The notes under the pieces: generated by a model | Seen by the model: only the letters and a program-made list of their open reading frames with translations | What the model was told of the DNA's origin: nothing | The model's database searches: none | Position numbers and translations under genes: made by a program | Source: Marmoricola sp. | GTDB taxonomy: Bacteria > Actinomycetota > Actinomycetes > Propionibacteriales > Nocardioidaceae | Direction of reading: 5' to 3' | Assembly (NCBI RefSeq): GCF_025965215.1 | Contig: NZ_JAOPXI010000070.1 | Span: 1-64,000, forward strand | Length of the DNA stretch: 64,000 nt | In this document: positions 1-64,000 of the stretch, piece after piece | Numbering within the stretch: the first letter of the stretch is position 1 | Layout of the letters: each line of letters begins with the position of its first letter

Positions 1-1103
1 ACCAGGTTGCCGAAGCTGGGGTAGATCCGCTCCAGGTAGTAGTCCCGGTCGGCCTCGGGAATCTCGCGGGGGTCCTTGGCGCAGTCGGCCTTGTTCTTCG
101 GGACCCAGATCCGGCCGTCGTTGCGCAGCGACTCGCTCATCAGCGTCAGCTTGGACTGGTGGGCTCCGGAGACCGGGATGCAGGTCGGGTGGATCTGGGT
201 GTAGCAGGGGTTGGCCATGTAGGCGCCCTTGCGGTGTGCCCGCCAGGCCGCCGTCACGTTGCAGCCCATCGCGTTGGTCGAGAGGTAGAAGACGTTGCCG
301 TAGCCGCCGCTGGCCAGCACCACGACGTCGGCCAGGTGCGTCTGGATCTCGCCGGTGACCATGTCCCGGGCGATGATCCCCCGTGCCCTGCGCTGGCCGG
401 CACCGTCGTCGACGACGATCACCTCGAGCATCTCGTGACGTGTGAACGTCTCCACCGTGCCGGCGTGCACCTGGCGCTCGAGGGCCTGGTAGGCGCCGAT
501 CAGCAGCTGCTGCCCGGTCTGTCCGCGCGCGTAGAACGTCCGGGAGACCTGGACGCCACCGAAGGAGCGGTTGTCGAGCAGGCCGCCGTACTCGCGGGCG
601 AACGGAACGCCCTGGGCGACGCACTGATCGATGATGTTGGTGCTGACCTCGGCCAGCCGGTAGACGTTCGACTCCCGGGAGCGGTAGTCCCCTCCCTTGA
701 CGGTGTCGTAGAAGAGACGGTGGACCGAGTCGCCGTCCTCCTTGTAGTTCTTGGCCGCGTTGATGCCCCCCTGGGCCGCGATCGAGTGTGCGCGACGGGG
801 GGAGTCCTGGTAGCAGAAGGACTTCACGACGTACCCGGCCTCGCCGAGCGTGGCGGCCGCCGAGGCGCCGGCGAGACCGGTGCCGACGATGATCACCGAG
901 AGCTTGCGCCGGTTGGCGGGGTTGACCAGCCGGGCCTCGAACTTGCGGGTGCTCCAGCGCTGGTCGATCGGGCCAGTGGGGGCCTTGGTGTCGCTGATCG
1001 GCGCGCCCGGGGTGTAGTAGTCGACCGCGTCGTCGGTGTCCACCTCGAGGGGGACGTCGATCGACGGGTGCGAGGTCAGCGTGGTGTCCGGCATGTCAGT
1101 CAT
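1..1103 (-). CDS. sdhA: Succinate dehydrogenase flavoprotein subunit, type-B complex (3' part outside window)
   Basis: This encodes the FAD subunit that oxidises succinate to fumarate at the cytoplasmic face of the membrane. The visible N-terminal 367 residues start MTDMPDT, carry the dinucleotide fold around residues 70-90 ([11 protein letters not shown]) and the covalent-FAD histidine in [11 protein letters not shown] (about H106). They also contain the REYGG and [20 protein letters not shown] segments seen in Corynebacterium/Bacillus-type SdhA. The gene is cut by the window edge, so it is absent from the ORF track; I read it by hand on the minus strand. It lies 24 bp downstream of the cytochrome b subunit, and sdhB is expected beyond position 1. 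Type-B membership is inferred from the single-anchor arrangement and sequence style. The start is the first ATG after the sdhC stop; a second ATG lies three codons in. Confidence 0.93.
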
Positions 1104-1127
1104 GTGCGCGTTACCTATCTGGGCCTT

Positions 1128-1841
1128 CTACTTGGTGATGACGCCGGCGAGGACGAAGATCGGCACGAGCGAGAAGCCGCCGGCGATCACGACGGCGAGT
1201 ACGAACGCGCTGCGCTTGGCCAGCGTTCGGCTGCGCTCGCTCCCGGTCAGCCCGAGGGTCTGGGTGGCGCTCCAGATGCCGTGGTGCAGGTGCGCCCCGA
1301 GCATCGCCATCGCGACCAGGTAGATCAGCGTCAGCCACCACGTGTTGAACGAGTCGACGAGCAGGTTGTACGGGTCGCCTGTTCCGCCCCCGGCGACGTT
1401 GATCTTGCCCACCGTGAACTCCAACAGGTGCCACACGATGAAGACCAGCAGCGTCACGCCGCCCCAGCGCATCAGCCTGCTCGCGAAGATCGCGCCGGTG
1501 TGCTTCTTGACCTGGTACTGGATCGTGCGCGCCCGCCGGGCGCGCCGCCACAGGGTCGCGGCGCAGTAGACGTGCACCACCAGCGAGACGATCAGCACCG
1601 CGCGGATGATCCAGAGGAGTCCGCCGTACGGCAGGTCCGGCGTGCCGAAGGTGCGAAGACCCTCGGCGTACGCGTCGTAGGCGTCGTGACCCCAGAAGGC
1701 GCGCAGGTTGCCGTACATGTGCAGGAGGACGAAGCCGATGAAGATCGTGCCGCTGGCCGCCATCAGGATCTTGAGGAAGATGGTGCTCTGCGTCGCACGG
1801 GCGCCCTTGACCAGGGTCGTACCCGAATTCTGAATTGCCAC
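1128..1841 (-). CDS. sdhC: Succinate dehydrogenase cytochrome b subunit (type B, SdhC)
   Basis: This is the membrane anchor that binds haem b and menaquinone in a type-B succinate:quinone oxidoreductase. The 237-residue product has five hydrophobic segments. Histidines lie inside or next to them (FVLLHMYGN, VVHVY, VWHLLEF, LGAHLHHGIW), as expected for bis-His haem ligation in this family. The ORF track extends to 2180, but a TANNNT box (TACGGT, read on the minus strand) sits 7 nt before the GTG at 1841, so I prefer that start (MAIQNSG); an alternative GTG at 1850 would overlap the box. It is first in the leftward sdhCA(B) operon and divergent from the Sdh1-like operon. The family call is strong; the exact start is an inference. 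Confidence 0.9.
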   Translation of the reverse strand: MAIQNSGTTLVKGARATQSTIFLKILMAASGTIFIGFVLLHMYGNLRAFWGHDAYDAYAEGLRTFGTPDLPYGGLLWIIRAVLIVSLVVHVYCAATLWRRARRARTIQYQVKKHTGAIFASRLMRWGGVTLLVFIVWHLLEFTVGKINVAGGGTGDPYNLLVDSFNTWWLTLIYLVAMAMLGAHLHHGIWSATQTLGLTGSERSRTLAKRSAFVLAVVIAGGFSLVPIFVLAGVITK

Positions 1842-1848
1842 GGAAAGC

Positions 1849-1854
1849 ACCGTA
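1849..1854 (-). promoter_or_regulatory. -10 box TACGGT of the leftward sdhC (leaderless)
   Basis: Read leftward, TACGGT is followed by 7 nt and then the GTG at 1841. The spacing matches about 15 other genes in this window and suggests transcription begins at or next to the start codon. Confidence 0.45.
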
Positions 1855-1977
1855 CCGCCAGCGCGCGGGGGTCGAATGCCGCTGCTCACGTGATCAATAC
1901 CACCCCGGCGACATCGGAGATCGCCCGCCGATTCGCCACCGCGCGCCCCCCTTCCCACCGACGGTCCGGACAGGTCA

Positions 1978-1983
1978 TAGTCT
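1978..1983 (+). promoter_or_regulatory. -10 box TAGTCT for the Sdh1-like operon
   Basis: TAGTCT is a good actinobacterial -10 match. The predicted RNA would start near 1990, leaving about 53 nt of leader before the anchor gene. A GTG-initiated 10-codon ORF begins 8 nt after the box. Confidence 0.4.
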
Positions 1984-1991
1984 GTTCCGGC

Positions 1992-2024
1992 GTGACCGGC
2001 ACCACAGGGCCCGATCACTGCTGA
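1992..2024 (+). CDS. Possible leaderless upstream mini-ORF (10 codons) in the sdh leader
   Basis: GTG ACC GGC ACC ACA GGG CCC GAT CAC TGC TGA reads MTGTTGPDHC. It begins 8 nt after the TAGTCT box and ends 19 nt before the anchor start at 2044, on which the ribosome-binding sequence GGAGG lies. The spacing is like that of the other leaderless genes here. Translation is not shown by the sequence. It may be chance, or a short leader peptide that influences the downstream operon. Confidence 0.22.
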   Translation: MTGTTGPDHC

Positions 2025-2043
2025 CGAGACCATGGAGGTGGGG

Positions 2044-2862
2044 ATGGCGTCGACCAAGGCGGCTCCTGAGGCATCAGGAGTGCACGGCCCGACCAGGGCT
2101 GCGATCGGCGTCAGGACACTGCGCGAGGACCGGTGGTGGCTCGCGCCGCTGACCACCTTCGTCGTGTTCTCGGCCTTCATCGTCTATGCGACCTGGCGTG
2201 CGTTCGCGAACTCCCACTACTACGTGGGGGACTACCTCTCGCCGTTCTACTCACCGTGCCTGACCAACAAGTGCGGTGCCGCCGCCGACTTCGGTACGCC
2301 GTTCGGCGGCTTCCCGCTCTCGGCCGCGCTGATCATCCTGATCTTCCCGCTGGGTTTCCGGATGAGCTGCTACTACTACCGCAAGGCGTACTACCGGGCG
2401 TTCTGGCTCTCGCCGCCGGCGTGTGCCGTCGCCGAGCCGCACACCACCTACACCGGTGAGACCCGGCTCCCGCTGATCCTCAACAACATCCACCGCTACT
2501 TCTGGTACGCCGCGATCGTCGTCGGCGCGATCCTGACCTACGACGCGGCGCTCTCCTTCCAGAACTTCGGTGTCGACGGACACCGCAGCGGCCACGTCGG
2601 CCTCGGATCGCTGATCATGGTCGTCAACGTCGCCTTCATCTGGCTCTACACGCTGTCGTGCCACTCGTGCCGGCACACCGTTGGCGGTCGGCTGAGGCAC
2701 TTCTCCAAGCACCCGGTCCGCTACAAGCTGTGGACCTGGGTCAGCAAGCTCAACGTCCACCACGCGAAGTTCGCCTGGTACTCGCTGTTCTCGGTCGCGT
2801 TCGCCGACCTCTACATCTACCTGCTCTCGAACGGCACGATCTCCGAAGCGAGGTTCTTCTGA
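2044..2862 (+). CDS. Sdh1-like succinate dehydrogenase membrane anchor with Cys/His motifs
   Basis: This is a 272-residue polytopic membrane protein with about five hydrophobic segments. It is encoded directly upstream of, and overlapping, a second sdhA-sdhB pair. It is unlike the haem-b SdhC at 1128 and matches the layout of the mycobacterial Sdh1 set (anchor-sdhA-sdhB, Rv0249c-Rv0247c as I recall), whose anchor has been reported to hold a membrane-embedded Rieske-type cluster. Counting from the upstream ATG at 2032 (subtract 4 for this start), cysteines occur at 76 and 81 (SPCLTNKC), 113 and 131, and there is a CHSCRH cluster at 210-215. These are candidate cluster ligands, by inference. 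I chose ATG 2044 because GGAGG (2034-2038) lies 5 nt upstream; ATG 2032 would begin inside that site. The overlap with sdhA (ATGA) implies translational coupling. Confidence 0.82.
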   Translation: MASTKAAPEASGVHGPTRAAIGVRTLREDRWWLAPLTTFVVFSAFIVYATWRAFANSHYYVGDYLSPFYSPCLTNKCGAAADFGTPFGGFPLSAALIILIFPLGFRMSCYYYRKAYYRAFWLSPPACAVAEPHTTYTGETRLPLILNNIHRYFWYAAIVVGAILTYDAALSFQNFGVDGHRSGHVGLGSLIMVVNVAFIWLYTLSCHSCRHTVGGRLRHFSKHPVRYKLWTWVSKLNVHHAKFAWYSLFSVAFADLYIYLLSNGTISEARFF

Positions 2863-4787
2863 TGAGCGTCTCGGCAAGCTCGACGACCGACGGGGACCGG
2901 CATCCGATGACCGGGAACCAGCTGGACGGCAACGCTGAGGGCGGCATGGAGCGGCACACCTACGACGTCGTGGTGATCGGTGCCGGCGGCGCCGGCCTGC
3001 GGGCGGCGATCGCCGCCCACGAGTCCGGCGCGAAAACCGCGATCGTCTGCAAGTCCCTGCTCGGCAAGGCGCACACCGTGATGGCTGAGGGCGGCATCGC
3101 CGCCTCGATGGGCAACGTCTACCCGGACGACAACTGGGAGGTGCACTTCCGCGACACCATGCGCGGCGGCAAGATGCTGAACAACTGGCGGATGGCGCAG
3201 CTGCACGCCCAGGAGGCCCCGGAGCGTGTCATGGAGCTCGAGGACTGGGGCGCACTGTTCGACCGCACCGAGGACGGGCTGATCAGCCAGCGTGACTTCG
3301 GCGGTCACAAGTACGCGCGGCTCGCCCACGTCGGTGACCGCACCGGTCTGGAGATGATCCGGACGCTGCAGCAGAGAGCGGTCGCCCTGGGCATCGACGT
3401 GTTCATGGAGTGCACCATCACCGACGTCTTCAAGGATGGTGGCAGGATCGCCGGCGCCTTCGGGTACTGGCGCGAGAGCGGCCGTTTCGTCGTCTTCGAC
3501 GCACCGAGCGTGATCCTGGCGACCGGCGGCATCGGCAAGTCGTTCAAGGTGACCTCGAACTCGTGGGAGTACACCGGTGACGGCCACGCGCTCGCGATGC
3601 GCGCCGGTGCGTCGCTGATCAACATGGAGTTCGTCCAGTTCCACCCCACCGGGATGGTCTGGCCGCCGTCGGTCAAGGGCCTGCTGGTCACCGAGTCGGT
3701 CCGCGGTGACGGCGGGATCCTGAAGAACTCCGACGGCGAGCGCTTCATGTTCGACTACATCCCGGAGTTCTTCCGCGCTGAGACCGCCGACACGGTCGAG
3801 GAGGCCGACGCCTGGTACGAGGACAAGAAGAACAACCGCCGGCCCCCTGAGCTGCTGCCGCGCGACGAGGTCGCCCGGGCGATCAACTCCGAGATCAAGG
3901 CCGGTCGCGGCACCCCGCACGGAGGCGTCTACCTCGACATCGCGTCGCGGCGTACGCCGGAGTTCATCCGCAAGCGGCTGCCCTCGATGTACCACCAGTT
4001 CAAGGAGCTGGCCGACGTCGACATCACCTCCGAACCGATGGAGATCGGCCCGACCTGTCACTACGTGATGGGCGGGGTCGAGGTCGACGCGGACACCCAG
4101 GAGAGCGCGGTGGTCGGCCTGTACGCCGTCGGCGAGTGCTCGGGCGGCATGCACGGGTCGAACCGCCTCGGCGGCAACTCGCTGGGCGACCTGCTGGTCT
4201 TCGGCAAGCGGGCCGGTGAGGCCGCGACCGCCTATGCAGCGTCGCTGGGTGCTGCCCGACCGCAGGTCGACGAGGCCGACGTCAAGGCGGCGCAGGCCAG
4301 TGCGCTCGCGCCGTTCGAGGTCGAGGGTGGCGAGAACCCGTACACGATCCAGTCCGACCTGCAGCAGTCGATGAACGACCTCGTCGGGATCATCCGGACC
4401 AGGTCCGAGCTCGAGGAGTCGCTGCGCGAGATCGAGGCCTTCAAGACGCGGGCTTCGACGATGGTCGTCGAGGGACACCGGCAGTACAACCCTGGCTGGC
4501 ACCTGGCCCTGGACCTGCGCAACATGCTGATCGTCAGCGAGTGCATCGCGAAGGCGGCACTCGCGCGCGAGGAGTCGCGGGGCGGACACACCCGTGACGA
4601 CTTCCCGGGCCCGAACGCCGAGTGGGGGACCAAGAACCTGGTCGTCAACCTCAACGCGGCCGGTACCGGCGTCGACCTGCACGAGAAGCCGCTGCCGGTG
4701 ATGCCGGACGAGCTCAAGAAGTACTTCGAGACTCCGGCTGCTGCTCCGGTCGTCGAGCCTGCCGAGACGTCTGAAGGAGACAAGTGA
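2862..4787 (+). CDS. sdhA: Succinate dehydrogenase flavoprotein subunit, Sdh1-like
   Basis: This is the FAD subunit of the second, Sdh1-like succinate dehydrogenase. The 641-residue protein has the FAD-binding VVVIGAGGAG at about residue 37 and the covalent-FAD histidine in KAHTVMAEGG (about H71). Active-site segments QFHPTGM, ESVRGDGG, HYVMGG and SNRLGGNSLGD follow. ATG 2862 overlaps the anchor stop codon. The track ORF begins earlier (2658), but only as a frame extension through the anchor gene. An internal ATG (MERHTYDV) just before the FAD domain is an alternative start. Both ends of the gene carry copies of a REP-like repeat: 2867-2893 encodes part of VSASSTTDG, and 4746-4769 encodes PVVEPAET in the opposite orientation. 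Both therefore sit in non-conserved tails. The C-terminus overlaps sdhB. Confidence 0.94.
   Translation: MSVSASSTTDGDRHPMTGNQLDGNAEGGMERHTYDVVVIGAGGAGLRAAIAAHESGAKTAIVCKSLLGKAHTVMAEGGIAASMGNVYPDDNWEVHFRDTMRGGKMLNNWRMAQLHAQEAPERVMELEDWGALFDRTEDGLISQRDFGGHKYARLAHVGDRTGLEMIRTLQQRAVALGIDVFMECTITDVFKDGGRIAGAFGYWRESGRFVVFDAPSVILATGGIGKSFKVTSNSWEYTGDGHALAMRAGASLINMEFVQFHPTGMVWPPSVKGLLVTESVRGDGGILKNSDGERFMFDYIPEFFRAETADTVEEADAWYEDKKNNRRPPELLPRDEVARAINSEIKAGRGTPHGGVYLDIASRRTPEFIRKRLPSMYHQFKELADVDITSEPMEIGPTCHYVMGGVEVDADTQESAVVGLYAVGECSGGMHGSNRLGGNSLGDLLVFGKRAGEAATAYAASLGAARPQVDEADVKAAQASALAPFEVEGGENPYTIQSDLQQSMNDLVGIIRTRSELEESLREIEAFKTRASTMVVEGHRQYNPGWHLALDLRNMLIVSECIAKAALAREESRGGHTRDDFPGPNAEWGTKNLVVNLNAAGTGVDLHEKPLPVMPDELKKYFETPAAAPVVEPAETSEGDK
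2867..2893 (+). repeat. REP-like repeat copy inside the 5' end of sdhA
   Basis: CGTCTCGGCAAGCTCGACGACCGACGG. It matches the reverse complement of the 3'-end copy at 4746-4769 in about 21 of 22 bases. It encodes a non-conserved N-terminal tail. Confidence 0.5.
4746..4769 (-). repeat. REP-like repeat copy inside the 3' end of sdhA
   Basis: On the minus strand this reads CGTCTCGGCAGGCTCGACGACC, almost identical to the copy at 2867. It encodes PVVEPAET at the extreme C-terminus, just before the sdhB ribosome-binding site. Confidence 0.5.
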
Positions 4788-5563
4788 TGGCGTACACGCT
4801 GAAGCTCAAGATCTGGCGCGGCGACAAGTCCGGTGGCGAGATCAAGGACTACCCGGTCGAGGTCTCCGAGGGTGAGGTCGTGCTGGATGCGATCCACCGC
4901 GTCCAGGGCACCCAGGCCGGCGACCTTGCGGTGCGCTGGAACTGCAAGGCCGGCAAGTGCGGGTCGTGCAGCGCCGAGATCAACGGCAAGCCGCGGCTGA
5001 TGTGCATGTGCCGGCTCTCGGACTTCGCCGAGGACGAGACGATCACGGTCACGCCGATGCGCTCGTTCCCGGTCATCCGCGACCTGGTCACCGACGTCTC
5101 GTTCAACTACGAGAAGGCCAAGGAGCTGCCGAGCTTCTCACCGCCGCCGCGCGATGGGGACAACAAGCGCCGGATGGCGCAGATCGACGTCGAGCGGGGC
5201 CAGGAGTTCCGCAAGTGCATCGAGTGCTTCCTGTGCCAGAACACCTGTCACGTCGTCCGCGACCACGAGGAGAACAAGCCGGCCTTCGCGGGTCCGCGCT
5301 TCTTCCTGCGGTACGCCGAGCTCGACATGCACCCGCTGGACACCAACGACCGGCGCAACCTCGCCCAGGAGCAGGCCGGCCTGGGGATGTGCAACATCAC
5401 CAAGTGCTGCACCGAGGTGTGTCCCGAGGGCATCAAGATCACCGACAACGCGATCATCCCGATGAAGGAACGGGTCGCCGACGTGAAGTTCGACCCGCTG
5501 GTCTGGCTCGGCGCGAAGATCGGTCTGCGCACCAAGGACAACGACGGGCGCACCGAGGTCTGA
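4787..5563 (+). CDS. sdhB: Succinate dehydrogenase iron-sulfur subunit, Sdh1-like
   Basis: This subunit passes electrons from FAD to the membrane anchor through three Fe-S clusters. The 258-residue product has the [2Fe-2S] ligands at C53, C58, C61 and C73 (CKAGKCGSC and LMCMC). The CIECFLCQNTC and CNITKCCTEVCPEG motifs carry the [4Fe-4S] and [3Fe-4S] clusters. The ATG at 4787 overlaps the sdhA stop by one base and has GGAG about 8 nt upstream; a GTG one codon earlier is possible. It is the last intact gene of the anchor-sdhA-sdhB operon. The final 109 bases are repeated 140 bp downstream in a separate remnant. Confidence 0.94.
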   Translation: MAYTLKLKIWRGDKSGGEIKDYPVEVSEGEVVLDAIHRVQGTQAGDLAVRWNCKAGKCGSCSAEINGKPRLMCMCRLSDFAEDETITVTPMRSFPVIRDLVTDVSFNYEKAKELPSFSPPPRDGDNKRRMAQIDVERGQEFRKCIECFLCQNTCHVVRDHEENKPAFAGPRFFLRYAELDMHPLDTNDRRNLAQEQAGLGMCNITKCCTEVCPEGIKITDNAIIPMKERVADVKFDPLVWLGAKIGLRTKDNDGRTEV

Positions 5564-5566
5564 TGG

Positions 5567-5703
5567 CGCCAAGATCACCGACGCTGTGTCAATTCATCCC
5601 GATGAAGGAGCGCGTGGCCGACGTGAAGTTCGACCCGCTGGTGTGGCTCGGTGCGAAGATCGGGATGCGCACCAAGGACAACGACGGCCGCGAGCAGCTC
5701 TGA
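5567..5703 (+). pseudogene. Duplicated 3' fragment of sdhB
   Basis: Bases 5595-5703 align without gaps to 5455-5563 (the true sdhB end) at an offset of exactly 140 bp; I count 96 of 109 identical. Both end in a stop codon, and both encode IPMKERVADVKFDPLVWLGAKIG. Before the last three codons, seven of eight differences are synonymous, so the copy came from an sdhB that had been under selection rather than from recent local decay. Similarity continues upstream (AAGATCACCGAC) but is broken by a roughly 4-base insertion that shifts the frame. An ATG at 5563, overlapping the sdhB stop, could still translate a 46-residue hybrid peptide. No Fe-S motif remains. Confidence 0.8.
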
Positions 5704-6717
5704 TCAGACGGCGGGGCGCAGGGGCTCGTAGATCCCGACGAGCTCGGCGACCGCGTCGGTCCAGGTGCGGCCGCTGATCGAGCCGCGGGCACGGGCGGCG
5801 AGCTCGGTACGCCGTGGGGCGTCGGCGGCAAGCTTGCTGATCGCCGCCGTGAGTGCACCGGCTCCGAACGAGGTCGGGACCAGCACGCCGTTGACACCAT
5901 CCTCGATCACCTCCTTGGCGGCACCGGTGGCGAAGGCGACGACCGGGACTCCGCTCGAGAGCGCCTTGCGCACGGCGCACAGGCTCGCGTCGCCCTTGCG
6001 CGGCTGCACCAGGATGTCGAGCGAGGCGATCGCGCGGGCGAGCTCGAGACCGGTCGCGTCCCCGACGATCTTGGCGCCGGCCTGCTTCAGGGTCGGGGTT
6101 CCCGACCCGCAGCCCAGGACAACGAGGCGGACTCCCTCGAGGGCAGCCACCTTCGCCAGCCGGCGTACGGCCTTGGAGGTCGGCGGCCCGACGTGCCCGA
6201 CGTACCCGACGACGGTCAGCGGCCCGCCCGTCTTGCCCAACCGAGCCCACTTGTCGTGCAGCTCGGTCGATCGCAGACCCGGATGGTGCTCGTCCGTGCG
6301 AACCCCGGGCTGCCAGACCTGGGCGTGGATCCCGGCCGTGCCGAGCACCCGCGCACTCGACTGGCTGCTGGCCAGGACCGTGCCGACGCGCGGGTGCAGG
6401 GGAGTCGGGTCGAGTACGACCATCGGTACGCCGGCCGGCTCGAGGGCGCGCAGGGCGGCAGCTCCCATCGCGCGCGGCGAGAGGAACTGGATCACGTCCG
6501 GCGCGAACTCGTGCGCCACGGTCCGGATCATCGTCACCGGGAACAGGGTGCGGGTCCGCTCGACCTGCGCGTTGCGGTACGTGCTGCTCCCGACCGTGGT
6601 GGTGAGGACCAGGAGCTCGTGACCTGCCGCGAGCAGGGCGTCGCAGATGTGCCGGGCGGACTCGGCAACCGGGTCGGCCGCCGGGGCGAACGTCTCGGTG
6701 ACCAGGAGGATCCTCAT
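5704..6717 (-). CDS. Glycosyltransferase family 4 (mannosyltransferase-like)
   Basis: This is a 337-residue GT-B glycosyltransferase. It has the N-terminal Rossmann start MRILLVTETFAP typical of nucleotide-sugar transferases acting on lipids or glycans at the membrane. A central VGYVGHVGPPTSKAVRRL segment opens the donor-binding domain. A C-terminal region (VQPRKGDASLCAVRKALSSGVPVVAF) corresponds to the E-x7-E donor-binding area of GT4 enzymes, although the first Glu is not obvious. The overall style resembles actinobacterial GDP-mannose-dependent enzymes such as MgtA/PimB, but the acceptor cannot be told. It is transcribed leftward and convergent with the sdhB remnant, with no gap between them. 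The start MRILLV was chosen because the track extension upstream is not family-like. Confidence 0.8.
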   Translation of the reverse strand: MRILLVTETFAPAADPVAESARHICDALLAAGHELLVLTTTVGSSTYRNAQVERTRTLFPVTMIRTVAHEFAPDVIQFLSPRAMGAAALRALEPAGVPMVVLDPTPLHPRVGTVLASSQSSARVLGTAGIHAQVWQPGVRTDEHHPGLRSTELHDKWARLGKTGGPLTVVGYVGHVGPPTSKAVRRLAKVAALEGVRLVVLGCGSGTPTLKQAGAKIVGDATGLELARAIASLDILVQPRKGDASLCAVRKALSSGVPVVAFATGAAKEVIEDGVNGVLVPTSFGAGALTAAISKLAADAPRRTELAARARGSISGRTWTDAVAELVGIYEPLRPAV

Positions 6718-6808
6718 GTGTCGATGGTGACCCTCCTGATGTCGTGCATCGTGAACGCTGGGTGAGAGTCGTGTGAACGAGGATCCGGATCTACTGAGAC
6801 ATCTCACA

Positions 6809-6823
6809 CACGCGCATCGCGTG
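6809..6823. promoter_or_regulatory. Palindrome CACGCG-CAT-CGCGTG upstream of mutA
   Basis: A perfect 6-bp inverted repeat with a 3-nt centre, located just upstream of the expected -35 region of mutA. A second perfect palindrome, CCCCGCGCGGGG, lies at 6830-6841. Either could be an operator for a propionate/methylmalonyl regulator; no regulator gene is adjacent. Confidence 0.35.
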
Positions 6824-6845
6824 GTGGGCCCCCGCGCGGGGCATT

Positions 6846-6851
6846 TATCCT
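6846..6851 (+). promoter_or_regulatory. -10 box TATCCT of mutA (leaderless)
   Basis: TATCCT is followed by 7 nt and then the mutA ATG at 6859. There is no ribosome-binding sequence in between. Confidence 0.5.
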
Positions 6852-6858
6852 GCGAAGC

Positions 6859-8649
6859 ATGACCTCACCGCCTGCCGCTGTGCCCGAGGAGGCGTCGGCC
6901 GTCGCTCTCGCCTCCGGCCCGGAGCACACCCGCGCCGACTGGGAGAAGAGCGCGGCTGCGGTCCTGCGCAAGTCCGGCCGCCTGACCGAGGACGAGGCCG
7001 ACTCCGAAGTCTGGACCACGCTGGCCCGGCGCACCCTGGACGGCATCGAGATCACCCCGCTCGGCACGCCTGCGCTGATCGAGAAGCTGAGCACGAGCGG
7101 ACGGCCGGATCGGGTCGGTGACTGGGATGTCCGCGCCTGGTTCGCGGACCCCGACGCGAAGGCAACGGCAGTCGACATCGAGCTCGACCTGAACAACGGC
7201 GTCAACTCGGTCTGGCTCGAGGTGGGCACTGGTGGAGTACCCCTCGACGGACTCGCCACCGCCCTGGCCGGCGTCCTGCTCGACGCGGCGCCGGTCGTCC
7301 TGGAGCCGCAGGACCCGGTCGCAGCCGCCGAGGCGTTCGCTGCGATCGCCACCGGGACCCGGCTCTGCGACGGCACCAACCTCGGCGCCGACCCGCTCGC
7401 TGCTCTGGTGCGTGACGGCCGTGGGTCCGACGTCGACGCCGTTGTGGCTGCTGTCGCAAGGACAGCTGTCGAGCTCGGGTGCCTCGCGCTGGTCGTGGAC
7501 GGGACCGCGGTCCACGACCTCGGTGCCTCGGACTCCCAGGAACTCGGCTGGAGCTTCGCGGTCGGTGCCGCCTACCTGCGCGCGCTGGTTGGGGCTGGTC
7601 ACAGCGTCCCCGATGCCGCAGCCCTGATCGAGTTCCGCTACGCGGCCACCGACGAGCAGTTCCCCACGATCGGCAAGCTGCGTGCTGCCCGACGCGGCTG
7701 GGACCGGGTGCTCGAGCTCAGCGGCGTCGACGCGGGCGCGCGCCGCCAGCGCCAGCACGCGGTCACCTCCCGTCCGATGATGAGCAAGTACGACCCCTGG
7801 GTGAACATGCTGCGCACCTGCGTGGCCTCGTTCTCCGCCGGCGTAGGCGGTGCCGATGCGGTGACCGTGCTGCCGTTCGACGTCCACCTCGGCCTGCCCG
7901 ACGTGTTCAGCCGCCGGATCGCCCGCAACACCTCGGCGCTGCTGATCCACGAGGCGCACCTGGCCAAGGTGACCGACCCGGCCGGTGGCGCCTTCGCGAT
8001 CGAGAAGCTGACCGAGGACCTTGCCCTCGCCGGCTGGGCCGAGTTCTCCGCGATCGAGGCAGCCGGTGGCGCGGCCGCAGCCGTGGCTGACGGTTCGGTA
8101 CGAGCCAGGATCGCCGCTGTCGTGGCCGATCGCGAGCGCCAGATCGCGCTGCGCAAGCGTCCGCTGACCGGTGTCTCGGAGTTCCCGAACCTCGACGAGA
8201 TCCTGCCCGAACGTCGACCCTACGCAGCCGGCGCGCGCACCGTCCAGCCGTGGGGACACGCGTTCGAGGCGCTGCGCGATGCCCCGACCGGGACGGTGTT
8301 CCTGGCGACCATGGGGACCGTGGCGGCGCACACAGCTCGGGCGACGTTCGCCAGCAACCTGTTCGCTGCCGGCGGCATCGCCTGCGTCAACCCGGGCCGC
8401 AACGACGACGCCGAGGCCGTGCTCGCGGCGTACCGGGGTCCGGACGGCGGCCAGCCGGTGGTCTGCTTGACCGGAGCCGACAAGGCGTACGCAGCCTGGG
8501 GGGCCGAGCTGGCCGCCGGACTCCGTGCCGCCGGGGCGCAGTGGGTGATCCTGGCCGGCAAGCCCATCGATGGCATCGCGGTCGACGACACCTGCGCGAT
8601 GGGCGTGGATGCGCTGGCCTTCCTCAACCGGACCAGGGAGAAGTTCTGA
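6859..8649 (+). CDS. mutA: Methylmalonyl-CoA mutase small (beta) subunit
   Basis: This is the 596-residue non-catalytic partner of MutB in the heterodimeric adenosylcobalamin enzyme that interconverts (R)-methylmalonyl-CoA and succinyl-CoA. It has the mutase TIM-barrel region ([49 protein letters not shown]). Its C-terminal flavodoxin-like domain lacks the DxHxxG cobalamin-ligand motif that MutB retains, as is normal for small subunits. It overlaps mutB by ATGA, indicating a coupled mutA-mutB-meaB operon. The start is the ATG placed 7 nt after a TATCCT box. Succinyl-CoA made here connects to the SDH operons upstream. Confidence 0.95.
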
Positions 8650-10823
8650 TGAGCGTTCCGGAGAGCTTCGCGGGCCTGGAGCTGGCGGGTTCAGGCGTCT
8701 CGGCAATCTCGACCACCGAGGGAGCCGATCGGGTTGGGGAGGCATGGGAGGCGCCCGAGGGGATCTCGGTCCTTCCTGTCTACGGGCCGGAGGACCTCGA
8801 GGGCCTCGACGCACTCGACACCTACCCGGGGCTGAGCCCGTTCCTGCGCGGTCCGTACCCGACGATGTACACCACCCAGCCCTGGACCGTGCGCCAGTAC
8901 GCCGGCTTCTCCACCGCCGAGGAGTCCAACGCGTTCTACCGCCGCAACCTCGCAGCGGGCCAGAAGGGCCTCTCGGTCGCGTTCGACCTGGCCACCCACC
9001 GTGGCTACGACTCCGACCACCCGCGGGTGCGCGGGGACGTCGGTATGGCCGGCGTCGCGATCGACTCGATCTACGACACCCGCGTGCTCTTCGAGGGCAT
9101 CCCCCTCGACGAGATGTCGGTGTCGATGACGATGAACGGCGCGGTCCTGCCGGTCCTCGCCCTCTACATCGCCGCGGCCGAGGAGCAGGGGGTGAAGCCG
9201 GAGCAGCTCACGGGGACGATCCAGAACGACATCCTCAAGGAGTTCATGGTCCGCAACACCTACATCTACCCGCCGGCGCCGAGCATGCGGATCATCTCCG
9301 ACATCTTCGCGTACACCGCGCAGAAGATGCCGCGCTTCAACTCCATCTCGATCTCCGGCTACCACATCCAGGAGGCCGGGGCGACCAACGACCTCGAGCT
9401 GGCCTACACGTTGGCCGACGGAGTCGAGTACATCCGCGCCGGACTGGATGCGGGCATCGACATCGACGCGTTCGCCCCGCGACTGAGCTTCTTCTGGGCG
9501 ATCGGGATGAACTTCTACATGGAGATCGCCAAGATGCGCGCCGCCCGCGCACTCTGGGCCCGGCTGGTCGCCGACTTCAACCCGACCAACCCGAAGTCGC
9601 TCTCCCTGCGCACGCACAGCCAGACCTCGGGCTGGTCGCTGACCGCCCAAGACGTGTTCAACAACGTGCAGCGCACCTGCATCGAGGCGATGGCGGCCAC
9701 CCAGGGCCACACCCAGTCGCTGCACACCAACGCGCTGGACGAGGCGATCGCGCTGCCGACCGACTTCTCCGCCCGGATCGCTCGCAACACCCAGCTCCTG
9801 CTGCAGCAGGAGTCCGGCACCACCGGGACGATCGATCCGTGGGCCGGTTCGTACTACGTCGAGAAGCTGACCCACGACCTCGCCAACCGGGCCTGGGCGC
9901 ACATCGGTGAGGCCGAGGCTGCCGGCGGCATGGCGAAGGCGATCGAGCAGGGCATCCCGAAGCTGCGCATCGAGGAAGCCGCCGCCCGGACCCAGGCGCG
10001 CTTGGACTCCGGCGCCCAGAAGCTGATCGGCGTCAACACGTACCGCCTCGCCGACGAGGACAAGCTCGACGTCCTCTCGATCGACAACAACGAGGTCTAC
10101 AAGCAGCAGCTCGCCAAGCTCGAGCGGCTGCGCGCGGAGCGCAATGCCGATGACGTCCAGCGCACCTTGGACGCGCTGACCGCCTCGGCCGAGCGCGGCG
10201 CCGCGAAGGGCTCCCTGGACGGCAACCTGCTCGCCCTGGCCGTGGACGCGGCTCGGGCGAAGGCGACGGTCGGCGAGATCTCGGACGCCCTGGAGAAGGT
10301 GTACGGGCGCCACCAGGCCGTGATCCGTACGATCTCGGGGGTGTACAAGAGAGAGTCCGGTTCGAACGAGGCCGTGCAGGCCGTGATCGCCGCGGCGGAC
10401 AAGTTCGCCGAGGACGAGGGCCGTCGACCGCGCATCCTGGTCGCCAAGATGGGTCAAGACGGCCACGACCGCGGCCAGAAGGTCATCGTCACCGCGTTCG
10501 CCGACCTCGGTTTCGACGTCGACGTGGGTCCCCTGTTCGCGACCCCCGAAGAGGTCGCCCAGCAGGCGGTCGACGCCGATGTGCACCTCGTCGGCGTGAA
10601 CTCGCTGGCAGCCGGACACCTCACCCTGGTCCCGGCGCTGAAGAAGGCGCTGGCCGACCTCGGACGCGACGACATCATGGTGGTCGTCGGCGGTGTCATC
10701 CCGCCGGACGACGTACCGACGCTGCTGGAGATGGGCGCCGCTGCTGTGTTCCCGCCGGGAACGGTGATCGCCGACTCTGCGCTGGAGCTGCTCGCCAAGC
10801 TCACCGAACGGCTCGGTCACTGA
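8649..10823 (+). CDS. mutB: Methylmalonyl-CoA mutase large (alpha) subunit
   Basis: This is the catalytic 724-residue subunit. It has the substrate-binding TIM barrel ([46 protein letters not shown]) and a C-terminal B12-binding domain with the cobalt-ligating histidine in GQDGHDRGQ (about H606). Conserved GVNSLAAGH and [11 protein letters not shown] follow. Its length is close to that of characterised actinobacterial MutB. The ATG overlaps the mutA stop. A copy of the REP-like repeat (8696-8721) lies in the variable N-terminal tail, encoding part of VSAISTTEG, and parallels the copy at the start of the Sdh1-like sdhA. It is followed almost immediately by meaB. Confidence 0.97.
8696..8721 (+). 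repeat. REP-like repeat copy inside the 5' end of mutB
   Basis: CGTCTCGGCAATCTCGACCACCGAGG is similar to the sdhA copy at 2867 over its whole length and lies in the same reading frame (VSAISTTEG versus VSASSTTDG). The match is weaker than between the two sdhA copies. Confidence 0.35.
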
Positions 10824-10824
10824 C

Positions 10825-11817
10825 TTGGACCCGAAGTCCGGGACCGACGTCGCTGGACTCGTCACGGGGATCCGCGAAGGAAACCGGACGGCGCTCAGCC
10901 GCGCCATCACATTGGTGGAGAGCTCGCGTGCCGACCACCGCGCGGCTGCTCGCAAGCTGCTGACGGAGCTCGCCGGCGGCGCCCCGACGAGCACGGTTCG
11001 CGTCGGCATCTCCGGCGTACCGGGCGTCGGGAAGTCCACGTTCATCGAGGCGCTGGGCACCTACCTCACCTCGACCGGCCTCAGGGTCGGCGTGCTCGCG
11101 GTCGACCCGTCGAGCGTGCGCACGGGGGGATCGGTGCTCGGGGACAAGACCCGGATGGCCACCCTCTCAGCCGACCCGAACGCGTACATCCGGCCCAGCC
11201 CGTCCGCGGGCACGCTCGGCGGTGTCGCCCGGACGACGACCCAGGCGATGCTGGTCCTCGAAGCAGCCGGGTACGACGTCGTGCTCGTCGAGACCGTCGG
11301 CGTCGGCCAGTCCGAGATCACGGTCGCGGGCATGGTCGACACCTTCCTGTTCCTCACCCTCGCCCGGACCGGCGACCAGCTGCAGGGCATCAAGAAGGGC
11401 ATCCTCGAGATCGCCGACGTGATCGCCGTCAACAAGGCCGACGGTGACCGCGAGCTGGAGGCGAAATCCGCCGCCCGGGAGCTCGCCGGTGCTCTTCGCC
11501 TGGTCTACTCCGGCACCGGCACCTGGGTGCCGCCGGTGCTCACCTGCTCCGGCCTGCACGGCGTCGACGTGGACAACGTCTGGAACCGCGTCGTCGATCA
11601 CCGCTCCTCCCTCGGGGAGGACGGGCTCGCGACCAAGCGCGCCGGGCAGCAGCTCGAGTTCACCTGGGCACTGGTGCGCGACGAGCTCGCCGAGCGGCTG
11701 CGGCGCTCCCCAGGGGTGGCGATGATCCGGGACGAGGTGCGCGGCGCCGTGTTGGCCGGCGAGCTGACCGCTCCGGTGGCTGCGGACCGGTTGCTGGCGG
11801 CCTACGACCGGGACTGA
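10825..11817 (+). CDS. meaB: Methylmalonyl-CoA mutase-associated GTPase MeaB
   Basis: This is a 330-residue G3E-family GTPase that loads adenosylcobalamin into, and protects, methylmalonyl-CoA mutase. It shows the Walker A motif GVPGVGKS at residues 64-71, the switch region DPSSVRTGGSVLGDKTRM, VETVGVGQSE and the base-recognition NKAD. The C-terminal dimerisation arm is present. The only suitable start is TTG at 10825, one base after the mutB stop, so initiation probably depends on coupling to mutB. Its position directly after mutAB supports this role over the older ArgK annotation. Confidence 0.93.
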   Translation: MDPKSGTDVAGLVTGIREGNRTALSRAITLVESSRADHRAAARKLLTELAGGAPTSTVRVGISGVPGVGKSTFIEALGTYLTSTGLRVGVLAVDPSSVRTGGSVLGDKTRMATLSADPNAYIRPSPSAGTLGGVARTTTQAMLVLEAAGYDVVLVETVGVGQSEITVAGMVDTFLFLTLARTGDQLQGIKKGILEIADVIAVNKADGDRELEAKSAARELAGALRLVYSGTGTWVPPVLTCSGLHGVDVDNVWNRVVDHRSSLGEDGLATKRAGQQLEFTWALVRDELAERLRRSPGVAMIRDEVRGAVLAGELTAPVAADRLLAAYDRD

Positions 11818-11842
11818 ACGCCCTGGCGGACGCCACTGCGGG

Positions 11843-11848
11843 TAACCT
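11843..11848 (+). promoter_or_regulatory. -10 box TAACCT of the M20 amidohydrolase gene (leaderless)
   Basis: TAACCT lies 8 nt before the GTG at 11857. It argues for that start over the GTG at 11851 used in the ORF track. Confidence 0.45.
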
Positions 11849-11856
11849 CGGTGTCC

Positions 11857-13062
11857 GTGTCCACCCGTGCGCCTGCTCCTGCTGACGAACTCGGCGACCT
11901 GGTCCGTACCCGGATCGACGCCGCGGCCGATGAGCTGGTCGAGTTCCGTCGCGACCTGCACGCGCACCCCGAGCTCTCCTGGCACGAGGAACGCACCGCG
12001 GGTCGCGTTGCCGACCGGCTCATCGCGGCCGGCCTGACGCCGTCGCGGGTCGGCGCCTCGGGGCTGATCGTCGACATCGGACCGCTCGACTCACCGGTCG
12101 TGGCGCTGCGCGCGGACCTGGACGCGCTGCCCGTGTCGGACCTGACTCCCGACCCGTGGCGCAGCACGGTCGAGGGCGTGGCGCACGCCTGCGGGCACGA
12201 CGTGCATACGAGTTCGCTGCTGGGGGCGGGGATCGCGCTCGCGGGGGTGGCCGACCGGCTGACCAGGCGGGTCCGCCTCGTCTTCCAGCCCGCCGAGGAG
12301 ATCATGCCCGGCGGCGCACTGGCCATGATCGAGGCGGGGGCCCTGAAGGACGTCGAGGCGATCTTCATGCTGCACTGCGACCCGGCCACCGACGTGGGCT
12401 TCGTCGGACTGCGCGAGGGGCCACAGACCGGAGCGGCCGACTCGCTCAGCGTGGTGCTCAGCGGCCGCGGAGGCCACACCTCGCGGCCACACCTGACCGA
12501 GGACCTCACCTTCGCCCTCGGCAAGCTCGTCACCGACCTGCCGGCCGTGCTGTCGCGCCGCCTGGACCCGCGGTCCGGGGTGAGCGTGGTCTGGGGGCTG
12601 GTCCAGGCTGGCTCGGCGGCGAACGTGATCCCGTCGGTGGGCCGGTTGGCGGGCACCGTACGGATGCTCGATGCGCTGGCGTGGGCGGAGGCGGAAGCGG
12701 TGGTCACCGAGGCGATCGGCCAGCTGATGCTCCCGTACGGCGTGTCCACGGAGATCACCTACGTCCGCGGTGTCCCGCCGGTCGTGAACGCCCCGGGCGC
12801 GACCGCCGCGATGGGTCGCGCGGTCGTCGCCTCGACCGCCGAGGGTGGGCTCGTCCCGACGGCCCAGAGCCTCGGAGGCGAGGATTTCGCGTGGTACCTC
12901 GAGCACGTCCCGGGAGCGCTCGGACGCCTGGGGACCCGGACGCCGGGAGGGCCGACGTACGACCTGCACCAGGGGGACCTGCGAGTCGACGAACGGGCGG
13001 TCGCGATCGGCGCCAAGGTGCTCGCGTCGACCGCGGTGGGCGCTGAGGTCACCGACCGATAA
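11857..13062 (+). CDS. M20-family amidohydrolase (AmiA/AmiB-like)
   Basis: This is a 401-residue metal-dependent amidohydrolase of the peptidase M20D/hippurate hydrolase group, which cleaves N-acyl amino acids or related amides in the cytoplasm. Visible motifs are RRDLHAHPELSWHEERTA, ALRADLDALPV, HACGHDVHTSSLLG and FQPAEE, which supply the metal ligands and catalytic Glu. GGEDFAWYLEHVPG with its final metal ligand follows. The substrate cannot be predicted. In mycobacteria, genes of this type (amiA1/amiB1) sit near deoD and pmmB, so its presence beside a nucleoside cluster fits conserved neighbourhood. It is probably transcribed from its own promoter (see the TAACCT box). Confidence 0.85.
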   Translation: MSTRAPAPADELGDLVRTRIDAAADELVEFRRDLHAHPELSWHEERTAGRVADRLIAAGLTPSRVGASGLIVDIGPLDSPVVALRADLDALPVSDLTPDPWRSTVEGVAHACGHDVHTSSLLGAGIALAGVADRLTRRVRLVFQPAEEIMPGGALAMIEAGALKDVEAIFMLHCDPATDVGFVGLREGPQTGAADSLSVVLSGRGGHTSRPHLTEDLTFALGKLVTDLPAVLSRRLDPRSGVSVVWGLVQAGSAANVIPSVGRLAGTVRMLDALAWAEAEAVVTEAIGQLMLPYGVSTEITYVRGVPPVVNAPGATAAMGRAVVASTAEGGLVPTAQSLGGEDFAWYLEHVPGALGRLGTRTPGGPTYDLHQGDLRVDERAVAIGAKVLASTAVGAEVTDR

Positions 13063-13101
13063 CAAATGTGTCGCGGCGCGGGTCGAGCCTGATTCTGTGA
13101 T

Positions 13102-13107
13102 TAGGGT
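13102..13107 (+). promoter_or_regulatory. -10 box TAGGGT of the nucleoside-binding lipoprotein gene
   Basis: The predicted leader of about 40 nt contains a small hairpin (GACGCC-GCCG-GGCGTC, 13123-13138) just before the GAGGAG ribosome-binding site. The same TAGGGT box precedes the ABC ATPase gene at 14350. Confidence 0.35.
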
Positions 13108-13156
13108 GAGCCATCGTTTCGCGACGCCGCCGGGCGTCCCAATTGAGGAGAAGCCC

Positions 13157-14236
13157 TTGCGTCACGCAACCAAGATCGTGGCACTGACCAGCGCCGTACT
13201 GCTCGTCGCTGCCGGATGCGGCAGCAAGCCTGCGTCCAACAGCGGCAACAACCCGACCAGCTCGGGCAAGAAGATCAGCGCCTGCATGGTGCTCGACACC
13301 GGTGGCGTCGACGACCACTCGTTCAACCAGTCCTCGTACGCCGGCCTGACCGCAGCGGCCGCGGCGAACCCGAACATCAAGGTCTCCTACGTCGCGTCGA
13401 ACTCGCAGAACGACTACACGCCGAACCTGACGGCCGAGACCAACGCGAACTGCGACACGGTCATCGCCGTCGGTGGCCTGATGTACCAGGCCGTCGCGAC
13501 GATCGCGAAGGCCAACCCGAACCAGCACTACGCCGAGATCGACAACTCCAACCAGGGCCTGGCCAATGTCTACGGCCTGCAGTACAACACCGCGCAGGGC
13601 GGGTTCCTCGGCGGCTACCTGGCCGCTGCCATGAGCAAGACCGGCAAGGTCGCGACGTACGGCGGACTCAACATCCCGCCGGTCACGATCTACATGGACG
13701 GCTTCTGGGAGGGCGTGCAGTACTACAACGCCCAGAAGCACAAGAGCGTCAAGGTCCTCGGCTGGAACGAGAAGAACCAGAAGGCCGGCACGTTCGCTGG
13801 CTCCTTCACCGACCTGAACAAGGGCAAGACGATCTCCGACGCCTTCATCCAGCAGGGTGCCGACATCATCTTTCCGGTCGCCGGTGGCACCGGCCTCGGC
13901 TCCGGAGCGGCTGCCGCTGCCTCCGGCGGCAAGGTCTCGGTGATCTGGGTCGACACCGACGGCTTCGTCAGCGCCCCGCAGTACGGCAAGTACTTCCTCA
14001 CCAGCGTGACGAAGGGCCTGGCCTCGTCGGTCACGACCTACGCCAACGCGGTCGCGAGCGGTACCTTCCCGAGCGGCAGCTACATCGGCACCCTGAAGAA
14101 CGGTGGCACCGGCCTGGCGCCGTTCCACAACTTCGACTCGGTCGTGCCGGCGTCCACCAAGGCCGAGCTCGCTGCGATCACCACGGGCATCGAGAACGGC
14201 TCGATCCAGATCACCTCGCCGAGCCAGCCGAAGTGA
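13157..14236 (+). CDS. BMP-family nucleoside-binding lipoprotein (PnrA-like)
   Basis: This is a substrate-binding lipoprotein of the basic-membrane-protein family, which captures purine/pyrimidine nucleosides for an ABC importer. The 359-residue product begins with a short basic segment and hydrophobic stretch ending in a lipobox cysteine (LLVAAGC), followed by a Ser/Asn-rich linker. Mature-domain features are DTGGVDDHSFNQSSYAGL, GGFLGGYLAAAMSKTGKV and IFPVAGGTGLG. I chose the TTG at 13157 because GAGGAGAAG lies just upstream and the signal peptide begins there; the track ORF extends far back into the amidohydrolase. A strong hairpin follows the gene, before the ATPase. The downstream transporter and salvage genes support nucleoside specificity. 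Confidence 0.9.
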   Translation: MRHATKIVALTSAVLLVAAGCGSKPASNSGNNPTSSGKKISACMVLDTGGVDDHSFNQSSYAGLTAAAAANPNIKVSYVASNSQNDYTPNLTAETNANCDTVIAVGGLMYQAVATIAKANPNQHYAEIDNSNQGLANVYGLQYNTAQGGFLGGYLAAAMSKTGKVATYGGLNIPPVTIYMDGFWEGVQYYNAQKHKSVKVLGWNEKNQKAGTFAGSFTDLNKGKTISDAFIQQGADIIFPVAGGTGLGSGAAAAASGGKVSVIWVDTDGFVSAPQYGKYFLTSVTKGLASSVTTYANAVASGTFPSGSYIGTLKNGGTGLAPFHNFDSVVPASTKAELAAITTGIENGSIQITSPSQPK

Positions 14237-14269
14237 TCGACTGCGGTAGCCGCTGAACCGAAGCACGAG

Positions 14270-14301
14270 CAGGGGAGCACCAGTTCACTGGTGCTCCCCT
14301 G
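14270..14301 (+). terminator. Perfect 14-bp hairpin after the lipoprotein gene
   Basis: CAGGGGAGCACCAG-TTCA-CTGGTGCTCCCCTG is a perfect 14-bp stem with a 4-nt loop, followed by a weak T-containing run. It is likely a terminator or processing stem that keeps lipoprotein mRNA in excess over the transporter mRNA. Confidence 0.75.
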
Positions 14302-14349
14302 TTGCCGCCTTCGGTCGCAGATGGTCGACTGTCCACCGGGCAGCACGAC

Positions 14350-14355
14350 TAGGGT
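14350..14355 (+). promoter_or_regulatory. -10 box TAGGGT before the nucleoside ABC ATPase gene
   Basis: This is an internal promoter candidate after the hairpin, about 28 nt before the GTG start, which has an AGGGGA ribosome-binding site. Confidence 0.35.
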
Positions 14356-14383
14356 GAAACGCGACGCTTGAGAGGGGACGTTC

Positions 14384-15904
14384 GTGAAGCTGGAGTTGCG
14401 TGGCATCACCAAGCGGTTCGGCACGCTCATCGCCAACGACTCCATCGACCTGGTGGTCGAGCCCGGCGAGATCCACGCCCTGCTGGGGGAGAACGGTGCC
14501 GGCAAGAGCACGCTGATGAACACGCTCTACGGGCTGTACCAGCCCGACGACGGCGAGATCCTGATCGACGACGTTCCGGTCAAGTTCTCCGGCCCGGGCG
14601 ATGCGATGGCGGCCGGCATCGGGATGGTGCACCAGCACTTCATGCTGATCCCGGTCTTCACCGTCGCCGAGAACGTCGAGCTCGGTCACGAGCGCACCAA
14701 ACGGTTCGGGTTCCTCGACCGCCGCAGCGCTCGTCGCGAGGTCGAGGAGGTAGCCCAGCGCTACGGCTTGCACGTGCCCGTCGACGCGCTCGTCCAGGAC
14801 CTCCCGGTCGGTGTACAGCAGCGCGTGGAGATCCTCAAGGCGCTCGTCCGCAACGCCAAAGTGCTGATCCTGGACGAGCCCACCGCCGTACTGACGCCCC
14901 AGGAGACCGACGATCTGATGGAGGTCATGCGGACGCTCAAGGCGGCCGGTACCTCCATCGTGTTCATCACCCACAAGCTTCGCGAGGTCCGTGCCGTCGC
15001 CGACCGGATCACCGTCATCCGGCGCGGCAAGGTCGTCGGCGAGGCCGATCCCACCTCGACCGCGGCCGAGCTCGCCTCGCTGATGGTGGGCCGCCCGGTG
15101 CAGCTCAACATCGACAAGTCCGCCGCCAGGCCCGGTGCCGAGGTCGTGAAGGTCGAGAACGTCAGCATCATCGACGCGGTCGGCGCACTGATCGTCGACG
15201 GCGTCAGCTTCAACGTGCGCGCTGGCGAGATCTACGCCCTGGCCGGGGTGCAGGGCAACGGCCAGACCGAGCTCACCGAGGCCCTCGTGGGCCTGGCTGC
15301 GGTGAAGTCCGGGAAGATCACGCTCGACGGTCGCGACATCACCCGGGCCCACGTCGACAGCATCCTGGAGAGCGGGGTCGGATACGTCCCCGAGGACAGG
15401 CTGCACGACGGGCTGGTGAGCAGCTTCACGGTCGCCGAGAACCTGGTCCTCGACCTGTACGACCGGGCGCCGTTCTCGCGGGTGGGCAGCCTCGACCTGG
15501 GCAAGATCGCCGAGAACGCCGAGCAGCGGATCTCGGAGTACGACGTCCGGACCGGCTCGATCGACCACACCGCGTCGACGCTGTCGGGAGGCAACCAGCA
15601 GAAGGTCGTGCTCGCCCGTGAGCTCTCCCGGCCGCTGAAGCTGCTGATCGTGGCGCAGCCGACCCGCGGTCTTGACGTCGGCTCGATGGAGTTCGTGCAC
15701 AAGCAGATCGTTCGCGAGCGCGACAACGGCGCGGCGGTGATCCTGATCTCGACCGAGCTCGACGAGGTGCTCGGCCTCGCCGACCGGATCGCGGTGATGT
15801 ACCGCGGCAAGATCATCGGGGAGCTTCCCGGCGGATCTGCCCCCGAGGAGATCGGGCTGCTGATGGCCGGTACCCGGCTCGACCAGGCGCAGGAGGTGTC
15901 ATGA
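14384..15904 (+). CDS. Nucleoside ABC transporter, double ATP-binding subunit
   Basis: This 506-residue protein has two tandem ATP-binding domains and energises nucleoside import. Domain 1 has a complete Walker A (GENGAGKST), Q-loop (HQHFML), signature (LPVGVQQRVEI) and Walker B (VLILDEPT). Domain 2 has a degenerate Walker A (GVQGNGQTEL), signature LSGGNQQKV and a Walker B without the catalytic Glu (LLIVAQPTRGLD). This asymmetry is usual for the sugar/nucleoside (RbsA/NupO-like) ATPases. GTG start with AGGGGAC upstream. It overlaps the first permease by ATGA, so the transporter genes are translationally coupled. Confidence 0.93.
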   Translation: MKLELRGITKRFGTLIANDSIDLVVEPGEIHALLGENGAGKSTLMNTLYGLYQPDDGEILIDDVPVKFSGPGDAMAAGIGMVHQHFMLIPVFTVAENVELGHERTKRFGFLDRRSARREVEEVAQRYGLHVPVDALVQDLPVGVQQRVEILKALVRNAKVLILDEPTAVLTPQETDDLMEVMRTLKAAGTSIVFITHKLREVRAVADRITVIRRGKVVGEADPTSTAAELASLMVGRPVQLNIDKSAARPGAEVVKVENVSIIDAVGALIVDGVSFNVRAGEIYALAGVQGNGQTELTEALVGLAAVKSGKITLDGRDITRAHVDSILESGVGYVPEDRLHDGLVSSFTVAENLVLDLYDRAPFSRVGSLDLGKIAENAEQRISEYDVRTGSIDHTASTLSGGNQQKVVLARELSRPLKLLIVAQPTRGLDVGSMEFVHKQIVRERDNGAAVILISTELDEVLGLADRIAVMYRGKIIGELPGGSAPEEIGLLMAGTRLDQAQEVS

Positions 15905-17181
15905 CCGACTCGGGAGCTGTAGCGGACGACGCACCGCAGGAGGTGCCGGGCACCGCAGTCGAGGCGCCGGCAGACCCGCCTGTCGTCCCACCGGACTCTG
16001 GGTCCTCGCCGCGCTCGACGGTCGGCGGCACGATCCTGGTCACGCTCCTCGCCTTCGTCACCGCGCTGGCGATCGGCGCGATCCTGATCGCCGTCTCCGA
16101 CCAGTCGACGCGGGACGCGTCCTCGTACTTCTTCTCCTACCCCTGGGACACGTTCTCCCGGGCCGGATCCGCGATCGGGAACGCCTACAAGGCGCTGTTC
16201 GAGGGTGCGATCTACAACCCGCACACCGCGGCGAACCACACGGCGGCGGGGTACCTCGGGCCGATCTCCGAAACGCTCGTCAACGCGACGCCGCTGATCG
16301 TCGGCGGCCTCTCGGTCGGGCTCGCCTTCCGGGCCGGCCTGTTCAACATCGGTGGCCAGGGCCAGATCATCATGGGCGCGATCTTCGCGGGCTACGTCGG
16401 CTTCCACTGGCACATGAGTGCGCCGTTCCACGTCATCCTGGCGATCCTGGCCGGCATGCTCGGCGGCGGGTTGTGGGGCGGGCTCGCGGGCCTGCTCAAG
16501 GCGCGCACCGGCGCGCACGAGGTGATCACCACGATCATGCTCAACTACATCGCCTTCTTCACCCTCGCCTACCTGTTGTCGGTGCGCGGGTTCCAGGCGC
16601 CGCCGTACGGTCAGGCGATCTCGAACCCGGTCGACGGCAACGTCCACCTCTGGCCGCTGCTGGGCTCGAGCATGCGGGTGCACGCCGGGCTGCTGCTCGC
16701 CCTCGGCGCGTCAGCGTTCGTGTGGTGGCTGCTGAAGTACTCCACGCTCGGCTTCAAGCTGCGCGCGGTCGGGGCCAACCCGTTCGCGGCCCGTACGGCG
16801 GGCATGGGGGTCGAGAACTCCTACGTCACCGTGATGTTCATCGCCGGGGCGCTGTGCGGCCTGGCCGGTGTCAGCCAGATCCTGGGGACGAACACCCAGA
16901 TCACCGGCGACATCGATGCCGGCATCGGGTTCGACGCGATCACGGTGGCGCTGCTCGGCCGGGCCAATGCCGTCGGCATCGTGTTCGCCGGACTCCTGTT
17001 CGGGGCCCTGCACGCCGGAGGCTCCACGATGCAGGCCTACACCCCGATCGACCTGGTCCAGGTCCTTCAGTCCCTGATCGTGCTGTTCATCGCGGCGCCA
17101 GCGGTCATCCGCGCGCTGTACCGGATCAAGGCCACCACCGGATCCAGCGGCGCCGCACTGGCGAAGGGATGGAACGGATGA
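15901..17181 (+). CDS. Nucleoside ABC transporter permease 1
   Basis: This is a 426-residue inner-membrane permease of the BPD_transp_2 family (NupP-like). A Pro/Asp-rich cytoplasmic N-terminus of about 40 residues precedes roughly ten membrane segments. The conserved cytoplasmic-loop region GLAFRAGLFNIGGQGQIIMGA, which contacts the ATPase, is present, as is TLGFKLRAVGANPFAARTAGM. It overlaps the ATPase gene upstream and the second permease gene downstream. It would form the heterodimeric channel with that permease. The substrate assignment follows from the BMP lipoprotein and the downstream cdd-deoA genes. Confidence 0.93.
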   Translation: MTDSGAVADDAPQEVPGTAVEAPADPPVVPPDSGSSPRSTVGGTILVTLLAFVTALAIGAILIAVSDQSTRDASSYFFSYPWDTFSRAGSAIGNAYKALFEGAIYNPHTAANHTAAGYLGPISETLVNATPLIVGGLSVGLAFRAGLFNIGGQGQIIMGAIFAGYVGFHWHMSAPFHVILAILAGMLGGGLWGGLAGLLKARTGAHEVITTIMLNYIAFFTLAYLLSVRGFQAPPYGQAISNPVDGNVHLWPLLGSSMRVHAGLLLALGASAFVWWLLKYSTLGFKLRAVGANPFAARTAGMGVENSYVTVMFIAGALCGLAGVSQILGTNTQITGDIDAGIGFDAITVALLGRANAVGIVFAGLLFGALHAGGSTMQAYTPIDLVQVLQSLIVLFIAAPAVIRALYRIKATTGSSGAALAKGWNG

Positions 17182-18479
17182 CCACCCTGGCCAGCACCGA
17201 GGACGTCGTCGTCGAGCACGACGTGGTCGACACCACCCGCACCGTGGCCCGCCGACTCGGCACCGGCGGGGTGTTCATCGCGCTCGGCGTGGTGACGATC
17301 TGGGCGCTCGGCACCGCAGTGCGTGCCGGGCACAAGACCGCCCTGAAGTTCGACGCCCCGAACACCTACTTCTCGGTGCACAACATCGACGTCCCCGGCC
17401 GGGCGGTGATCATCGCCCTCGGCGTGGTCGTCGTGCTGCTCGGCCTCTGGCAGGCGCTGCGTGGGTTCAGCAAGGGCACACTGCCGATCGCGACCGCGGT
17501 CGTCGGACTCGCCTTCATGGCCGCGTTCCTGTGCTGGGTCTCGGCCAGGGCCCAAGGGACCCAGGTCGACGTACTGGGGCTGATGCAGAACTCGATCGGG
17601 CTGGCCGTGCCGCTGATCCTCGGTGCGCTGGGGGGTGTCATGTGTGAGCGGTCGGGTGTGATCAACGTGGCGATCGAGGGCCAGATGCTCGCGGGCGCCT
17701 GGGCCGCGGCCCTGTTCGGCACCGTCCTGGGCAGTGTGCTGGGACTGGTCTCGGCGGCCGTCGCCGGTGGGCTCATGGGACTGCTCCTGGCGGTCTTCGC
17801 GATCCGCTACCTGGTCAACCAGGTCGTCCTGGGCGTGGTGCTCAACGTCTTCGCCCTGGGGTTGACCGGGTTCTTCTACGACGCGTTCATGCAGCCGAAC
17901 ACCGCCTCGCTGAACACGCCGAAGGTGCTCGGCGAGATCGACGTGCCTGTGCTCAGTCACCTCCCCGTGATCGGCCCGTTGCTGTTCCAGGCCAACCTCG
18001 TGGTCTACCTCGCCTACGTGCTCATCATCGTCGTCGACGTGGCGCTGTTCCGGACCCGCTGGGGCCTGCGCACCCGTGCCGTCGGCGAGCACCCCAAGGC
18101 AGCCGACACCGTGGGCATCAACGTGCTCGCGATGCGTTACCGCAACGTGGTGATCGGCGGAGCGATCGCCGGCCTCGGGGGCGCGTACTTCACGGTCGGC
18201 TCGGTGGGTGGCTTCTCGAAGAACATCACCTCGGGCAACGGCTTCATCGCCTTGGCCGCCCTCATCTTCGGCCGGTGGAGCCCCCGAGGCGCTGTGGCCG
18301 CAGCGTTGCTCTTCGGGTTCGCCCAGGCACTGCAGGTGATGCTGTCGATCACCGTGCCGTCGATCCCGTCGAACTTCCTGCAGATGCTGCCGTATGTCGC
18401 GACGATCGTCGCCGTCGCTGGGCTGGTCGGCAAGGTCCGCGCCCCGGCGGCCGACGGGGAGCCCTATGTCAAGGACTGA
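17178..18479 (+). CDS. Nucleoside ABC transporter permease 2
   Basis: This is a 433-residue second permease (NupQ-like) of the same family as its neighbour. The loop CERSGVINVAIEGQMLAGAWAA and GLRTRAVGEHPKAADTVGIN are the family hallmarks. Compared with typical 300-residue members it has an N-terminal extension with about three extra membrane segments before the core. I used ATG 17178, which overlaps the previous stop (ATGA) and has a GAAGGGA ribosome-binding stretch. ATG 17169 would sit too close to that site. The track ORF starts earlier, within permease 1 in another frame. It is followed after 39 bp by cdd. Confidence 0.92.
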   Translation: MTTLASTEDVVVEHDVVDTTRTVARRLGTGGVFIALGVVTIWALGTAVRAGHKTALKFDAPNTYFSVHNIDVPGRAVIIALGVVVVLLGLWQALRGFSKGTLPIATAVVGLAFMAAFLCWVSARAQGTQVDVLGLMQNSIGLAVPLILGALGGVMCERSGVINVAIEGQMLAGAWAAALFGTVLGSVLGLVSAAVAGGLMGLLLAVFAIRYLVNQVVLGVVLNVFALGLTGFFYDAFMQPNTASLNTPKVLGEIDVPVLSHLPVIGPLLFQANLVVYLAYVLIIVVDVALFRTRWGLRTRAVGEHPKAADTVGINVLAMRYRNVVIGGAIAGLGGAYFTVGSVGGFSKNITSGNGFIALAALIFGRWSPRGAVAAALLFGFAQALQVMLSITVPSIPSNFLQMLPYVATIVAVAGLVGKVRAPAADGEPYVKD

Positions 18480-18518
18480 GCCGGTCGACGCCCGGGAGCA
18501 CCGGAAGGGATACGCGGC

Positions 18519-18920
18519 ATGAACTTCGACTGGGACGTGCTGGTCAGCGCTGCCATCAAGGCGAGGCAGAACGCCTATGCGCCGTACTCGAAATTCCCGG
18601 TGGGCGCGGCTGCCCGGGTCACCGACGGTCGGTTCGTGACCGGCTGCAACGTCGAGAACGCGGCGTACGGCGTCACGCTGTGCGCCGAGTGCGGGCTCAT
18701 CTCGCAGCTGGTGCTCAGCGGTGGCGGTCGGCTCACCCACTTCGTCTGCGTCAACGCGCACGGCGAGGTGCTGATGCCGTGCGGGCGTTGCCGGCAGCTG
18801 CTCTGGGAGCACGGCGGGCCCGAGCTCGAGGTGCTGACCGCGACCGGCGTACGACGGATGGACGAGGTGCTCCCCGACGCGTTCGGTGCCGATGACCTGC
18901 ACATCTCCGGTGGAGGATGA
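18519..18920 (+). CDS. cdd: Cytidine deaminase
   Basis: This is a 133-residue homotetrameric-type zinc enzyme that deaminates cytidine and deoxycytidine to uridine and deoxyuridine. The zinc/catalytic motifs are NVENAAYGVTLCAECG (Cys and catalytic Glu) and PCGRCRQ (two Cys ligands). A GGAAGGGA ribosome-binding site lies upstream of the ATG. It sits between the nucleoside permease and thymidine phosphorylase genes, so imported cytidine can be converted to a phosphorolysable nucleoside immediately. It is one base away from the next start. Confidence 0.96.
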   Translation: MNFDWDVLVSAAIKARQNAYAPYSKFPVGAAARVTDGRFVTGCNVENAAYGVTLCAECGLISQLVLSGGGRLTHFVCVNAHGEVLMPCGRCRQLLWEHGGPELEVLTATGVRRMDEVLPDAFGADDLHISGGG

Positions 18921-18921
18921 C

Positions 18922-20208
18922 ATGAGCGAGCACGACGCCATCGAGGTGATCACCGCCAAGCGGGACGGCGGCGAGCTCACCGACTCCCAGATCGACTGGG
19001 TCGTCGACGCCTACACGCGCGGCATCGTGCGTGACGAGCAGATGTCGGCACTGGCGATGGCGATCCTGCTCAACGGGATGACCAGGCACGAGATCGCCCG
19101 CTGGACCTCGGCGATGATCGCGTCGGGGGAGCGGATGGACCTCTCCGCGATCTCTCGACCGACCGCCGACAAGCACTCGACGGGTGGTGTCGGGGACAAG
19201 ATCACCCTCCCGCTTGCTCCGCTGGTCGCTGCATGCGGGGTCGCAGTCCCTCAGCTCTCCGGGCGGGGCCTGGGGCACACCGGCGGCACGCTGGACAAGC
19301 TCGAGTCGATCAGCGGGTGGAGGGCCTCGCTGACCAACGAGGAGTTCAGCGCGCAGCTCGAGAAGGTCGGCGCCGTGATCTGCGCGGCCGGCGCCGGGCT
19401 CGCGCCGGCCGACAAGAAGCTGTACGCGCTGCGCGACGTCACCGGCACGGTCGAGGCGATCCCGCTGATCGCGAGCTCGATCATGAGCAAGAAGATCGCC
19501 GAGGGCTCGGGATCACTGGTCCTCGACGTCAAGGTCGGGACCGGCGCCTTCATGAAGGACCTTTCCCGCGCTCGCGAGCTGGCCGGGACGATGGTCGCTC
19601 TCGGGAACGACGCGGGCATGCCCACCGTGGCGCTGCTGACCGACATGTCGACGCCGCTGGGGCTCACCGCCGGCAACGCCTTGGAGGTCCGGGAGTCGGT
19701 CGAGGTGCTCGCGGGCGGTGGACCGGCCGACGTCGTCGAGCTGACCCTCGCGCTGGCGACCGAGATGCTCGCCGGAGCCGGCCGCGGTGACGTGGATCCA
19801 GCGGCGGTCCTCGCGTCCGGCGCGGCGATGGACTCGTGGAACGCGATGATTCGGGCCCAGGGAGGCGACCCTGGTGCGCCGCTTCCGGTCGCGCGCGAGA
19901 CCCACGTCGTGGCAGCACCGTCGTCCGGTGTGCTGACCCGGCTCGACGCGATGGCGGTCGGGCTCGCCTCCTGGCGGCTCGGTGCCGGACGGGCGGCCCT
20001 CGGCGATCCGGTGCAGGACGGGGCCGGCGTCGTGTGGCACGCGCGCCCCGGGGACGACGTCACCCAGGGCCAGCCGCTGCTCACCCTGCACACCGACGAA
20101 CCCGAGCGCTTCGACCGGGCGCTGGAGGCACTGTCAGCCGGCTTCGACATCGAGGCCCCAGGGACGGCCTACGAGCCGGCGCCGCTCGTGATCGAACGAC
20201 TGAGCTGA
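18922..20208 (+). CDS. deoA: Thymidine/pyrimidine-nucleoside phosphorylase
   Basis: This 428-residue enzyme phosphorolyses thymidine/deoxyuridine (and possibly uridine) to base plus (deoxy)ribose-1-phosphate. Family signatures are TADKHSTGGVGDK (phosphate site), SGRGLGHTGGTLDKLESI, SSIMSKKIAEGS and VGTGAFMKDL. I used the ATG at 18922, which has GGAGG 5 nt before it; the track start at 18886 lies inside cdd. It is the last gene of the rightward transporter-salvage operon. It converges with the MaoC-like gene 8 bp downstream. Confidence 0.95.
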   Translation: MSEHDAIEVITAKRDGGELTDSQIDWVVDAYTRGIVRDEQMSALAMAILLNGMTRHEIARWTSAMIASGERMDLSAISRPTADKHSTGGVGDKITLPLAPLVAACGVAVPQLSGRGLGHTGGTLDKLESISGWRASLTNEEFSAQLEKVGAVICAAGAGLAPADKKLYALRDVTGTVEAIPLIASSIMSKKIAEGSGSLVLDVKVGTGAFMKDLSRARELAGTMVALGNDAGMPTVALLTDMSTPLGLTAGNALEVRESVEVLAGGGPADVVELTLALATEMLAGAGRGDVDPAAVLASGAAMDSWNAMIRAQGGDPGAPLPVARETHVVAAPSSGVLTRLDAMAVGLASWRLGAGRAALGDPVQDGAGVVWHARPGDDVTQGQPLLTLHTDEPERFDRALEALSAGFDIEAPGTAYEPAPLVIERLS

Positions 20209-20216
20209 ACCAGAAG

Positions 20217-20669
20217 CTAGCCGAGCAGGAGCACGACGGTCTCGGCGACGCACGCCGGCTTGTCCTGGCCCTCGATCTCCACGACGTGACCCACCGTGAG
20301 CTGCTTGCCTGCCGGGATGTCGACGACGGCGTTGATGGTGACGGTGGAGCGGATCCGGGACCCGACCTTCACGGGGTTCGGGAACCGCACCTTGTTGACG
20401 CCGTAGTTCAACTTCGCGCCGGGTGTCTGCAGGTTGAACAGCATCGATCCGAGCCACGGGATCAGGGACAGGGTCAGGTACCCGTGCGCGATGGTGCCGC
20501 CGAACGGGCCGTCCTTGGCCTTCTCGACGTCCACGTGGATCCACTGGTGGTCGCCCGTCGCGTCGGCGAACTCGTTTACGCGTTTCTGGGTGATCGTGAC
20601 CCAGTCGGTGGTACCGATCTCGTGGCCGACTGCCGCTTCGATCTCCTCGAAGGTGGTGAACACACGCAT
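20217..20669 (-). CDS. MaoC-like (R)-specific enoyl-CoA hydratase
   Basis: This is a 150-residue single hot-dog-fold hydratase, probably acting on 2-enoyl-CoA or a related thioester. The catalytic Asp/His dyad is visible in FADATGDHQWIHVD, followed by the FGGTIAHGYLTLSL segment typical of MaoC/NodN/PhaJ-like proteins. It is a stand-alone gene between deoA (convergent) and add (divergent, 36 bp), and is metabolically unrelated to them. The start is the ATG before RVFTTFEEIE. The track ORF extends upstream through the add start. The physiological substrate cannot be read from the sequence. Confidence 0.87.
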   Translation of the reverse strand: MRVFTTFEEIEAAVGHEIGTTDWVTITQKRVNEFADATGDHQWIHVDVEKAKDGPFGGTIAHGYLTLSLIPWLGSMLFNLQTPGAKLNYGVNKVRFPNPVKVGSRIRSTVTINAVVDIPAGKQLTVGHVVEIEGQDKPACVAETVVLLLG

Positions 20670-20705
20670 GGGTGACGCTCCTGGATCGGGATGCTTGGAT
20701 GAGGC

Positions 20706-21788
20706 ATGGCAGAACTTACCGCTGCGGCCCTCGGTCTGGTCCCGAAGGTCTTGCTCCATGATCACCTCGACGGCGGACTGAGACCAGCAACGGTCCTCGA
20801 GCTGGCCGCGGAGATCGGGCACGAGCTGCCGGCGGCTGATGCCGAGTCACTCGGGCGGTGGTTCACCGAATCCGCGGATTCGGGCTCGCTGGTGCGTTAC
20901 CTCGAGACCTTCCAGCACACCGTCGCGGTGATGCAGTCGGCCGAGAACCTTCGCAGGGTGGCGCGTGAGTGCGTGGAGGACCTGGCCGCCGACGGTGTCG
21001 TGTACGCCGAGATCCGGTACGCCCCCGAGCAGCACCTCGAGGGCGGACTCACGCTCGCGGAGGTCGTGGAGGCGGTGCAGGCCGGCTTCGAGGACGGGCA
21101 GTCGGCCTCGGGGCGTTCTCGCGGGAGACCGATCGTCGTACGCCAGCTCCTGACCGCGATGCGGCACCAGGCGAACTCCCGCGAGATCGCCGAGCTGGTC
21201 GTCGCGTACCGCGATCGCGGTGTGGTCGGCTTCGACATCGCCGGCGCCGAGGCCGGCTATCCGCCGACCCGGCACCTGGATGCGTTCGAATACCTGCAGC
21301 GCGAGAACGCGCACTTCACCATCCATGCCGGCGAGGCCTTCGGACTGCCCTCGATCTGGGAGGCGATCCAGTGGTGCGGGGCCGATCGGCTCGGACACGG
21401 CGTGCGGATCATCGACGACATCAGCGTCGAGCCGGACGGCTCGGTGAGCCTGGGACGGCTGGCGGCGTACGTGCGGGACAAGCGGATCCCGCTCGAGCTG
21501 TGCCCGCACTCCAACATCCAGACCGGTGCCGCCGCATCGATTGCCGAGCACCCGATCGGACTGCTGGTCCAGCTGCGCTTCCGGGTCACGCTCAACACCG
21601 ACAACCGGTTGATGAGCGGGACGTCGATGAGTCGTGAGATGGGCGCACTGGTCGATGCCTTCGGCTACGGGCTGGACGACCTCCAGTGGATGACGGTCAA
21701 CGCGATGAAGTCGGCGTTCCTCGGGTTCGAGGAGCGGCTCGCGCTGATCAACAGCGTGATCAAGCCCGGCTATGCCGCGCTCCGCTGA
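20706..21788 (+). CDS. add: Adenosine deaminase
   Basis: This is a 360-residue zinc hydrolase that converts (deoxy)adenosine to (deoxy)inosine, the substrate of the PNP encoded at 33725. Zinc and catalytic motifs are [12 protein letters not shown], the HAGEAFG active-site block, DRLGHGVRI and [15 protein letters not shown]. The start ATG is preceded by a weak ATGAGG sequence. It is divergent from the MaoC-like gene and ends one base before the convergent MpaB-like gene. It completes the set of deaminases in this nucleoside region. Confidence 0.96.
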
Positions 21789-22703
21789 TCACATCGGACG
21801 GAGGTCGATGACCCTCCGAAGGCGCTGACGGTCGCGCTCGAGGCGGCGGGCCTCGTAGGCGATCGGGAAGTAGCGCAGTCGCTCGGGGAGCAACGGAACC
21901 AACCTGCCCACGACCCGGCCGAAGATCCGCAGCTGCAACTCCTGGCGCCGGCTCCAACCGACATCGAGCTTCGTGCGAGCCACCTCGGGCAGCGTGCCGA
22001 CCACGGAGAGGTACTGCACGTACCCGATCGGGTTGATCAGCGCGTTCCACAGCGGACGCAGCCAGCGAGGCGTGCCGAGCGGCGGCCCGGGATGGCGTAC
22101 GCCGACGAGGAAGTCCTGTGCCACGTTGTTGGTGTCGAGCTGCTCGGCGACCTTGGCGTCGAAGAACGTCACGAACTCGGCGTACGTCGGCGGGATCTCC
22201 TTCTCGGCGACCTTGAAGCCGCGCATGAGCTGCTTCATCTCCTCGTACATCGCATCGACGTCGCTGCCGCCTCGATGGGTGCCGAAGTACTTCTCGCCCA
22301 CGGTGAAGGCGTGCACGCCGGTCAGGAGCACCCAGGCCCACGGGCCCGAGGACAGTGCGGTGTGCCGGACGCCGTTGTCGTCGACAGCGTCGAGGGTCGA
22401 GTGCATCTCGCGGAGTCGTTCGACCTCGGCCAGCGACTCCTCGTCGGCGTAGACCCACATCATCACCGAGGCCAGGCTGCGCAGGCCGCGGCCGATCGGG
22501 TCGGTCCGGAAGGTGGAGTGCTTGTCGACGACTGCGGCGATCGACGGCTCCATCGTCTGAAGCAGGAACGCGCTGCCGCTGGTGAACGAGAAGGTGATCA
22601 TCCCGACGCCGTCCCAGAGGATGCCACCGGGTTCCGCGCAGCGGCGCGGCCGATCGGTCTCCGTAGTGCGCTCGACATCGCGGGCGGGCAGGGTGCTGGT
22701 CAT
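21789..22703 (-). CDS. MpaB-family (DUF2236) oxygenase-like protein
   Basis: This is a 304-residue protein of the DUF2236/MpaB family, which includes haem-dependent oxygenases such as latex-clearing protein. Features include an N-terminal GILWDGVGMITF, a conserved LLTGVHAFTVGEKYFG helix with a candidate haem-ligand histidine, and PTYAEFVTFFD. Its start overlaps the stop of the upstream TetR gene (ATGA), so regulator and oxygenase form an operon. The regulator has an operator in its own promoter, suggesting substrate induction. The substrate is unknown. It is clearly diverged from the second DUF2236 gene at 43361. Confidence 0.78.
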   Translation of the reverse strand: MTSTLPARDVERTTETDRPRRCAEPGGILWDGVGMITFSFTSGSAFLLQTMEPSIAAVVDKHSTFRTDPIGRGLRSLASVMMWVYADEESLAEVERLREMHSTLDAVDDNGVRHTALSSGPWAWVLLTGVHAFTVGEKYFGTHRGGSDVDAMYEEMKQLMRGFKVAEKEIPPTYAEFVTFFDAKVAEQLDTNNVAQDFLVGVRHPGPPLGTPRWLRPLWNALINPIGYVQYLSVVGTLPEVARTKLDVGWSRRQELQLRIFGRVVGRLVPLLPERLRYFPIAYEARRLERDRQRLRRVIDLRPM

Positions 22704-23323
22704 CGGGTCTGTCCTTCGGCGGTGGAGAGCTTGACGAACGGTGCGAGGTGATCGCGGACGAAGCTCCGGGTCTCGGCTTCCGTCAGCGGGCTGGCGGCGG
22801 GCGTGAGGATCTCGGAGTGTGCCAACCGGGTGAGCCAGTCCGCCACCGGCGCGACGTCGTACGCCGGCAGGTGGCCGTCGTCCTGGAGGCGCACCAGGAA
22901 CGCAGCCAGGTAGGCACGACCCATGTCGAGCAGGGGTCCGGCCTCGAGGGTGAGGCGGGGGAGGACGGTCTCGGGCTCGGTGGCGAGGACCCGTTGCAGC
23001 AGCTGGTTGTCACGCAGGCGGTGGCTGACTACGGCGTAGAGCTGGGTCAGTTGGTGCAACGGGGGAGCGGTGCGGTCGACCTTGGCGTCGATGTAGCCGA
23101 GATCGCGCTGTGCCTCCCGCAGGCCGACGGCCATCACCACCTCGGACTTCTGGGCGTAGCGGCGGTAGAGCGTTGCCGGGCTGATGCCGGCGCGCCGGGC
23201 GATCTCGCCCATGCTGGTGCGCCGGATCCCGAAGTCGAGAAACGCAGCCAGCGCAGCATCGAGCCCCGGATCGCGGTCGTCGAGCGTGTTGCTCGCCGCC
23301 CTGAGGTCGGTGTCCAGCGTCAT
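22700..23323 (-). CDS. TetR-family regulator of the adjacent MpaB-like gene
   Basis: This is a 207-residue repressor with an N-terminal TetR helix-turn-helix (FGIRRTSMGEIARRAGISPATLYRRYAQKSEVV) and a variable all-helical ligand-binding domain. I chose ATG 23323 because the ORF extension upstream would begin inside the palindromic operator at 23333-23362. That operator lies 10 bp upstream and implies autoregulation. The stop overlaps the start of the MpaB-like gene, so both are co-transcribed. The likely effector is the oxygenase substrate or product. Confidence 0.87.
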   Translation of the reverse strand: MTLDTDLRAASNTLDDRDPGLDAALAAFLDFGIRRTSMGEIARRAGISPATLYRRYAQKSEVVMAVGLREAQRDLGYIDAKVDRTAPPLHQLTQLYAVVSHRLRDNQLLQRVLATEPETVLPRLTLEAGPLLDMGRAYLAAFLVRLQDDGHLPAYDVAPVADWLTRLAHSEILTPAASPLTEAETRSFVRDHLAPFVKLSTAEGQTR

Positions 23324-23332
23324 GGGTGCCCC

Positions 23333-23362
23333 AATGAGAGAAAGTATGAAAACTCTCTCATT
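23333..23362. promoter_or_regulatory. TetR operator: inverted repeat AATGAGAG-N14-CTCTCATT
   Basis: Two perfect 8-bp arms lie in a locally AT-rich stretch immediately before the TetR start. The position would block the promoter of the tetR-mpaB operon. Confidence 0.65.
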
Positions 23363-23376
23363 CATTCACAGCGGGG

Positions 23377-24383
23377 TCAAGAGCCCGGTGGGTGAACGGG
23401 TCTGCGGGTGAGGTCCGTCGTGCCGGTTTGGTCGCGGAGGTAGTGGTAGCCGTAGGGGCTTCGCCACAGGAAGGTGCCGGGTTCGATCATCGTGTAGCTC
23501 CAGCCGCCGAAGGTCTTGAGGCGGTGGTGGGGCCGGCACAGGGAACCGAGGTTGGCGGTGGTGGTCTCGTCGGGTGGCCCGTTGGGGTCGTAGGGCTCGA
23601 TGTGGTCGAGATCGGCTGTCCTGGCTGAGCGGTTGCAGTGGGCGAACACGCAGGTCTGGTCGCGCAGGATGACTTGTTCGCGCAGGGCCGCAGAGGGTTG
23701 GTAGCCGGTGCTGGTGATCGGTGTGTTGAGGTTGATGACCGGCTTGATGGTGACCTGGGAGGATCCGCACCAGGTGCGGATCTGCTCGACGGTCAGCAGG
23801 CCGTGGCCCTCGACCTTGGCCAGCCCGGAGTCGTCGAGGTGAACCTACAGGGTGAGATCACGGCAGTGGTTTCGAGACGTTTGCTGGGCAACCTCAAGCA
23901 CTGGCACGGGCAGCGGCTGTTCGCCGCGGGTCAGGATGCCCAGGGGCTGCGGCCCGGCGGGTGTTCAGGGAGTCCTCGCAGCCCAGGTTGGCCAGCTGGG
24001 CTGCACCGGCCGCGATGGCATCGTCGAGGTCGAGGGCATCGGCCAGGTCGAGCTCGCCCCACACCGCCAAGGTCCCGTTGAAGGAGACCTAGCCGCGGCA
24101 GCGCCGCGGTGCCGATCTTGGGGGCATGACCCGCGACCTGGGCATCGACGAACGCAGCCGCCTCCATCGACAGGCACATGGTCTCGGGGGCGACGTTGCG
24201 TGCCCGCCGGGTCACCGGCGCATCACCCCACCTGGCCGCAGCCTCTGGATCGGTGACCTGATTGAGCACCGCCCATTCCACCGCGGCCACCAGCACCCCA
24301 GCCTCAGCACGATCGGCCTCAGCACGCTGACGTCGAGCCTCAGCCAGAACGGCCCGAAGACCAAGGCTAGTGGGCGACGTCAT
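23377..24383 (-). pseudogene. Decayed DUF222-HNH endonuclease-like gene (13E12 type)
   Basis: Reading leftward, the gene begins MTSPTSLGLRAVLAEARRQ with a DUF222-like helical region and ends with an HNH domain (CVFAHCNRSARTADLDHIEPY and CRPHHRLKT). The reading frame is broken three times. A frameshift near 24085-24095 separates TAALPRL from the expected continuation FNGTLAVWGELDLADAL. A second frameshift, near 23941-23950, is a C-run in GCAGCCCCTGGG. A nonsense TAG lies at 23845-23847, where family members have Tyr. The remaining length (about 335 codons) is also shorter than usual. The HNH part alone is an open ORF (23377-23649) but lacks its N-terminal domain. These proteins are multi-copy and mobile-like in actinobacteria. 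Confidence 0.85.
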
Positions 24384-24441
24384 GCAGAGACTCTAGGAAC
24401 CCCCACCGACAGAAAAGCCCTAGGAACAAGGGGAAAGTACC

Positions 24442-24999
24442 TCAAACGAGTAACAGATTGATCTCGATGTAGCCGACCTCAGGAGATACGACCCGGCATC
24501 CCGATACCACCGCTCGATCCACCACCCGACGCTGGTGCAGCGCGAGGCGAAGGCCCCGACGAAGGAGCACGAGTGGTGGCTTGCGGTGCTCCCGAAGGTC
24601 GCGGCCCAGCCGTCGTACGAAGGTGAGCACCGGGTGCTGGGTCACGCAGACCGCGTCGGCAAGGAGTCCGAGGCGGCGGCACTCAGCCACGATCTCGGGA
24701 GCGAAGATGCCCTCGGCGAGGAAGTACTGACTGCCGGCGAGGTCGAGCCGGTGCAGGCCGGTACGCCGACTCGTCGAGATGTCGTAGGTCGGCACCTCGG
24801 CGGTCCCCGACGTTGCCAGCTCGAGGATGGCTGCCACGGCGGCTGCCGTGTTCCACGATTCGGGGGAGTCCCAGTCGACGTTCGGGTCGTCGCCGTCCTT
24901 GTAGAAGTCGTCGAGGTTCAGGGTGGGCAGTCCGAGCCGCCGGCAGAGACGTGACTTCCCGGAGCCGGACGGCCCGGCGACGACGATGACTTGAGGCAA
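24442..24999 (-). CDS. Uridine kinase-like P-loop kinase
   Basis: This is a 185-residue small-molecule kinase with a Walker A at the extreme N-terminus (VVAGPSGSGKSRL), LNLDDFYKDGDDPNVDWDSPESW and PTYDISTSRRTG. These match actinobacterial uridine kinase-like proteins that phosphorylate nucleosides using ATP. It starts with TTG at 24999, 16 bp after the short aldehyde dehydrogenase gene, so it is probably the last gene of the deoC operon and read by coupling. Role inferred: salvage branch competing with catabolism. The C-terminal residues run into a locally AT-richer stretch near the decayed HNH gene, but I cannot show truncation. Confidence 0.8.
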   Translation of the reverse strand: MPQVIVVAGPSGSGKSRLCRRLGLPTLNLDDFYKDGDDPNVDWDSPESWNTAAAVAAILELATSGTAEVPTYDISTSRRTGLHRLDLAGSQYFLAEGIFAPEIVAECRRLGLLADAVCVTQHPVLTFVRRLGRDLREHRKPPLVLLRRGLRLALHQRRVVDRAVVSGCRVVSPEVGYIEINLLLV

Positions 25000-25015
25000 C
25001 CTCCCAGACCCTCGT

Positions 25016-25876
25016 TCACAGACCCATCGGGTGCCAGACGGTCTTGGTCTCCAGGAACTTAGTCATCCGGTCCAGGGCGGGTGTCGCCAGCAGGTCCTCG
25101 AGGCCGGGACGACGTACCCGCTTGAGATTCTCGGCGGCCGCCTCCTCCAACGTGCGGCCCAGGCCCGGGTCCGTCACGCCGGTCAGGTCGATGCCGTTGA
25201 CGTCCGAATGCGAGGCGAGCCACGGGGCGATCTCGGCCACCGAGCCGGTGAGCACGTTGACCACGCCCCCGGGTAGGTCGCTGGTCGCCATCACCTCGGC
25301 GAGGGTGATCGCCGTCAGCGGATGCGGCTCGCTGGCGATCACGACGCAGGTGTTGCCGGTGGTGATCACCGGAGCGACGACGCTCACGAGACCGAGCAGC
25401 GGGCCCGCTGGGGCGATGATCGCGATCACCCCGCTCGGCTCGGGCGCGGAGTGGTTGAAGTACGGGCCGGCGACCGGGTTGGCACCGCCGACGACCTGAG
25501 CGATCTTGTCCGCCCAACCGGCATACCAGACGAGCCGGTCGATGGCCGCGTCGACGAACGTTCGCGCCTTGGCGGGCGTGACGCCCTCGCTGCTGCGCAG
25601 CTCGGCTTCGAACTGGTCACGGCGGGACTCGAGCACCTCGGCGATCCGGTAGACCACCTGTCCGCGGTTGTACGCCGTCCGCCCTGACCACCCGCCGAAG
25701 GCCGACCGTGCAGCCCGTACGGCGTCGCGGGCGTCCTTGCGCGAGGCCTGGGACGCGTTCGCGAGGAAGCCGCCCTTGGCGTCCGCGACGACGTAGCTGC
25801 GGCCCGACTCCGAGCGTGGGAACTCCCCGTCGATGTACAGCTTGTAGGTCTTCTTCACATCAAGGCGCGCGCTCAT
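25016..25876 (-). CDS. Short aldehyde dehydrogenase paralog lacking the catalytic region
   Basis: This 286-residue protein aligns with the N-terminal NAD-binding half of aldehyde dehydrogenases (YKLYIDGEFPRSESGRSY, YAGWADKI, GVVNVLTGS). It ends before the catalytic domain: both the TLELGGK general base and the GxxCCAGSR nucleophile are absent. After TGVTDPGLGRT the sequence diverges into a Leu/Arg-rich tail. The coding region is otherwise open and GC-typical, and its ATG overlaps the stop of the full-length enzyme. It therefore looks like a maintained pseudo-enzyme, perhaps a structural or regulatory partner of that enzyme, rather than random decay. I recall similar deoC-ALDH-short ALDH sets in other actinobacteria. 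Confidence 0.82.
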   Translation of the reverse strand: MSARLDVKKTYKLYIDGEFPRSESGRSYVVADAKGGFLANASQASRKDARDAVRAARSAFGGWSGRTAYNRGQVVYRIAEVLESRRDQFEAELRSSEGVTPAKARTFVDAAIDRLVWYAGWADKIAQVVGGANPVAGPYFNHSAPEPSGVIAIIAPAGPLLGLVSVVAPVITTGNTCVVIASEPHPLTAITLAEVMATSDLPGGVVNVLTGSVAEIAPWLASHSDVNGIDLTGVTDPGLGRTLEEAAAENLKRVRRPGLEDLLATPALDRMTKFLETKTVWHPMGL

Positions 25877-27315
25877 CGCAGGTAGGCCTCCAGTCCGTGG
25901 CGGCCGCCCTCGCGGCCGTAGCCCGACTCCTTGTACCCGCCGAACGGCGAGGCCGGGTCGAAGCGGTTGAACGTGTTCGACCACACCACGCCGGCGCGTA
26001 GCTGCGAGGCCATCCAGAGGATCCGCGAGCCCTTGTCTGTCCAGATGCCCGCGGAGAGCCCGAAGGGGGTGTTGTTCGCCTTCTCCACCGCCTCCTTCGG
26101 CGTCCGGAAGGTCAGGATCGACAGCACCGGTCCGAAGATCTCCTCGCGGGCGATCCGGTGTGCCTGGCTGACCCCGGTGAAGATCGTCGGCGGGAACCAG
26201 AAGCCGGTCTGCGGCAGGTCACACGCCGGGGACCAGCGGCCGGCGCCCTCGGCCTCGCCGATGTCGGAGAGCTCCCGGATCTTGGCGAGCTGCTCCGCGG
26301 AGTTGATCGCGCCGATGTCGGTGTTCTTGTCCAGCGGGTCGCCGACGCGCAGGGTCTTCATCCGGCGCTTCAACGTGGCGATGACCTCGTCGGCCACCGA
26401 CTCCTGGACGAGCAGCCGCGACCCGGCGCAGCAGACGTGGCCCTGGTTGAAGAAGATGCCGTTGACGATGCCCTCGATCGCCTGGTCCAGCGGCGCGTCG
26501 TCGAACACGATGTTCGCGGCCTTGCCGCCGAGTTCCAGGGTGACCCGCTTGTCCGTCCCGGCGACGGACTTGGCGATGGCCCGGCCGACATCGGTCGAGC
26601 CGGTGAAGGCCACCTTGTCGACTCCCGGGTGCGCCACGATCGCGCGTCCGGTCTCGCCGGCGCCGGTAAGGATGTTGACCACGCCAGCAGGCAGGTCGGC
26701 CTGCTGGCAGACCTCCGCGAACAGCAGCGCTGTCAGCGGCGTGGTCTCGGCCGGCTTCAGCACGACGGTGTTGCCGCAGGCCAGTGCCGGCGCGATCTTC
26801 CACGCGAGCATCAGCAGCGGGAAGTTCCACGGGATGACCTGGCCGGCGACCCCGAGTGGCTGGGGATCAGCGCCGTTGTTCCCGTTTCCTGGCAGCGCGT
26901 ACGCGAGCTTGTCGGCCCAGCCTGCGTAGTAGAAGAAGTGCGCGGCGACGAGAGGGATGTCGACGTCGCGGGTCTCCTTGATCGGCTTGCCGTTGTCGAT
27001 CGACTCCAGGACCGCGAACTCGCGGGCCCGCTCCTGGATGATCCGCGCAATCCGGAAGAGGTACTTACCGCGTTCGGCTCCGGACATCTTCGACCAGACC
27101 CGGGTGTACGCGCGGCGCGCCGCCTTCACGGCTACGTCGACGTCGGCGTCGTTCGCCTCGGCGACCTCGGCCAGCACCTCTTCGGTGCTCGGGCTGATCG
27201 ACTTGAAGGACTTGCCGTGCCCGTCGACGAACTCACCGTCGATGAACAGGCCGTAGGACGGCTTGATGTCGACGATCGCGCGGGACTCCGGCGCGGGGGC
27301 GTACTCGAAGGTCAT
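25873..27315 (-). CDS. NAD-dependent aldehyde dehydrogenase (deoC-linked)
   Basis: This is a 480-residue complete aldehyde dehydrogenase. It has the NAD-binding VIPWNFPLLMLAWKIAPALA and GSTDVGRAI, the general base in VTLELGGK (about E261), and the nucleophilic cysteine in NQGHVCCAGSR (about C295). C-terminal FGGYKESGYGREGG is present. Encoded just downstream of deoC, it most likely oxidises the acetaldehyde released by DeoC. Its start (MTFEYAP) is 6 bp after the deoC stop; the 725-aa track ORF is a frame extension through deoC and is not real. It overlaps the short paralog that follows. Confidence 0.92.
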   Translation of the reverse strand: MTFEYAPAPESRAIVDIKPSYGLFIDGEFVDGHGKSFKSISPSTEEVLAEVAEANDADVDVAVKAARRAYTRVWSKMSGAERGKYLFRIARIIQERAREFAVLESIDNGKPIKETRDVDIPLVAAHFFYYAGWADKLAYALPGNGNNGADPQPLGVAGQVIPWNFPLLMLAWKIAPALACGNTVVLKPAETTPLTALLFAEVCQQADLPAGVVNILTGAGETGRAIVAHPGVDKVAFTGSTDVGRAIAKSVAGTDKRVTLELGGKAANIVFDDAPLDQAIEGIVNGIFFNQGHVCCAGSRLLVQESVADEVIATLKRRMKTLRVGDPLDKNTDIGAINSAEQLAKIRELSDIGEAEGAGRWSPACDLPQTGFWFPPTIFTGVSQAHRIAREEIFGPVLSILTFRTPKEAVEKANNTPFGLSAGIWTDKGSRILWMASQLRAGVVWSNTFNRFDPASPFGGYKESGYGREGGRHGLEAYLR

Positions 27316-27320
27316 CTGGA

Positions 27321-28316
27321 TCAGTCCAACGTCACGTAGTCGGGACCGGAGTAGTGCCCGGTCTTGATCTTGGAGCGCTGCATCAGCAGGTCGTTCAGGA
27401 GCGTCGAGGCTCCGAAGCGGAACCAGTCCGGATCGAGCCAGTCCTCCCCGGCGATCTCGTTGACCGTCACGAGGTACTTGATGGCGTCCTTGCTGTGCCG
27501 GATCCCGCCGGCCGGTTTCACGCCGACCATCTGCCCGGTCGCCTCGCGGAAGTCGCGGACCGCCTCGAGCATGATCATCGTGACCGGCAGGGTCGCGGCG
27601 GGTTGCACCTTGCCGGTGGAGGTCTTGATGAAGTGCGCGCCGGCCATCATCGCCAGCCAGCTCGCACGACGTACGTTGTCGTAGGTCTGGAGCTCGCCGG
27701 TCTCGAAGATCACCTTCAGGTGCGCGTGGCCGCCGTCGGGCCGGGCGCAGGCCGCGCGGACGGCCACGATCTCCTCGAAGACCTCCAGATAACGGCCCGA
27801 GAGGAAGGCGCCCCGGTCGATCACCATGTCGATCTCGTCGGCACCGGCCTCGACCGCGTCCGCGGTGTCGGCAAGCTTGATGTCGAGGGCTGCCCGGCCG
27901 CTGGGGAAGGCTGTCGCCACCGCGGCGACGTGAACCCCCGAGGAGCCGAGGGCCCTCTTCGCGGTCGCGACCATGTCGGGGTAGACGCAGACCGCGGCCG
28001 TCGAGGGGCATCCCGGATCGGTCGGGTCGGGGTGCATCGCCTTGGCGCACAGCGCCTTGACCTTGCCGTGGGTGTCCATCCCCTCGAGCGTGGTCAGGTC
28101 GACCATCGTGATGGCGAGATCCAGCGCGAACGCCTTGGCGGTGGTCTTGATGGACCGGGTCCCGAGGGCGGCCGCACGCTGTTCGGCTCCCACCTGGTCC
28201 ACGCCGGGCAGTCCGTGCAGGAACCGCCGGAGCGCCGACTCCGAGGCGGTCGCGTCCGCGAACGCGGCCAAGCGGTCCGGCCCGACCGGAGGCGCCGTTG
28301 CCTTCAGGGTGGTCAT
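27321..28316 (-). CDS. deoC: Deoxyribose-phosphate aldolase
   Basis: This 331-residue class I aldolase splits 2-deoxyribose-5-phosphate into acetaldehyde and glyceraldehyde-3-phosphate. The Schiff-base lysine is in HFIKTSTGK and the second active-site lysine in GVKPAGGIR. The AVCVYP, EIDMVIDRG and KVIFETG strands of the TIM barrel are visible. It is longer than the E. coli enzyme because of N-terminal and C-terminal extensions. It is first in the leftward operon deoC-ALDH-short ALDH-uridine kinase. TAGACT lies 6 nt before the ATG, indicating a leaderless transcript. It links PNP/DeoA products to central carbon metabolism. Confidence 0.96.
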   Translation of the reverse strand: MTTLKATAPPVGPDRLAAFADATASESALRRFLHGLPGVDQVGAEQRAAALGTRSIKTTAKAFALDLAITMVDLTTLEGMDTHGKVKALCAKAMHPDPTDPGCPSTAAVCVYPDMVATAKRALGSSGVHVAAVATAFPSGRAALDIKLADTADAVEAGADEIDMVIDRGAFLSGRYLEVFEEIVAVRAACARPDGGHAHLKVIFETGELQTYDNVRRASWLAMMAGAHFIKTSTGKVQPAATLPVTMIMLEAVRDFREATGQMVGVKPAGGIRHSKDAIKYLVTVNEIAGEDWLDPDWFRFGASTLLNDLLMQRSKIKTGHYSGPDYVTLD

Positions 28317-28322
28317 CTCAGC

Positions 28323-28328
28323 AGTCTA
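28323..28328 (-). promoter_or_regulatory. -10 box TAGACT of deoC (leaderless)
   Basis: Read leftward, TAGACT is followed by 6 nt and then the deoC ATG at 28316. Confidence 0.5.
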
Positions 28329-28378
28329 GGAGCGTTCTCGCGTCCCCGGCCAATCCCGGGTTCGGGCGGGGGTCCGCT

Positions 28379-28384
28379 TAGGCT
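28379..28384 (+). promoter_or_regulatory. -10 box TAGGCT of the membrane PH-like gene (leaderless)
   Basis: TAGGCT is followed by 6 nt and then the ATG at 28391; the promoter is divergent from that of deoC. Confidence 0.5.
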
Positions 28385-28390
28385 GGCCGG

Positions 28391-29020
28391 ATGGCGAAGG
28401 CGAAGGTCGAGCAGCGTTACGGGCCCACGTCGGGCGCGATCACGGGGATGCTCGGAGTCCTCGGCTGCCTGGTCGCGGCGGTCTGGCTGCCGTTCGCCGG
28501 TCACGATCTGCTCACGACCCGCTGGTCCCTGGGCGCCGGTGCGGCCGCGGTCGTGCTGTGGACCTTCATGCTCCGGCCACGGATCATCGTCGAGGACGAG
28601 ACCCTCGAGCTGCGCAACCCGCTCTCCTCCTGGCTGCTGGGGCTGGCTGACGTCGACACCGTCCAGGTCCGGGCCGTCACCCGGGTCCGGACGGTCTCCG
28701 GCGGCTCGTACGACGCGGTCGCGGTCGGACGACCGATCAGAACCCTGGCCGGTCGCAAACGGAGGCGATCCGTCGGCATCGCGGGCTTCGGCGGTCGCGT
28801 CGAGCTCGCGCCCGAACCGACGTCGGTCAAGCCCAAGTACGCGCGCACCGACGGCCCCGACGCGATCGCCGACCTGATGATCGAACAGATTCTCGCCGCG
28901 GCGGCCCGGGCCAGGGAGGCCAGCGCACCCGACGTACGCGTTCGCCGGAACTGGGCGATCCTGGAGCTGGTGCTCATCGGCGCGATGCTGCTGGCGCTGG
29001 CAGTGACCTGGCTGGTCTGA
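28391..29020 (+). CDS. Small membrane protein with PH-like domain, unknown function
   Basis: This is a 209-residue protein with two hydrophobic segments near the N-terminus (residues about 17-60), a beta-rich middle (RPRIIVEDETLELRNPLSSWLLGL) resembling bacterial PH-like domains, and one C-terminal membrane segment (LVLIGAMLLALAVTWLV). No catalytic motif is seen. It stands alone, divergent from deoC and convergent with the mutase gene. A short inverted repeat CTGATC-N9-GATCAG at its 3' end (29017-29037) may be a weak terminator. Function unknown. Confidence 0.75.
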   Translation: MAKAKVEQRYGPTSGAITGMLGVLGCLVAAVWLPFAGHDLLTTRWSLGAGAAAVVLWTFMLRPRIIVEDETLELRNPLSSWLLGLADVDTVQVRAVTRVRTVSGGSYDAVAVGRPIRTLAGRKRRRSVGIAGFGGRVELAPEPTSVKPKYARTDGPDAIADLMIEQILAAAARAREASAPDVRVRRNWAILELVLIGAMLLALAVTWLV

Positions 29021-29052
29021 TCAGGGGCTGCGATCAGGTCGGTTGCCTGGTC

Positions 29053-30702
29053 TCACAGACCGGCCGCCTTCGACAGGTCGGCGCGGATCGCGTCCAGCCG
29101 ACCGGCGGCGACGATCCGAGCGGCATCCACGCCGTCCTCGACAGGCTCGACCGGGACGACCACCTCGAGGTAGCACTTCACCTTCGGCTCGGTCCCTGAG
29201 GGCCGCACGATCACGCGGGCCCGATCGGCGAGCGCGAATCGCAGACCATCGGTCGGCGGCAGGTCGGCAGAGCCGGCGGCGAGGTCGACCACGGTCTCGA
29301 CCCGGAGGCCGCCGAGAGTCTGCGGCGGGCTCTCGCGCAACCGTGCCATCGTCGCCGGGATCTGGCCCACGTCGGTGAACCGGACGCTGAGCTGGTCGGT
29401 CGCGTGCAGACCGTGGGTCCGGGCCAGGTCGTCGAGGAGGTCGCGAAGGTCCAGGCCCTCGTCCTTCGCGGCAGCCGCCATCTCGCAGACCAGCAGCAAC
29501 GCGGAGACACCGTCCTTGTCCTTCACATGATCCGGGTCGACGCAGTAGCCCAGCGCCTCCTCGTACCCGAACGCCAGGCCCGGGATCCTGCCGATCCACT
29601 TGAAGCCGGTCAGCGTCACCTGATGGGGTTGTCCTGCCTCCTCGGCCATCGCTCCGAGCAGACTGGAGGAGACGATCGAGGCCGCGTAGACGCCGTTCTT
29701 GCCCCGTGCCAGCAGGTGTCGGGCCAGCAGGACGCCGACCTCGTCGCCGCGCAGCATCTGCCAGCCGTGCGACTCGTATCCCTTCCTGGGCGGGACCGCC
29801 ACCGCGCACCGGTCGGCGTCGGGATCGTTCGCGACCACGATGTCGGCATCGACCTCGGCTGCCAGCGCCATCGCCAGGTCCATCGCGCCGGGCTCCTCGG
29901 GGTTCGGGAACGCCACCGTCGGGAAGTCCGGGTCCGGGTCCGACTGCGCCGGAGGCTCGTACGGCGCCGCGAAACCGGCCAGCTCCAGCACCCGCTGGAC
30001 CGTCGTACCGCCGACGCCGTGCAAGGGCGTGTAGACCATCCGGAGGTCGCGCGGGCCGGGCCCGACCAGGGCGGCGATCGATCGTTCGTAGCGTTCGATC
30101 ACTGCCTCGTCGAGCACCACCGCGTCAGTCCCGCGGGCGATGTCGGCCACCGGGCCGACGGCGGCGATGTGGGCCGCGATGTCGTGATCGGCTGGGGGCA
30201 CGATCTGGCTGCCGTCACCGAGGTAGACCTTGTAGCCGTTGTCCTCCGGAGGATTGTGGCTGGCAGTCACCATCACGCCGGCGACGCAGTCGAGCTCGCG
30301 GATCGCGAAGGCCAGGAGCGGCGTCGGCAGCGGCCGGGGGAGCAGCAGGGCCCGCAGGCCCGCGCCGGTCATCACCTCGGCGGTGTCACGGGCGAACACG
30401 TCGGAGTTGTGGCGGGCGTCGTAGCCGATCACGACGGCGTCGCTGCTGCCCGCACCCCGATCCTTCAGGTACGCCGCGAGCCCGGCGGCCGCACGCAGCA
30501 CGACGACCCGGTTCATCCGGTTCGGGCCGGCACCGAGGGCACCACGCAGGCCTGCGGTCCCGAACTCCAGGGTGCCGTCGAAACGGTCCGCGATCTCGTC
30601 GAGGTCCTCGGCAGCGATCAGGGCCTCGAGCTCGGCGCGCGTGTGCGGGTCGGGATCCGCAGCGGCCCAGGCGCGAGCGGAGGCAAGGAGGTCTGCACTC
30701 AT
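29053..30702 (-). CDS. Phospho-sugar mutase (PmmB-like; possible phosphopentomutase)
   Basis: This is a 549-residue alpha-D-phosphohexomutase-superfamily enzyme. It has an FGTAGLRG entry motif, the phosphoserine loop TASHNPPEDNGYKVY, the metal-binding DPDADR and the phosphate-binding PSGTEPK. The length and FGTAG start match the PMM2/phosphopentomutase-like subgroup (M. tuberculosis pmmB type). Because it lies between deoC and PNP and no deoB is present, I infer that it may interconvert (deoxy)ribose-1- and -5-phosphate, closing the nucleoside catabolic route. Phosphomannomutase or phosphoglucomutase activity is the alternative. The start is the ATG 7 nt after a TAGTCT box. Confidence 0.88.
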   Translation of the reverse strand: MSADLLASARAWAAADPDPHTRAELEALIAAEDLDEIADRFDGTLEFGTAGLRGALGAGPNRMNRVVVLRAAAGLAAYLKDRGAGSSDAVVIGYDARHNSDVFARDTAEVMTGAGLRALLLPRPLPTPLLAFAIRELDCVAGVMVTASHNPPEDNGYKVYLGDGSQIVPPADHDIAAHIAAVGPVADIARGTDAVVLDEAVIERYERSIAALVGPGPRDLRMVYTPLHGVGGTTVQRVLELAGFAAPYEPPAQSDPDPDFPTVAFPNPEEPGAMDLAMALAAEVDADIVVANDPDADRCAVAVPPRKGYESHGWQMLRGDEVGVLLARHLLARGKNGVYAASIVSSSLLGAMAEEAGQPHQVTLTGFKWIGRIPGLAFGYEEALGYCVDPDHVKDKDGVSALLLVCEMAAAAKDEGLDLRDLLDDLARTHGLHATDQLSVRFTDVGQIPATMARLRESPPQTLGGLRVETVVDLAAGSADLPPTDGLRFALADRARVIVRPSGTEPKVKCYLEVVVPVEPVEDGVDAARIVAAGRLDAIRADLSKAAGL

Positions 30703-30709
30703 GGTCGCG

Positions 30710-30715
30710 AGACTA
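30710..30715 (-). promoter_or_regulatory. -10 box TAGTCT of the phospho-sugar mutase gene (leaderless)
   Basis: Read leftward, TAGTCT is followed by 7 nt and then the ATG at 30702. Confidence 0.5.
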
Positions 30716-30729
30716 GTGGCACGACGTAC

Positions 30730-30735
30730 TAGCGT
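30730..30735 (+). promoter_or_regulatory. -10 box TAGCGT of the SRPBCC gene (leaderless)
   Basis: TAGCGT is followed by 7 nt and then GTG 30743; it lies only 15 bp from the divergent mutase -10 box. Confidence 0.45.
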
Positions 30736-30742
30736 CGTGGGG

Positions 30743-31183
30743 GTGAGCATCCGGGACTACTCCTTCAGCCACACCACCGCGGTGGCCGCGCCTCCCGAGC
30801 AGGTGCACGCCCTGCTGGTCGACCTGGAGAACTTCGGGTCCTGGTGGCCCCAGGTCGTCGCCGTGGCGAGCCTGGGGCCCGAGGACGCGCTCGTGATCTG
30901 CCGCTCGCGCCTGCCCTACGACCTCGAGCTGCACCTGCACGCCGCGAGCCGCGCTCCGCAGCTGTTGCGGGTTGCCATCGGCGGCCCGATCAGTGGAACG
31001 GCGCAGTGGCGCCTGACGCCGGTCCCCGGCGGTACCCGGCTCGAGTTCGAGCAGCACGTGCGCGCCACCGCTCCGCTGTTCGCCCTCGCCTCAGCGCTCG
31101 TCAAGCCGCTGCTGAGGTGGAACCACCACGCGATGATGCGCGGTGCCGAGGACGGACTGGCCGCCCGGTTCGGGTCGCTCTAG
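30743..31183 (+). CDS. SRPBCC (START/Bet v1-like) family protein
   Basis: This is a 146-residue polyketide-cyclase/START-like protein with a hydrophobic ligand cavity. It opens with an SFSHTTAVAAPPEQVHALLVDLENFGSWWP block characteristic of the superfamily and ends with the long C-terminal helix (LLRWNHHAMMRGAEDGLAARF). No catalytic function can be assigned. The GTG start is supported by the 7-nt spacing to TAGCGT; the track ORF begins earlier inside the divergent mutase gene. Its stop overlaps the 3' end of the thiol peroxidase gene by four bases (convergent). Confidence 0.8.
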   Translation: MSIRDYSFSHTTAVAAPPEQVHALLVDLENFGSWWPQVVAVASLGPEDALVICRSRLPYDLELHLHAASRAPQLLRVAIGGPISGTAQWRLTPVPGGTRLEFEQHVRATAPLFALASALVKPLLRWNHHAMMRGAEDGLAARFGSL

Positions 31184-31674
31184 CCGAGCGCCGCGATCGC
31201 TGCGTCGTAGTCCGGCTCCTGGCCGACCGCCGGGACGAGTTCGCTGTGCAGCACGGTGCCGTCGGTATCGACGACCACGACGGCACGGCCGTACAGTCCG
31301 GCGAACTTGCTGTCGGTCAGCGTGATGCCGTAGTCCTGCCCGAACGTCGAGCGGAAGCCCGAGGCCACCGTGACGTTCTCCAGTCCCTCGGCCGCGCAGA
31401 AGCCAGCCAGGGCGAAGGGCAGGTCCATCGAGACGTTGAGGACGGTCGTCTCCTCGAGCCCGGCGGCCAGCTCGTTGAACTTCCGCACGCTGGCCTGGCA
31501 GACGCCGGTGCCGATGCTCGGGAAGATGCTGATGACGGTGCGACCGGTCAGGTCGGCCGAGGACAGGTCGGAGAGGTCGGCGGCTACGAGGGTGAAGGAC
31601 GGCGCCTTCGAGCCCTTCGCGGGGATGTCGCCGACGGTGTGTGCTTGTGAGTCACCGAACGCAATGGTTGCCAT
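31180..31674 (-). CDS. tpx: Thiol peroxidase (2-Cys atypical peroxiredoxin)
   Basis: This 164-residue cytoplasmic peroxiredoxin reduces hydrogen peroxide and alkyl hydroperoxides at the expense of thioredoxin. The peroxidatic cysteine is C59 in FPSIGTGVCQ (the TxxC motif is kept although GTG replaces the usual DTP). The resolving cysteine is C93 in AGFCAAEG. The spacing of 34 residues is as in E. coli Tpx. The ATG is preceded by AAAGGG. It stands alone between convergent SRPBCC and the aldo-keto reductase unit. Confidence 0.94.
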   Translation of the reverse strand: MATIAFGDSQAHTVGDIPAKGSKAPSFTLVAADLSDLSSADLTGRTVISIFPSIGTGVCQASVRKFNELAAGLEETTVLNVSMDLPFALAGFCAAEGLENVTVASGFRSTFGQDYGITLTDSKFAGLYGRAVVVVDTDGTVLHSELVPAVGQEPDYDAAIAALG

Positions 31675-31706
31675 GCGCCCTTTCTACACGGTGCGACGAA
31701 GGACCC

Positions 31707-31750
31707 GCACGGCGGTCACCGCATCTCGACACGCTCGATGACCGCCGTGC
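31707..31750 (-). terminator. Hairpin with REP-like core after the aldo-keto reductase gene
   Basis: GCACGGCGGTCA-N20-TGACCGCCGTGC is a perfect 12-bp inverted repeat starting 7 bp after the aldo-keto reductase stop. Its loop side carries the repeat core CATCTCGACACGCTCGA (31719-31747), shared with 45251-45283. Confidence 0.65.
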
Positions 31751-31756
31751 GCTCGC

Positions 31757-32752
31757 TCACTTGTCGATGTGGGTCATGTCGCCATACCGGTCTCCGAGGA
31801 CGGCGTTGCGGGGGACGACCTGCTCGAGGTGGGCGAGCTCCTCGGACGTCAGGGTGACCGCGGCGGCGGCGACGTTCTCCCCGAGGTACTTGACCCGCTT
31901 CGTGCCCGGGATCGGGACCACGTCTTCTCCCTGGGCCAGGACCCACGCCAGGGCAAGTTGACCAGGGGTGCAGCCCTTGTCGGCGGCGACCTTGCCGATC
32001 GCGTCGACCAGCTTCAGGTTGGCCTCGAGCGCCTCGCCCTGGAAGCGCGGGAAGTACGCCGACGCACGACCGTCGCCGTCCTCGAGTGTCGTCCACTCCT
32101 GCTTGCCGGTCAGCATGCCGCGGCCGAGCGGCGAGTAGGGCACCAGGCCGATGCCGAGCTCGCGGATGACGCCGAGGATCTCGTCCTCCAGGTCGCGCGT
32201 GAACAGCGAGTACTCGGTCTGCAGCGCGGTGATCGGGTGGGTCGAGTGCGCCTTGCGGATGTTCGCGGCGGACGCCTCGGAGAGTCCGAGGTGGCGGACC
32301 TTGCCGGCCTCGACGAGCTCGGCCATGGCGCCGACGGTCTCCTCGATCGGGACGGACTTGTCGACGCGGTGCTGGTAGTAGAGGTCGATGTGGTCGACGC
32401 CGAGCCGGACCAGCGAGGCGTCGCACGCCGAGCGCACGTACTCCGGGCTGCCGTTGATCCCGATGCGGGTGCCGTCGGGGGCGCGCTCGTTGCCGAACTT
32501 GGTGGCGAGCTGGACCTCGTCACGGCGGCCTGCGATCGCCTTGCCGACCAGCTGCTCGTTGGTGAAGGGGCCGTACATGTCGGCCGTGTCGAGGAACGTG
32601 ACACCGAGGTCGAGGGCGCGATGGATCGTGTCGATCCCGGCGGCCTCGTCGGTCGCGCCATAGAACTCCGACATCCCCATGCAGCCCAGGCCGAGGGTCG
32701 AGACGGTCAGCGGTGAGACGGTCCCCAGAGTGCGTGTGCTCAATTCAGTCAT
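31757..32752 (-). CDS. Aldo/keto reductase
   Basis: This is a 331-residue NADPH-dependent aldo/keto reductase of the AKR12/13-like (YajO/IolS) type with a TIM-barrel fold. Catalytic residues are visible in LDTADMYG (Asp, Tyr), LATKFG (Lys) and YYQHRVD (His), and the cofactor site in [15 protein letters not shown]. The start is the ATG ([10 protein letters not shown]), 6 nt downstream of a TTGAGT -10-like box that follows a MerR-type promoter with a long spacer. The MerR gene is directly upstream, and the same 23-bp operator precedes both genes, so this is probably its target. The substrate is likely a reactive carbonyl. Confidence 0.92.
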
Positions 32753-32766
32753 GGGACCACTCAACG

Positions 32767-32789
32767 CCTTCGAGTGCACTCCAAGTCAA
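32767..32789 (-). promoter_or_regulatory. MerR operator/promoter copy 1 (aldo-keto reductase)
   Basis: Minus strand TTGACTTGGAGTGCACTCGAAGG contains the near-perfect palindrome CTTGGAGTG-CACTCGAAG between a TTGACT -35 box and a -10-like TTGAGT with 19-bp spacing, typical of MerR promoters. It overlaps the merR stop codon. It is identical over 23 bp to the copy at 33175. Confidence 0.75.
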
Positions 32790-33160
32790 GCGACGGCGCC
32801 CACCTGGCCCTCGTAGATCCCGATCTTGTGGTCGATCGCCCGCAGGTGTCCGGTCACCTCCGCAAGCTGGACCTCGACCCGGGCGCGGTGCGCCTTGAGG
32901 AGCGCGAGCCGCTCGGCCTCGTTTCCGGACCCGGCGCGTACCAGCCCGGCGTACCGGCGTACGTCACGAATCGGCATCCCGGTGGAGCGGAGCCGGGTGA
33001 TCAGCAGGATCCAGGTCAGGTCCTGTGCGCTGTAGCGCCGGTGCCCGGAAGCCGACCGGTCCACTGCTCCGAGCATGAGCCCGTCACGCTCGTAGTAACG
33101 CAGGGTGTGGGCGGTCAGGCCTGTCTGCTCGGCCGCCTCGGCGATGGTCAGGGAGGTCAC
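32786..33160 (-). CDS. MerR-family transcriptional regulator
   Basis: This 124-residue activator has an N-terminal winged helix (TIAEAAEQTGLTAHTLRYYERDGLM, RRYSAQDLTWI) and a C-terminal coiled coil (about residues 80-118). It has no cysteine cluster, so metal sensing is unlikely; it resembles the small MerR regulators paired with aldo/keto reductases. I reject the track start at 33187 because it lies inside the operator. GTG 33160 is 6 nt after a GAAGAT -10-like box, implying a leaderless message. The operator copy at 33175 suggests that the regulator controls its own gene as well as the reductase. Confidence 0.88.
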   Translation of the reverse strand: MTSLTIAEAAEQTGLTAHTLRYYERDGLMLGAVDRSASGHRRYSAQDLTWILLITRLRSTGMPIRDVRRYAGLVRAGSGNEAERLALLKAHRARVEVQLAEVTGHLRAIDHKIGIYEGQVGAVA

Positions 33161-33174
33161 CTGGCCATCTTCAC

Positions 33175-33197
33175 CCTTCGAGTGCACTCCAAGTCAA
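33175..33197 (-). promoter_or_regulatory. MerR operator/promoter copy 2 (merR itself)
   Basis: This is the same 23-bp sequence as at 32767-32789, with TTGACT and 19-bp spacing to GAAGAT, which lies 6 nt before the merR GTG. Confidence 0.75.
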
Positions 33198-33268
33198 TGC
33201 CGCTGTATCAGGACCGAGCACGAGTGCTCTTGAGGGGCAACACCCGAAACTCGTGGAAGGTCCCGGCG

Positions 33269-33709
33269 ATGTCGAAGCGATTCATGACCACCTACTGCCC
33301 GCCGCCGCGCGGCGACTCCCGCGCCGAGATGCGTCTGCTCGGCAGCGTGCCCAGCTTCACCGATGCCCCGGGTGCCGTGCTCGCCGCACTGGTCGAGGCC
33401 GGTCACCTGGTGATGATCAAGCCGGGTTGGGCACTGCTCCACGAGCAGACCGCTCCGGAGAAGGCCTATGTCCTGCTCGACGGCGACGTCGAGGTCCACC
33501 GTGGGGGTGTGGACCTCGGCCGCTGTCGGCCCGGCGAGATCCTGGGCGAGCTCGGCATCGTGCACCGTCGGCTTCGGACTGCGACCGTGGTGACCCGTTC
33601 GGCGACGACGTTGCTGCACCTGAGCCGGGACGCCTTCGAGGTCCTGCACGACACCCAGCCGTACTTCCGAGCCCTCGTCGGCGAGGCGATTCTGCGCAAG
33701 AGCGCGTGA
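33269..33709 (+). CDS. Stand-alone cyclic-nucleotide-binding-domain protein
   Basis: This is a 146-residue protein containing only a cNMP-binding (CRP-type) beta barrel (LHEQTAPEKAYVLLDGDVEV, CRPGEILGELGIVHRRLRTATVVT). The phosphate-binding cassette region GEILGELGIVHRRLRTATV resembles the PBC helix. There is no DNA-binding or catalytic domain, so it may act by protein-protein interaction or be a cNMP buffer/effector. GGAAGG lies 8 nt before the chosen ATG; an in-frame ATG at 33197 is an alternative. The ORF track extends into merR antisense. A class III cyclase gene lies 28 kb away. Confidence 0.8.
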   Translation: MSKRFMTTYCPPPRGDSRAEMRLLGSVPSFTDAPGAVLAALVEAGHLVMIKPGWALLHEQTAPEKAYVLLDGDVEVHRGGVDLGRCRPGEILGELGIVHRRLRTATVVTRSATTLLHLSRDAFEVLHDTQPYFRALVGEAILRKSA

Positions 33710-33724
33710 TGTGCACGCTCGGGT

Positions 33725-34519
33725 TCAGATCCGCGGCACGATGGCGCCGAGCAACTGACCCATGCGGGTCGCGGCGGCGTTGCCGGCCTCGAGCACCTCG
33801 GCATGGTTCAGCGGTTCGCCTGTCATACCGGCAGCGAGGTTGGTGACCAGCGAGATCCCCAGGACCTCCATGTTCGCCTCGCGCGCGGCGATCGCCTCGA
33901 GCGCCGTGCTCATCCCGACCAGGTGTCCACCGATCGCGCGGACCATGGCGATCTCGGCCGGCGTCTCGTAGTGCGGTCCCGGGAACTGCACGTAGACGCC
34001 CTCGTCGAGGCCCGGCTCGATCTCCTGGCACAGGGCCCGCAGCCGTGGGCTGTAGAGATCGGTGAGGTCGATGAAGTTGGCGCCCTCGATCGGAGAGGTC
34101 GCGGTCAGGTTGATGTGGTCACTGATCAGCACCGGGGTCCCCGGCGACCAGGTCTCCCGGAGGCCGCCGCAGCCGTTGGTAAGCACGATCGTCGAGCAGC
34201 CCGCTGCGGCTGCCGTGCGCACGCCGTGTACGACGGCGGTGACCCCGAGGCCCTCGTAGAAGTGGGTACGGCCGAGGAAGACCAGCAGCATGCGCTCACC
34301 CGAGCGCACCGAGCGGACCTTGCCGGCGTGGCCGGCGACGGCGGGGGCAGCGAAGCCGGGCAGGTCGGTCGTGGAGATCTCGGCGACGGCCTCGCCGAGG
34401 GCATCGACCGCAGGCAGCCAGCCCGAGCCCATCACCAGAGCGATGTCGTGCCGGGCGACGCCGGTCTTCTCAGCCAGGACAGCGGCGGCTTCGATGGCCG
34501 CTTCGGATGCGGTGGTCAC
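33725..34519 (-). CDS. Purine-nucleoside phosphorylase
   Basis: This is a 264-residue trimeric-type (class II, NP-I) phosphorylase that converts inosine/guanosine and deoxy forms to base plus (deoxy)ribose-1-phosphate. Motifs are LVMGSGW, VRSGERMLLVFLGRTHFYEG, VLTNGCGGL, the substrate loop YVQFPGPHYETPAEIAMVRAIGG and VGMSTALEAIAAREANMEVLGISLVTN. In mycobacteria this is deoD. The GTG start lies 6 nt after TAGAGT (leaderless). It cooperates with Add upstream and with the mutase and DeoC downstream in the pathway. It is divergent from the large membrane protein, whose promoter region overlaps. Confidence 0.95.
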   Translation of the reverse strand: MTTASEAAIEAAAVLAEKTGVARHDIALVMGSGWLPAVDALGEAVAEISTTDLPGFAAPAVAGHAGKVRSVRSGERMLLVFLGRTHFYEGLGVTAVVHGVRTAAAAGCSTIVLTNGCGGLRETWSPGTPVLISDHINLTATSPIEGANFIDLTDLYSPRLRALCQEIEPGLDEGVYVQFPGPHYETPAEIAMVRAIGGHLVGMSTALEAIAAREANMEVLGISLVTNLAAGMTGEPLNHAEVLEAGNAAATRMGQLLGAIVPRI

Positions 34520-34525
34520 CGGTCG

Positions 34526-34531
34526 ACTCTA
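34526..34531 (-). promoter_or_regulatory. -10 box TAGAGT of purine-nucleoside phosphorylase (leaderless)
   Basis: Read leftward, TAGAGT is followed by 6 nt and then GTG 34519. Confidence 0.5.
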
Positions 34532-34534
34532 GTG

Positions 34535-34571
34535 CTGCTGGCACACTGCTGTCCGTGGCTGACCCGGGTGC
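34535..34571 (+). repeat. 37-bp identical leader/start segment, copy 1
   Basis: Identical to 36931-36967. It contains a CACACT -10-like box, 7 nt and the GTG start codon plus the first five codons of each tandem membrane protein gene. Similarity extends upstream (CCGGTCGACTC). Confidence 0.85.
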
Positions 34572-36879
34572 TGTGACGACGGCGAGTCGGCCGGCTCGTC
34601 GAGCTGCCTGTCGGCGCACCGGCTGGGCTGGGACCCGGAGGCTCGGCGGTACGCCGGGGAGGTTCGCGCCGGGCGTCGTGGTCGTACTCTGCTACGCGCT
34701 GCCGCTGCACGAGAGCGGCGTGGGGTTGCGTGCCGTGGTGTCCTTCCTGGTGCTGCAGGCGTTCGCGTTCGCGCTTCCAGGGATGCTGGCTTGGCGCCTG
34801 ATCCGGGGTGGCCGGGATCCGGGCATCGTCGACCTGGTGATGGGCACGATCGCGTTCCACGCGCTCACGGTCCCGTGGTATCTGGTCGTCCGGTGGGCTG
34901 GCGCGCCCCACCTGGTGTGGGCGCTGCCCATCGCCACGGTGGCGGCAGTGCTGGGGGTCGGACGCACTCGCGGCCTGCGCCTCGCATCGGAATCGCGAGT
35001 GCCGCTGTGGTGCGCTTGGAACTGGGCCGCGGCGATCGCGGTCGGGCTCACCTTGATCGGCGCGCAACTGCCGGTCGCCTCGGGCAACCGGGTGCGCTGG
35101 CAAGGAACCGACAACCCCTTCCTGCTCTCCCTGGCCGCCGAGCTGAAGAACCACATGCCGGCTCAGATCCCGTTCGTCACCGGCCAGCACCTGGACTACC
35201 ACTGGTTCACCTTCGCCGACATCGCGGCGACCTCGTGGCTCGGCGGCCAGGAACTCGACCTGCTGACCTTCTCGCTGATCCCGCTGGGCCTCCTCGCGCT
35301 CGGACTTGCGGCCTTCGGCGCGCTCGGCTGGAAATTCGGCGGCCGACCAGCCATCGGCGTGGTCGCACTCTGGCTCGCGGTGCTCGTGGGCAGCGTCAAC
35401 GCGCTCGGGGGGTTCAACGGCTACATCGTCGACGGCACGCTGCTCGGCATCCTCTGGACGGGCAGTGTCACCCAGGCGTTCGCGGAAGTGCTGGCGGTGG
35501 CACTGCTGTATGTGGTCTTCGACCTCGTGCGAACCGACCGGTCGTTGCCGGGCATGCCCCGGAGCCGTGCGGTCACGGCTGCCAACTGGCTGCTGTTCGT
35601 CGTCGTGTCGTTCGTCGTCTCCGGAGCCAAGGCCACCTTCGTCCCGGTGCTTGGTGCCGGCGCCCTGGTCGCGCTGGTGGCCGCCTTCCGACAACGCCTG
35701 CGCTGGCGCTCGGTGCTGGCCATCGGCATCGTTCTCGCCGCCGAACTCGTCTTCGCACAGGTTGTCCTGTTCGGGGGAGCATCGCAGGGTCTGACGTTCG
35801 AGCCGCGTACGTCGATGGCTCGGATCGCCGAGCGTGCAGGCATGACCGGCCTCGGGGCAGGCGCCCTGGCTCTCGTCGGCGTGTTCCTGGTGGTCGGCTG
35901 GCTGGTGCCGCTGACCGCGGCGGCCGCTTGCGGGATTCGCGATCAACGGACGGATCGGGGGACCGATCTCGCCTCCTGGTGGCTGCTCGGCCTCGTGGTC
36001 AGCTCGATGGTGATCGTCCTTGTCACCGACCATCCGGGATTCAGTCAGTATGCGTTCCTGCGCGCCGGTCTCCCGTTCGCCTACCTGGGCGTGGCCTCCG
36101 GGCTGGTCCGGCTCTGGGAGCGAGCAACTCCTGCGTGGCGACGTGCCGGGCTGGTCGCGATTCCGCTCGGCGCCGGCGCGTGCCTGTTGGTGCGGCACTG
36201 GTCCGAGTCGTCCACCCGCCCGCGCGGTGCTGCCGATCTGGCTCTGGCAGTGGTGGCGACCCTGGCGCTGGTTGTGCTGGTCGCCGGGCTCGTCGCGATC
36301 GCCGCCCGTCCGGGTGTCCGCCCGGTCGTGGTGCTCCTCGTCGCGGGGATGTTCGCCTTGGGCATGGGTACGGTGCGCACGGTCGACGCCGTGTCGTCAT
36401 TCGGCGACCCGAGACCCGGCGCGGCCGACAAGGGGCCTGCGGTGATCCCGGGTGGGGGGATCGAGGCAGCGCGTTATGTGCGCGCGAACTCGGGTCCCGA
36501 CGATCTGTTCGCGACCAACGCCCATTGCCGCCTTCCGTCCGGGATGTGCCAGAACATCGCGCACTGGATGAGTGCCTGGACTGAACGCCGAGCCGTGGTC
36601 GAAGGTTGGGGCTACACCCCGAGAGCGAACGCGAGCGGCGACACGATCGGCGCTGTGATCGAATCCCCCTTCTGGGACCCGGCCCTGCTTGCGCTCAACG
36701 ACGCGGTCTTCCTGCGGCCGAGCAAGGCATCGCTCGACGCCCTGCTCGCGCGTTTCCCGGTGCACTGGCTGATCGTGGACCGCCGGTTCCCTGCGGACGT
36801 GCCGGGTCTGCTGCACCTGTTGCCCAGACACCGGAGATTTGGTCAGACCTTCGTGTTCGAGGTCTCCCCGTCGCGGTGA
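34555..36879 (+). CDS. Large polytopic membrane protein, paralog 1 (GT-C-like, unknown function)
   Basis: This 774-residue protein has roughly 14 hydrophobic segments and a C-terminal soluble domain of about 150 residues. It is 60-70% similar by eye to the next gene and more distantly related to the 790-residue protein at 50460. Conserved in all three are a YHY/YHW loop motif (LDYHWFTFADIAA), GGIEAARYVRANS, DLFATNAHC, ERRAVVEGWGY and WDPALLALNDA. The architecture (many membrane helices plus a soluble C-terminal domain) suggests a polyprenyl-phosphate-sugar-using GT-C glycosyltransferase, but no canonical catalytic motif is obvious. The GTG start at 34555 (MADPGAV) is supported by its duplication before paralog 2; the ORF extension to 34507 enters the PNP promoter. 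Confidence 0.82.
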   Translation: MADPGAVTTASRPARRAACRRTGWAGTRRLGGTPGRFAPGVVVVLCYALPLHESGVGLRAVVSFLVLQAFAFALPGMLAWRLIRGGRDPGIVDLVMGTIAFHALTVPWYLVVRWAGAPHLVWALPIATVAAVLGVGRTRGLRLASESRVPLWCAWNWAAAIAVGLTLIGAQLPVASGNRVRWQGTDNPFLLSLAAELKNHMPAQIPFVTGQHLDYHWFTFADIAATSWLGGQELDLLTFSLIPLGLLALGLAAFGALGWKFGGRPAIGVVALWLAVLVGSVNALGGFNGYIVDGTLLGILWTGSVTQAFAEVLAVALLYVVFDLVRTDRSLPGMPRSRAVTAANWLLFVVVSFVVSGAKATFVPVLGAGALVALVAAFRQRLRWRSVLAIGIVLAAELVFAQVVLFGGASQGLTFEPRTSMARIAERAGMTGLGAGALALVGVFLVVGWLVPLTAAAACGIRDQRTDRGTDLASWWLLGLVVSSMVIVLVTDHPGFSQYAFLRAGLPFAYLGVASGLVRLWERATPAWRRAGLVAIPLGAGACLLVRHWSESSTRPRGAADLALAVVATLALVVLVAGLVAIAARPGVRPVVVLLVAGMFALGMGTVRTVDAVSSFGDPRPGAADKGPAVIPGGGIEAARYVRANSGPDDLFATNAHCRLPSGMCQNIAHWMSAWTERRAVVEGWGYTPRANASGDTIGAVIESPFWDPALLALNDAVFLRPSKASLDALLARFPVHWLIVDRRFPADVPGLLHLLPRHRRFGQTFVFEVSPSR
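36682..36763 (+). repeat. 82-bp tract identical between the tandem membrane-protein paralogs, copy 1
   Basis: GCCCTGCTTGCGCTCAACGA... is identical to 39015-39096, whereas the flanks differ at many third positions. It encodes the ALLALNDAVFLRPSKASLDA part of the C-terminal domain. Confidence 0.9.
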
Positions 36880-36930
36880 TGCGTTGTCATCGCCAACGAC
36901 GGATGTAGGGGTCGCCGGTCGACTCGAGTA

Positions 36931-36967
36931 CTGCTGGCACACTGCTGTCCGTGGCTGACCCGGGTGC
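36931..36967 (+). repeat. 37-bp identical leader/start segment, copy 2
   Basis: Identical to 34535-34571; it provides the start region of paralog 2. Confidence 0.85.
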
Positions 36968-39212
36968 GCTGACGATGACGAGGTTCTCGGCTCTGCGGTT
37001 CCTGCGCGGCACCCCGGGAAGGTTCCTGCCCGGCGTGGCGGTCATGCTCTGCTTCGTCGCAGTGATGTACCACCGGGGCATCGGGTTCCACGCACTGGTG
37101 ATCTTCCTGGCGTACCAGGCATTCGGGTACGCATTGCCCGGGCTCCTCGCCTGGCGGGTGGTCCGCGGCGGTCGCGACCCGGCTGTCGTCGACCTGGTCC
37201 TGGGGACGATCGCCTTCCATGCACTGAGCGTCCCGTGGTACATCGCGGTTCGCTGGGCGGGCATCCCACGTGCCGTGTGGGTGCTTCCGGTCGCCACGGT
37301 CGTGGTCGCCCTCGCCATGGGGCGACGTCGGGGGCTGCGCCTGACCTCGCTCTGGCGACTCCCGCCATGGTGTGCCTGGAACGCAGCCGCGGCCATCAGC
37401 CTCGGCATCGTCCTGATCGGCTCGTCGATCGCGGTGGCCACCGGACCACTCGCGCGCTGGCCAGGCAACGACAGTCCCTATCTCCTGTCGCTCGCGGGCG
37501 AGCTCAAGTACCACATGCCTGGTGTCATCCCCTTTGTGACCGGGCAGCCGCTCGACTACCACTGGTACACCTTCGCCGACATTGCGTCGTTCTCCTGGCT
37601 CAGCGGGCAGGAGCTCGACATCCTCACGATCGCGCTGATGCCGATCGGGCTGCTCGCGCTCGGGCTGGCAGGTTTCGGCGTGCTCGGGTGGAAGTTCACC
37701 GGGACGCCTGCCGGCGGAGTCGTCGCGCTCTGGCTGGCCGTACTTGTCGGCAGCGTCAACCCGCTCGGAGGCTTCGGTGGGTCCGTCGTCGACGGCACGT
37801 TCCTCGAGGTCCTGTGGCGCGTCAGCCCCACCCAGGGCTACGCGCAGGTGGTGTCCATCGTCGTCCTGTATGTCGCCGTCGAGATGCTTCGCTCGCGCCG
37901 GGCTCCGGGGCTGCCGGCGTGGGTGTTGTTCGTCCTCGCCTCCTTTGTGGTCGCCGGCGCCAAGGCCACCTTCATTCCGGTTCTGGGCGCGGGAGCGATG
38001 GTGGCGCTCGTGGTCGCTTTCAGCCGTCGCCGCGAATGGCGTGTCGTGCTCGGCATGGGGCTCGTGCTCGCGGCCGAATTCGTCTTCGCACAGGTCGTCC
38101 TGTTCGGCGGCACCTCCCAGGGCATGGTGCTCTCCCCGCGGTCCTCGATGGAGCGAATCGGGGGCACGATGGGGTTGGGGGAAGGCCGCGGCGTCGGCCT
38201 GGTTGTGTTCGTCTTCCTGGTTACCGGTTGGCTGCTCCCGCTCGTCCTGCTTGTCTCCTCGCTGTTCCGCGCCGAACGCCTGCGAGTACGCGCCGACCTG
38301 GCCTCCTGGTGGGTGGCCGGCATGGTGGTCAGTTCGATGGTCGCCGCGGTGATGCTGACACACCCCGGGTACAGCCAGTACTCCTTCCTCCGTGCCGGGC
38401 TTCCGTTCGCGACCCTGGCGGTCGCCGCGGTGCTGGTCCGGCTCTGGGCGCAGGGCACGGCGACGCAGCGGTCGGCCGCGGTCGTGGTCGGGTTGCTCGG
38501 ACTTGGAGCCTGTTACCTGCTGCGCTCGTGGTCAGAGCAGGGAGCAGCTCCGCGTGACCTCACCGACCTGGTGAAGGTGGTGGCCGTCAGTACGGCGCTG
38601 ACGCTCGCGGTCGCAGCCGCGACAGCGGCCATCGTCAGGCCAGGGGGACGGAAGGTCGCTGCTGTGTTCATGGCGGGCTCGTTCACCCTCGGGATGGGAT
38701 CTGCCCGGACATTCGACATCCTCCGCGGCGTGAACGTCCGACGACCTGATATTTCGAGCCTCGGCCCAGCGGTCATCCCGAAGGGGGGCATCGAGGCGGC
38801 TCGCTACGTGCGTGGGCACTCGGACCCGTCGGACCTGTTCGCCACGAACGCACACTGCCGGTTGCCGCGATCGCGCGTCTGCGTGACCACGGCACACTGG
38901 ATGAGCGCCTGGGCCGAGCGCCGGGCCGTGATCGAGGGGTGGGGCTACACCGCGACGGCCAACCTGACGGGCGATTCCATCAGTGAGGTCACGACCACGC
39001 CGTACTGGGATCCTGCCCTGCTTGCGCTCAACGACGCGGTCTTCCTGCGGCCGAGCAAGGCATCGCTCGACGCCCTGCTCGCGCGTTTCCCGGTGCGCTG
39101 GCTGATGGTCGACACGCGGTTCCCGGTCGACCTGCCTGGTCTCGAGAGACTTCTGCCAGACCACCGCCGGTTTGCTCAGACCGTCGTGCTCGAGGTGCAG
39201 TCGGCCCGGTAG
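36951..39212 (+). CDS. Large polytopic membrane protein, paralog 2 (GT-C-like, unknown function)
   Basis: This 753-residue protein is collinear with the preceding gene: same MADPGA start, same membrane-segment pattern, LDYHWYTFADIAS loop and C-terminal GGIEAARYVRGHS, DLFATNAHC and VEGWGYTATAN motifs. It arose by tandem duplication including the promoter-start segment. It has since diverged except for an 82-bp identical tract near the 3' end, which suggests gene conversion. Length differences lie in loops (for example, the PGMPRSRAVTA region of paralog 1 is missing). The gene ends one base before the convergent gamma-glutamylcyclotransferase-like gene. Function unknown; envelope glycan assembly is an inference from the third copy's setting. 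Confidence 0.82.
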   Translation: MADPGALTMTRFSALRFLRGTPGRFLPGVAVMLCFVAVMYHRGIGFHALVIFLAYQAFGYALPGLLAWRVVRGGRDPAVVDLVLGTIAFHALSVPWYIAVRWAGIPRAVWVLPVATVVVALAMGRRRGLRLTSLWRLPPWCAWNAAAAISLGIVLIGSSIAVATGPLARWPGNDSPYLLSLAGELKYHMPGVIPFVTGQPLDYHWYTFADIASFSWLSGQELDILTIALMPIGLLALGLAGFGVLGWKFTGTPAGGVVALWLAVLVGSVNPLGGFGGSVVDGTFLEVLWRVSPTQGYAQVVSIVVLYVAVEMLRSRRAPGLPAWVLFVLASFVVAGAKATFIPVLGAGAMVALVVAFSRRREWRVVLGMGLVLAAEFVFAQVVLFGGTSQGMVLSPRSSMERIGGTMGLGEGRGVGLVVFVFLVTGWLLPLVLLVSSLFRAERLRVRADLASWWVAGMVVSSMVAAVMLTHPGYSQYSFLRAGLPFATLAVAAVLVRLWAQGTATQRSAAVVVGLLGLGACYLLRSWSEQGAAPRDLTDLVKVVAVSTALTLAVAAATAAIVRPGGRKVAAVFMAGSFTLGMGSARTFDILRGVNVRRPDISSLGPAVIPKGGIEAARYVRGHSDPSDLFATNAHCRLPRSRVCVTTAHWMSAWAERRAVIEGWGYTATANLTGDSISEVTTTPYWDPALLALNDAVFLRPSKASLDALLARFPVRWLMVDTRFPVDLPGLERLLPDHRRFAQTVVLEVQSAR
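39015..39096 (+). repeat. 82-bp tract identical between the tandem membrane-protein paralogs, copy 2
   Basis: Exact match to 36682-36763. Confidence 0.9.
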
Positions 39213-39213
39213 C

Positions 39214-39669
39214 TCAACCGCCGAAGGTGCTGCGGCATTCACGCCGCCGCAGGTCGGCGACGTAGTCCGCCGGCGCATCGGCGGCCTCGGCCGCGTCCGC
39301 CAGGACGCCGAGGTAGGTCGCCGACGGCAGACCGCCCTCGAACGCGTCCAGGACATAGACCCAGGCGACGACCTCGTCGGTCAGCGTGGCAACACGGACC
39401 TTGGTCTTGCGGAAGAGCCCGGTGTCGGCCGAGTCCCAGCTGTCCAGGACGGCGACGTCGTCGTCGGTGATGTCGTAGAGCGCGACGAAGACCTGCTCGA
39501 ACGGGTCCTGGACGATCGTGGCGAGCGCGCCGTCCCAGCCGTGCTCCTCGCCGCCGAACGTCAGGCGCCAGCCTTCCAGCCAGCCCGTGCCGCGCAGGGG
39601 GGAGTGCGGGCAGCGCTCACTCATCCGGGCCGGGTCCAGATTGGTCCCGTAGGCGGCGTAGAGCGTCAC
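39214..39669 (-). CDS. Gamma-glutamylcyclotransferase-fold protein
   Basis: This is a 151-residue AIG2/GGCT-like protein. The N-terminal substrate-binding loop AAYGTNLDPARM and the GWRLTFGGEEHGWDGALAT segment are the family hallmarks, and acidic residues in VFVALYDITDDDVAVLDSWD could supply the catalytic Glu/Asp. The enzyme may cyclise gamma-glutamyl compounds to 5-oxoproline, but many family members have unknown substrates. The GTG at 39669 lies 6 nt after TACGCT. The ORF extends further upstream into the lpdA promoter, and that part is not family-like. Confidence 0.82.
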   Translation of the reverse strand: MTLYAAYGTNLDPARMSERCPHSPLRGTGWLEGWRLTFGGEEHGWDGALATIVQDPFEQVFVALYDITDDDVAVLDSWDSADTGLFRKTKVRVATLTDEVVAWVYVLDAFEGGLPSATYLGVLADAAEAADAPADYVADLRRRECRSTFGG

Positions 39670-39675
39670 CCGCCC

Positions 39676-39681
39676 AGCGTA
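39676..39681 (-). promoter_or_regulatory. -10 box TACGCT of the GGCT-like gene (leaderless)
   Basis: Read leftward, TACGCT is followed by 6 nt and then GTG 39669. Confidence 0.5.
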
Positions 39682-39733
39682 GGGGAGAAGAGCCTGCACC
39701 ACGGAGTACGACGCGGTACGACAGAATGAGCCG

Positions 39734-41131
39734 GTGACTCGTGTGGTGATCATCGGCGGCGGACCCGGAGGCTACGAATCTGCGCTGGTGGCGGCCCAGC
39801 TGGGCGCCGAGGTGGTCGTGGTGGACTCCGACGGTCTCGGCGGATCGGCCGTCCTGACCGACTGCGTCCCCAGCAAGACCCTGATCGCGACCGCCGAGCT
39901 GATGACCGAGCTGGCTGCGGCGCCGGAGCTCGGGATCGGTCTGATCGACTCCGACGGCGACGACGCGTCGCGGGTCGACATCGACCTGGCCCGCATCAAC
40001 GCCCGGGTGCTGCGACTGGCTGGCGAGCAGTCCCGCGACATCGGCCGACGCCTGGACCGTGAGGGCGTCCGCATCGTCACCGGCCGGGGTCGGCTGGTCA
40101 GCGCGGAGCGCGTCCTGGTCGAACTGTCGGACGGCTCCACCGAGGACCTGCCCGCCGATGCCGTGCTGATCGCCACCGGAGCAGCGCCGCGGACCCTGCC
40201 GACGGCTCAGCCCGACGGCGAGCGCATCCTGACCTGGGAGCAGGTCTACGACTTGACCGAGACCCCGGAGAAGCTGATCGTCGTCGGCTCCGGCGTCACC
40301 GGCGCCGAGTTCGCCAGCGCCTACATGGCCCTCGGGATCGAGGTCGTCCTCGTCTCCTCGCGCGATCGGGTACTGCCCGGCGAGGACGCCGACGCGGCCA
40401 CGGTGCTCGAGGACGTTCTGACGCGACGCGGCATGACCGTCATGAACAAGTCCCGGATGGAGTCGGTCACCCGCGACGGCGACGTGGTCACGGTCAACCT
40501 GACCGACGGCCGTTCGGTCTCCGGGTCACACTGCCTGCTGGCACTCGGATCGATCCCCAAGACGGCCGGCATCGGCCTGGACGAGGCCGGCGTCGCGGTC
40601 GACGAGGGCGGCTTCATCACCGTCGACCGGGTCTCCCGCACGAGCGCCCGGGGCGTGTACGCCGCGGGCGACTGCACCGGAGTCCTCATGCTCGCGTCCG
40701 TGGCCGCGATGCAGGGCCGCATCGCGATGTGGCACTTCCTCGGCGACGCGGTGGCGCCACTGGACCTCAAGAAGGTCTCGTCGAACGTCTTCACCGCCCC
40801 CGAGATCGCCACCGTCGGCTGGTCGCAGCAGGCCGTGGACGCCGGTGACATCGTGGCCGAGGTGGTCCGGCTCGAGCTGTCCGGGAACCCGCGGGCGAAG
40901 ATGCAGGGCGTGCGGGACGGCTTCGTGAAGCTGTTCTGCCGTCCGGGGACGGGGATCATCGTCGGTGGTGTCGTGGTCGGGCCGCGCGCCAGCGAGCTGA
41001 TCCACCCGGTCTCGATCGCTGTCGCCGAGTCCCTGACCGCTGACCAGCTCGCCAATGCCTTCACCGTCTACCCCTCCAACAGCGGCTCGATCGCCGAGGC
41101 CGCCCGGCGCCTGCACCACCCGCAGACCTGA
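39734..41131 (+). CDS. lpdA: NAD(P)H-quinone dehydrogenase, LpdA type
   Basis: This is a 465-residue flavoprotein disulfide reductase-family enzyme. It has the FAD site IIGGGPGGYESALVAAQLG, the NAD(P) site VVGSGVTGAEFAS and the C-terminal dimer interface (LIHPVSIAVAESLTADQL). The redox-active disulfide is incomplete: DCVPSK keeps C44, but the partner position five residues earlier is Ala (GGSAVLTDC). This is the known character of the mycobacterial LpdA/Rv3303c group, which reduces quinones rather than lipoamide. The GTG start is 6 nt after CAGAAT, a near match to the leaderless pattern. The neighbourhood near PNP and the mutase matches mycobacteria. Confidence 0.9.
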   Translation: MTRVVIIGGGPGGYESALVAAQLGAEVVVVDSDGLGGSAVLTDCVPSKTLIATAELMTELAAAPELGIGLIDSDGDDASRVDIDLARINARVLRLAGEQSRDIGRRLDREGVRIVTGRGRLVSAERVLVELSDGSTEDLPADAVLIATGAAPRTLPTAQPDGERILTWEQVYDLTETPEKLIVVGSGVTGAEFASAYMALGIEVVLVSSRDRVLPGEDADAATVLEDVLTRRGMTVMNKSRMESVTRDGDVVTVNLTDGRSVSGSHCLLALGSIPKTAGIGLDEAGVAVDEGGFITVDRVSRTSARGVYAAGDCTGVLMLASVAAMQGRIAMWHFLGDAVAPLDLKKVSSNVFTAPEIATVGWSQQAVDAGDIVAEVVRLELSGNPRAKMQGVRDGFVKLFCRPGTGIIVGGVVVGPRASELIHPVSIAVAESLTADQLANAFTVYPSNSGSIAEAARRLHHPQT

Positions 41132-41151
41132 TCAAGGACGCGGATCGGACT

Positions 41152-41172
41152 TGATCGTCGGTCATCGAGCGG
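41152..41172 (-). repeat. REP-like repeat copy in the lpdA-spoIID intergenic region
   Basis: On the minus strand, CGCTCGATGACCGACGATCA matches CGCTCGGTGACCGACGATCA at 45264-45283 except for one base. Confidence 0.45.
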
Positions 41173-41175
41173 CGA

Positions 41176-41200
41176 GTTCGGCTGAGGAACGAAGCCGAAC
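41176..41200 (+). terminator. Hairpin GTTCGGCT-N9-AGCCGAAC after lpdA
   Basis: A perfect 8-bp stem 45 bp after the lpdA stop, in the 211-bp gap before the SpoIID-like gene. It has no clear T-tract. Downstream of it the gap contains an AT-richer stretch (TAGTTATTGCGCGGGAATTC) that probably holds the promoter of the next gene. Confidence 0.4.
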
Positions 41201-41342
41201 CCGAGCCAGTCGAGATGTCGTGACCCCGGCGCAGTGGAACCCCAGTCATGTAGTTATTGCGCGGGAATTCGTTCACCAGTTCTCGATGAGGTTGCCGGGC
41301 TACCATCGGGTTGACTCGGACCCCAACTGCAACAGGTGACTC

Positions 41343-42521
41343 ATGCGTCCACTCTTGGCTTCAGCCGTCGGACTGCTTCTGACGTCCAGCGTCGTCCTCG
41401 CCCCGGTAGCACAAGCCCGTACGGCGGCTCCTCCCGAGCCGGTCGTCCCAGTCACCAGCGCGGGCGTCACGATCACGGGCGACGGCTTCGGTCACGGCAT
41501 CGGGCTCTCCCAGTACGGCGCCCAGGCCCAGGCTCAGGCGAACCGCACGGCCTCGACGATCATCGCCTTCTACTACCCCGGCACCGTTCGCAGCAGCCTG
41601 ACCGCCATGGTGAGGGTGCTCATCAGCAGGGACGCCGACCACAACACCATCGTGCGAGCGGCGCCGGGTCTCAAGCTGACGAACCTCGCCACGGGCAGGG
41701 CATACCTGCTGCCGACCGCGAACAACGCGAATGCCTGGCGGCTCGACGTGGTGGCAGACAAGACGAGGGTCTCGTGGCGACGCGCAGGGGTATGGCACAC
41801 CTACCTGCCGGGCGGCAAGGTGCTCAGCGGCGTCGGGGAGTTCCGCACCAGGTCGGGCCTGATCACCCTCGTGTACGGCGGCACCGATCACGTCTACCGC
41901 GGCGGGATGCGGCTCGCCGGCGGGCACACCGTGAACGCGCTGAACCTGGAGAACTACCTCAAGGGCGTCATCCCCTCGGAGATGCCGGCGCTGTGGCAGC
42001 CGCAGGCCCTACGCGCCCAGGCCGTGGCCGCGCGTACCTACGCGGCGTTCGAGCGGGCAGCGAACCTCACCAGCAGGTACCAGATCTGCGACACCAGCGC
42101 GTGCCAGGTCTACAACGGGTACTCGGCCGAGCAGCCGAGCACCAACGCGGCAGTGACCGCGACGTCGGGATGGATCCAGATCTCGGGCGGTGCTCCGGCG
42201 TTCACCCAATTCTCGGCCAGCAACGGCGGGTACTCGGTCGCCGGGGGACATCCGTACCTGATCGCCCAGGCCGATCCGTGGGACATGGCCTACCGGCACT
42301 GGACCAAGACGGTCACCCCGGCCGCGCTGCAAGCTGCGTATCCCGGTCAGGGAGCGCCGGTCAGCCTGCAGATCCTGGCGCGTGACGGCAACGGCGAGTG
42401 GGGCGGGCGGGTCACCTCGATCAGGATCAGGTTCACGACCGGCCAGCCGCAGACGATCTCCGGATCCCTTTTCCGCTCCGAGTTCGGCCTTCGGTCGAGC
42501 CTGTTCACCCTCACGCCGTAG
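41343..42521 (+). CDS. Secreted SpoIID/LytB-domain protein
   Basis: This 392-residue exported protein starts with a Sec signal peptide (RPLLASAVGLLLTSSVVLAPVAQA, cleavage probably after AQA). The mature part has GDGFGHGIGLSQYGAQ followed by YYPGT, then a middle domain, then the SpoIID core with LENYLKGVIPSEMPALWQPQALRAQAVAARTYA containing the catalytic Glu. CDTSACQVYNG and ASNGGYSV follow. Members are lytic transglycosylases or amidase-enhancer proteins acting on denuded peptidoglycan. The organism shows no sporulation genes here, so cell-wall remodelling is inferred. It is followed by the SDR gene with its own -10 box. Confidence 0.88.
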   Translation: MRPLLASAVGLLLTSSVVLAPVAQARTAAPPEPVVPVTSAGVTITGDGFGHGIGLSQYGAQAQAQANRTASTIIAFYYPGTVRSSLTAMVRVLISRDADHNTIVRAAPGLKLTNLATGRAYLLPTANNANAWRLDVVADKTRVSWRRAGVWHTYLPGGKVLSGVGEFRTRSGLITLVYGGTDHVYRGGMRLAGGHTVNALNLENYLKGVIPSEMPALWQPQALRAQAVAARTYAAFERAANLTSRYQICDTSACQVYNGYSAEQPSTNAAVTATSGWIQISGGAPAFTQFSASNGGYSVAGGHPYLIAQADPWDMAYRHWTKTVTPAALQAAYPGQGAPVSLQILARDGNGEWGGRVTSIRIRFTTGQPQTISGSLFRSEFGLRSSLFTLTP

Positions 42522-42535
42522 GCCCGGGGGACCAG

Positions 42536-42541
42536 TACGGT
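42536..42541 (+). promoter_or_regulatory. -10 box TACGGT of the SDR gene (leaderless)
   Basis: TACGGT is followed by 6 nt and then ATG 42548. Confidence 0.5.
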
Positions 42542-42547
42542 TGGTCC

Positions 42548-43348
42548 ATGAGCCTGCCCGAACCCGCACCCGACCGCACCGCCGTCGTCACGGGCGCCTC
42601 CTCGGGCATCGGCGCCGAGTTCGCGCGCGAGCTCGTCCGCCGCGGCCACCAGGTGGTCCTCGTCGCACGCACCGAGTCGAAGCTCGCCGAGCTCGCCGCC
42701 GAGCTCGGTCAGGGCGCCCATGTCCTGGCCGCCGACCTCGCCGACCGGTCTGCCCGGGCCGGCCTGCTGGGGCGCATCACGGCGCTCGGGCTGGAGCCCG
42801 ACATCCTGATCAACAACGCGGGCCTGTCCACGCTCGGCCCGGTGCACGCGAGTGATCCTGAGGCCGAGATCAGGATGGTCGAGGTCGACGTCGTGGCCGT
42901 GGTCGACCTGTGCAGCCGTTTCCTGCCGGGCATGGTCGCGCGCGGCCGAGGCGCCGTTCTCAACGTCGCCTCCACTGCGGCGTTCCAGCCGCTGCCGGGC
43001 CAGGCCGGGTACGGCGCCGGGAAGGTCTTCGTGCTGTCCTACACGCAGAGCCTCTCCGCCGAGCTCAAGGGCAAGGGCGTCCACGTCACCGTGCTGTGCC
43101 CCGGCCCCGTCGACACCGGCTTCGGTGAGACGGCCGGCTTCACCAAGGAACAGGCCGACGAGGCACTGCCGGCATTCATGTGGGTCGCCGCGGACAAGGT
43201 GGCGGTCACAGCCCTCGACGGCCTCGCCGCCGGCAAACTGGTCGTCATCCCCGGCATCGGCAACAAGGTGGGAGCGGCGTTCGCCAAGATGACCCCTACC
43301 CGCCTGCTGCTCCCGGTGTTGGCCAGGCAGCACCCGGGACTCAAGTAG
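42548..43348 (+). CDS. Short-chain dehydrogenase/reductase
   Basis: This is a 266-residue classical SDR. It has the glycine-rich cofactor motif TGASSGIG, VARTESK (Arg suggesting NADPH preference), NNAG, the catalytic Ser in NVASTAAF and YGAGK with catalytic Tyr and Lys, then PGPVDTGF. The C-terminal tail with LLLPVLARQH is like DltE/YdfG-type acyl or steroid SDRs. The substrate is unknown. The ATG is 6 nt after TACGGT; the track ORF extends back into the SpoIID gene. It converges with the MpaB-like gene 12 bp away. Confidence 0.9.
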   Translation: MSLPEPAPDRTAVVTGASSGIGAEFARELVRRGHQVVLVARTESKLAELAAELGQGAHVLAADLADRSARAGLLGRITALGLEPDILINNAGLSTLGPVHASDPEAEIRMVEVDVVAVVDLCSRFLPGMVARGRGAVLNVASTAAFQPLPGQAGYGAGKVFVLSYTQSLSAELKGKGVHVTVLCPGPVDTGFGETAGFTKEQADEALPAFMWVAADKVAVTALDGLAAGKLVVIPGIGNKVGAAFAKMTPTRLLLPVLARQHPGLK

Positions 43349-43360
43349 TGGTTGCGAAAC

Positions 43361-44563
43361 CTAGGCAGGTACCGGGGCGATCGGGGGACGGTGGCCGGCG
43401 TACTGGAGCCGTTCCATTCGGACCAGTGCTCGTTCGGCCCGGCGGTCGAGGACGGCCGTGCCACCGGGGAGTCGTCCGACCAGCTGGGACCAGAACACGT
43501 TGGACGGGATCCGCAGTGCCGGGTACCACGGCGGGCGGACCGGCTGGCCGACGTCACGCATCCCGTAGCCCAGGTTCAGGTATGTCGCGATGCTGAGCGA
43601 GCGCTCGCGCTCGTAGAACCGACGCACCCGCGAGATGCCCGGCGCGTGGTCGTGCATGTGCACCAGGCCGGCGCCGAGCCGGCGGCTGGACTCCTCGGGT
43701 CCGGAGAAGCCGGCGATCACATTGCCGAGCACCCGCCGACCGATGCGCTCGGTGCGCGGCAGCCAGCGCTCCTCGACGCCCATCAACCAGCCGACGTAGG
43801 ACCACAGGTGCATGATCGCGGCGGCGTCCTCGCGCGCGATCCTGACGCCGAGCGCGCGGGCCTGGAGGAGGTAGCTGGTGGAGAACGACCCGATCGTCCC
43901 GGCCCGGTCGTAGTCGTTGATCGGTACGCCGCGGAACTCCCAGTCCCAGTCGGCCTCGCGCTCGAGCTGGTAGTTCACGAACCCGTGCATGATCCGGACG
44001 TGAACGCTGAGCCTCCAGCCCTCGCCGTAGCGAGCCATCCCGCCGGGGGCGGTGACCCCGAGCCACCACTGGCCGGTCTCGCCGACCCGGGTGAGGGTGT
44101 CCTGGCCGATCCGCCCGGTGCGCACGAGTGGCTGGAGAGCGCCACCACTGCGGTACCCGCCGAGCAGGGACCCGAACGCAAGGATGTCGAAGCCGTCCGC
44201 TCCTACCCGGCGCGCAGCGGCGCCGCCTCGTTCGAGCAGGTCGTCGTCGACCCAGGCCGGTCGGTCCTCCAGCTGGGCGAACAGGTCACGCAACGGGGCG
44301 GGGGCGTCGTCGACAGCGCCGAGCCCGTCGGCGAGGACCGCGCGGAACTGCGGCATCGTCACGACGTGGTCCTCGCGCACGGACCGCACGAAGGCGTCGG
44401 CCAGTTCGTCACGCCGGAGCAGCCCGGCCTTCAGATCCTCGAGTTCCTCGCCGCGCATCCGGGCGCCGGGGCCTGCCAGGCGCAGCATCGGTCGGGCGAA
44501 GCGCTCGGACCAACCGCCGCCGGCTCCGTAACGGGTCGGGACCGTGATCACCTCGGATGTCAT
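43361..44563 (-). CDS. MpaB-family (DUF2236) oxygenase-like protein, second copy type
   Basis: This is a 400-residue DUF2236 protein, longer than the one at 21789 and closer in size to latex-clearing protein-type haem oxygenases. It has RPMLRLAGPGARMRGEELEDL, LLGGYRSGGALQPLVRTGRI, and a helix HVRIMHGFVNYQLE whose His is a candidate haem ligand. WSYVGWLMGVEERWLP follows. The start is 6 nt after TAGCCT (leaderless). A TetR gene lies divergently 54 bp away with a palindrome between them, so this oxygenase too is probably under TetR control. The substrate is unknown. Confidence 0.8.
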   Translation of the reverse strand: MTSEVITVPTRYGAGGGWSERFARPMLRLAGPGARMRGEELEDLKAGLLRRDELADAFVRSVREDHVVTMPQFRAVLADGLGAVDDAPAPLRDLFAQLEDRPAWVDDDLLERGGAAARRVGADGFDILAFGSLLGGYRSGGALQPLVRTGRIGQDTLTRVGETGQWWLGVTAPGGMARYGEGWRLSVHVRIMHGFVNYQLEREADWDWEFRGVPINDYDRAGTIGSFSTSYLLQARALGVRIAREDAAAIMHLWSYVGWLMGVEERWLPRTERIGRRVLGNVIAGFSGPEESSRRLGAGLVHMHDHAPGISRVRRFYERERSLSIATYLNLGYGMRDVGQPVRPPWYPALRIPSNVFWSQLVGRLPGGTAVLDRRAERALVRMERLQYAGHRPPIAPVPA

Positions 44564-44569
44564 GGCTCC

Positions 44570-44575
44570 AGGCTA
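44570..44575 (-). promoter_or_regulatory. -10 box TAGCCT of the second MpaB-like gene (leaderless)
   Basis: Read leftward, TAGCCT is followed by 6 nt and then ATG 44563. Confidence 0.5.
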
Positions 44576-44579
44576 AAGT

Positions 44580-44602
44580 GAGTAAATGCTCGACTTCTAC
44601 TC
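44580..44602. promoter_or_regulatory. Candidate TetR operator GAGTA-N13-TACTC
   Basis: An imperfect 23-bp palindrome in the 54-bp divergent gap between the MpaB-like and TetR genes, directly next to the leftward -10 box. Confidence 0.45.
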
Positions 44603-44617
44603 GCGTTTGTCGGGTCG

Positions 44618-45229
44618 GTGATCATGGCCGCACCCCGGCGTACCAGCCCGGTCCAGGCGCGCTCGAAGGCGATGGTCGAGCGCATTCTCGATGGAGCGAC
44701 TCGCGTTCTGGCGGCGAGTGGCTACGCCCAGATGAGCACTAACCGGGTTGCCGACGAGGCCGAGGTGAGCATCGGTTCGCTCTACCGCTACTTCGCCGAC
44801 AAGGACGAGATCATCGCCGAGCTTCAGGCCCGGGCCTCCGACGGCATCGTCGACGAGCTGACGACGGCGATGACCGACGCCGCCCTGCTTCCGGCCTACG
44901 AGGGCACCCGGCACGTGGTCGCGACCCTCGTCGACTCGCTGCGAGCCCGCGGGCCCCTGATCAGCGCCATGATCAACGAGGTCCCGCTCGGCTCGCACAC
45001 CAACGCGCTGCCCGAGGTCGAGCGCGGGCTGGCCCAGTTCACCCGCCTGTACGTCATCCAGCGGGCGCCCGACCTGCCACGGGCCGAGCTGGACGCGCGG
45101 ATCTACCTGGCGATGGGCATCACCCTGAGCAGCTGTCTGCGGATCGCCCTGGAGAAGCCCCCGGAACTCGATGCCGACCATCTCATCGACCTGGTCGCAG
45201 GGATCCTTTCCCTGGGGCTCACGGCGTAG
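44618..45229 (+). CDS. TetR-family regulator, divergent from the second MpaB-like gene
   Basis: This is a 203-residue TetR repressor with an N-terminal helix-turn-helix (RILDGATRVLAASGYAQMSTNRVADEAEVSIGSLYRYFADKDEI) and a ligand-binding domain of the AcrR/TetR_C type. The start is GTG 44618 or ATG 44624; no clear ribosome-binding site is present. Divergent placement and the palindrome suggest repression of the MpaB-like gene and of itself. The two TetR/MpaB pairs in this window differ in gene order (co-directional versus divergent), so they are not a simple duplication. Confidence 0.87.
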   Translation: MIMAAPRRTSPVQARSKAMVERILDGATRVLAASGYAQMSTNRVADEAEVSIGSLYRYFADKDEIIAELQARASDGIVDELTTAMTDAALLPAYEGTRHVVATLVDSLRARGPLISAMINEVPLGSHTNALPEVERGLAQFTRLYVIQRAPDLPRAELDARIYLAMGITLSSCLRIALEKPPELDADHLIDLVAGILSLGLTA

Positions 45230-45250
45230 GAGACGTTGGTGGGCACCTGA

Positions 45251-45283
45251 CCGCATCTCGGCACGCTCGGTGACCGACGATCA
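45251..45283 (+). repeat. REP-like repeat copy between tetR and accA
   Basis: CCGCATCTCGGCACGCTCGGTGACCGACG matches the core at 31719-31747 in 26 of 29 bases. It lies in the 75-bp gap between convergent genes, possibly as part of a degenerate bidirectional terminator. Confidence 0.5.
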
Positions 45284-45304
45284 CGTCCGCTGGCGCGGTC
45301 TTGA

Positions 45305-47086
45305 TCAGTCCTTGATCTCCGCGAGAACCTCGCCGTTGCCGACTGTGGCGCCGACCTCGGCGGTCAGCCCGGTGATGGTGCCGGCCTTGTGCGCCTTGAG
45401 CGGCTGCTCCATCTTCATGGCCTCGAGGACCACCACCACGTCGCCCTCGGCCACGACTCCGCCCTCCTCGACGGCCACCTTGACGATGGTGCCCTGCATC
45501 GGGCTGGTGACCGCATCACCGGAGGCGGCTGAGCCGGCCTTCTTGCCGGCGCTGCGCTTGGGCTTCTTGGCTGCCGGGGCCGAACCGATGCCGCCGAGGC
45601 CACCGGGCAGGACCACTTCGAGACGCCGACCGCCGACCTCGACGGTGACCTTCTGCCGCTCGGCCGGCTCCTCGGCTTCGCCGGTCTCGCCGCCGTACGG
45701 GGTGATCTGGTTGTCGAAGTCGGTCTCGATCCAGGTCGTGTAGACCGTGAACTGACCTTCACCGCTCGGGTTCGACGCCCCGACCCACGCCGGGTCGTTC
45801 ACGATCGCCTCGTGGAAGGTGATCGCGGTCGGCATCCCGTCGACGACGAACTCCGACAGCGCGCGCCGCGACCGCTCGATCGCCTGGGTACGGTCGCGGC
45901 CGGTGATGATCAGCTTGGCGATCAGCGAGTCGAATGCGCCGGGGACGGTCTCGCCCTTCTCGTAGCCGCCGTCGACGCGGACGCCGGGTCCTTGCGGCGG
46001 GCTCCACTCGGTCAACGTGCCCGGGGCCGGCATGAAGTTGCGGCCGCCGTCCTCGGCGTTGATCCGGAACTCGATCGAGTGCCCGATGATGGCCGGGTCG
46101 TCGTAGCCGAGCTCTTCGCCGGCAGCGATCCGGAACATCTCCCGGACGAGGTCGATCCCGGTAACCTGCTCCGAGACGCAGTGCTCGACCTGCAACCGGG
46201 TGTTGACCTCGAGGAACGAGATGGTGCCGTCCGCGGCGACCAGGAACTCGCAGGTTCCCGCGCCGACGTAGCCGGCCTCCTTGAGGATCGCCTTGGAGGA
46301 GTCGTAGAGGCGCTTGACCTGGTCGTCGCTGAGGAACGGCGCCGGGGCCTCCTCGACGAGCTTCTGGTGTCGGCGTTGCAACGAGCAGTCGCGGGTCGAG
46401 ACCACCACGACGTTGCCGTGCTGGTCGGCCAGGCACTGGGTCTCGACGTGCCGGGGCTTGTCGAGGAACTTCTCGACCAGGCACTCACCGCGGCCGAAAG
46501 CGCTGATCGCCTCGCGGACAGCGGATTCGTAGAGCTCGGGGATCTCCTCGAGCGTGCGTGCCACCTTCAGTCCGCGGCCACCGCCTCCGAAGACGGCCTT
46601 GATGGCGACGGGCAGGCCGTTCGCCCGGGCGAACTCGACGATCTCGTCGGCGTCCTTGACGGCGTCTTTGAGGCCCGGTGCGAGAGGCGCACCCGCCGCG
46701 AGGGCGATCTGCTTGGCCTTGGCCTTGTCACCGAGGGCGTCGATCGCCGCGGGGGAGGGTCCGATCCAGATCAGTCCGGCGTCCAGGACGGCCTGGGCGA
46801 ACATCGCGTTCTCGGCCAGGAAGCCGTAGCCGGGGTGGACCGAGTCGGCGCCGCTGGTCCGGGCGACGTCGATGATCTTGGCGATGTCGAGGTAGGTCTC
46901 CGCCGGGGTGGTGCCACCGAGGGCGTACGCCTCGTCGGCCAGCCGCACGAACAGCGCGTCGCGGTCGGGGTCGGCGTAGACGGCCACACTTCCGATGCCG
47001 GCGTCCTTGCACGCGCGCACCACACGTACGGCGATCTCGCCACGGTTGGCGATCAGAACCTTCTGCAAACCAGCGTTCTCGGGCAC
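45305..47086 (-). CDS. Acyl-CoA carboxylase alpha subunit (biotin carboxylase + biotin carrier domain)
   Basis: This is a 593-residue AccA3-type protein that carboxylates its own biotin with ATP and bicarbonate for acetyl-/propionyl-CoA carboxylase. It has the N-terminal [17 protein letters not shown]-grasp [13 protein letters not shown], catalytic [10 protein letters not shown] and a C-terminal biotinyl domain with EAMKM (biotinyl lysine about K558). A Lys/Ala-rich linker ([14 protein letters not shown]) joins the two. The GTG start has AGGAGA upstream. Its partners accD and accE and the ligase birA lie 11-15 kb away in the same window. Propionyl-CoA carboxylation would feed methylmalonyl-CoA to MutAB. 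Confidence 0.95.
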
Positions 47087-47181
47087 GCGCTCTCCTGAAG
47101 TCTCTCGAATCCTTCGGGAGTCTATTGGTCGCCGCGATCCGGTCGCCCCGGGGTCTCAGTTAGGCCGCATCCGGCCTGCGC

Positions 47182-47625
47182 TCAGCTGCCGGGCTTGTAG
47201 ACCATCAGGAACACGATCACGGCGAAGATCAGGCCGACGACACCGCCGGACGCGGCCACCTTCGCGCTCAGGTTGTCGACCGCCTCGCCGGCACCGATCC
47301 GTGTCGTGGCCTGCTGGAGCGCCGGGACGATCAGCGCGAGGGTGAGCGCCATGGCGACCAGCCAGAGCAGCAGGGAGATCCAGATGTAGGGATCGGAGAA
47401 CGTAGCGACCGTCTTGCCGTCCTGCTTCGAGGACATCACGCCCATCCCGAAGATCACCACCAGAACCGAGACGTAGGCGTACAGGCGCGCAGTCCGCGCC
47501 GAGGCTGCCGTGGCGCCGGCATCAGCCGTGCGCAGGCCCCGGGAGGCGGTCGTCACGATGTGGACCAGGGGGCCGACGGCGAAGATCGCGGTCAGCAGGT
47601 GCAGGGCGAAGAGGATGTTGTACAC
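47182..47625 (-). CDS. Small integral membrane protein, DUF2269-like
   Basis: This is a 147-residue protein with four predicted membrane helices (ILFALHLLTAIFAVGPLVHIV, YVSVLVVIFGMGVM, WISLLLWLVAMALTLALIVPAL, VVGLIFAVIVFLMVY). The first helix contains an FALHLLTAI motif with His, as in DUF2269 proteins that may bind haem or quinone. No enzymatic motif is visible. The GTG start is 6 nt after TAGCCT (leaderless). It lies between the carboxylase and lipoprotein genes, all leftward, with no overlap. Function unknown. Confidence 0.72.
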   Translation of the reverse strand: MYNILFALHLLTAIFAVGPLVHIVTTASRGLRTADAGATAASARTARLYAYVSVLVVIFGMGVMSSKQDGKTVATFSDPYIWISLLLWLVAMALTLALIVPALQQATTRIGAGEAVDNLSAKVAASGGVVGLIFAVIVFLMVYKPGS

Positions 47626-47631
47626 GGAACG

Positions 47632-47637
47632 AGGCTA
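47632..47637 (-). promoter_or_regulatory. -10 box TAGCCT of the DUF2269-like gene (leaderless)
   Basis: Read leftward, TAGCCT is followed by 6 nt and then GTG 47625. Confidence 0.5.
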
Positions 47638-47668
47638 CGCCGGGAGTGGTGCGGGAAGGGCGGCGGGT

Positions 47669-48424
47669 TCAGGCGCTGGGGGCGTTGCCTTGCTGGTCCG
47701 TAGTCCAGCCGAGCGGGCTGATCGGGGGGACGGGTTGTCCGTCGAGCACCGCGAGCACGCGGGTGAGCAGCGCGCGGTTGAGCTGGTCGACGCTGCCGTC
47801 GTCCTTGGGCCCGCCACCGTCGTACGCGGTCATCACCACGACCTTGCCGATGCGCATCAGGGTGAACCAGGTTCCGGTGTCGTAGGTCTTCTTGTCGCCG
47901 TCGTAGCGGACCCGGCCGATCTCGGCGATGTTGAGCTGCCCGTCGACGTCCGGGGCGCTGCGGTCCTCGTCAATGGTGACCCGGTAGCTGGTCAGCGAGT
48001 CGCCGTTGCGGATCGCGGTGCGGTCGCAGCCGGCGGTCTCCTTCTCGTACGCCGACAGCGCAAAGGCTGCGTCCTGCTTGGTCGAGTAGACCGCCAGGCC
48101 CTCGCTCAGGTCGGGGAAGTAGCCCTGCTTGGCGGCGATCTGGCGGGTCGTGGTCGTGACGGGTTCGGCCCCGCCGGGGCCGACGAAGTTCCACATCGAG
48201 GTCAGGCAGATCATGTCGTAGTCACCGGGCCCGTTGGACGGTGACAGCTCGAAGTCGGCTCCGATGGCGCCGGCCTTCAGCAGGATCGAGCGCAGTCTGG
48301 CCTGGGTCAACGGCCTGGCGATGCTCTGAGCCGTACTTCCGGTGTGCACGGTGATCCCACAAGCGGCCAGCGCGAGGTACAGCGCGACCGATCCCACGGC
48401 CAGGGCGCGGCTTGGGGTGCGCAT
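47669..48424 (-). CDS. Putative lipoprotein of unknown function
   Basis: This is a 251-residue protein with a signal peptide ending in the lipobox LALAAC (Cys at about 22), followed by an alpha/beta domain of roughly 200 residues. It resembles mycobacterial/nocardioform sensor-domain-like lipoproteins (a PknH sensor-type fold is a possibility) in having paired cysteines (MICLTSMW and TAGCDRTA). The start is the ATG before RTPSRALAV with GGAGGATC upstream; the ORF extension is not needed. Extracellular face. No catalytic motif is visible. Confidence 0.72.
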   Translation of the reverse strand: MRTPSRALAVGSVALYLALAACGITVHTGSTAQSIARPLTQARLRSILLKAGAIGADFELSPSNGPGDYDMICLTSMWNFVGPGGAEPVTTTTRQIAAKQGYFPDLSEGLAVYSTKQDAAFALSAYEKETAGCDRTAIRNGDSLTSYRVTIDEDRSAPDVDGQLNIAEIGRVRYDGDKKTYDTGTWFTLMRIGKVVVMTAYDGGGPKDDGSVDQLNRALLTRVLAVLDGQPVPPISPLGWTTDQQGNAPSA

Positions 48425-48479
48425 CTGATCCTCCAGTCCTCGGGTCGGCACACTGTAGAGGACCGTGCGGAGCAGCCGG

Positions 48480-48497
48480 GGTTAACAAACGCTAACC
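48480..48497. promoter_or_regulatory. Imperfect palindrome GGTTAACAAACGCTAACC before the acyl-CoA dehydrogenase gene
   Basis: 5-bp arms (GGTTA/TAACC) plus a further matched C/G pair. It sits just upstream of the -10 box in the -35 region, as expected for a TetR/GntR-type repressor of fatty- or branched-chain acid catabolism. Confidence 0.45.
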
Positions 48498-48505
48498 ACA
48501 CTGTC

Positions 48506-48511
48506 TACGAT
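48506..48511 (+). promoter_or_regulatory. -10 box TACGAT of the acyl-CoA dehydrogenase gene (leaderless)
   Basis: TACGAT is followed by 6 nt and then ATG 48518. Confidence 0.55.
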
Positions 48512-48517
48512 GGTCCC

Positions 48518-49696
48518 ATGAGCTTCGAATTGTCTGCCGAGCACGAGCAGTTCCGTCGTACCGTCCGTGACTTCGCCGACAAGGAGATCGCGCCGCACGC
48601 GGCACAGTGGGATCGCGATCACCACTTCCCGGTGGACCTCATCGCCAAGATGGGTGATCTCGGGCTGTTCGGCCTGACGGCTCCCGAGGAATTCGGCGGT
48701 GCCGGACTCAGCGGCGAGGAGGGTGGCTTCACGAGTCTCTGCCTCGCGATCGAGGAGATCGGCCGGGTCGACCAGTCGATGGCCGTGACCCTGGAAGCCG
48801 CGGTCGGTCTCGGCATCAACCCGATCCTGACCTACGGCACCGAGGACCAGAAGCACAGCTGGCTGCCCGACCTGGTCGCAGGCCGGACCTTGGCCGGGTT
48901 CGGCCTGACCGAACCCGGCGCCGGTTCGGACGCATCCGCGACGAAGACCCGCGCGACGCTGGCCGACGGTGAGTGGGTGATCAACGGCTCCAAGCAGTTC
49001 ATCACCAACTCGGGCTCTGCGATCACCTCGCTGGTCACGGTCACCGCCCGGACCGGCGAGGTCGACGGCAAACCGGAGATCTCGGCGATCATCGTGCCCA
49101 CCGGGACGCCCGGCTTCGTCGCCGAGAAGGCCTACGACAAGCTCGGCTGGCACGCCTCGGACACCCACCCCCTGAGCTTCGAGGACGCCCGGGTGCCGGA
49201 GGCGAACCTCCTCGGCGAGCGGGGTCGCGGCTACGCCCAGTTCCTCGCGACCCTCGACGACGGCCGGGTGGCGATCGCTGCGGTCGCCGTCGGCTGCATC
49301 CAGGCCTGCCTGGAGCACTCCGTCAGGTACGCCGGGGAGCGCACCACCTTCGGCGTACCGATCGGACGCAAGCAGGGTGTGGCGTTCCAGATCGCCGATC
49401 TCGAGGTGATGCTCGCCGCCAGCCGCGCGCTGACCTACCGGGCTGCTGCCATGAAGGACGCCGGAGCGCCACGCGCCGCGTTCAAGCAGGCGGCCTCGAT
49501 CGCGAAGCTGTACGCCTCTGAGTCGGCCGTGACCGCCACTCGGATCGCGACCCAGATCTTCGGCGGCTACGGCTTCATGGAGGAGTACCCGGTCGCCCGG
49601 CTGTACCGCGACGCCAAGATCCTCGAGATCGGCGAGGGCACCTCGGAGGTCCAGAGGATGCTCATCGCACGGGGTCTTGGCCTGCCCGTGGAATGA
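48518..49696 (+). CDS. Acyl-CoA dehydrogenase
   Basis: This is a 392-residue FAD enzyme catalysing alpha,beta-dehydrogenation of acyl-CoA thioesters. It shows GLTEPGAGSDASATKT, FITNSGSA, FGVPIGRKQGVAFQIADL, QIFGGYGFMEEYPVARLYRDAKI and the C-terminal catalytic Glu in IGEGTSEVQ (about E373). This is the arrangement of short/medium-chain and butyryl-CoA enzymes, so isovaleryl-CoA type is less likely. It is preceded by a leaderless promoter with a palindromic operator. It stands next to a methyltransferase gene that starts the envelope cluster and is probably unrelated in function. Confidence 0.94.
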   Translation: MSFELSAEHEQFRRTVRDFADKEIAPHAAQWDRDHHFPVDLIAKMGDLGLFGLTAPEEFGGAGLSGEEGGFTSLCLAIEEIGRVDQSMAVTLEAAVGLGINPILTYGTEDQKHSWLPDLVAGRTLAGFGLTEPGAGSDASATKTRATLADGEWVINGSKQFITNSGSAITSLVTVTARTGEVDGKPEISAIIVPTGTPGFVAEKAYDKLGWHASDTHPLSFEDARVPEANLLGERGRGYAQFLATLDDGRVAIAAVAVGCIQACLEHSVRYAGERTTFGVPIGRKQGVAFQIADLEVMLAASRALTYRAAAMKDAGAPRAAFKQAASIAKLYASESAVTATRIATQIFGGYGFMEEYPVARLYRDAKILEIGEGTSEVQRMLIARGLGLPVE

Positions 49697-49740
49697 TCCC
49701 CTCGACGTCGTTGACCACTCGAAGGGATTGACCACCGCAG

Positions 49741-50457
49741 ATGACCGAGTCCATGGTTCAGCCCCCGTCCCCGTCCATGGCCCAGCCGGACTACTGGTGG
49801 TACCGGGCGCGTTCGGAGCTGCTGCGCACGATCGTCGAGCCGTTCATCGGCGACCCCGCGACCGTTCTCGACGTCGGCAGCGCCGACGGCCCTAGCGTCG
49901 GTTGGATGCGTCAGCGGGGGCACCGGGTGGCACTCGACCTCGATTTCGAGGCGCTCGGTCCGGGCGACGTGTGCGCGTCGGCGCTCGACATGCCATTCGC
50001 TGATGGGTCTTTCGACCTCGTGGCGGCGTTCGACGTCCTGGAGCATTGCGAGCCCGAATCGCGGGCGGTCGAGGAGATCGCGCGGGTGCTGCGACCCGGC
50101 GGGCGTCTCCTGATCGCCGTACCGGCGTACCAGTGGGCCTGGACGACCTTCGACCGCGACATCGGCCACCACCGTCGCTATACCCGCAAGCGTCTGGTCG
50201 GGGCGCTCGAGGCGGCGGGCCTGGAGGTCCAGCGCTCCACGTACATGTTCGCAGGCACCTTGCCGATGTTCACCGCCGAACGGCTTGCCCGCAAGATGCG
50301 CAAGGAACCGACCGGACCCGACACCGGGCTCCCGCAGATCTCACCGGTCGCGGAGCGGATCCTGCTCGGCCTGTGCAACGTGGACGGGCGGATCCTGAGG
50401 AAGCGGAACTTGCCGTTCGGGTCCTCGGTGGTTGCGGTCGCGACCAGGCCCGCCTGA
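49741..50457 (+). CDS. SAM-dependent methyltransferase (class I)
   Basis: This is a 238-residue methyltransferase with motif I VLDVGSADGPSVGWM, an acidic motif II region (VALDLDFEALGPGDVCASALDMPFADGSFDLVAAFDVLEH) and LRPGGRLLIAVPAY. DRDIGHHRRYTRKRL after motif III is typical of methyltransferases of cell-envelope glycan clusters. The acceptor is unknown, possibly a polyprenyl-linked sugar or lipid. It converges with the large membrane protein with 2 bp between them. Start ATG without a strong ribosome-binding site. Confidence 0.87.
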   Translation: MTESMVQPPSPSMAQPDYWWYRARSELLRTIVEPFIGDPATVLDVGSADGPSVGWMRQRGHRVALDLDFEALGPGDVCASALDMPFADGSFDLVAAFDVLEHCEPESRAVEEIARVLRPGGRLLIAVPAYQWAWTTFDRDIGHHRRYTRKRLVGALEAAGLEVQRSTYMFAGTLPMFTAERLARKMRKEPTGPDTGLPQISPVAERILLGLCNVDGRILRKRNLPFGSSVVAVATRPA

Positions 50458-50459
50458 GG

Positions 50460-52832
50460 TCAGCCGAGCTTCAGGACGAGGTAGCGGCCTTGCTGGTACG
50501 CGAGGGCCGCGTACTTCTCCAGACCGGCGACGTCGGCCGGGAAGCGGGTGTCCACGAACAACCAGCGGACGTGGTAGCGCCGGCTCAGCAGGCCGATGGT
50601 CGACGGCGACGGGTGGTTGAACGCCGCGTCGTTGTTCCGCAGCCGCACCGGGTCCCAGAACGGCCCCACGGTCACGTTCTCGTCGGCCGGCGGGTGCTCG
50701 CCGACGCTCCACCGGGACACGTAGGACCAGCCTTCGACGAGGACCTGTCGCTCGGCATAGGCCGCGATCCAGAAACTGCGCGGCACACACTGCACCGGCT
50801 GCGCTCGCTGGCAGTGCACGTTGGTGGCGAGCAGGTCGTCCGTGGCGCTGTGCGCCCGGAGCCAGCGTGCGGCCCCGATACCGCCGTGGCCGATCTGGGT
50901 TGGGTTCGTCGAGGCGACCGGTCGGGCGAGCGGATCACTGAGTACCCCCGGTACCACTGTCCGGATGAACGGACCCGTCCCGAAGCCCGCGAAGGTCGCG
51001 GCGACGACGAGGAGCGACACACCGGGCAGGGCAGGTCTTCCGCGCACGAGGAGCCGACGGCCGCCGAGGACGAGACCGACCAGCACCAGCACGAAGATCA
51101 ACCAGAGCGCCTCCGGCAGCGCGAACAGTCGTAGTGCCAGGGACGCGGGTGAGCCCTGCGGGTTGTGCGGGGCCGCGTGGAGGGTGAACTCGTGGAAGGC
51201 CCAGGTGCCGAGCATGCCGATCGCCAGCGCGGCCAGGCCCGGCCCGACGAACCGCGCGACGTGTGGCCCCTCCACGATCTGGTGGATGCCCAGGGTCGCG
51301 GCGACCATCATCGGAAGCGCGACGACGTAGATGAAGTAGTACTCGCTGAAGCTGGACTGGTGGAAGGTCAGTCCGGCGCCGAGCCCGGCGGCGCAGGTGA
51401 CGACCAGGAAGACGTTCGCCGGGTTCGCCCAGCCCCGGCGGCTGAGTAGGGCCAACCCGGCGATCCCGAGGGTCAGGTAGGCCAGCATGAAGGTCGCGAC
51501 GATCGCCCGGACGCCGAAGGACATCGTGCCGCCAGGGTCCGCGAGTCCGGGGAACGACGTCAGTCGTGAGGTGCTCAGCGCCAGCGGGTCCAGCGCCAGC
51601 CCGTGCGAGCCGGGGCCGAAGAAGATGATCTTCGCGACCTCGAAGGCGATCCCGGCGCCGACGGTCAGCACTCCTGCACGCAGGTTCACCTTGCGCGCCG
51701 CCACGCTGGTGATCACGGTCGCAGCGGCGAGCCCGGCCAGGACCGTGGGAAGCGAGGTCGACTTGGCACCGGCCATGGCCACGAACACGACGAAGACGAG
51801 TGCGGTGGCGGCGTAAGCGCGGCGCGGCAGGGTCAGCAGCTCCAGGCACAGCAGCACACCCAGCAGCAGGGCAGCGTTGACGAATCCTGCGCTGGGTGAG
51901 GCGATCAGCCTGGTGCTGATCAGCCCCTCGCCGGCGCCAGATGTCCATCCGCCGAAACTCGCCGGACCGATGAGGACGGTCGCGAACAGAACCAGACCTG
52001 TCCACAGTGCTCCGCTGAGGCGGACCACGACGAAGGCAGCCGCGACCACCGCGATGATGACCAGGGCAGGCAGCGCCACGGCCCGGAGCAGGACGATCGG
52101 CTCGATGCCGGTGACCCAGGAGGATGCGGCCACGTGCACGTGCGCCAGGTAGTGGTAGTTCAGTGGTGTGTCGGCGACGTAGGTGACCCGCGGTGGGAAG
52201 AAGTGCTTCAGCCCGCTGGCCAGTGCGAGATGGTAGGGCTCGTCCACGTACGGTGCCCGCAGCGCGTTCGGCTGCACCGAGCTGACCCGCCACAGGTAAT
52301 GTCCGAACCACGACACCAGGTACAGGCCGGCGACACCGGCCGACCAGGACCACCACAGCGGCAGCCTGCCGCTGCCCAGGTGGCGTGCGGTCCGGCCGAG
52401 GGGTGAGATCAGGAGCGCCAGCGGCATCAGCGGCCAGAGCAGGTAGCCGTGCGGGTGCCCCAGGGCCAGGAAAGCCAAGTAGATCGGGAACTCAAGGACG
52501 TAGCCGACCAGGGAGCCGATCAACAGGTCCTCACCGAGGTGCCGGCGCCCACCAGCGGAACCGCCGGCACGACTGCCCCTCGGGTCGACCAGCCGCCAGA
52601 TCACCGTGCCCGGGAACGTCACCCAGACTGCGAGGTATCCCACGAAGCGTGCCGCGTCACCCAATGACACCGCGGCTGAGATGTGGATGACTCCGACGTA
52701 CCCGAGGACCACGAGGACGAAGGGGACCCAGCCGGACAGAAGCACGGCCCGCACTCGCTCCGGCACGGGGATCGTGTCGCTCGGATCGGTTCTAGAGGAG
52801 TCGGACGTCAGGGCGGGCTCGGATCCGGACAC
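50460..52832 (-). CDS. Large polytopic membrane protein, paralog 3 (GT-C-like, unknown function)
   Basis: This is a 790-residue member of the same family as the tandem pair at 34555/36951. It has multiple membrane helices, the loop motif LNYHYLAHVHVAAS, and the C-terminal soluble domain GGIGAARWLRAHS, DLLATNVHC, VEGWSYVSR, WDPVRLRNNDAAF and VRWLFVDTRFPADV. An N-terminal Ser/Thr/Asp-rich tail of about 25 residues precedes the first helix. Here it lies in an envelope-glycan cluster and is divergent from a GT2 gene, with a shared palindromic -10 box. This context is the best clue that the family transfers sugars from polyprenyl carriers. The GTG start is 6 nt after TATAGT. Confidence 0.82.
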   Translation of the reverse strand: MSGSEPALTSDSSRTDPSDTIPVPERVRAVLLSGWVPFVLVVLGYVGVIHISAAVSLGDAARFVGYLAVWVTFPGTVIWRLVDPRGSRAGGSAGGRRHLGEDLLIGSLVGYVLEFPIYLAFLALGHPHGYLLWPLMPLALLISPLGRTARHLGSGRLPLWWSWSAGVAGLYLVSWFGHYLWRVSSVQPNALRAPYVDEPYHLALASGLKHFFPPRVTYVADTPLNYHYLAHVHVAASSWVTGIEPIVLLRAVALPALVIIAVVAAAFVVVRLSGALWTGLVLFATVLIGPASFGGWTSGAGEGLISTRLIASPSAGFVNAALLLGVLLCLELLTLPRRAYAATALVFVVFVAMAGAKSTSLPTVLAGLAAATVITSVAARKVNLRAGVLTVGAGIAFEVAKIIFFGPGSHGLALDPLALSTSRLTSFPGLADPGGTMSFGVRAIVATFMLAYLTLGIAGLALLSRRGWANPANVFLVVTCAAGLGAGLTFHQSSFSEYYFIYVVALPMMVAATLGIHQIVEGPHVARFVGPGLAALAIGMLGTWAFHEFTLHAAPHNPQGSPASLALRLFALPEALWLIFVLVLVGLVLGGRRLLVRGRPALPGVSLLVVAATFAGFGTGPFIRTVVPGVLSDPLARPVASTNPTQIGHGGIGAARWLRAHSATDDLLATNVHCQRAQPVQCVPRSFWIAAYAERQVLVEGWSYVSRWSVGEHPPADENVTVGPFWDPVRLRNNDAAFNHPSPSTIGLLSRRYHVRWLFVDTRFPADVAGLEKYAALAYQQGRYLVLKLG

Positions 52833-52838
52833 CCGGTG

Positions 52839-52846
52839 ACTATAGT
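52839..52846. promoter_or_regulatory. Shared palindromic -10 box ACTATAGT serving both divergent genes
   Basis: The palindrome gives TATAGT on both strands. Rightward it is 8 nt from the GT2 GTG (52855); leftward it is 6 nt from the paralog 3 GTG (52832). It is flanked by inverted CACCCG...CGGGTG. One box cannot be used in both directions at once. Confidence 0.6.
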
Positions 52847-52854
52847 CGGGTGCC

Positions 52855-53865
52855 GTGACCGCCCACGAAGACCACCCCGTCCGCGCGCACCAGATCTCGG
52901 TGGTGATCCCGGTCTACGGAGGACAGGACCATCTGGCCGCCGTGGTGGACGAACTCGCCCCGTACGCCGAGCCCTCGGCCACGCCGGGCGGGCGGCCGTA
53001 CCGGGTCAGCGAAGTGATCCTGGTCCACGACGGCGGCCACGACGATTCGCCGCGGGTGATGCGCGAGCTGGCAGCCCGGTACCCGTTCGTCCGGCTGCTG
53101 TGGATGAGCCGCAACTTCGGGCAGCACGCTGCGACCCTTGCCGGGATCGCGGGGTCGGGCGGCGATTGGGTCGTCACCATGGACGAGGACGGGCAGCACG
53201 ACCCGCGCTACATCCCCGACATGATCGATGTCGCAGTCGCCCAGCAGGCGAAGGTCGTGTACGCGAAGCCGATCAACCCGCCCCACCACACGGCGTTCCG
53301 CAACGCGTCCTCGCGCGCAGCCAAGCGGGTGATCAACATGCTCTCCGGTGCCGCCGACGCCACCCAGTTCCAGAGCTACCGGCTCATTCTCGGCGAGATC
53401 GGCCGGAGCATCGCGGCCTACGCGGGCTCCGGGGTGTACCTCGACGTAGCCCTCGGCTGGGTGGTCGGGAGGGCCGCGACCGCGCCGGTCGAGCTGCGCC
53501 CGGAGGGGGATGACCGCACGTCCAGCTATTCGTTGCGCCGGCTGCTCGGGCACTTCCTGCGGATGATCCTGACCGGTGGCACCCGCGGGCTGAGGATCGT
53601 CGGGTTGCTCGGAGTGATGTTCGGGATTCTCGGACTGGTGCTCGCCGCGGTGATCGCCGTCGACCAGCTCGTGAGCCCGGCGTCGGTGCAGGGCTGGGCG
53701 TCGACCATCGTGGTGATCCTGATCAGCTCGGGGGCGCTGCTGTTCTCCCTGGCCGTCGTCGCCGAGTACATCGGCGTCGCCGTGAACACCGCCCTCGGCA
53801 AGCCTCTGTACCTGTTGACCCAGGACCCGGCGGAGGGACCTCTCGGGCGTGACCGGCAGTCCTGA
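52855..53865 (+). CDS. GT2 glycosyltransferase (polyprenyl-phosphate sugar synthase type)
   Basis: This is a 336-residue GT-A enzyme with the metal-binding DED in VVTMDEDGQHDPRYIPDM and two C-terminal membrane helices, as in ArnC/GtrB/DPM-like enzymes that make polyprenyl-phosphate-linked sugars. QISVVIPVYGGQDHLAAVVDEL is the nucleotide-binding start. Such products are the donors for GT-C membrane glycosyltransferases, so pairing with the divergent 790-residue protein is functionally attractive (inference). The GTG start is 8 nt from TATAGT. It overlaps the downstream epimerase gene by 17 bp. Confidence 0.9.
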   Translation: MTAHEDHPVRAHQISVVIPVYGGQDHLAAVVDELAPYAEPSATPGGRPYRVSEVILVHDGGHDDSPRVMRELAARYPFVRLLWMSRNFGQHAATLAGIAGSGGDWVVTMDEDGQHDPRYIPDMIDVAVAQQAKVVYAKPINPPHHTAFRNASSRAAKRVINMLSGAADATQFQSYRLILGEIGRSIAAYAGSGVYLDVALGWVVGRAATAPVELRPEGDDRTSSYSLRRLLGHFLRMILTGGTRGLRIVGLLGVMFGILGLVLAAVIAVDQLVSPASVQGWASTIVVILISSGALLFSLAVVAEYIGVAVNTALGKPLYLLTQDPAEGPLGRDRQS

Positions 53866-54781
53866 ATCCCGCACGACCTGGGTCGTCGGCGCCTCCGGCC
53901 TGCTCGGGACCTCCGTGCGACGTGCCGCCGCCGACCGTGGCGACCGGCTGTACCTGGCCGCGATCCCCTGGCACGAGCCGGACGCCGCCGTCGAGGCCCT
54001 GGTCCGCGCGGCGGCCGGTCTTCCCGAGCACAACTGGCGGATGTTGTGGTGCGCCGGCTCGGGCGTCGTCGGGAGCTCGCCGGAGAAGCTCGCCGGAGAG
54101 CTCGACGTGGTCGGCCGGTTCTTGGAGCAGTGGCGCCCCAGCACCGACGGGGCGGTCTTCCTGGCCTCGTCCGCCGGTGGCGTGTACGCAGGCTCAGCAG
54201 CGCCTCCGTTCACCGAGGAGACAGTGCCGGTCCCGTTGTCGCCGTACGGGGAGACCAAGCTTCGCACCGAAGGACTCTTCGCGGCCTTCGCCCAGCGCGT
54301 CGGTGTGCCCCTTCTCACCGGACGGTTCTCCAACCTGTACGGCCCCGGCCAGGACCTGTCCAAGGGCCAAGGGCTCATCTCGCTGTTGCTACGCGCGCAC
54401 TTGACGGGGGTACCGCTGGACATCTACGTCCCGCTCGACACCATGCGCGACTACCTGTATGCCGACGACGCAGCCGCGATGGCGCTCGCGGGCCTGGAGT
54501 ACGTCGCGGCCGACAGGAACTCCCGGACCAGGATCCTGGCCAGCGAGCAGTCCTGCACGATCGCCAGCGTCGTCGGCGAGATCCGGCGGATCACCCGACG
54601 ACGGCCCCCGCTGGTGCTGTCGCCCTCTGCCAATGCCCGGTTCCAGACCGCGGACCTGCGGATGCACTCCGTGCTGGAACCGTCCTTGCGGCAGTACGTG
54701 CGGACGCCGTTCGCGGTCGGGGTGCAGGCATGCCTCGCAGCCGTGGAGACCGCGATGCACGTGCCTGCCGCCCGAGGCTAG
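53849..54781 (+). CDS. NAD-dependent epimerase/dehydratase family protein
   Basis: This is a 310-residue extended-SDR sugar-nucleotide enzyme with WVVGASGLLGTSVRRAA (Rossmann), the catalytic Ser/Thr region FLASSAGGVYAG, and the YGETK Tyr-Lys pair, plus GRFSNLYGPGQDLSKGQG. It may epimerise or reduce a sugar moiety, possibly one already lipid-linked given its coupling to the GT2 gene (17-bp overlap). It is not the dTDP-glucose dehydratase (encoded at 55419). GTG start. It ends in a 4-bp convergent overlap with the GtrA gene. Confidence 0.87.
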   Translation: MTGSPESRTTWVVGASGLLGTSVRRAAADRGDRLYLAAIPWHEPDAAVEALVRAAAGLPEHNWRMLWCAGSGVVGSSPEKLAGELDVVGRFLEQWRPSTDGAVFLASSAGGVYAGSAAPPFTEETVPVPLSPYGETKLRTEGLFAAFAQRVGVPLLTGRFSNLYGPGQDLSKGQGLISLLLRAHLTGVPLDIYVPLDTMRDYLYADDAAAMALAGLEYVAADRNSRTRILASEQSCTIASVVGEIRRITRRRPPLVLSPSANARFQTADLRMHSVLEPSLRQYVRTPFAVGVQACLAAVETAMHVPAARG

Positions 54782-55239
54782 GAACCAGGGTCGGCCGGCT
54801 GTGCCGGCCGCCGGAAGCTGAACAGGGCGTGGCTGAAGTAGGTCACGACGACCACCACGACCAGCGCGACCATCTGGCCGAGCACGACCGACAGGCCCAG
54901 GACCTCGACCGTGACCGCGAGAACCGCAGCGTTCAGGCCGATGCTGCTGAGCTGGACCGTCGTGTAGCGGGCGAAGTCGACCCACGCGTTCCCGTGGGTG
55001 TCGAACACGAGGATCCGCTGCGACGCGAACGCGATCGGGATGCTCAGGCCGTAGGTCGGCAGCAGCAGCACCAGGTATTGGACATGGTGGCCGAGCAGGG
55101 CGTGGAACAGGATGAAGAGCCCGTACCCGAGCACGGTGTTCGCGCCGCCGACGACGAGGAACCGAATCTCACGGCGCAGCCAGACGGTCCGGATCAGCCC
55201 CGTCAGCCGGACCCGGGCGGAACTCGCGACAGAGGGCAT
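54778..55239 (-). CDS. GtrA-family membrane protein 1
   Basis: This is a 153-residue four-helix membrane protein of the GtrA/DPMS-associated family, proposed to flip polyprenyl-phosphate-linked sugars. It has the typical EIRFLVVGGANTVLGYGLF start and a last helix followed by SHALFSFRRP. Its gene is convergent with the epimerase and divergent from rmlB across a 179-bp gap. It pairs with the GT2 synthase in function by family knowledge. A second, diverged GtrA gene lies on the other side of rmlB. Confidence 0.85.
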   Translation of the reverse strand: MPSVASSARVRLTGLIRTVWLRREIRFLVVGGANTVLGYGLFILFHALLGHHVQYLVLLLPTYGLSIPIAFASQRILVFDTHGNAWVDFARYTTVQLSSIGLNAAVLAVTVEVLGLSVVLGQMVALVVVVVVTYFSHALFSFRRPAQPADPGS

Positions 55240-55323
55240 CGAGACGGCCGATCCTCCTCAGCAAGGCGCAACACGCGCAGTCCGTTGTCCGGTCCCGGTG
55301 GTCCGGCTCGGATCCCGCGCTGA

Positions 55324-55333
55324 GACTATAGTC
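55324..55333. promoter_or_regulatory. Palindromic -10 element GACTATAGTC in the gtrA-rmlB divergent gap
   Basis: The same 10-bp palindrome as in the paralog 3/GT2 promoter (52838-52847 region). It lies about 85 bp from both start codons, so leaders are expected. The remainder of the 179-bp gap shows no other clear element. Confidence 0.5.
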
Positions 55334-55418
55334 CGGGCGCGCCCGCGGCCCGGGCGCCCGGCTGACGACGTTACGCTTCGGTGTCCGGTGGGAGTCTGTG
55401 TTTGATGGAAGGCAGGGC

Positions 55419-56408
55419 ATGAAGCTCTTGGTCACCGGTGGCGCCGGATTCATCGGCAGCCACTACGTCCGCATGGTCCTTGGCGGGGCCTGGGGATTGG
55501 GGGAGCCCGACGAGGTCGTCGTGCTCGACAAGTTCACGTACGCCGGCAACATCGAGAACCTTGCCCCGGTGCGTGACGATGAGCGCCTGCAGGTCGTCGA
55601 GGGCGACATCCTCGACCGCGAGCTGGTCGACAAGCTCATCGGGCAGGCGGACGCGGTGGTCCACTTCGCCGCCGAGAGCCACGTCGACCGCTCGATCCTC
55701 GGCGCTCGTGACTTCGTGATGACCAACGCGGTCGGCACCCAGACGCTGCTCGACTCGGCGCTCGCGCTCGGGATCGACAAGTTCGTGCACGTCTCGACCG
55801 ACGAGGTCTACGGATCCATCCCCGAGGGCAGCTGGGACGAGAACGAGCCATTGCTGCCGAACTCGCCGTACTCGGCCTCGAAGGCTTCCAGCGACCTGCT
55901 GGCTCGCGCCTACCACCGCACCCACGGCGTACCGGTGAGCATCACGCGCTGCTCGAACAACTACGGGCCGTACCAGTTCCCCGAAAAGGTCATCCCGCTG
56001 TTCGTGACCAACCTGATCGACGGTGCGAACGTCCCCCTGTACGGCGAGGGCGCGAATGTCCGCGACTGGCTCCACGTCGACGACCACTGCCGGGGCATCC
56101 ACCTGGTGCTGCTGCGCGGACGGGTCGGCGAGACCTACAACATCGGCGGCGGTACCGAGCTGACCAACAAGGAACTGACCGGTCTGCTCCTCCAGGCCAC
56201 CGGTGCTGACTGGGACCGGGTCGACCGGGTCGCCGATCGGCTCGGCCACGACCTGCGCTACTCGGTCGACATCTCCAAGATCACCGCCGAGCTCGGCTAC
56301 ACCCCCCAGGTCGACTTCGAGCAGGGGCTGGCCGACACGGTGGACTGGTACCGCAACAATCGCGAGTGGTGGGAACCGCTCAAGGCCCGCGCAGCACTGG
56401 GGCGTTGA
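55419..56408 (+). CDS. rmlB: dTDP-glucose 4,6-dehydratase
   Basis: This 329-residue enzyme makes dTDP-4-keto-6-deoxyglucose in the rhamnose/6-deoxysugar pathway. It shows KLLVTGGAGFIGSHYVR, the active-site VSTDEVYGSIPEG (Asp-Glu pair), YSASKASSDLLARA (Tyr/Lys), SNNYGPYQFPEK and VRDWLHVDDHC. ATG 55419 follows AGGCAGGGC. The track ORF starts seven codons earlier at GTG 55398, which is less likely. It is followed after 7 bp by the second GtrA gene. rmlA is encoded convergently downstream, but rmlC and rmlD are not in the window. Confidence 0.95.
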   Translation: MKLLVTGGAGFIGSHYVRMVLGGAWGLGEPDEVVVLDKFTYAGNIENLAPVRDDERLQVVEGDILDRELVDKLIGQADAVVHFAAESHVDRSILGARDFVMTNAVGTQTLLDSALALGIDKFVHVSTDEVYGSIPEGSWDENEPLLPNSPYSASKASSDLLARAYHRTHGVPVSITRCSNNYGPYQFPEKVIPLFVTNLIDGANVPLYGEGANVRDWLHVDDHCRGIHLVLLRGRVGETYNIGGGTELTNKELTGLLLQATGADWDRVDRVADRLGHDLRYSVDISKITAELGYTPQVDFEQGLADTVDWYRNNREWWEPLKARAALGR

Positions 56409-56415
56409 GGCCTGC

Positions 56416-56916
56416 ATGGGCCGGCGCTTGCGAAGGATCACCGGGGAGGTGGCCCGTTTCTCGGCGGTGAACATCGTGGCCACCGCGCTCGCGCTGGTCC
56501 TGTTCAACGCGCTGGTCCACGGCATCACCGGCTGGTTCGCCCCTCCGATGAACGGCAACCCGATCACCGGCTACCTGCTGGCCAACAGTGTCGGCATGTT
56601 CGTCAGCTACTACGGCGCGCGGTTCTACGCGTTCAAGCACCGCCAGGTCGAGGGCGTCGGCAACGGGCTGATCAACTACGTCGTGATCAACCTGGCGTCG
56701 TTCGTCATCCCGATCACCTGCCTGTTCGTCTCCCGCAACGTGTTCGGGTGGGACACGATCTACGCCGACAACCTCTCGGGCAACGTGATCGGTGCGATCC
56801 TCGGCAACATCTTCAGGTTCTGGGCGTTCCGCCGGTTCGTCTTCACCGGCAGGTCGCCGCTGATCCTCGAGCACGTGGCCGGATCGGACGGACCCCAGGG
56901 CGACCAGCAGCGCTGA
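56416..56916 (+). CDS. GtrA-family membrane protein 2
   Basis: This is a 166-residue GtrA-type protein with four membrane helices (RFSAVNIVATALALVLFNALV start, NITGYLLANSVGMFVSYYGARFYAFKHR, YVVINLASFVIPITCLFV, and a last helix ending RFWAFRRFVFTG). It is diverged from the one at 54778. It is co-directional with rmlB (7-bp gap) and probably part of the same transcript. It may move a different polyprenyl-linked sugar. It corresponds in neighbourhood to the GtrA-like Rv3277 between birA and purK in M. tuberculosis, but is located with rml genes here. Confidence 0.85.
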   Translation: MGRRLRRITGEVARFSAVNIVATALALVLFNALVHGITGWFAPPMNGNPITGYLLANSVGMFVSYYGARFYAFKHRQVEGVGNGLINYVVINLASFVIPITCLFVSRNVFGWDTIYADNLSGNVIGAILGNIFRFWAFRRFVFTGRSPLILEHVAGSDGPQGDQQR

Positions 56917-56917
56917 G

Positions 56918-57793
56918 TCAGCGGTAGTCCTCTGACTCCAGCAGCTGCAGCAGGTACTTGCCGTACCCGGACTTCTCCAGGGCCAGACCGCGCTCGCGCA
57001 GCTGGTCGTCGTTCAGGAAGCCCTGGCGCCAGGCGACCTCTTCGGGGGCGCCGACCTTGAGGCCCTGGCGCTTCTCGACGGTGCGGATGTAGTTGCTGGC
57101 CTCGTTGAGGGTCTCGAACGTCCCGGTGTCGAGCCAGGCCGTGCCGCGCGGCAGCACCCGGACGTTGAGCCTGCCCTGGTCGAGGTAGGTCCGGTTGACG
57201 TCGGTGATCTCGTACTCGCCGCGCGCCGAGGGCTTGAGCTCCTTGGCGATCTCGACCACGTCGTTGTCGTAGAAGTAGAGCCCGGGCACCGCGTAGTGGC
57301 TACGGGGCTTCTCGGGCTTCTCCTCCAGCGAGATCGCTTTGCGGTCCTCGTCGAACTCGACCACGCCGTAGGCCTCGGGCTCGGCTACCCAGTAGGCGAA
57401 GATCGTCGCACCGTCGACCTCCTGGACCTCCCGGAAGCTGCGTCCGAAGGTGGGGCCGTGGAACAGGTTGTCACCGAGCGCGAGCGCACAGGTGTCGGTG
57501 CCGATGAACTCCTCGCCGATCGTGAACGCCTGCGCCAGGCCCTCGGGCTTCGGCTGTTGGGCGTAGCTGATGTTGATGCCGAAGGAGCTACCGTCCCCGA
57601 GCAGCTCGGCGAACCGCCCGGCCTCTGCCGGTGAGGTGATGATCAGGATGTCGCGGATGCCCGCCATCATCAGGGTCGACAGCGGGTAGTAGATCATCGG
57701 CTTGTCGTAGACCGGGACGAGCTGCTTGCTCGTCACCAGGGTGATCGGGTGGAGCCGGGAGCCGGTGCCTCCGGCAAGGATGATTCCGCGCAT
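56918..57793 (-). CDS. rmlA: Glucose-1-phosphate thymidylyltransferase
   Basis: This 291-residue enzyme forms dTDP-glucose from glucose-1-phosphate and dTTP and supplies RmlB. The nucleotidyltransferase motif [29 protein letters not shown] is complete, with [10 protein letters not shown], the [25 protein letters not shown] sugar site, and the regulatory [18 protein letters not shown]. The start is 7 nt after a CAGACT box. It converges with the GtrA 2 gene (one base apart) and is transcribed in the same direction as maf. Confidence 0.96.
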
Positions 57794-57818
57794 GGAGGAC
57801 AGTCTGCCCGGTCGTGAT

Positions 57819-58424
57819 CTAGCGGGCCGCAGCGGTCCAGAACTCGTGCCAGACGAAGCCGAGCTCGTCGAGCATCACGCGCAGCAAGGGCACGCTGATG
57901 CCGACGACGTTGTGCGGGTCTCCGGTGATCCCCGAGACGTACGCCGACCCGAGGCCGTCGAGGGTGAATGCCCCGGCCACTCGCAGCGGTTCCCCGGTGC
58001 CGACGTACGCCGCGATCTCGTCGTCGCTGATCGGGGCGAACCTAACCTGGGTCGCTGCCGACCTGGCCAGCCAGACCTCCCGGTGGGTGTCGATCACGCA
58101 GTGGCCGGTGTGCAGCACGCCGGAGTTGCCGCGCATCCGCTGCCAGCGTGCGGTCGCGTCGGCGGCGTCGCGGGGCTTGCCCAGCACCTCGCCCTCGAAC
58201 TCGAGCACCGAGTCGCACCCGATCACCACGGCGCGCGGTTGGTCGGCGGCGACCGCCACCGCCTTGAGCTGGGCCAGCCGCAGCGCGTACGACGACGCCT
58301 CGGTGATCTCGACGGCGTCCTCGTCGACCCCGCTGACGACCACCTCGGGATCCAGGCCGGCCGCGCGCAGGGTGGCCAGCCGGGCAGGGCTCGCCGATGC
58401 CAGGATCAGCCGGGCGGGAGTCAT
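57819..58424 (-). CDS. maf: Maf-family nucleoside triphosphate pyrophosphatase
   Basis: This 201-residue Maf/YhdE-like house-cleaning enzyme hydrolyses dTTP/UTP or modified nucleotides. Motifs are [37 protein letters not shown] and HTGHCVIDT, with [20 protein letters not shown] at the C-terminus. It is the last gene of the leftward accD-accE-maf operon, and its start overlaps the accE stop (ATGA). The conserved accD5-accE5-maf order is as I recall from mycobacteria. Confidence 0.93.
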
Positions 58425-58636
58425 CGGGGCAGGCTGCTCGCGCGCCAGCCACCGGGCCCGTGGGGGTGCTGGGGGCGCAGCCGTCTGTGGTTGTCCGACC
58501 AGGCTGCGGCCGGCTTCTTCACCGGCACCGCGGCCGTCTCGAGCGCGGCGAAGACCGCGACCAGTGCCGCGATTTCCTCGGGCGTCGCGTCGGGCGTGAC
58601 GATCCGCAGGGCAGGTGCCTGCTGGTCCTCGGTCAT
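58421..58636 (-). CDS. Acyl-CoA carboxylase epsilon subunit
   Basis: This is a 71-residue small subunit (AccE5/PccE type) found in actinobacterial acyl-CoA carboxylases, where it tightens association of alpha and beta subunits. The N-terminal [25 protein letters not shown] helix is the family signature. A basic C-terminus ([21 protein letters not shown]) follows. It overlaps accD upstream and maf downstream. The ORF track merges it with a shadow frame of accD; the ATG at 58636 is the real start. Confidence 0.9.
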
Positions 58637-60252
58637 AGCGGGATGTTCCCGTGCTTGCGCGGCGGCAGCGTCTCGCGCTTCGAGGCGAGCAGGCGCATGG
58701 CGCGGACGATCTCGATCCGGGTCTCGTGCGGGGCGACGACCGCGTCGATGTACCCACGCTCCGCGGCGATGTACGGGTTGGCCAGGGTGTCTTCGTACTC
58801 GCTGATCAGCTGGGCGCGCCGGGCCTCGACGTCTCCGCCGTCGGCCTCGACCTGGTGCAGCTCCTTGCGGTGGATGATGTTCGCCGCACCCTGGGCGCCC
58901 ATCACGGCGATCTGGGCCGTCGGCCAGGCCAGGTTGATGTCGGCACCGAGGTGCTTGGAGGCCATCACGTCGTACGCGCCGCCGTAGGCCTTGCGCGTGA
59001 TCAGGGTGATCAGCGGCACGGTGGCCTCGGCATAGGCGTAGATGAGCTTTGCGCCGCGGCGGATGATGCCGTTCCACTCCTGGTCGGTGCCGGGCAGGAA
59101 GCCGGGGACGTCGACGAAGGTGATCACCGGGATGTTGAACGCGTCGCAGGTGCGCACGAACCGCGCCGCCTTCTCGGAGGCGTTGATGTCCAGGCAGCCC
59201 GCGAACTGCATCGGCTGGTTCGCGACCACGCCGACCGACTTGCCCTCGATCCGGCCGTAGCCGATCAGGATGTTCGGTGCGAACAGCGGCATCACCTCGA
59301 GGAACTCCTCGTCGTCCAGGACAGCCTCGATGACGGTGTGCATGTCGTAGGGCTGGTTCGGGGAGTCCGGGATGACCGTGTCCAGCGATCGGTCGAGGTC
59401 GCTGACCTCCAGGTCGGCCACCTCCTCGAACGACGGCGCCGGGTCGAGGTTGTTCTGCGGCAGGTAGGACAGCAGCGCCTTGACGTACTCGATCGCGTCG
59501 TCCTCGTCGGTGCCCATGTAGTGGGCGTTGCCGGACTTCGTGTTGTGGGTCCGGGCGCCGCCGAGGTCCTCCATCGTGACGTCCTCGCCGGTGACGGTCT
59601 TGATCACGTCCGGTCCGGTGAGGAACATGTGGGAGGTGCCGTCGACCATGATGGTGAAGTCGGTGACGGCGGGGGAGTAGACGTGGCCCCCGGCGCACGA
59701 GCCCATGATCAGGCTGATCTGCGGGATGACGCCGGAGGCGTGCACGTTGCGGCGGAAGATCTCGCCGTACAGGCCGAGGCTGACGACGCCTTCCTGGATG
59801 CGCGCACCGGCGCCCTCGTTGATCCCGATGATGGGACAGCCCATCTTCATGGCCAGATCCATCACCTTGGTGATCTTCTCGCCGTACACCTCGCCGAGCG
59901 ATCCGCCGAAGATGCTGAAGTCCTGGGAGAACACGCAGGCCTGGCGTCCGTCGATCGTGCCGAAACCGGTGATCACACCGTCGCCGTACGGTCGGTTCTT
60001 CTCCAGGCCGAAGGCGACCGAGCGGTGCCGGGCGAGCTCATCGAGCTCGACGAAGGAGCCCTCGTCGAACAGCGTCTCGATGCGCTCGCGGGCAGTCTTC
60101 TTGCCCTTGGCGTGCTGCTTCTCGATGGCCTTCTCGGAACCTGCGTGCACGGCCTCGTCGATGCGACGCTCCAGGTCGGCGAGCTTGCCCGCCGTGGTGT
60201 GGATGTCGATGTCAGCGGGCACGTCGGTGCCCTCACCGGGATGTGCGCTCAC
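58633..60252 (-). CDS. Acyl-CoA carboxylase beta (carboxyltransferase) subunit
   Basis: This is a 539-residue carboxyltransferase of the AccD5/PccB type that transfers CO2 from biotin to acetyl-/propionyl-CoA. It has the CoA-binding [43 protein letters not shown] (oxyanion site), [10 protein letters not shown] and the second-domain [46 protein letters not shown]. The GTG 60252 start follows AAGGAG. Operon: accD-accE-maf. Divergent from birA, whose product biotinylates the alpha subunit. The family position and operon are strong; propionyl versus acetyl specificity is inferred. Confidence 0.95.
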
Positions 60253-60319
60253 GCTGGGACTCCTTCTCAGGCCGGCCGTCTGCTGGCCACGGGGTGGAAC
60301 GTGGGCCAATCTAGTGCCT

Positions 60320-61084
60320 GTGCCGACACCTGAATCCGACTGGTCACCCCTCGAACCCGACGCGCTCGACGCAGCGGCCGGACCTGGCTGGTCGGTGAGC
60401 CTGCATCCCGAGGCGACCTCGACCAACGAGCTCGCCGCCCTCAATCCTGTCGCGGACTCGCTGGTCGTCGCCGATCACCAGACCGCCGGACGTGGACGCC
60501 TCGACCGGACCTGGGAGACCCCGCCCGGGACCGCGCTCACGTTCAGCGCCGTGGTCGACCCGGGACTGGCCGACCACGACTGGCCGCTGCTGCCACTCGC
60601 GGTCGCGCTGGCCGTGGCCGACGGGCTGCGTACCGCGGCAGGGGTGCCGGTCGCCGTCAAGTGGCCCAACGACGTGCTCATCGAGGGGGGCAAGGTCGCC
60701 GGGATCCTGCTCGAACGGGTGCAGGGCGATCGGCCCCTGGCCATCATCGGTATCGGGATCAACGTCGGGCTGGACGTCGAGCACCTGCCGGTGCCGACAG
60801 CCACGTCGCTGCGGATCGCCGGGGCCGAGGTCGACCGGACCGCGGTCTTCGCGGCCGTCGTGCCGGCGCTCGGGGCGATCCTGACGGCGCTGCGCAGGGA
60901 ACCGAGCGCCGTGCTCGAGCGGTACCGGTCCGAGTGCGACACGATCGGGCGCGAGGTCGAGGTGCACCTGCCCGACGGGCAGCTGCTGGTCGGTACGGCG
61001 AGCGGGATCGACCGGCACGGCCGACTGGTCGTGGGCGAATCCACAATCGGCGCCGGAGACGTCGTGCACGTGCGCCCGGCGTGA
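60320..61084 (+). CDS. birA: Biotin-[acetyl-CoA-carboxylase] ligase
   Basis: This is a 254-residue group I biotin protein ligase without the N-terminal DNA-binding domain, so it has no repressor role. It has the ATP/biotin motif [31 protein letters not shown] and IGIGINV, plus the SH3-like C-terminal domain. It is divergent from accD, with only about 60 bp between starts. I prefer GTG 60320 because CAATCT lies 7 nt upstream; GTG 60314 is two codons earlier. It modifies the EAMKM lysine of the alpha subunit encoded at 45305. The PH-domain gene follows after one base. Confidence 0.93.
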
Positions 61085-61085
61085 C

Positions 61086-61604
61086 ATGATCCGAGGCGTG
61101 GTGATCAACAAGAAGCTCCTCAACCCGGGCGAACGGGTGGTCTTCAGCACGCGGACCCACATCAAGGCCCTTGTCCTGCCTGCGCTCATCCTCCTCGTCG
61201 TGGCCGGGGTCTCCGGCTACCTCGCCAGCGTGCCGAGCAGCGACACCAAGCACAAGAACGCCTTCTACATCGCTATCGCGGTCGTCGCCGGCGTGCTGAT
61301 CCTCTGGTTCTGCGTGCGGCCGTTCCTGAACTGGCTGACCGCGACCTACACGGTGACCGACCGTCGCCTGACCACCCACCAGGGCGTGCTGTCTCGCACC
61401 GGCCACGACATCCAGCTCTCCAGGATCAGCGACGTGTCCTACGAGAAGGGGATCCTCGACCGGATCCTCGGGTGCGGCACGCTGATCATCAAGGACGCGA
61501 GCGAACTCGGCGTGCGGCTGCCCGACGTCCCTGGCGTCGAGGAGAAGCAGAGGATCCTCTCGGAGCTCCTGTTCCAGGACTCCCAACGCGATGCAGGAGC
61601 CTGA
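61086..61604 (+). CDS. PH-domain (DUF304-like) membrane protein
   Basis: This is a 172-residue protein with two N-terminal membrane helices (LVLPALILLVVAGVSGYL, IAIAVVAGVLILWFCVRPFL) followed by a bacterial PH-like domain (YTVTDRRLTTHQGVLSRTGHDIQLSRISDVSYEKGILDRILGCGTLII). This matches the Rv3278c-type gene that neighbours birA and purK in mycobacteria. Function unknown; the PH domain faces the cytoplasm. Its start lies one base after the birA stop, and its end overlaps the cyclase gene by 14 bp, so the three genes are coupled. Confidence 0.85.
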   Translation: MIRGVVINKKLLNPGERVVFSTRTHIKALVLPALILLVVAGVSGYLASVPSSDTKHKNAFYIAIAVVAGVLILWFCVRPFLNWLTATYTVTDRRLTTHQGVLSRTGHDIQLSRISDVSYEKGILDRILGCGTLIIKDASELGVRLPDVPGVEEKQRILSELLFQDSQRDAGA

Positions 61605-62607
61605 GCCCGAACGCGGAGCGCGGACCGAACCGCCCACCGTCGCTGATCTCGAACGGGCCATCCTCGGCGAGGTCCCGAGCCTGCGCGGCAGCGAGGTGGC
61701 GACGGCCAGCGGCGTCTCGCTGGGCGATGCACGGCGGCTGTGGCGCGCGCTCGGCTTCCCGGACACCGCGAACCAACCGGCCTTCACCCACGCCGACGTC
61801 GACGCGCTCGCCCTGGTCGACCGTGCGGCCAAGGACGCCGGCATCGACATGGAGACGATGCTGCGGGTGATCCGCGCGGTCGGGCACACGGTTGCGCGGC
61901 TCGCCGACTGGGAGGTGGCCACGCTCTCGACCGCGATCGACGAATTCGCGACCGCATCTCCCCACGAGCCGCACGCGATGCACTCGGCTCTCGACCTGAT
62001 CGACGCGCTGGCGCCGCACTTCGACGGGCTCCTGGTCTACGCCTGGCGTCGGCACCTGGCGGCCGCTGTCAGCCGGATCGAGATGCTCGGCGCGAACGAG
62101 GAGGACCTGCACGTCCCGCAGGCCACCGTCGGGTTCGCCGACCTGGTGTCGTTCACGGCGCTGAGCAACGAGCTCGACGAACATGAGATCGGCGACCTGG
62201 TGGAGGTCTTCGAGACGCGGTGCTCGGACGTCATCTCCGAGCACAACGGACGGGTGATCAAGACGCTCGGCGACTCGGTGCTGTTCCTGGAGTCGGATCC
62301 CGCCCAGGCGATCGACATCGCGCTGGACATCATCCGCGTCATCGGCGGCGACGAGCGGCTTCCCGACGTACGGATCGGGCTCGCGACAGGGCCGATCGTG
62401 TTACGGATGGGCGACGTCTACGGCCCGCCGGTCAACCTGGCCGCACGGTTCACCGCGGTGGCCCGGCGCAACCGCGTGATCATCGATGAGCGCACTGCCG
62501 AGCTCCTCTCGCCTGCGGAGTTCGAGACCCGACCCTTGCCGGCCCGACCGATTCGGGGCTTCGGCGACATCGAACCGGTCACCGTCCGGCGCGTCCGACC
62601 CAGGTAG
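61591..62607 (+). CDS. Class III adenylate cyclase with N-terminal regulatory helical domain
   Basis: This 338-residue protein has a helical N-terminal half (residues about 1-160: LERAILGEVPSLRGSEVATASGVSLGDARRLWRALGF) and a C-terminal cyclase homology domain. The two metal aspartates (ATVGFADLVSFT, KTLGDSVLF) and the transition-state Asn/Arg (VYGPPVNLAARFTAVARR) are all present, so activity is expected. The layout resembles M. tuberculosis Rv1264, whose N-terminal domain senses pH. It is the third gene of birA-PH-cyclase, with 14-bp overlap upstream. Its product cAMP could be read by the stand-alone cNMP protein (33269), but no direct link is visible. Confidence 0.9.
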   Translation: MQEPEPERGARTEPPTVADLERAILGEVPSLRGSEVATASGVSLGDARRLWRALGFPDTANQPAFTHADVDALALVDRAAKDAGIDMETMLRVIRAVGHTVARLADWEVATLSTAIDEFATASPHEPHAMHSALDLIDALAPHFDGLLVYAWRRHLAAAVSRIEMLGANEEDLHVPQATVGFADLVSFTALSNELDEHEIGDLVEVFETRCSDVISEHNGRVIKTLGDSVLFLESDPAQAIDIALDIIRVIGGDERLPDVRIGLATGPIVLRMGDVYGPPVNLAARFTAVARRNRVIIDERTAELLSPAEFETRPLPARPIRGFGDIEPVTVRRVRPR

Positions 62608-62627
62608 GCCAGCGCCACGGTCCCCGA

Positions 62628-62633
62628 TAGGGT
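62628..62633 (+). promoter_or_regulatory. -10 box TAGGGT of purK (leaderless)
   Basis: TAGGGT is followed by 6 nt and then the purK GTG at 62640. Confidence 0.5.
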
Positions 62634-62639
62634 CGACGT

Positions 62640-63800
62640 GTGCCTGAGGACCTTGCGCCCACGATCGCCGTCATCGGCGGGGGGCAGCTGGCCCGGATGA
62701 TGGCCGAACCGGCCGCAGCGATGGGGATCCCGCTCCGGCTGCTCGCCGAGGCCGAAGGGGTCTCCGCAGCCCAGGTGATCGTCGACTACGAGGTCGGCGA
62801 CTACACGGATCTGGCCGACCTGCGCCGGATCACGAAGGGTTGCACCGTGGTCACCTTCGACCACGAGCACGTGCCGAGCGCCCACCTGCACGCGCTCGAG
62901 TCCGACGGGATCGCCGTACGGCCGGGCCCGGAAGCCCTGGTGCACGCGCAGGACAAGGGCGTGATGCGACGAGCCCTGGGCGAGCTGGGCGTCCCGTGCC
63001 CGCGCAACGCGGTCGTGGCCGACGCTGCGGAGGCGGTCGCCTTCGGGTTGCCGTGCGTGCTCAAGACGACCCGCGGCGGGTACGACGGCAAGGGAGTGTG
63101 GTTCGTCCGGTCCGAGGCCGAGTGCGCCGACGCGTTCGCGGCCGCCGCCACCGCCGGGGTCGAGATCCTGGCCGAGGAGCTCGTCGACTTCCGCCGCGAG
63201 CTCTCGGCCCTGGTGGCTCGCTCGCCGTCGGGCCAGGTCGCCGCGTGGCCGGTCGTGGCCAGTGAGCAGCGCGACGGCGTCTGCCGCGAGGTGATCGCGC
63301 CGGCCCCCGACCTGGATGCCGACCTGGCCGTGCAGGCACAGCAGATCGCGATGCGGATCGCCGGCGAACTCGACGTCATCGGGGTGCTGGCCGTCGAGCT
63401 GTTCGAGACGACCGATGGTCGCGTGCTGGTCAACGAGCTCGCGATGCGACCGCACAACACCGGCCACTGGACCCAGGACGGCGCGGTGACCTCGCAGTTC
63501 GAGAACCACCTGCGGGCCGTCCTGGATCTCCCGCTCGGCGCGCCGGACGCTCGCACGCCGTGGACCGTCATGGTCAACATCCTCGGTTCCTCGGGGCCCA
63601 CCGCGCGCCTGTACGACGGGTACCCCCATGCGCTGGCCCGTGACCCGCGGCTGCGCGTGCACCTGTACGGCAAGTCGATGCGTCCGGGACGCAAGGTCGG
63701 TCACGTCAACGCCTACGGCGACGATCTGGACGACTGCCTGGAACGTGCCCGTCATGCGGCAGCATGGTTCGCAGGCGACCTAGGAGAAGAGAGCGAATGA
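62640..63800 (+). CDS. purK: N5-carboxyaminoimidazole ribonucleotide synthase
   Basis: This is a 386-residue ATP-grasp enzyme that converts AIR, ATP and bicarbonate to N5-CAIR in purine biosynthesis. It has [57 protein letters not shown] and [29 protein letters not shown]. The GTG start is 6 nt after TAGGGT. It overlaps purE by ATGA, so both enzymes of the N5-CAIR route are coupled. The position after the birA group matches mycobacterial gene order. Confidence 0.95.
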
Positions 63801-64000
63801 GCGACGCGACCGTTGGCCCCGTTGTCGGCATCGTGATGGGCTCCGACTCCGACTGGCCGGTGATGAAGGCGGCTGCCGAGGCGTTGGCCGAGTTCGACGT
63901 CGCGCTGGAGGCCGACGTCGTGTCCGCGCACCGGATGCCGGACGAGATGCTCGCCTACGGTCGCGAGGCCGCCGGTCGGGGGCTCAAGGTGATCATCGCC
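63797..64000 (+). CDS. purE: N5-carboxyaminoimidazole ribonucleotide mutase (5' part, truncated by window end)
   Basis: The first 68 residues are visible: [30 protein letters not shown] with the GSDSDW phosphate/active-site motif and [10 protein letters not shown] containing the catalytic His. This isomerises N5-CAIR to CAIR. The ATG overlaps the purK stop. The 3' end lies outside the window. Confidence 0.96.

Follow-up and report, generated by a model that had tools for sequence, protein, structure and literature searches.

How can a single -10 element serve two genes that face away from each other, when only 22 nt separate their start codons? The question is raised by a locus in the window, the whole 64,000-nt stretch of a Marmoricola sp. 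genome analysed here, in which a glycosyltransferase (GT2) gene and the gene of a large membrane protein diverge from the 10-bp palindrome GACTATAGTC (box 1, Table 1). A sequence-only reading had proposed that the two genes are leaderless, that they share one palindromic -10 box, and that they would be expressed by alternating or competing initiation.

Table 1. Coordinates of the boxes, repeats and genes discussed in the text.
Feature	Coordinates	Strand	Remarks
GACTATAGTC palindrome, box 1	52838..52847	.	Putative shared symmetric -10 region; conserved at orthologous promoters
-10 hexamer TATAGT for the GT2 gene (predicted)	52841..52846	+	8 nt, then GTG 52855
-10 hexamer TATAGT for the GT-C-like gene (predicted)	52839..52844	-	6 nt, then GTG 52832; identical in G108
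GGATCCGAGCC near box 1	52816..52826	-	11 nt past box 1, GT-C side
Polytopic membrane protein, 790 aa, GT-C-like by inference	50460..52832	-	Predicted leaderless, start GTG 52832
GT2, ArnC/GtrB-like polyprenyl-phosphate glycosyltransferase, 336 aa	52855..53865	+	Predicted leaderless, start GTG 52855
NAD-dependent epimerase/dehydratase	53849..54781	+	PF01370; downstream of GT2 in 80/80 loci
gtrA (GtrA/DPMS transmembrane)	54778..55239	-	PF04138; SD-led; 85 nt from box 2
GGATCCGAGCC near box 2	55305..55315	-	8 nt past box 2, gtrA side
GACTATAGTC box 2	55324..55333	.	Between gtrA and rmlB; also in G108
rmlB	55419..56408	+	TIGR01181, 436 bits; likely start ATG 55419, GGAAGG upstream

A symmetric -10 box between two start codons

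The GT2 gene product matches PF00535 and scores 95.8 bits with the ArnC family model, well under the curated cut-off of that model. It aligns over its full length, GT2 domain and C-terminal membrane region included, with the structures of ArnC and Synechocystis GtrB (sll0501), and it also resembles the phage GtrB-like family phrog_841. The protein is therefore likely a polyprenyl-phosphate sugar donor synthase of the ArnC/GtrB type, as had been supposed. By comparison, the divergent protein, which has about 13 hydrophobic segments and orthologues in two genomes (G108 and G060), matched nothing in Pfam, NCBIfam and PDB sequence searches, GT-C families included. The GT-C-like label given to it earlier agrees with its hydrophobic segments and its context, from which we infer a GT-C, but not with any family profile. 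The pair is surrounded by genes for a methyltransferase, an epimerase, two GtrA proteins, RmlB and RmlA.

The 28 bases from 52830 to 52857 read exactly CACCCGGTGACTATAGTCGGGTGCCGTG, and the coordinates confirm that TATAGT stands on both strands, 6 and 8 nt from the opposing GTG codons. With these gaps between TANNNT and start codon, transcription of both genes would begin at the start codon itself, leaving no room for a Shine–Dalgarno (SD) sequence. In leaderless actinobacterial promoters, TANNNT immediately precedes the start codon (PMC3898074, PMC6448022, PMC3160421); box 1 resembles them in having TANNNT 5–9 nt before GTG or ATG without an SD sequence, and differs in that it is predicted to be used twice, on opposite strands. 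At box 1, the best -35 candidates match 2–3 of 6 positions in either direction, and a shared -35 element was sought and not found. The sequence flanking the box is asymmetric beyond the 10 bp.

In the window, ACTATAGT occurs in two copies against 0.05 expected per 64 kb, and none of 100 shuffles gave two. Across the 3.6-Mb genome, neither ACTATAGT nor GACTATAGTC occurs outside box 1 and box 2, and the arrangement TATAGT-N5-9-RTG is found only five times genome-wide, two of these being the box 1 pair. A looser pattern, any overlapping opposed TANNNT boxes flanked by CAY and RTG, would arise by chance about 0.7 times in 64 kb, so the significance of the box comes from the start codons of real genes and from conservation rather than from the motif alone. 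Taken in this way, box 1 is not due to chance.

Near-symmetric -10 elements that drive divergent transcription have been described as bidirectional promoters (Warman, Grainger and colleagues, Nat Microbiol 2021, as cited in PMC10268837; PMC12825309). Their transcription start sites (TSSs) lie 7–25 bp apart, most commonly 18 bp and also commonly 10 or 23 bp; they often stand between functionally linked divergent genes, and the binding of polymerase is mutually exclusive (PMC10268837, PMC12825309). Box 1 shares with them a symmetric -10 on both strands, carried by ACTATAGT and conserved, and a predicted TSS separation of 23 bp, which falls inside the defining range and among the common distances. 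It differs in that both genes are predicted to be leaderless, that the -35 regions lie inside the opposing coding sequence, and that its register, ACTATAGT, is not the commonest 18-bp type. The -18 base is T for the plus start (52837) and C for the minus start, box 1 being no member of the 18-bp class. The two hexamers are displaced from each other by 2 bp, which corresponds to 21 bp at 7-bp spacing on both sides and is not exactly one of the preferred 10, 18 or 23 arrangements.

The surroundings of start codons were also surveyed in a 1.2-Mb sample of a same-genus genome. A leaderless-type box precedes 160 of its 926 genes, as called by a crude gene caller, against 23 with shifted positions. 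An overlapping reverse TANNNT accompanies 14 of 84 boxes at divergent starts and 3 of 79 at co-directional ones, and 3 of the 147 divergent pairs combine two leaderless-type starts with overlapping boxes, so that this architecture recurs about 2–3 times per Mb. Three divergent leaderless-type pairs with overlapping -10 boxes lie at G081:C1 367874-367894, 683432-683452 and 783587-783609 (for example CACCGCACGAGCCTAGGCTGTCCGCGTG). Palindromic ACTATAGT is also seen beside an ABC-transporter ATPase gene in L138, and at G170:C1:3411829-3411854 with start codons near on both sides. Matches to ACTATAGT-N-RTG in 200 genomes of the family were set aside, being mostly ACTATAGTTTGGTATTGGTG inside 23S rRNA and no promoter. 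Our literature search found no paper on actinobacterial double-leaderless promoters, and a paper on leaderless genes in Deinococcus-Thermus is silent on both bidirectional and divergent promoters.

Conservation of the box at GT2 orthologues

A scan of the genome collection, in which the nearest kin are Marmoricola (Nocardioidaceae), yielded 491 GT2 orthologues, of which 80 loci were read. About 65 of 83 GT2 loci across Actinomycetota have TANNNT 5–9 nt ahead of an in-frame start, which makes a leaderless GT2 gene probable in much of this group. The more specific TATAGT-N6-8-start is retained at orthologues of 55–94% identity. The combination of TATAGT and a symmetric left arm occurs in four GT2 clades, namely in Marmoricola-type genomes, Cellulomonas, Cellulosimicrobium, one Kribbella and one Nocardioidaceae MAG. 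At the level of sequence, box 1 is thus a real, conserved feature, and a symmetric -10 common to two predicted leaderless genes is well supported by this conservation.

Of 25 loci whose upstream gene is divergent, 11 have the symmetric register, against 1 of 40 whose upstream gene is co-directional (Fisher p=5e-5, a value that ignores relatedness; orientations were assigned by hand), which is suggestive of a tie between the symmetry and a divergent neighbour. One Kribbella locus retains the palindrome although its neighbour is co-directional. The divergent partner at the box varies: it is the GT-C-like gene in the window and in G108, where the spacer and the box on the GT-C side are identical to those of the window; another GT2 gene with an SD sequence in L051, L052 and L007; and gtrA in L084, L085, L060, L074, L113, L101 and L020. 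Among these, L085 presents an independent double-leaderless pair, gtrA/GT2. Upstream of GT2 in L112 (Microbacterium ureisolvens), TATTCTA gives overlapping 18-bp-type -10 boxes between gtrA and GT2.

A second box and the history of the locus

A second copy of the palindrome had been reported in the gtrA–rmlB gap. It is present, with ACTATAGT at 55325, but as a leadered version: the gtrA ATG is 85 nt away, the rmlB GTG and ATG are 65 and 86 nt away (the GTG at 55398 being the first in-frame start), and SD-like sequences precede both genes. The right flanks of the two boxes resemble each other no better than shuffles do.

Gene order offers a possible origin for this second box. In L084 and L085, leftward GT-C and gtrA genes are followed by the box and by rightward GT2, epimerase and rmlB genes. 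In the window and G108, the order is leftward GT-C, box 1, rightward GT2 and epimerase, leftward gtrA, box 2 and rightward rmlB. The box was apparently copied together with gtrA: if the segment gtrA-box-GT2-epimerase had been duplicated in tandem and its outer copies then lost, exactly the window order would result. The box would be ancestral at the GT2 gene, and box 2, duplicated with gtrA, would serve gtrA and rmlB. Two near-identical gtrA-box-GT2 starts, L185 9384 and L186 75, stand at contig ends in G039, one of the GT2 genes being truncated; this pair could have arisen by duplication in tandem or from the assembly itself.

In addition, GGATCCGAGCC lies beside both boxes on the same side (Table 1), a similarity whose score was equalled in 14 of 5000 shuffles and 27 of 5000 random pairs. 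At box 1, it is possibly a trace of the duplicated gtrA leader that now encodes the N-terminus of the GT-C-like protein. The G060 orthologue of this protein starts after an SD sequence and is homologous to the window protein from residue 28, so the window gene seems to have been lengthened at its 5' end, up to a leaderless start at box 1. The N-terminal 20–25 residues are missing from the G060 orthologue, and the first 24 codons show a weak coding signal, with 5/3/7 substitutions by codon position.

Such a lineage-specific, weakly coding extension is what would be expected if TATAGT served the leaderless GT2 gene only, the minus-strand TATAGT being incidental to the symmetry and the GT-C-like gene starting farther downstream; that the conserved part of the element is the GT2 box points the same way. 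By comparison, the minus-strand hexamer stands at a perfect 6-nt spacing from an in-frame GTG, its spacer and box are unchanged in G108, and symmetry is associated with divergent neighbours. On balance we consider such a one-way promoter unlikely.

Two-way use of the element and its meaning

We regard it as likely that box 1 is a bidirectional promoter for two leaderless genes, whose element is ancestral at GT2 and was duplicated with gtrA. The housekeeping RNA polymerase holoenzyme would bind the symmetric -10 ACTATAGT in either orientation and start rightward at or next to GTG 52855, into the GT2–epimerase operon, or leftward at or next to GTG 52832, into the GT-C-like gene, giving two leaderless mRNAs with a predicted distance of about 23 bp between their start sites. 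Since the two footprints coincide, one polymerase would be bound at a time and the two operons would receive a linked transcript supply, in keeping with a predicted co-expression. Mutual exclusion at box 1 would thus follow from geometry, whereas actual competition between the operons would depend on promoter strength. In this respect the claim of alternating or competing initiation stands in part: steric exclusion is plausible, but at five E. coli bidirectional promoters the basal activity is too low for polymerase competition, which is seen only under strong one-way activation (PMC12825309). Competing expression of the two genes is therefore possible and is not the default expectation.

A symmetric site could also suit a protein dimer. 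Box 1 is a perfect 10-bp palindrome, and the genome has just two copies of it, each within the same pathway, as would fit a dimeric repressor whose operator overlaps the GT2 promoter, the two boxes forming a small pathway regulon. A probable use of this kind is seen in Kribbella-type genomes (L033, L035-L039, L048, around 1501), in which GACTATAGTC stands 6 nt upstream of the start codon, ATG, in a MarR/GNAT gene as the core of TTCTCTGACTATAGTCAGAGAA, a 22-bp palindrome that is perfect in several loci and is likely an autoregulatory MarR-type operator on a leaderless promoter. These sites share with box 1 the core and its position before a start codon but have a longer palindrome at an unrelated locus; they belong to the MarR/GNAT gene and, as a separate family, were not counted with box 1. 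For box 1 itself an operator is quite improbable, since its flanks are asymmetric, many orthologues lack the 10-mer, no candidate regulator was found, and the symmetry is not kept regardless of orientation but tracks divergent neighbours (11/25 versus 1/40, phylogeny uncorrected). Furthermore, L007 (GAATATAGTC) and L085 (AACTATAGTC) break the 10-bp palindrome and retain TANNNT on both strands, a pattern better explained by two polymerase sites than by a single operator.

Extending the bidirectional promoter reading, we tentatively suggest, as a rather doubtful proposal, that the box is a movable, heritable 10-bp double-leaderless core promoter. It would stay at GT2 while its partner is swapped (gtrA, GT2b, GT-C), and a copy carried by gtrA would have become a second two-way promoter; one polymerase-binding event would then supply the synthase and its partners.

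A two-way promoter with a symmetric -10 is an already described kind, to which box 1 would add an example. Most work on such promoters has been done in E. coli. If the bidirectional reading is correct, the locus would provide a clear evolutionary test case for them in Actinomycetota, in which the symmetric -10 is kept beside divergent partners, is mostly missing beside co-directional ones and would have been copied along with a gene. Its double-leaderless form would also show how compact a two-way promoter can be, with 22 nt between the start codons.
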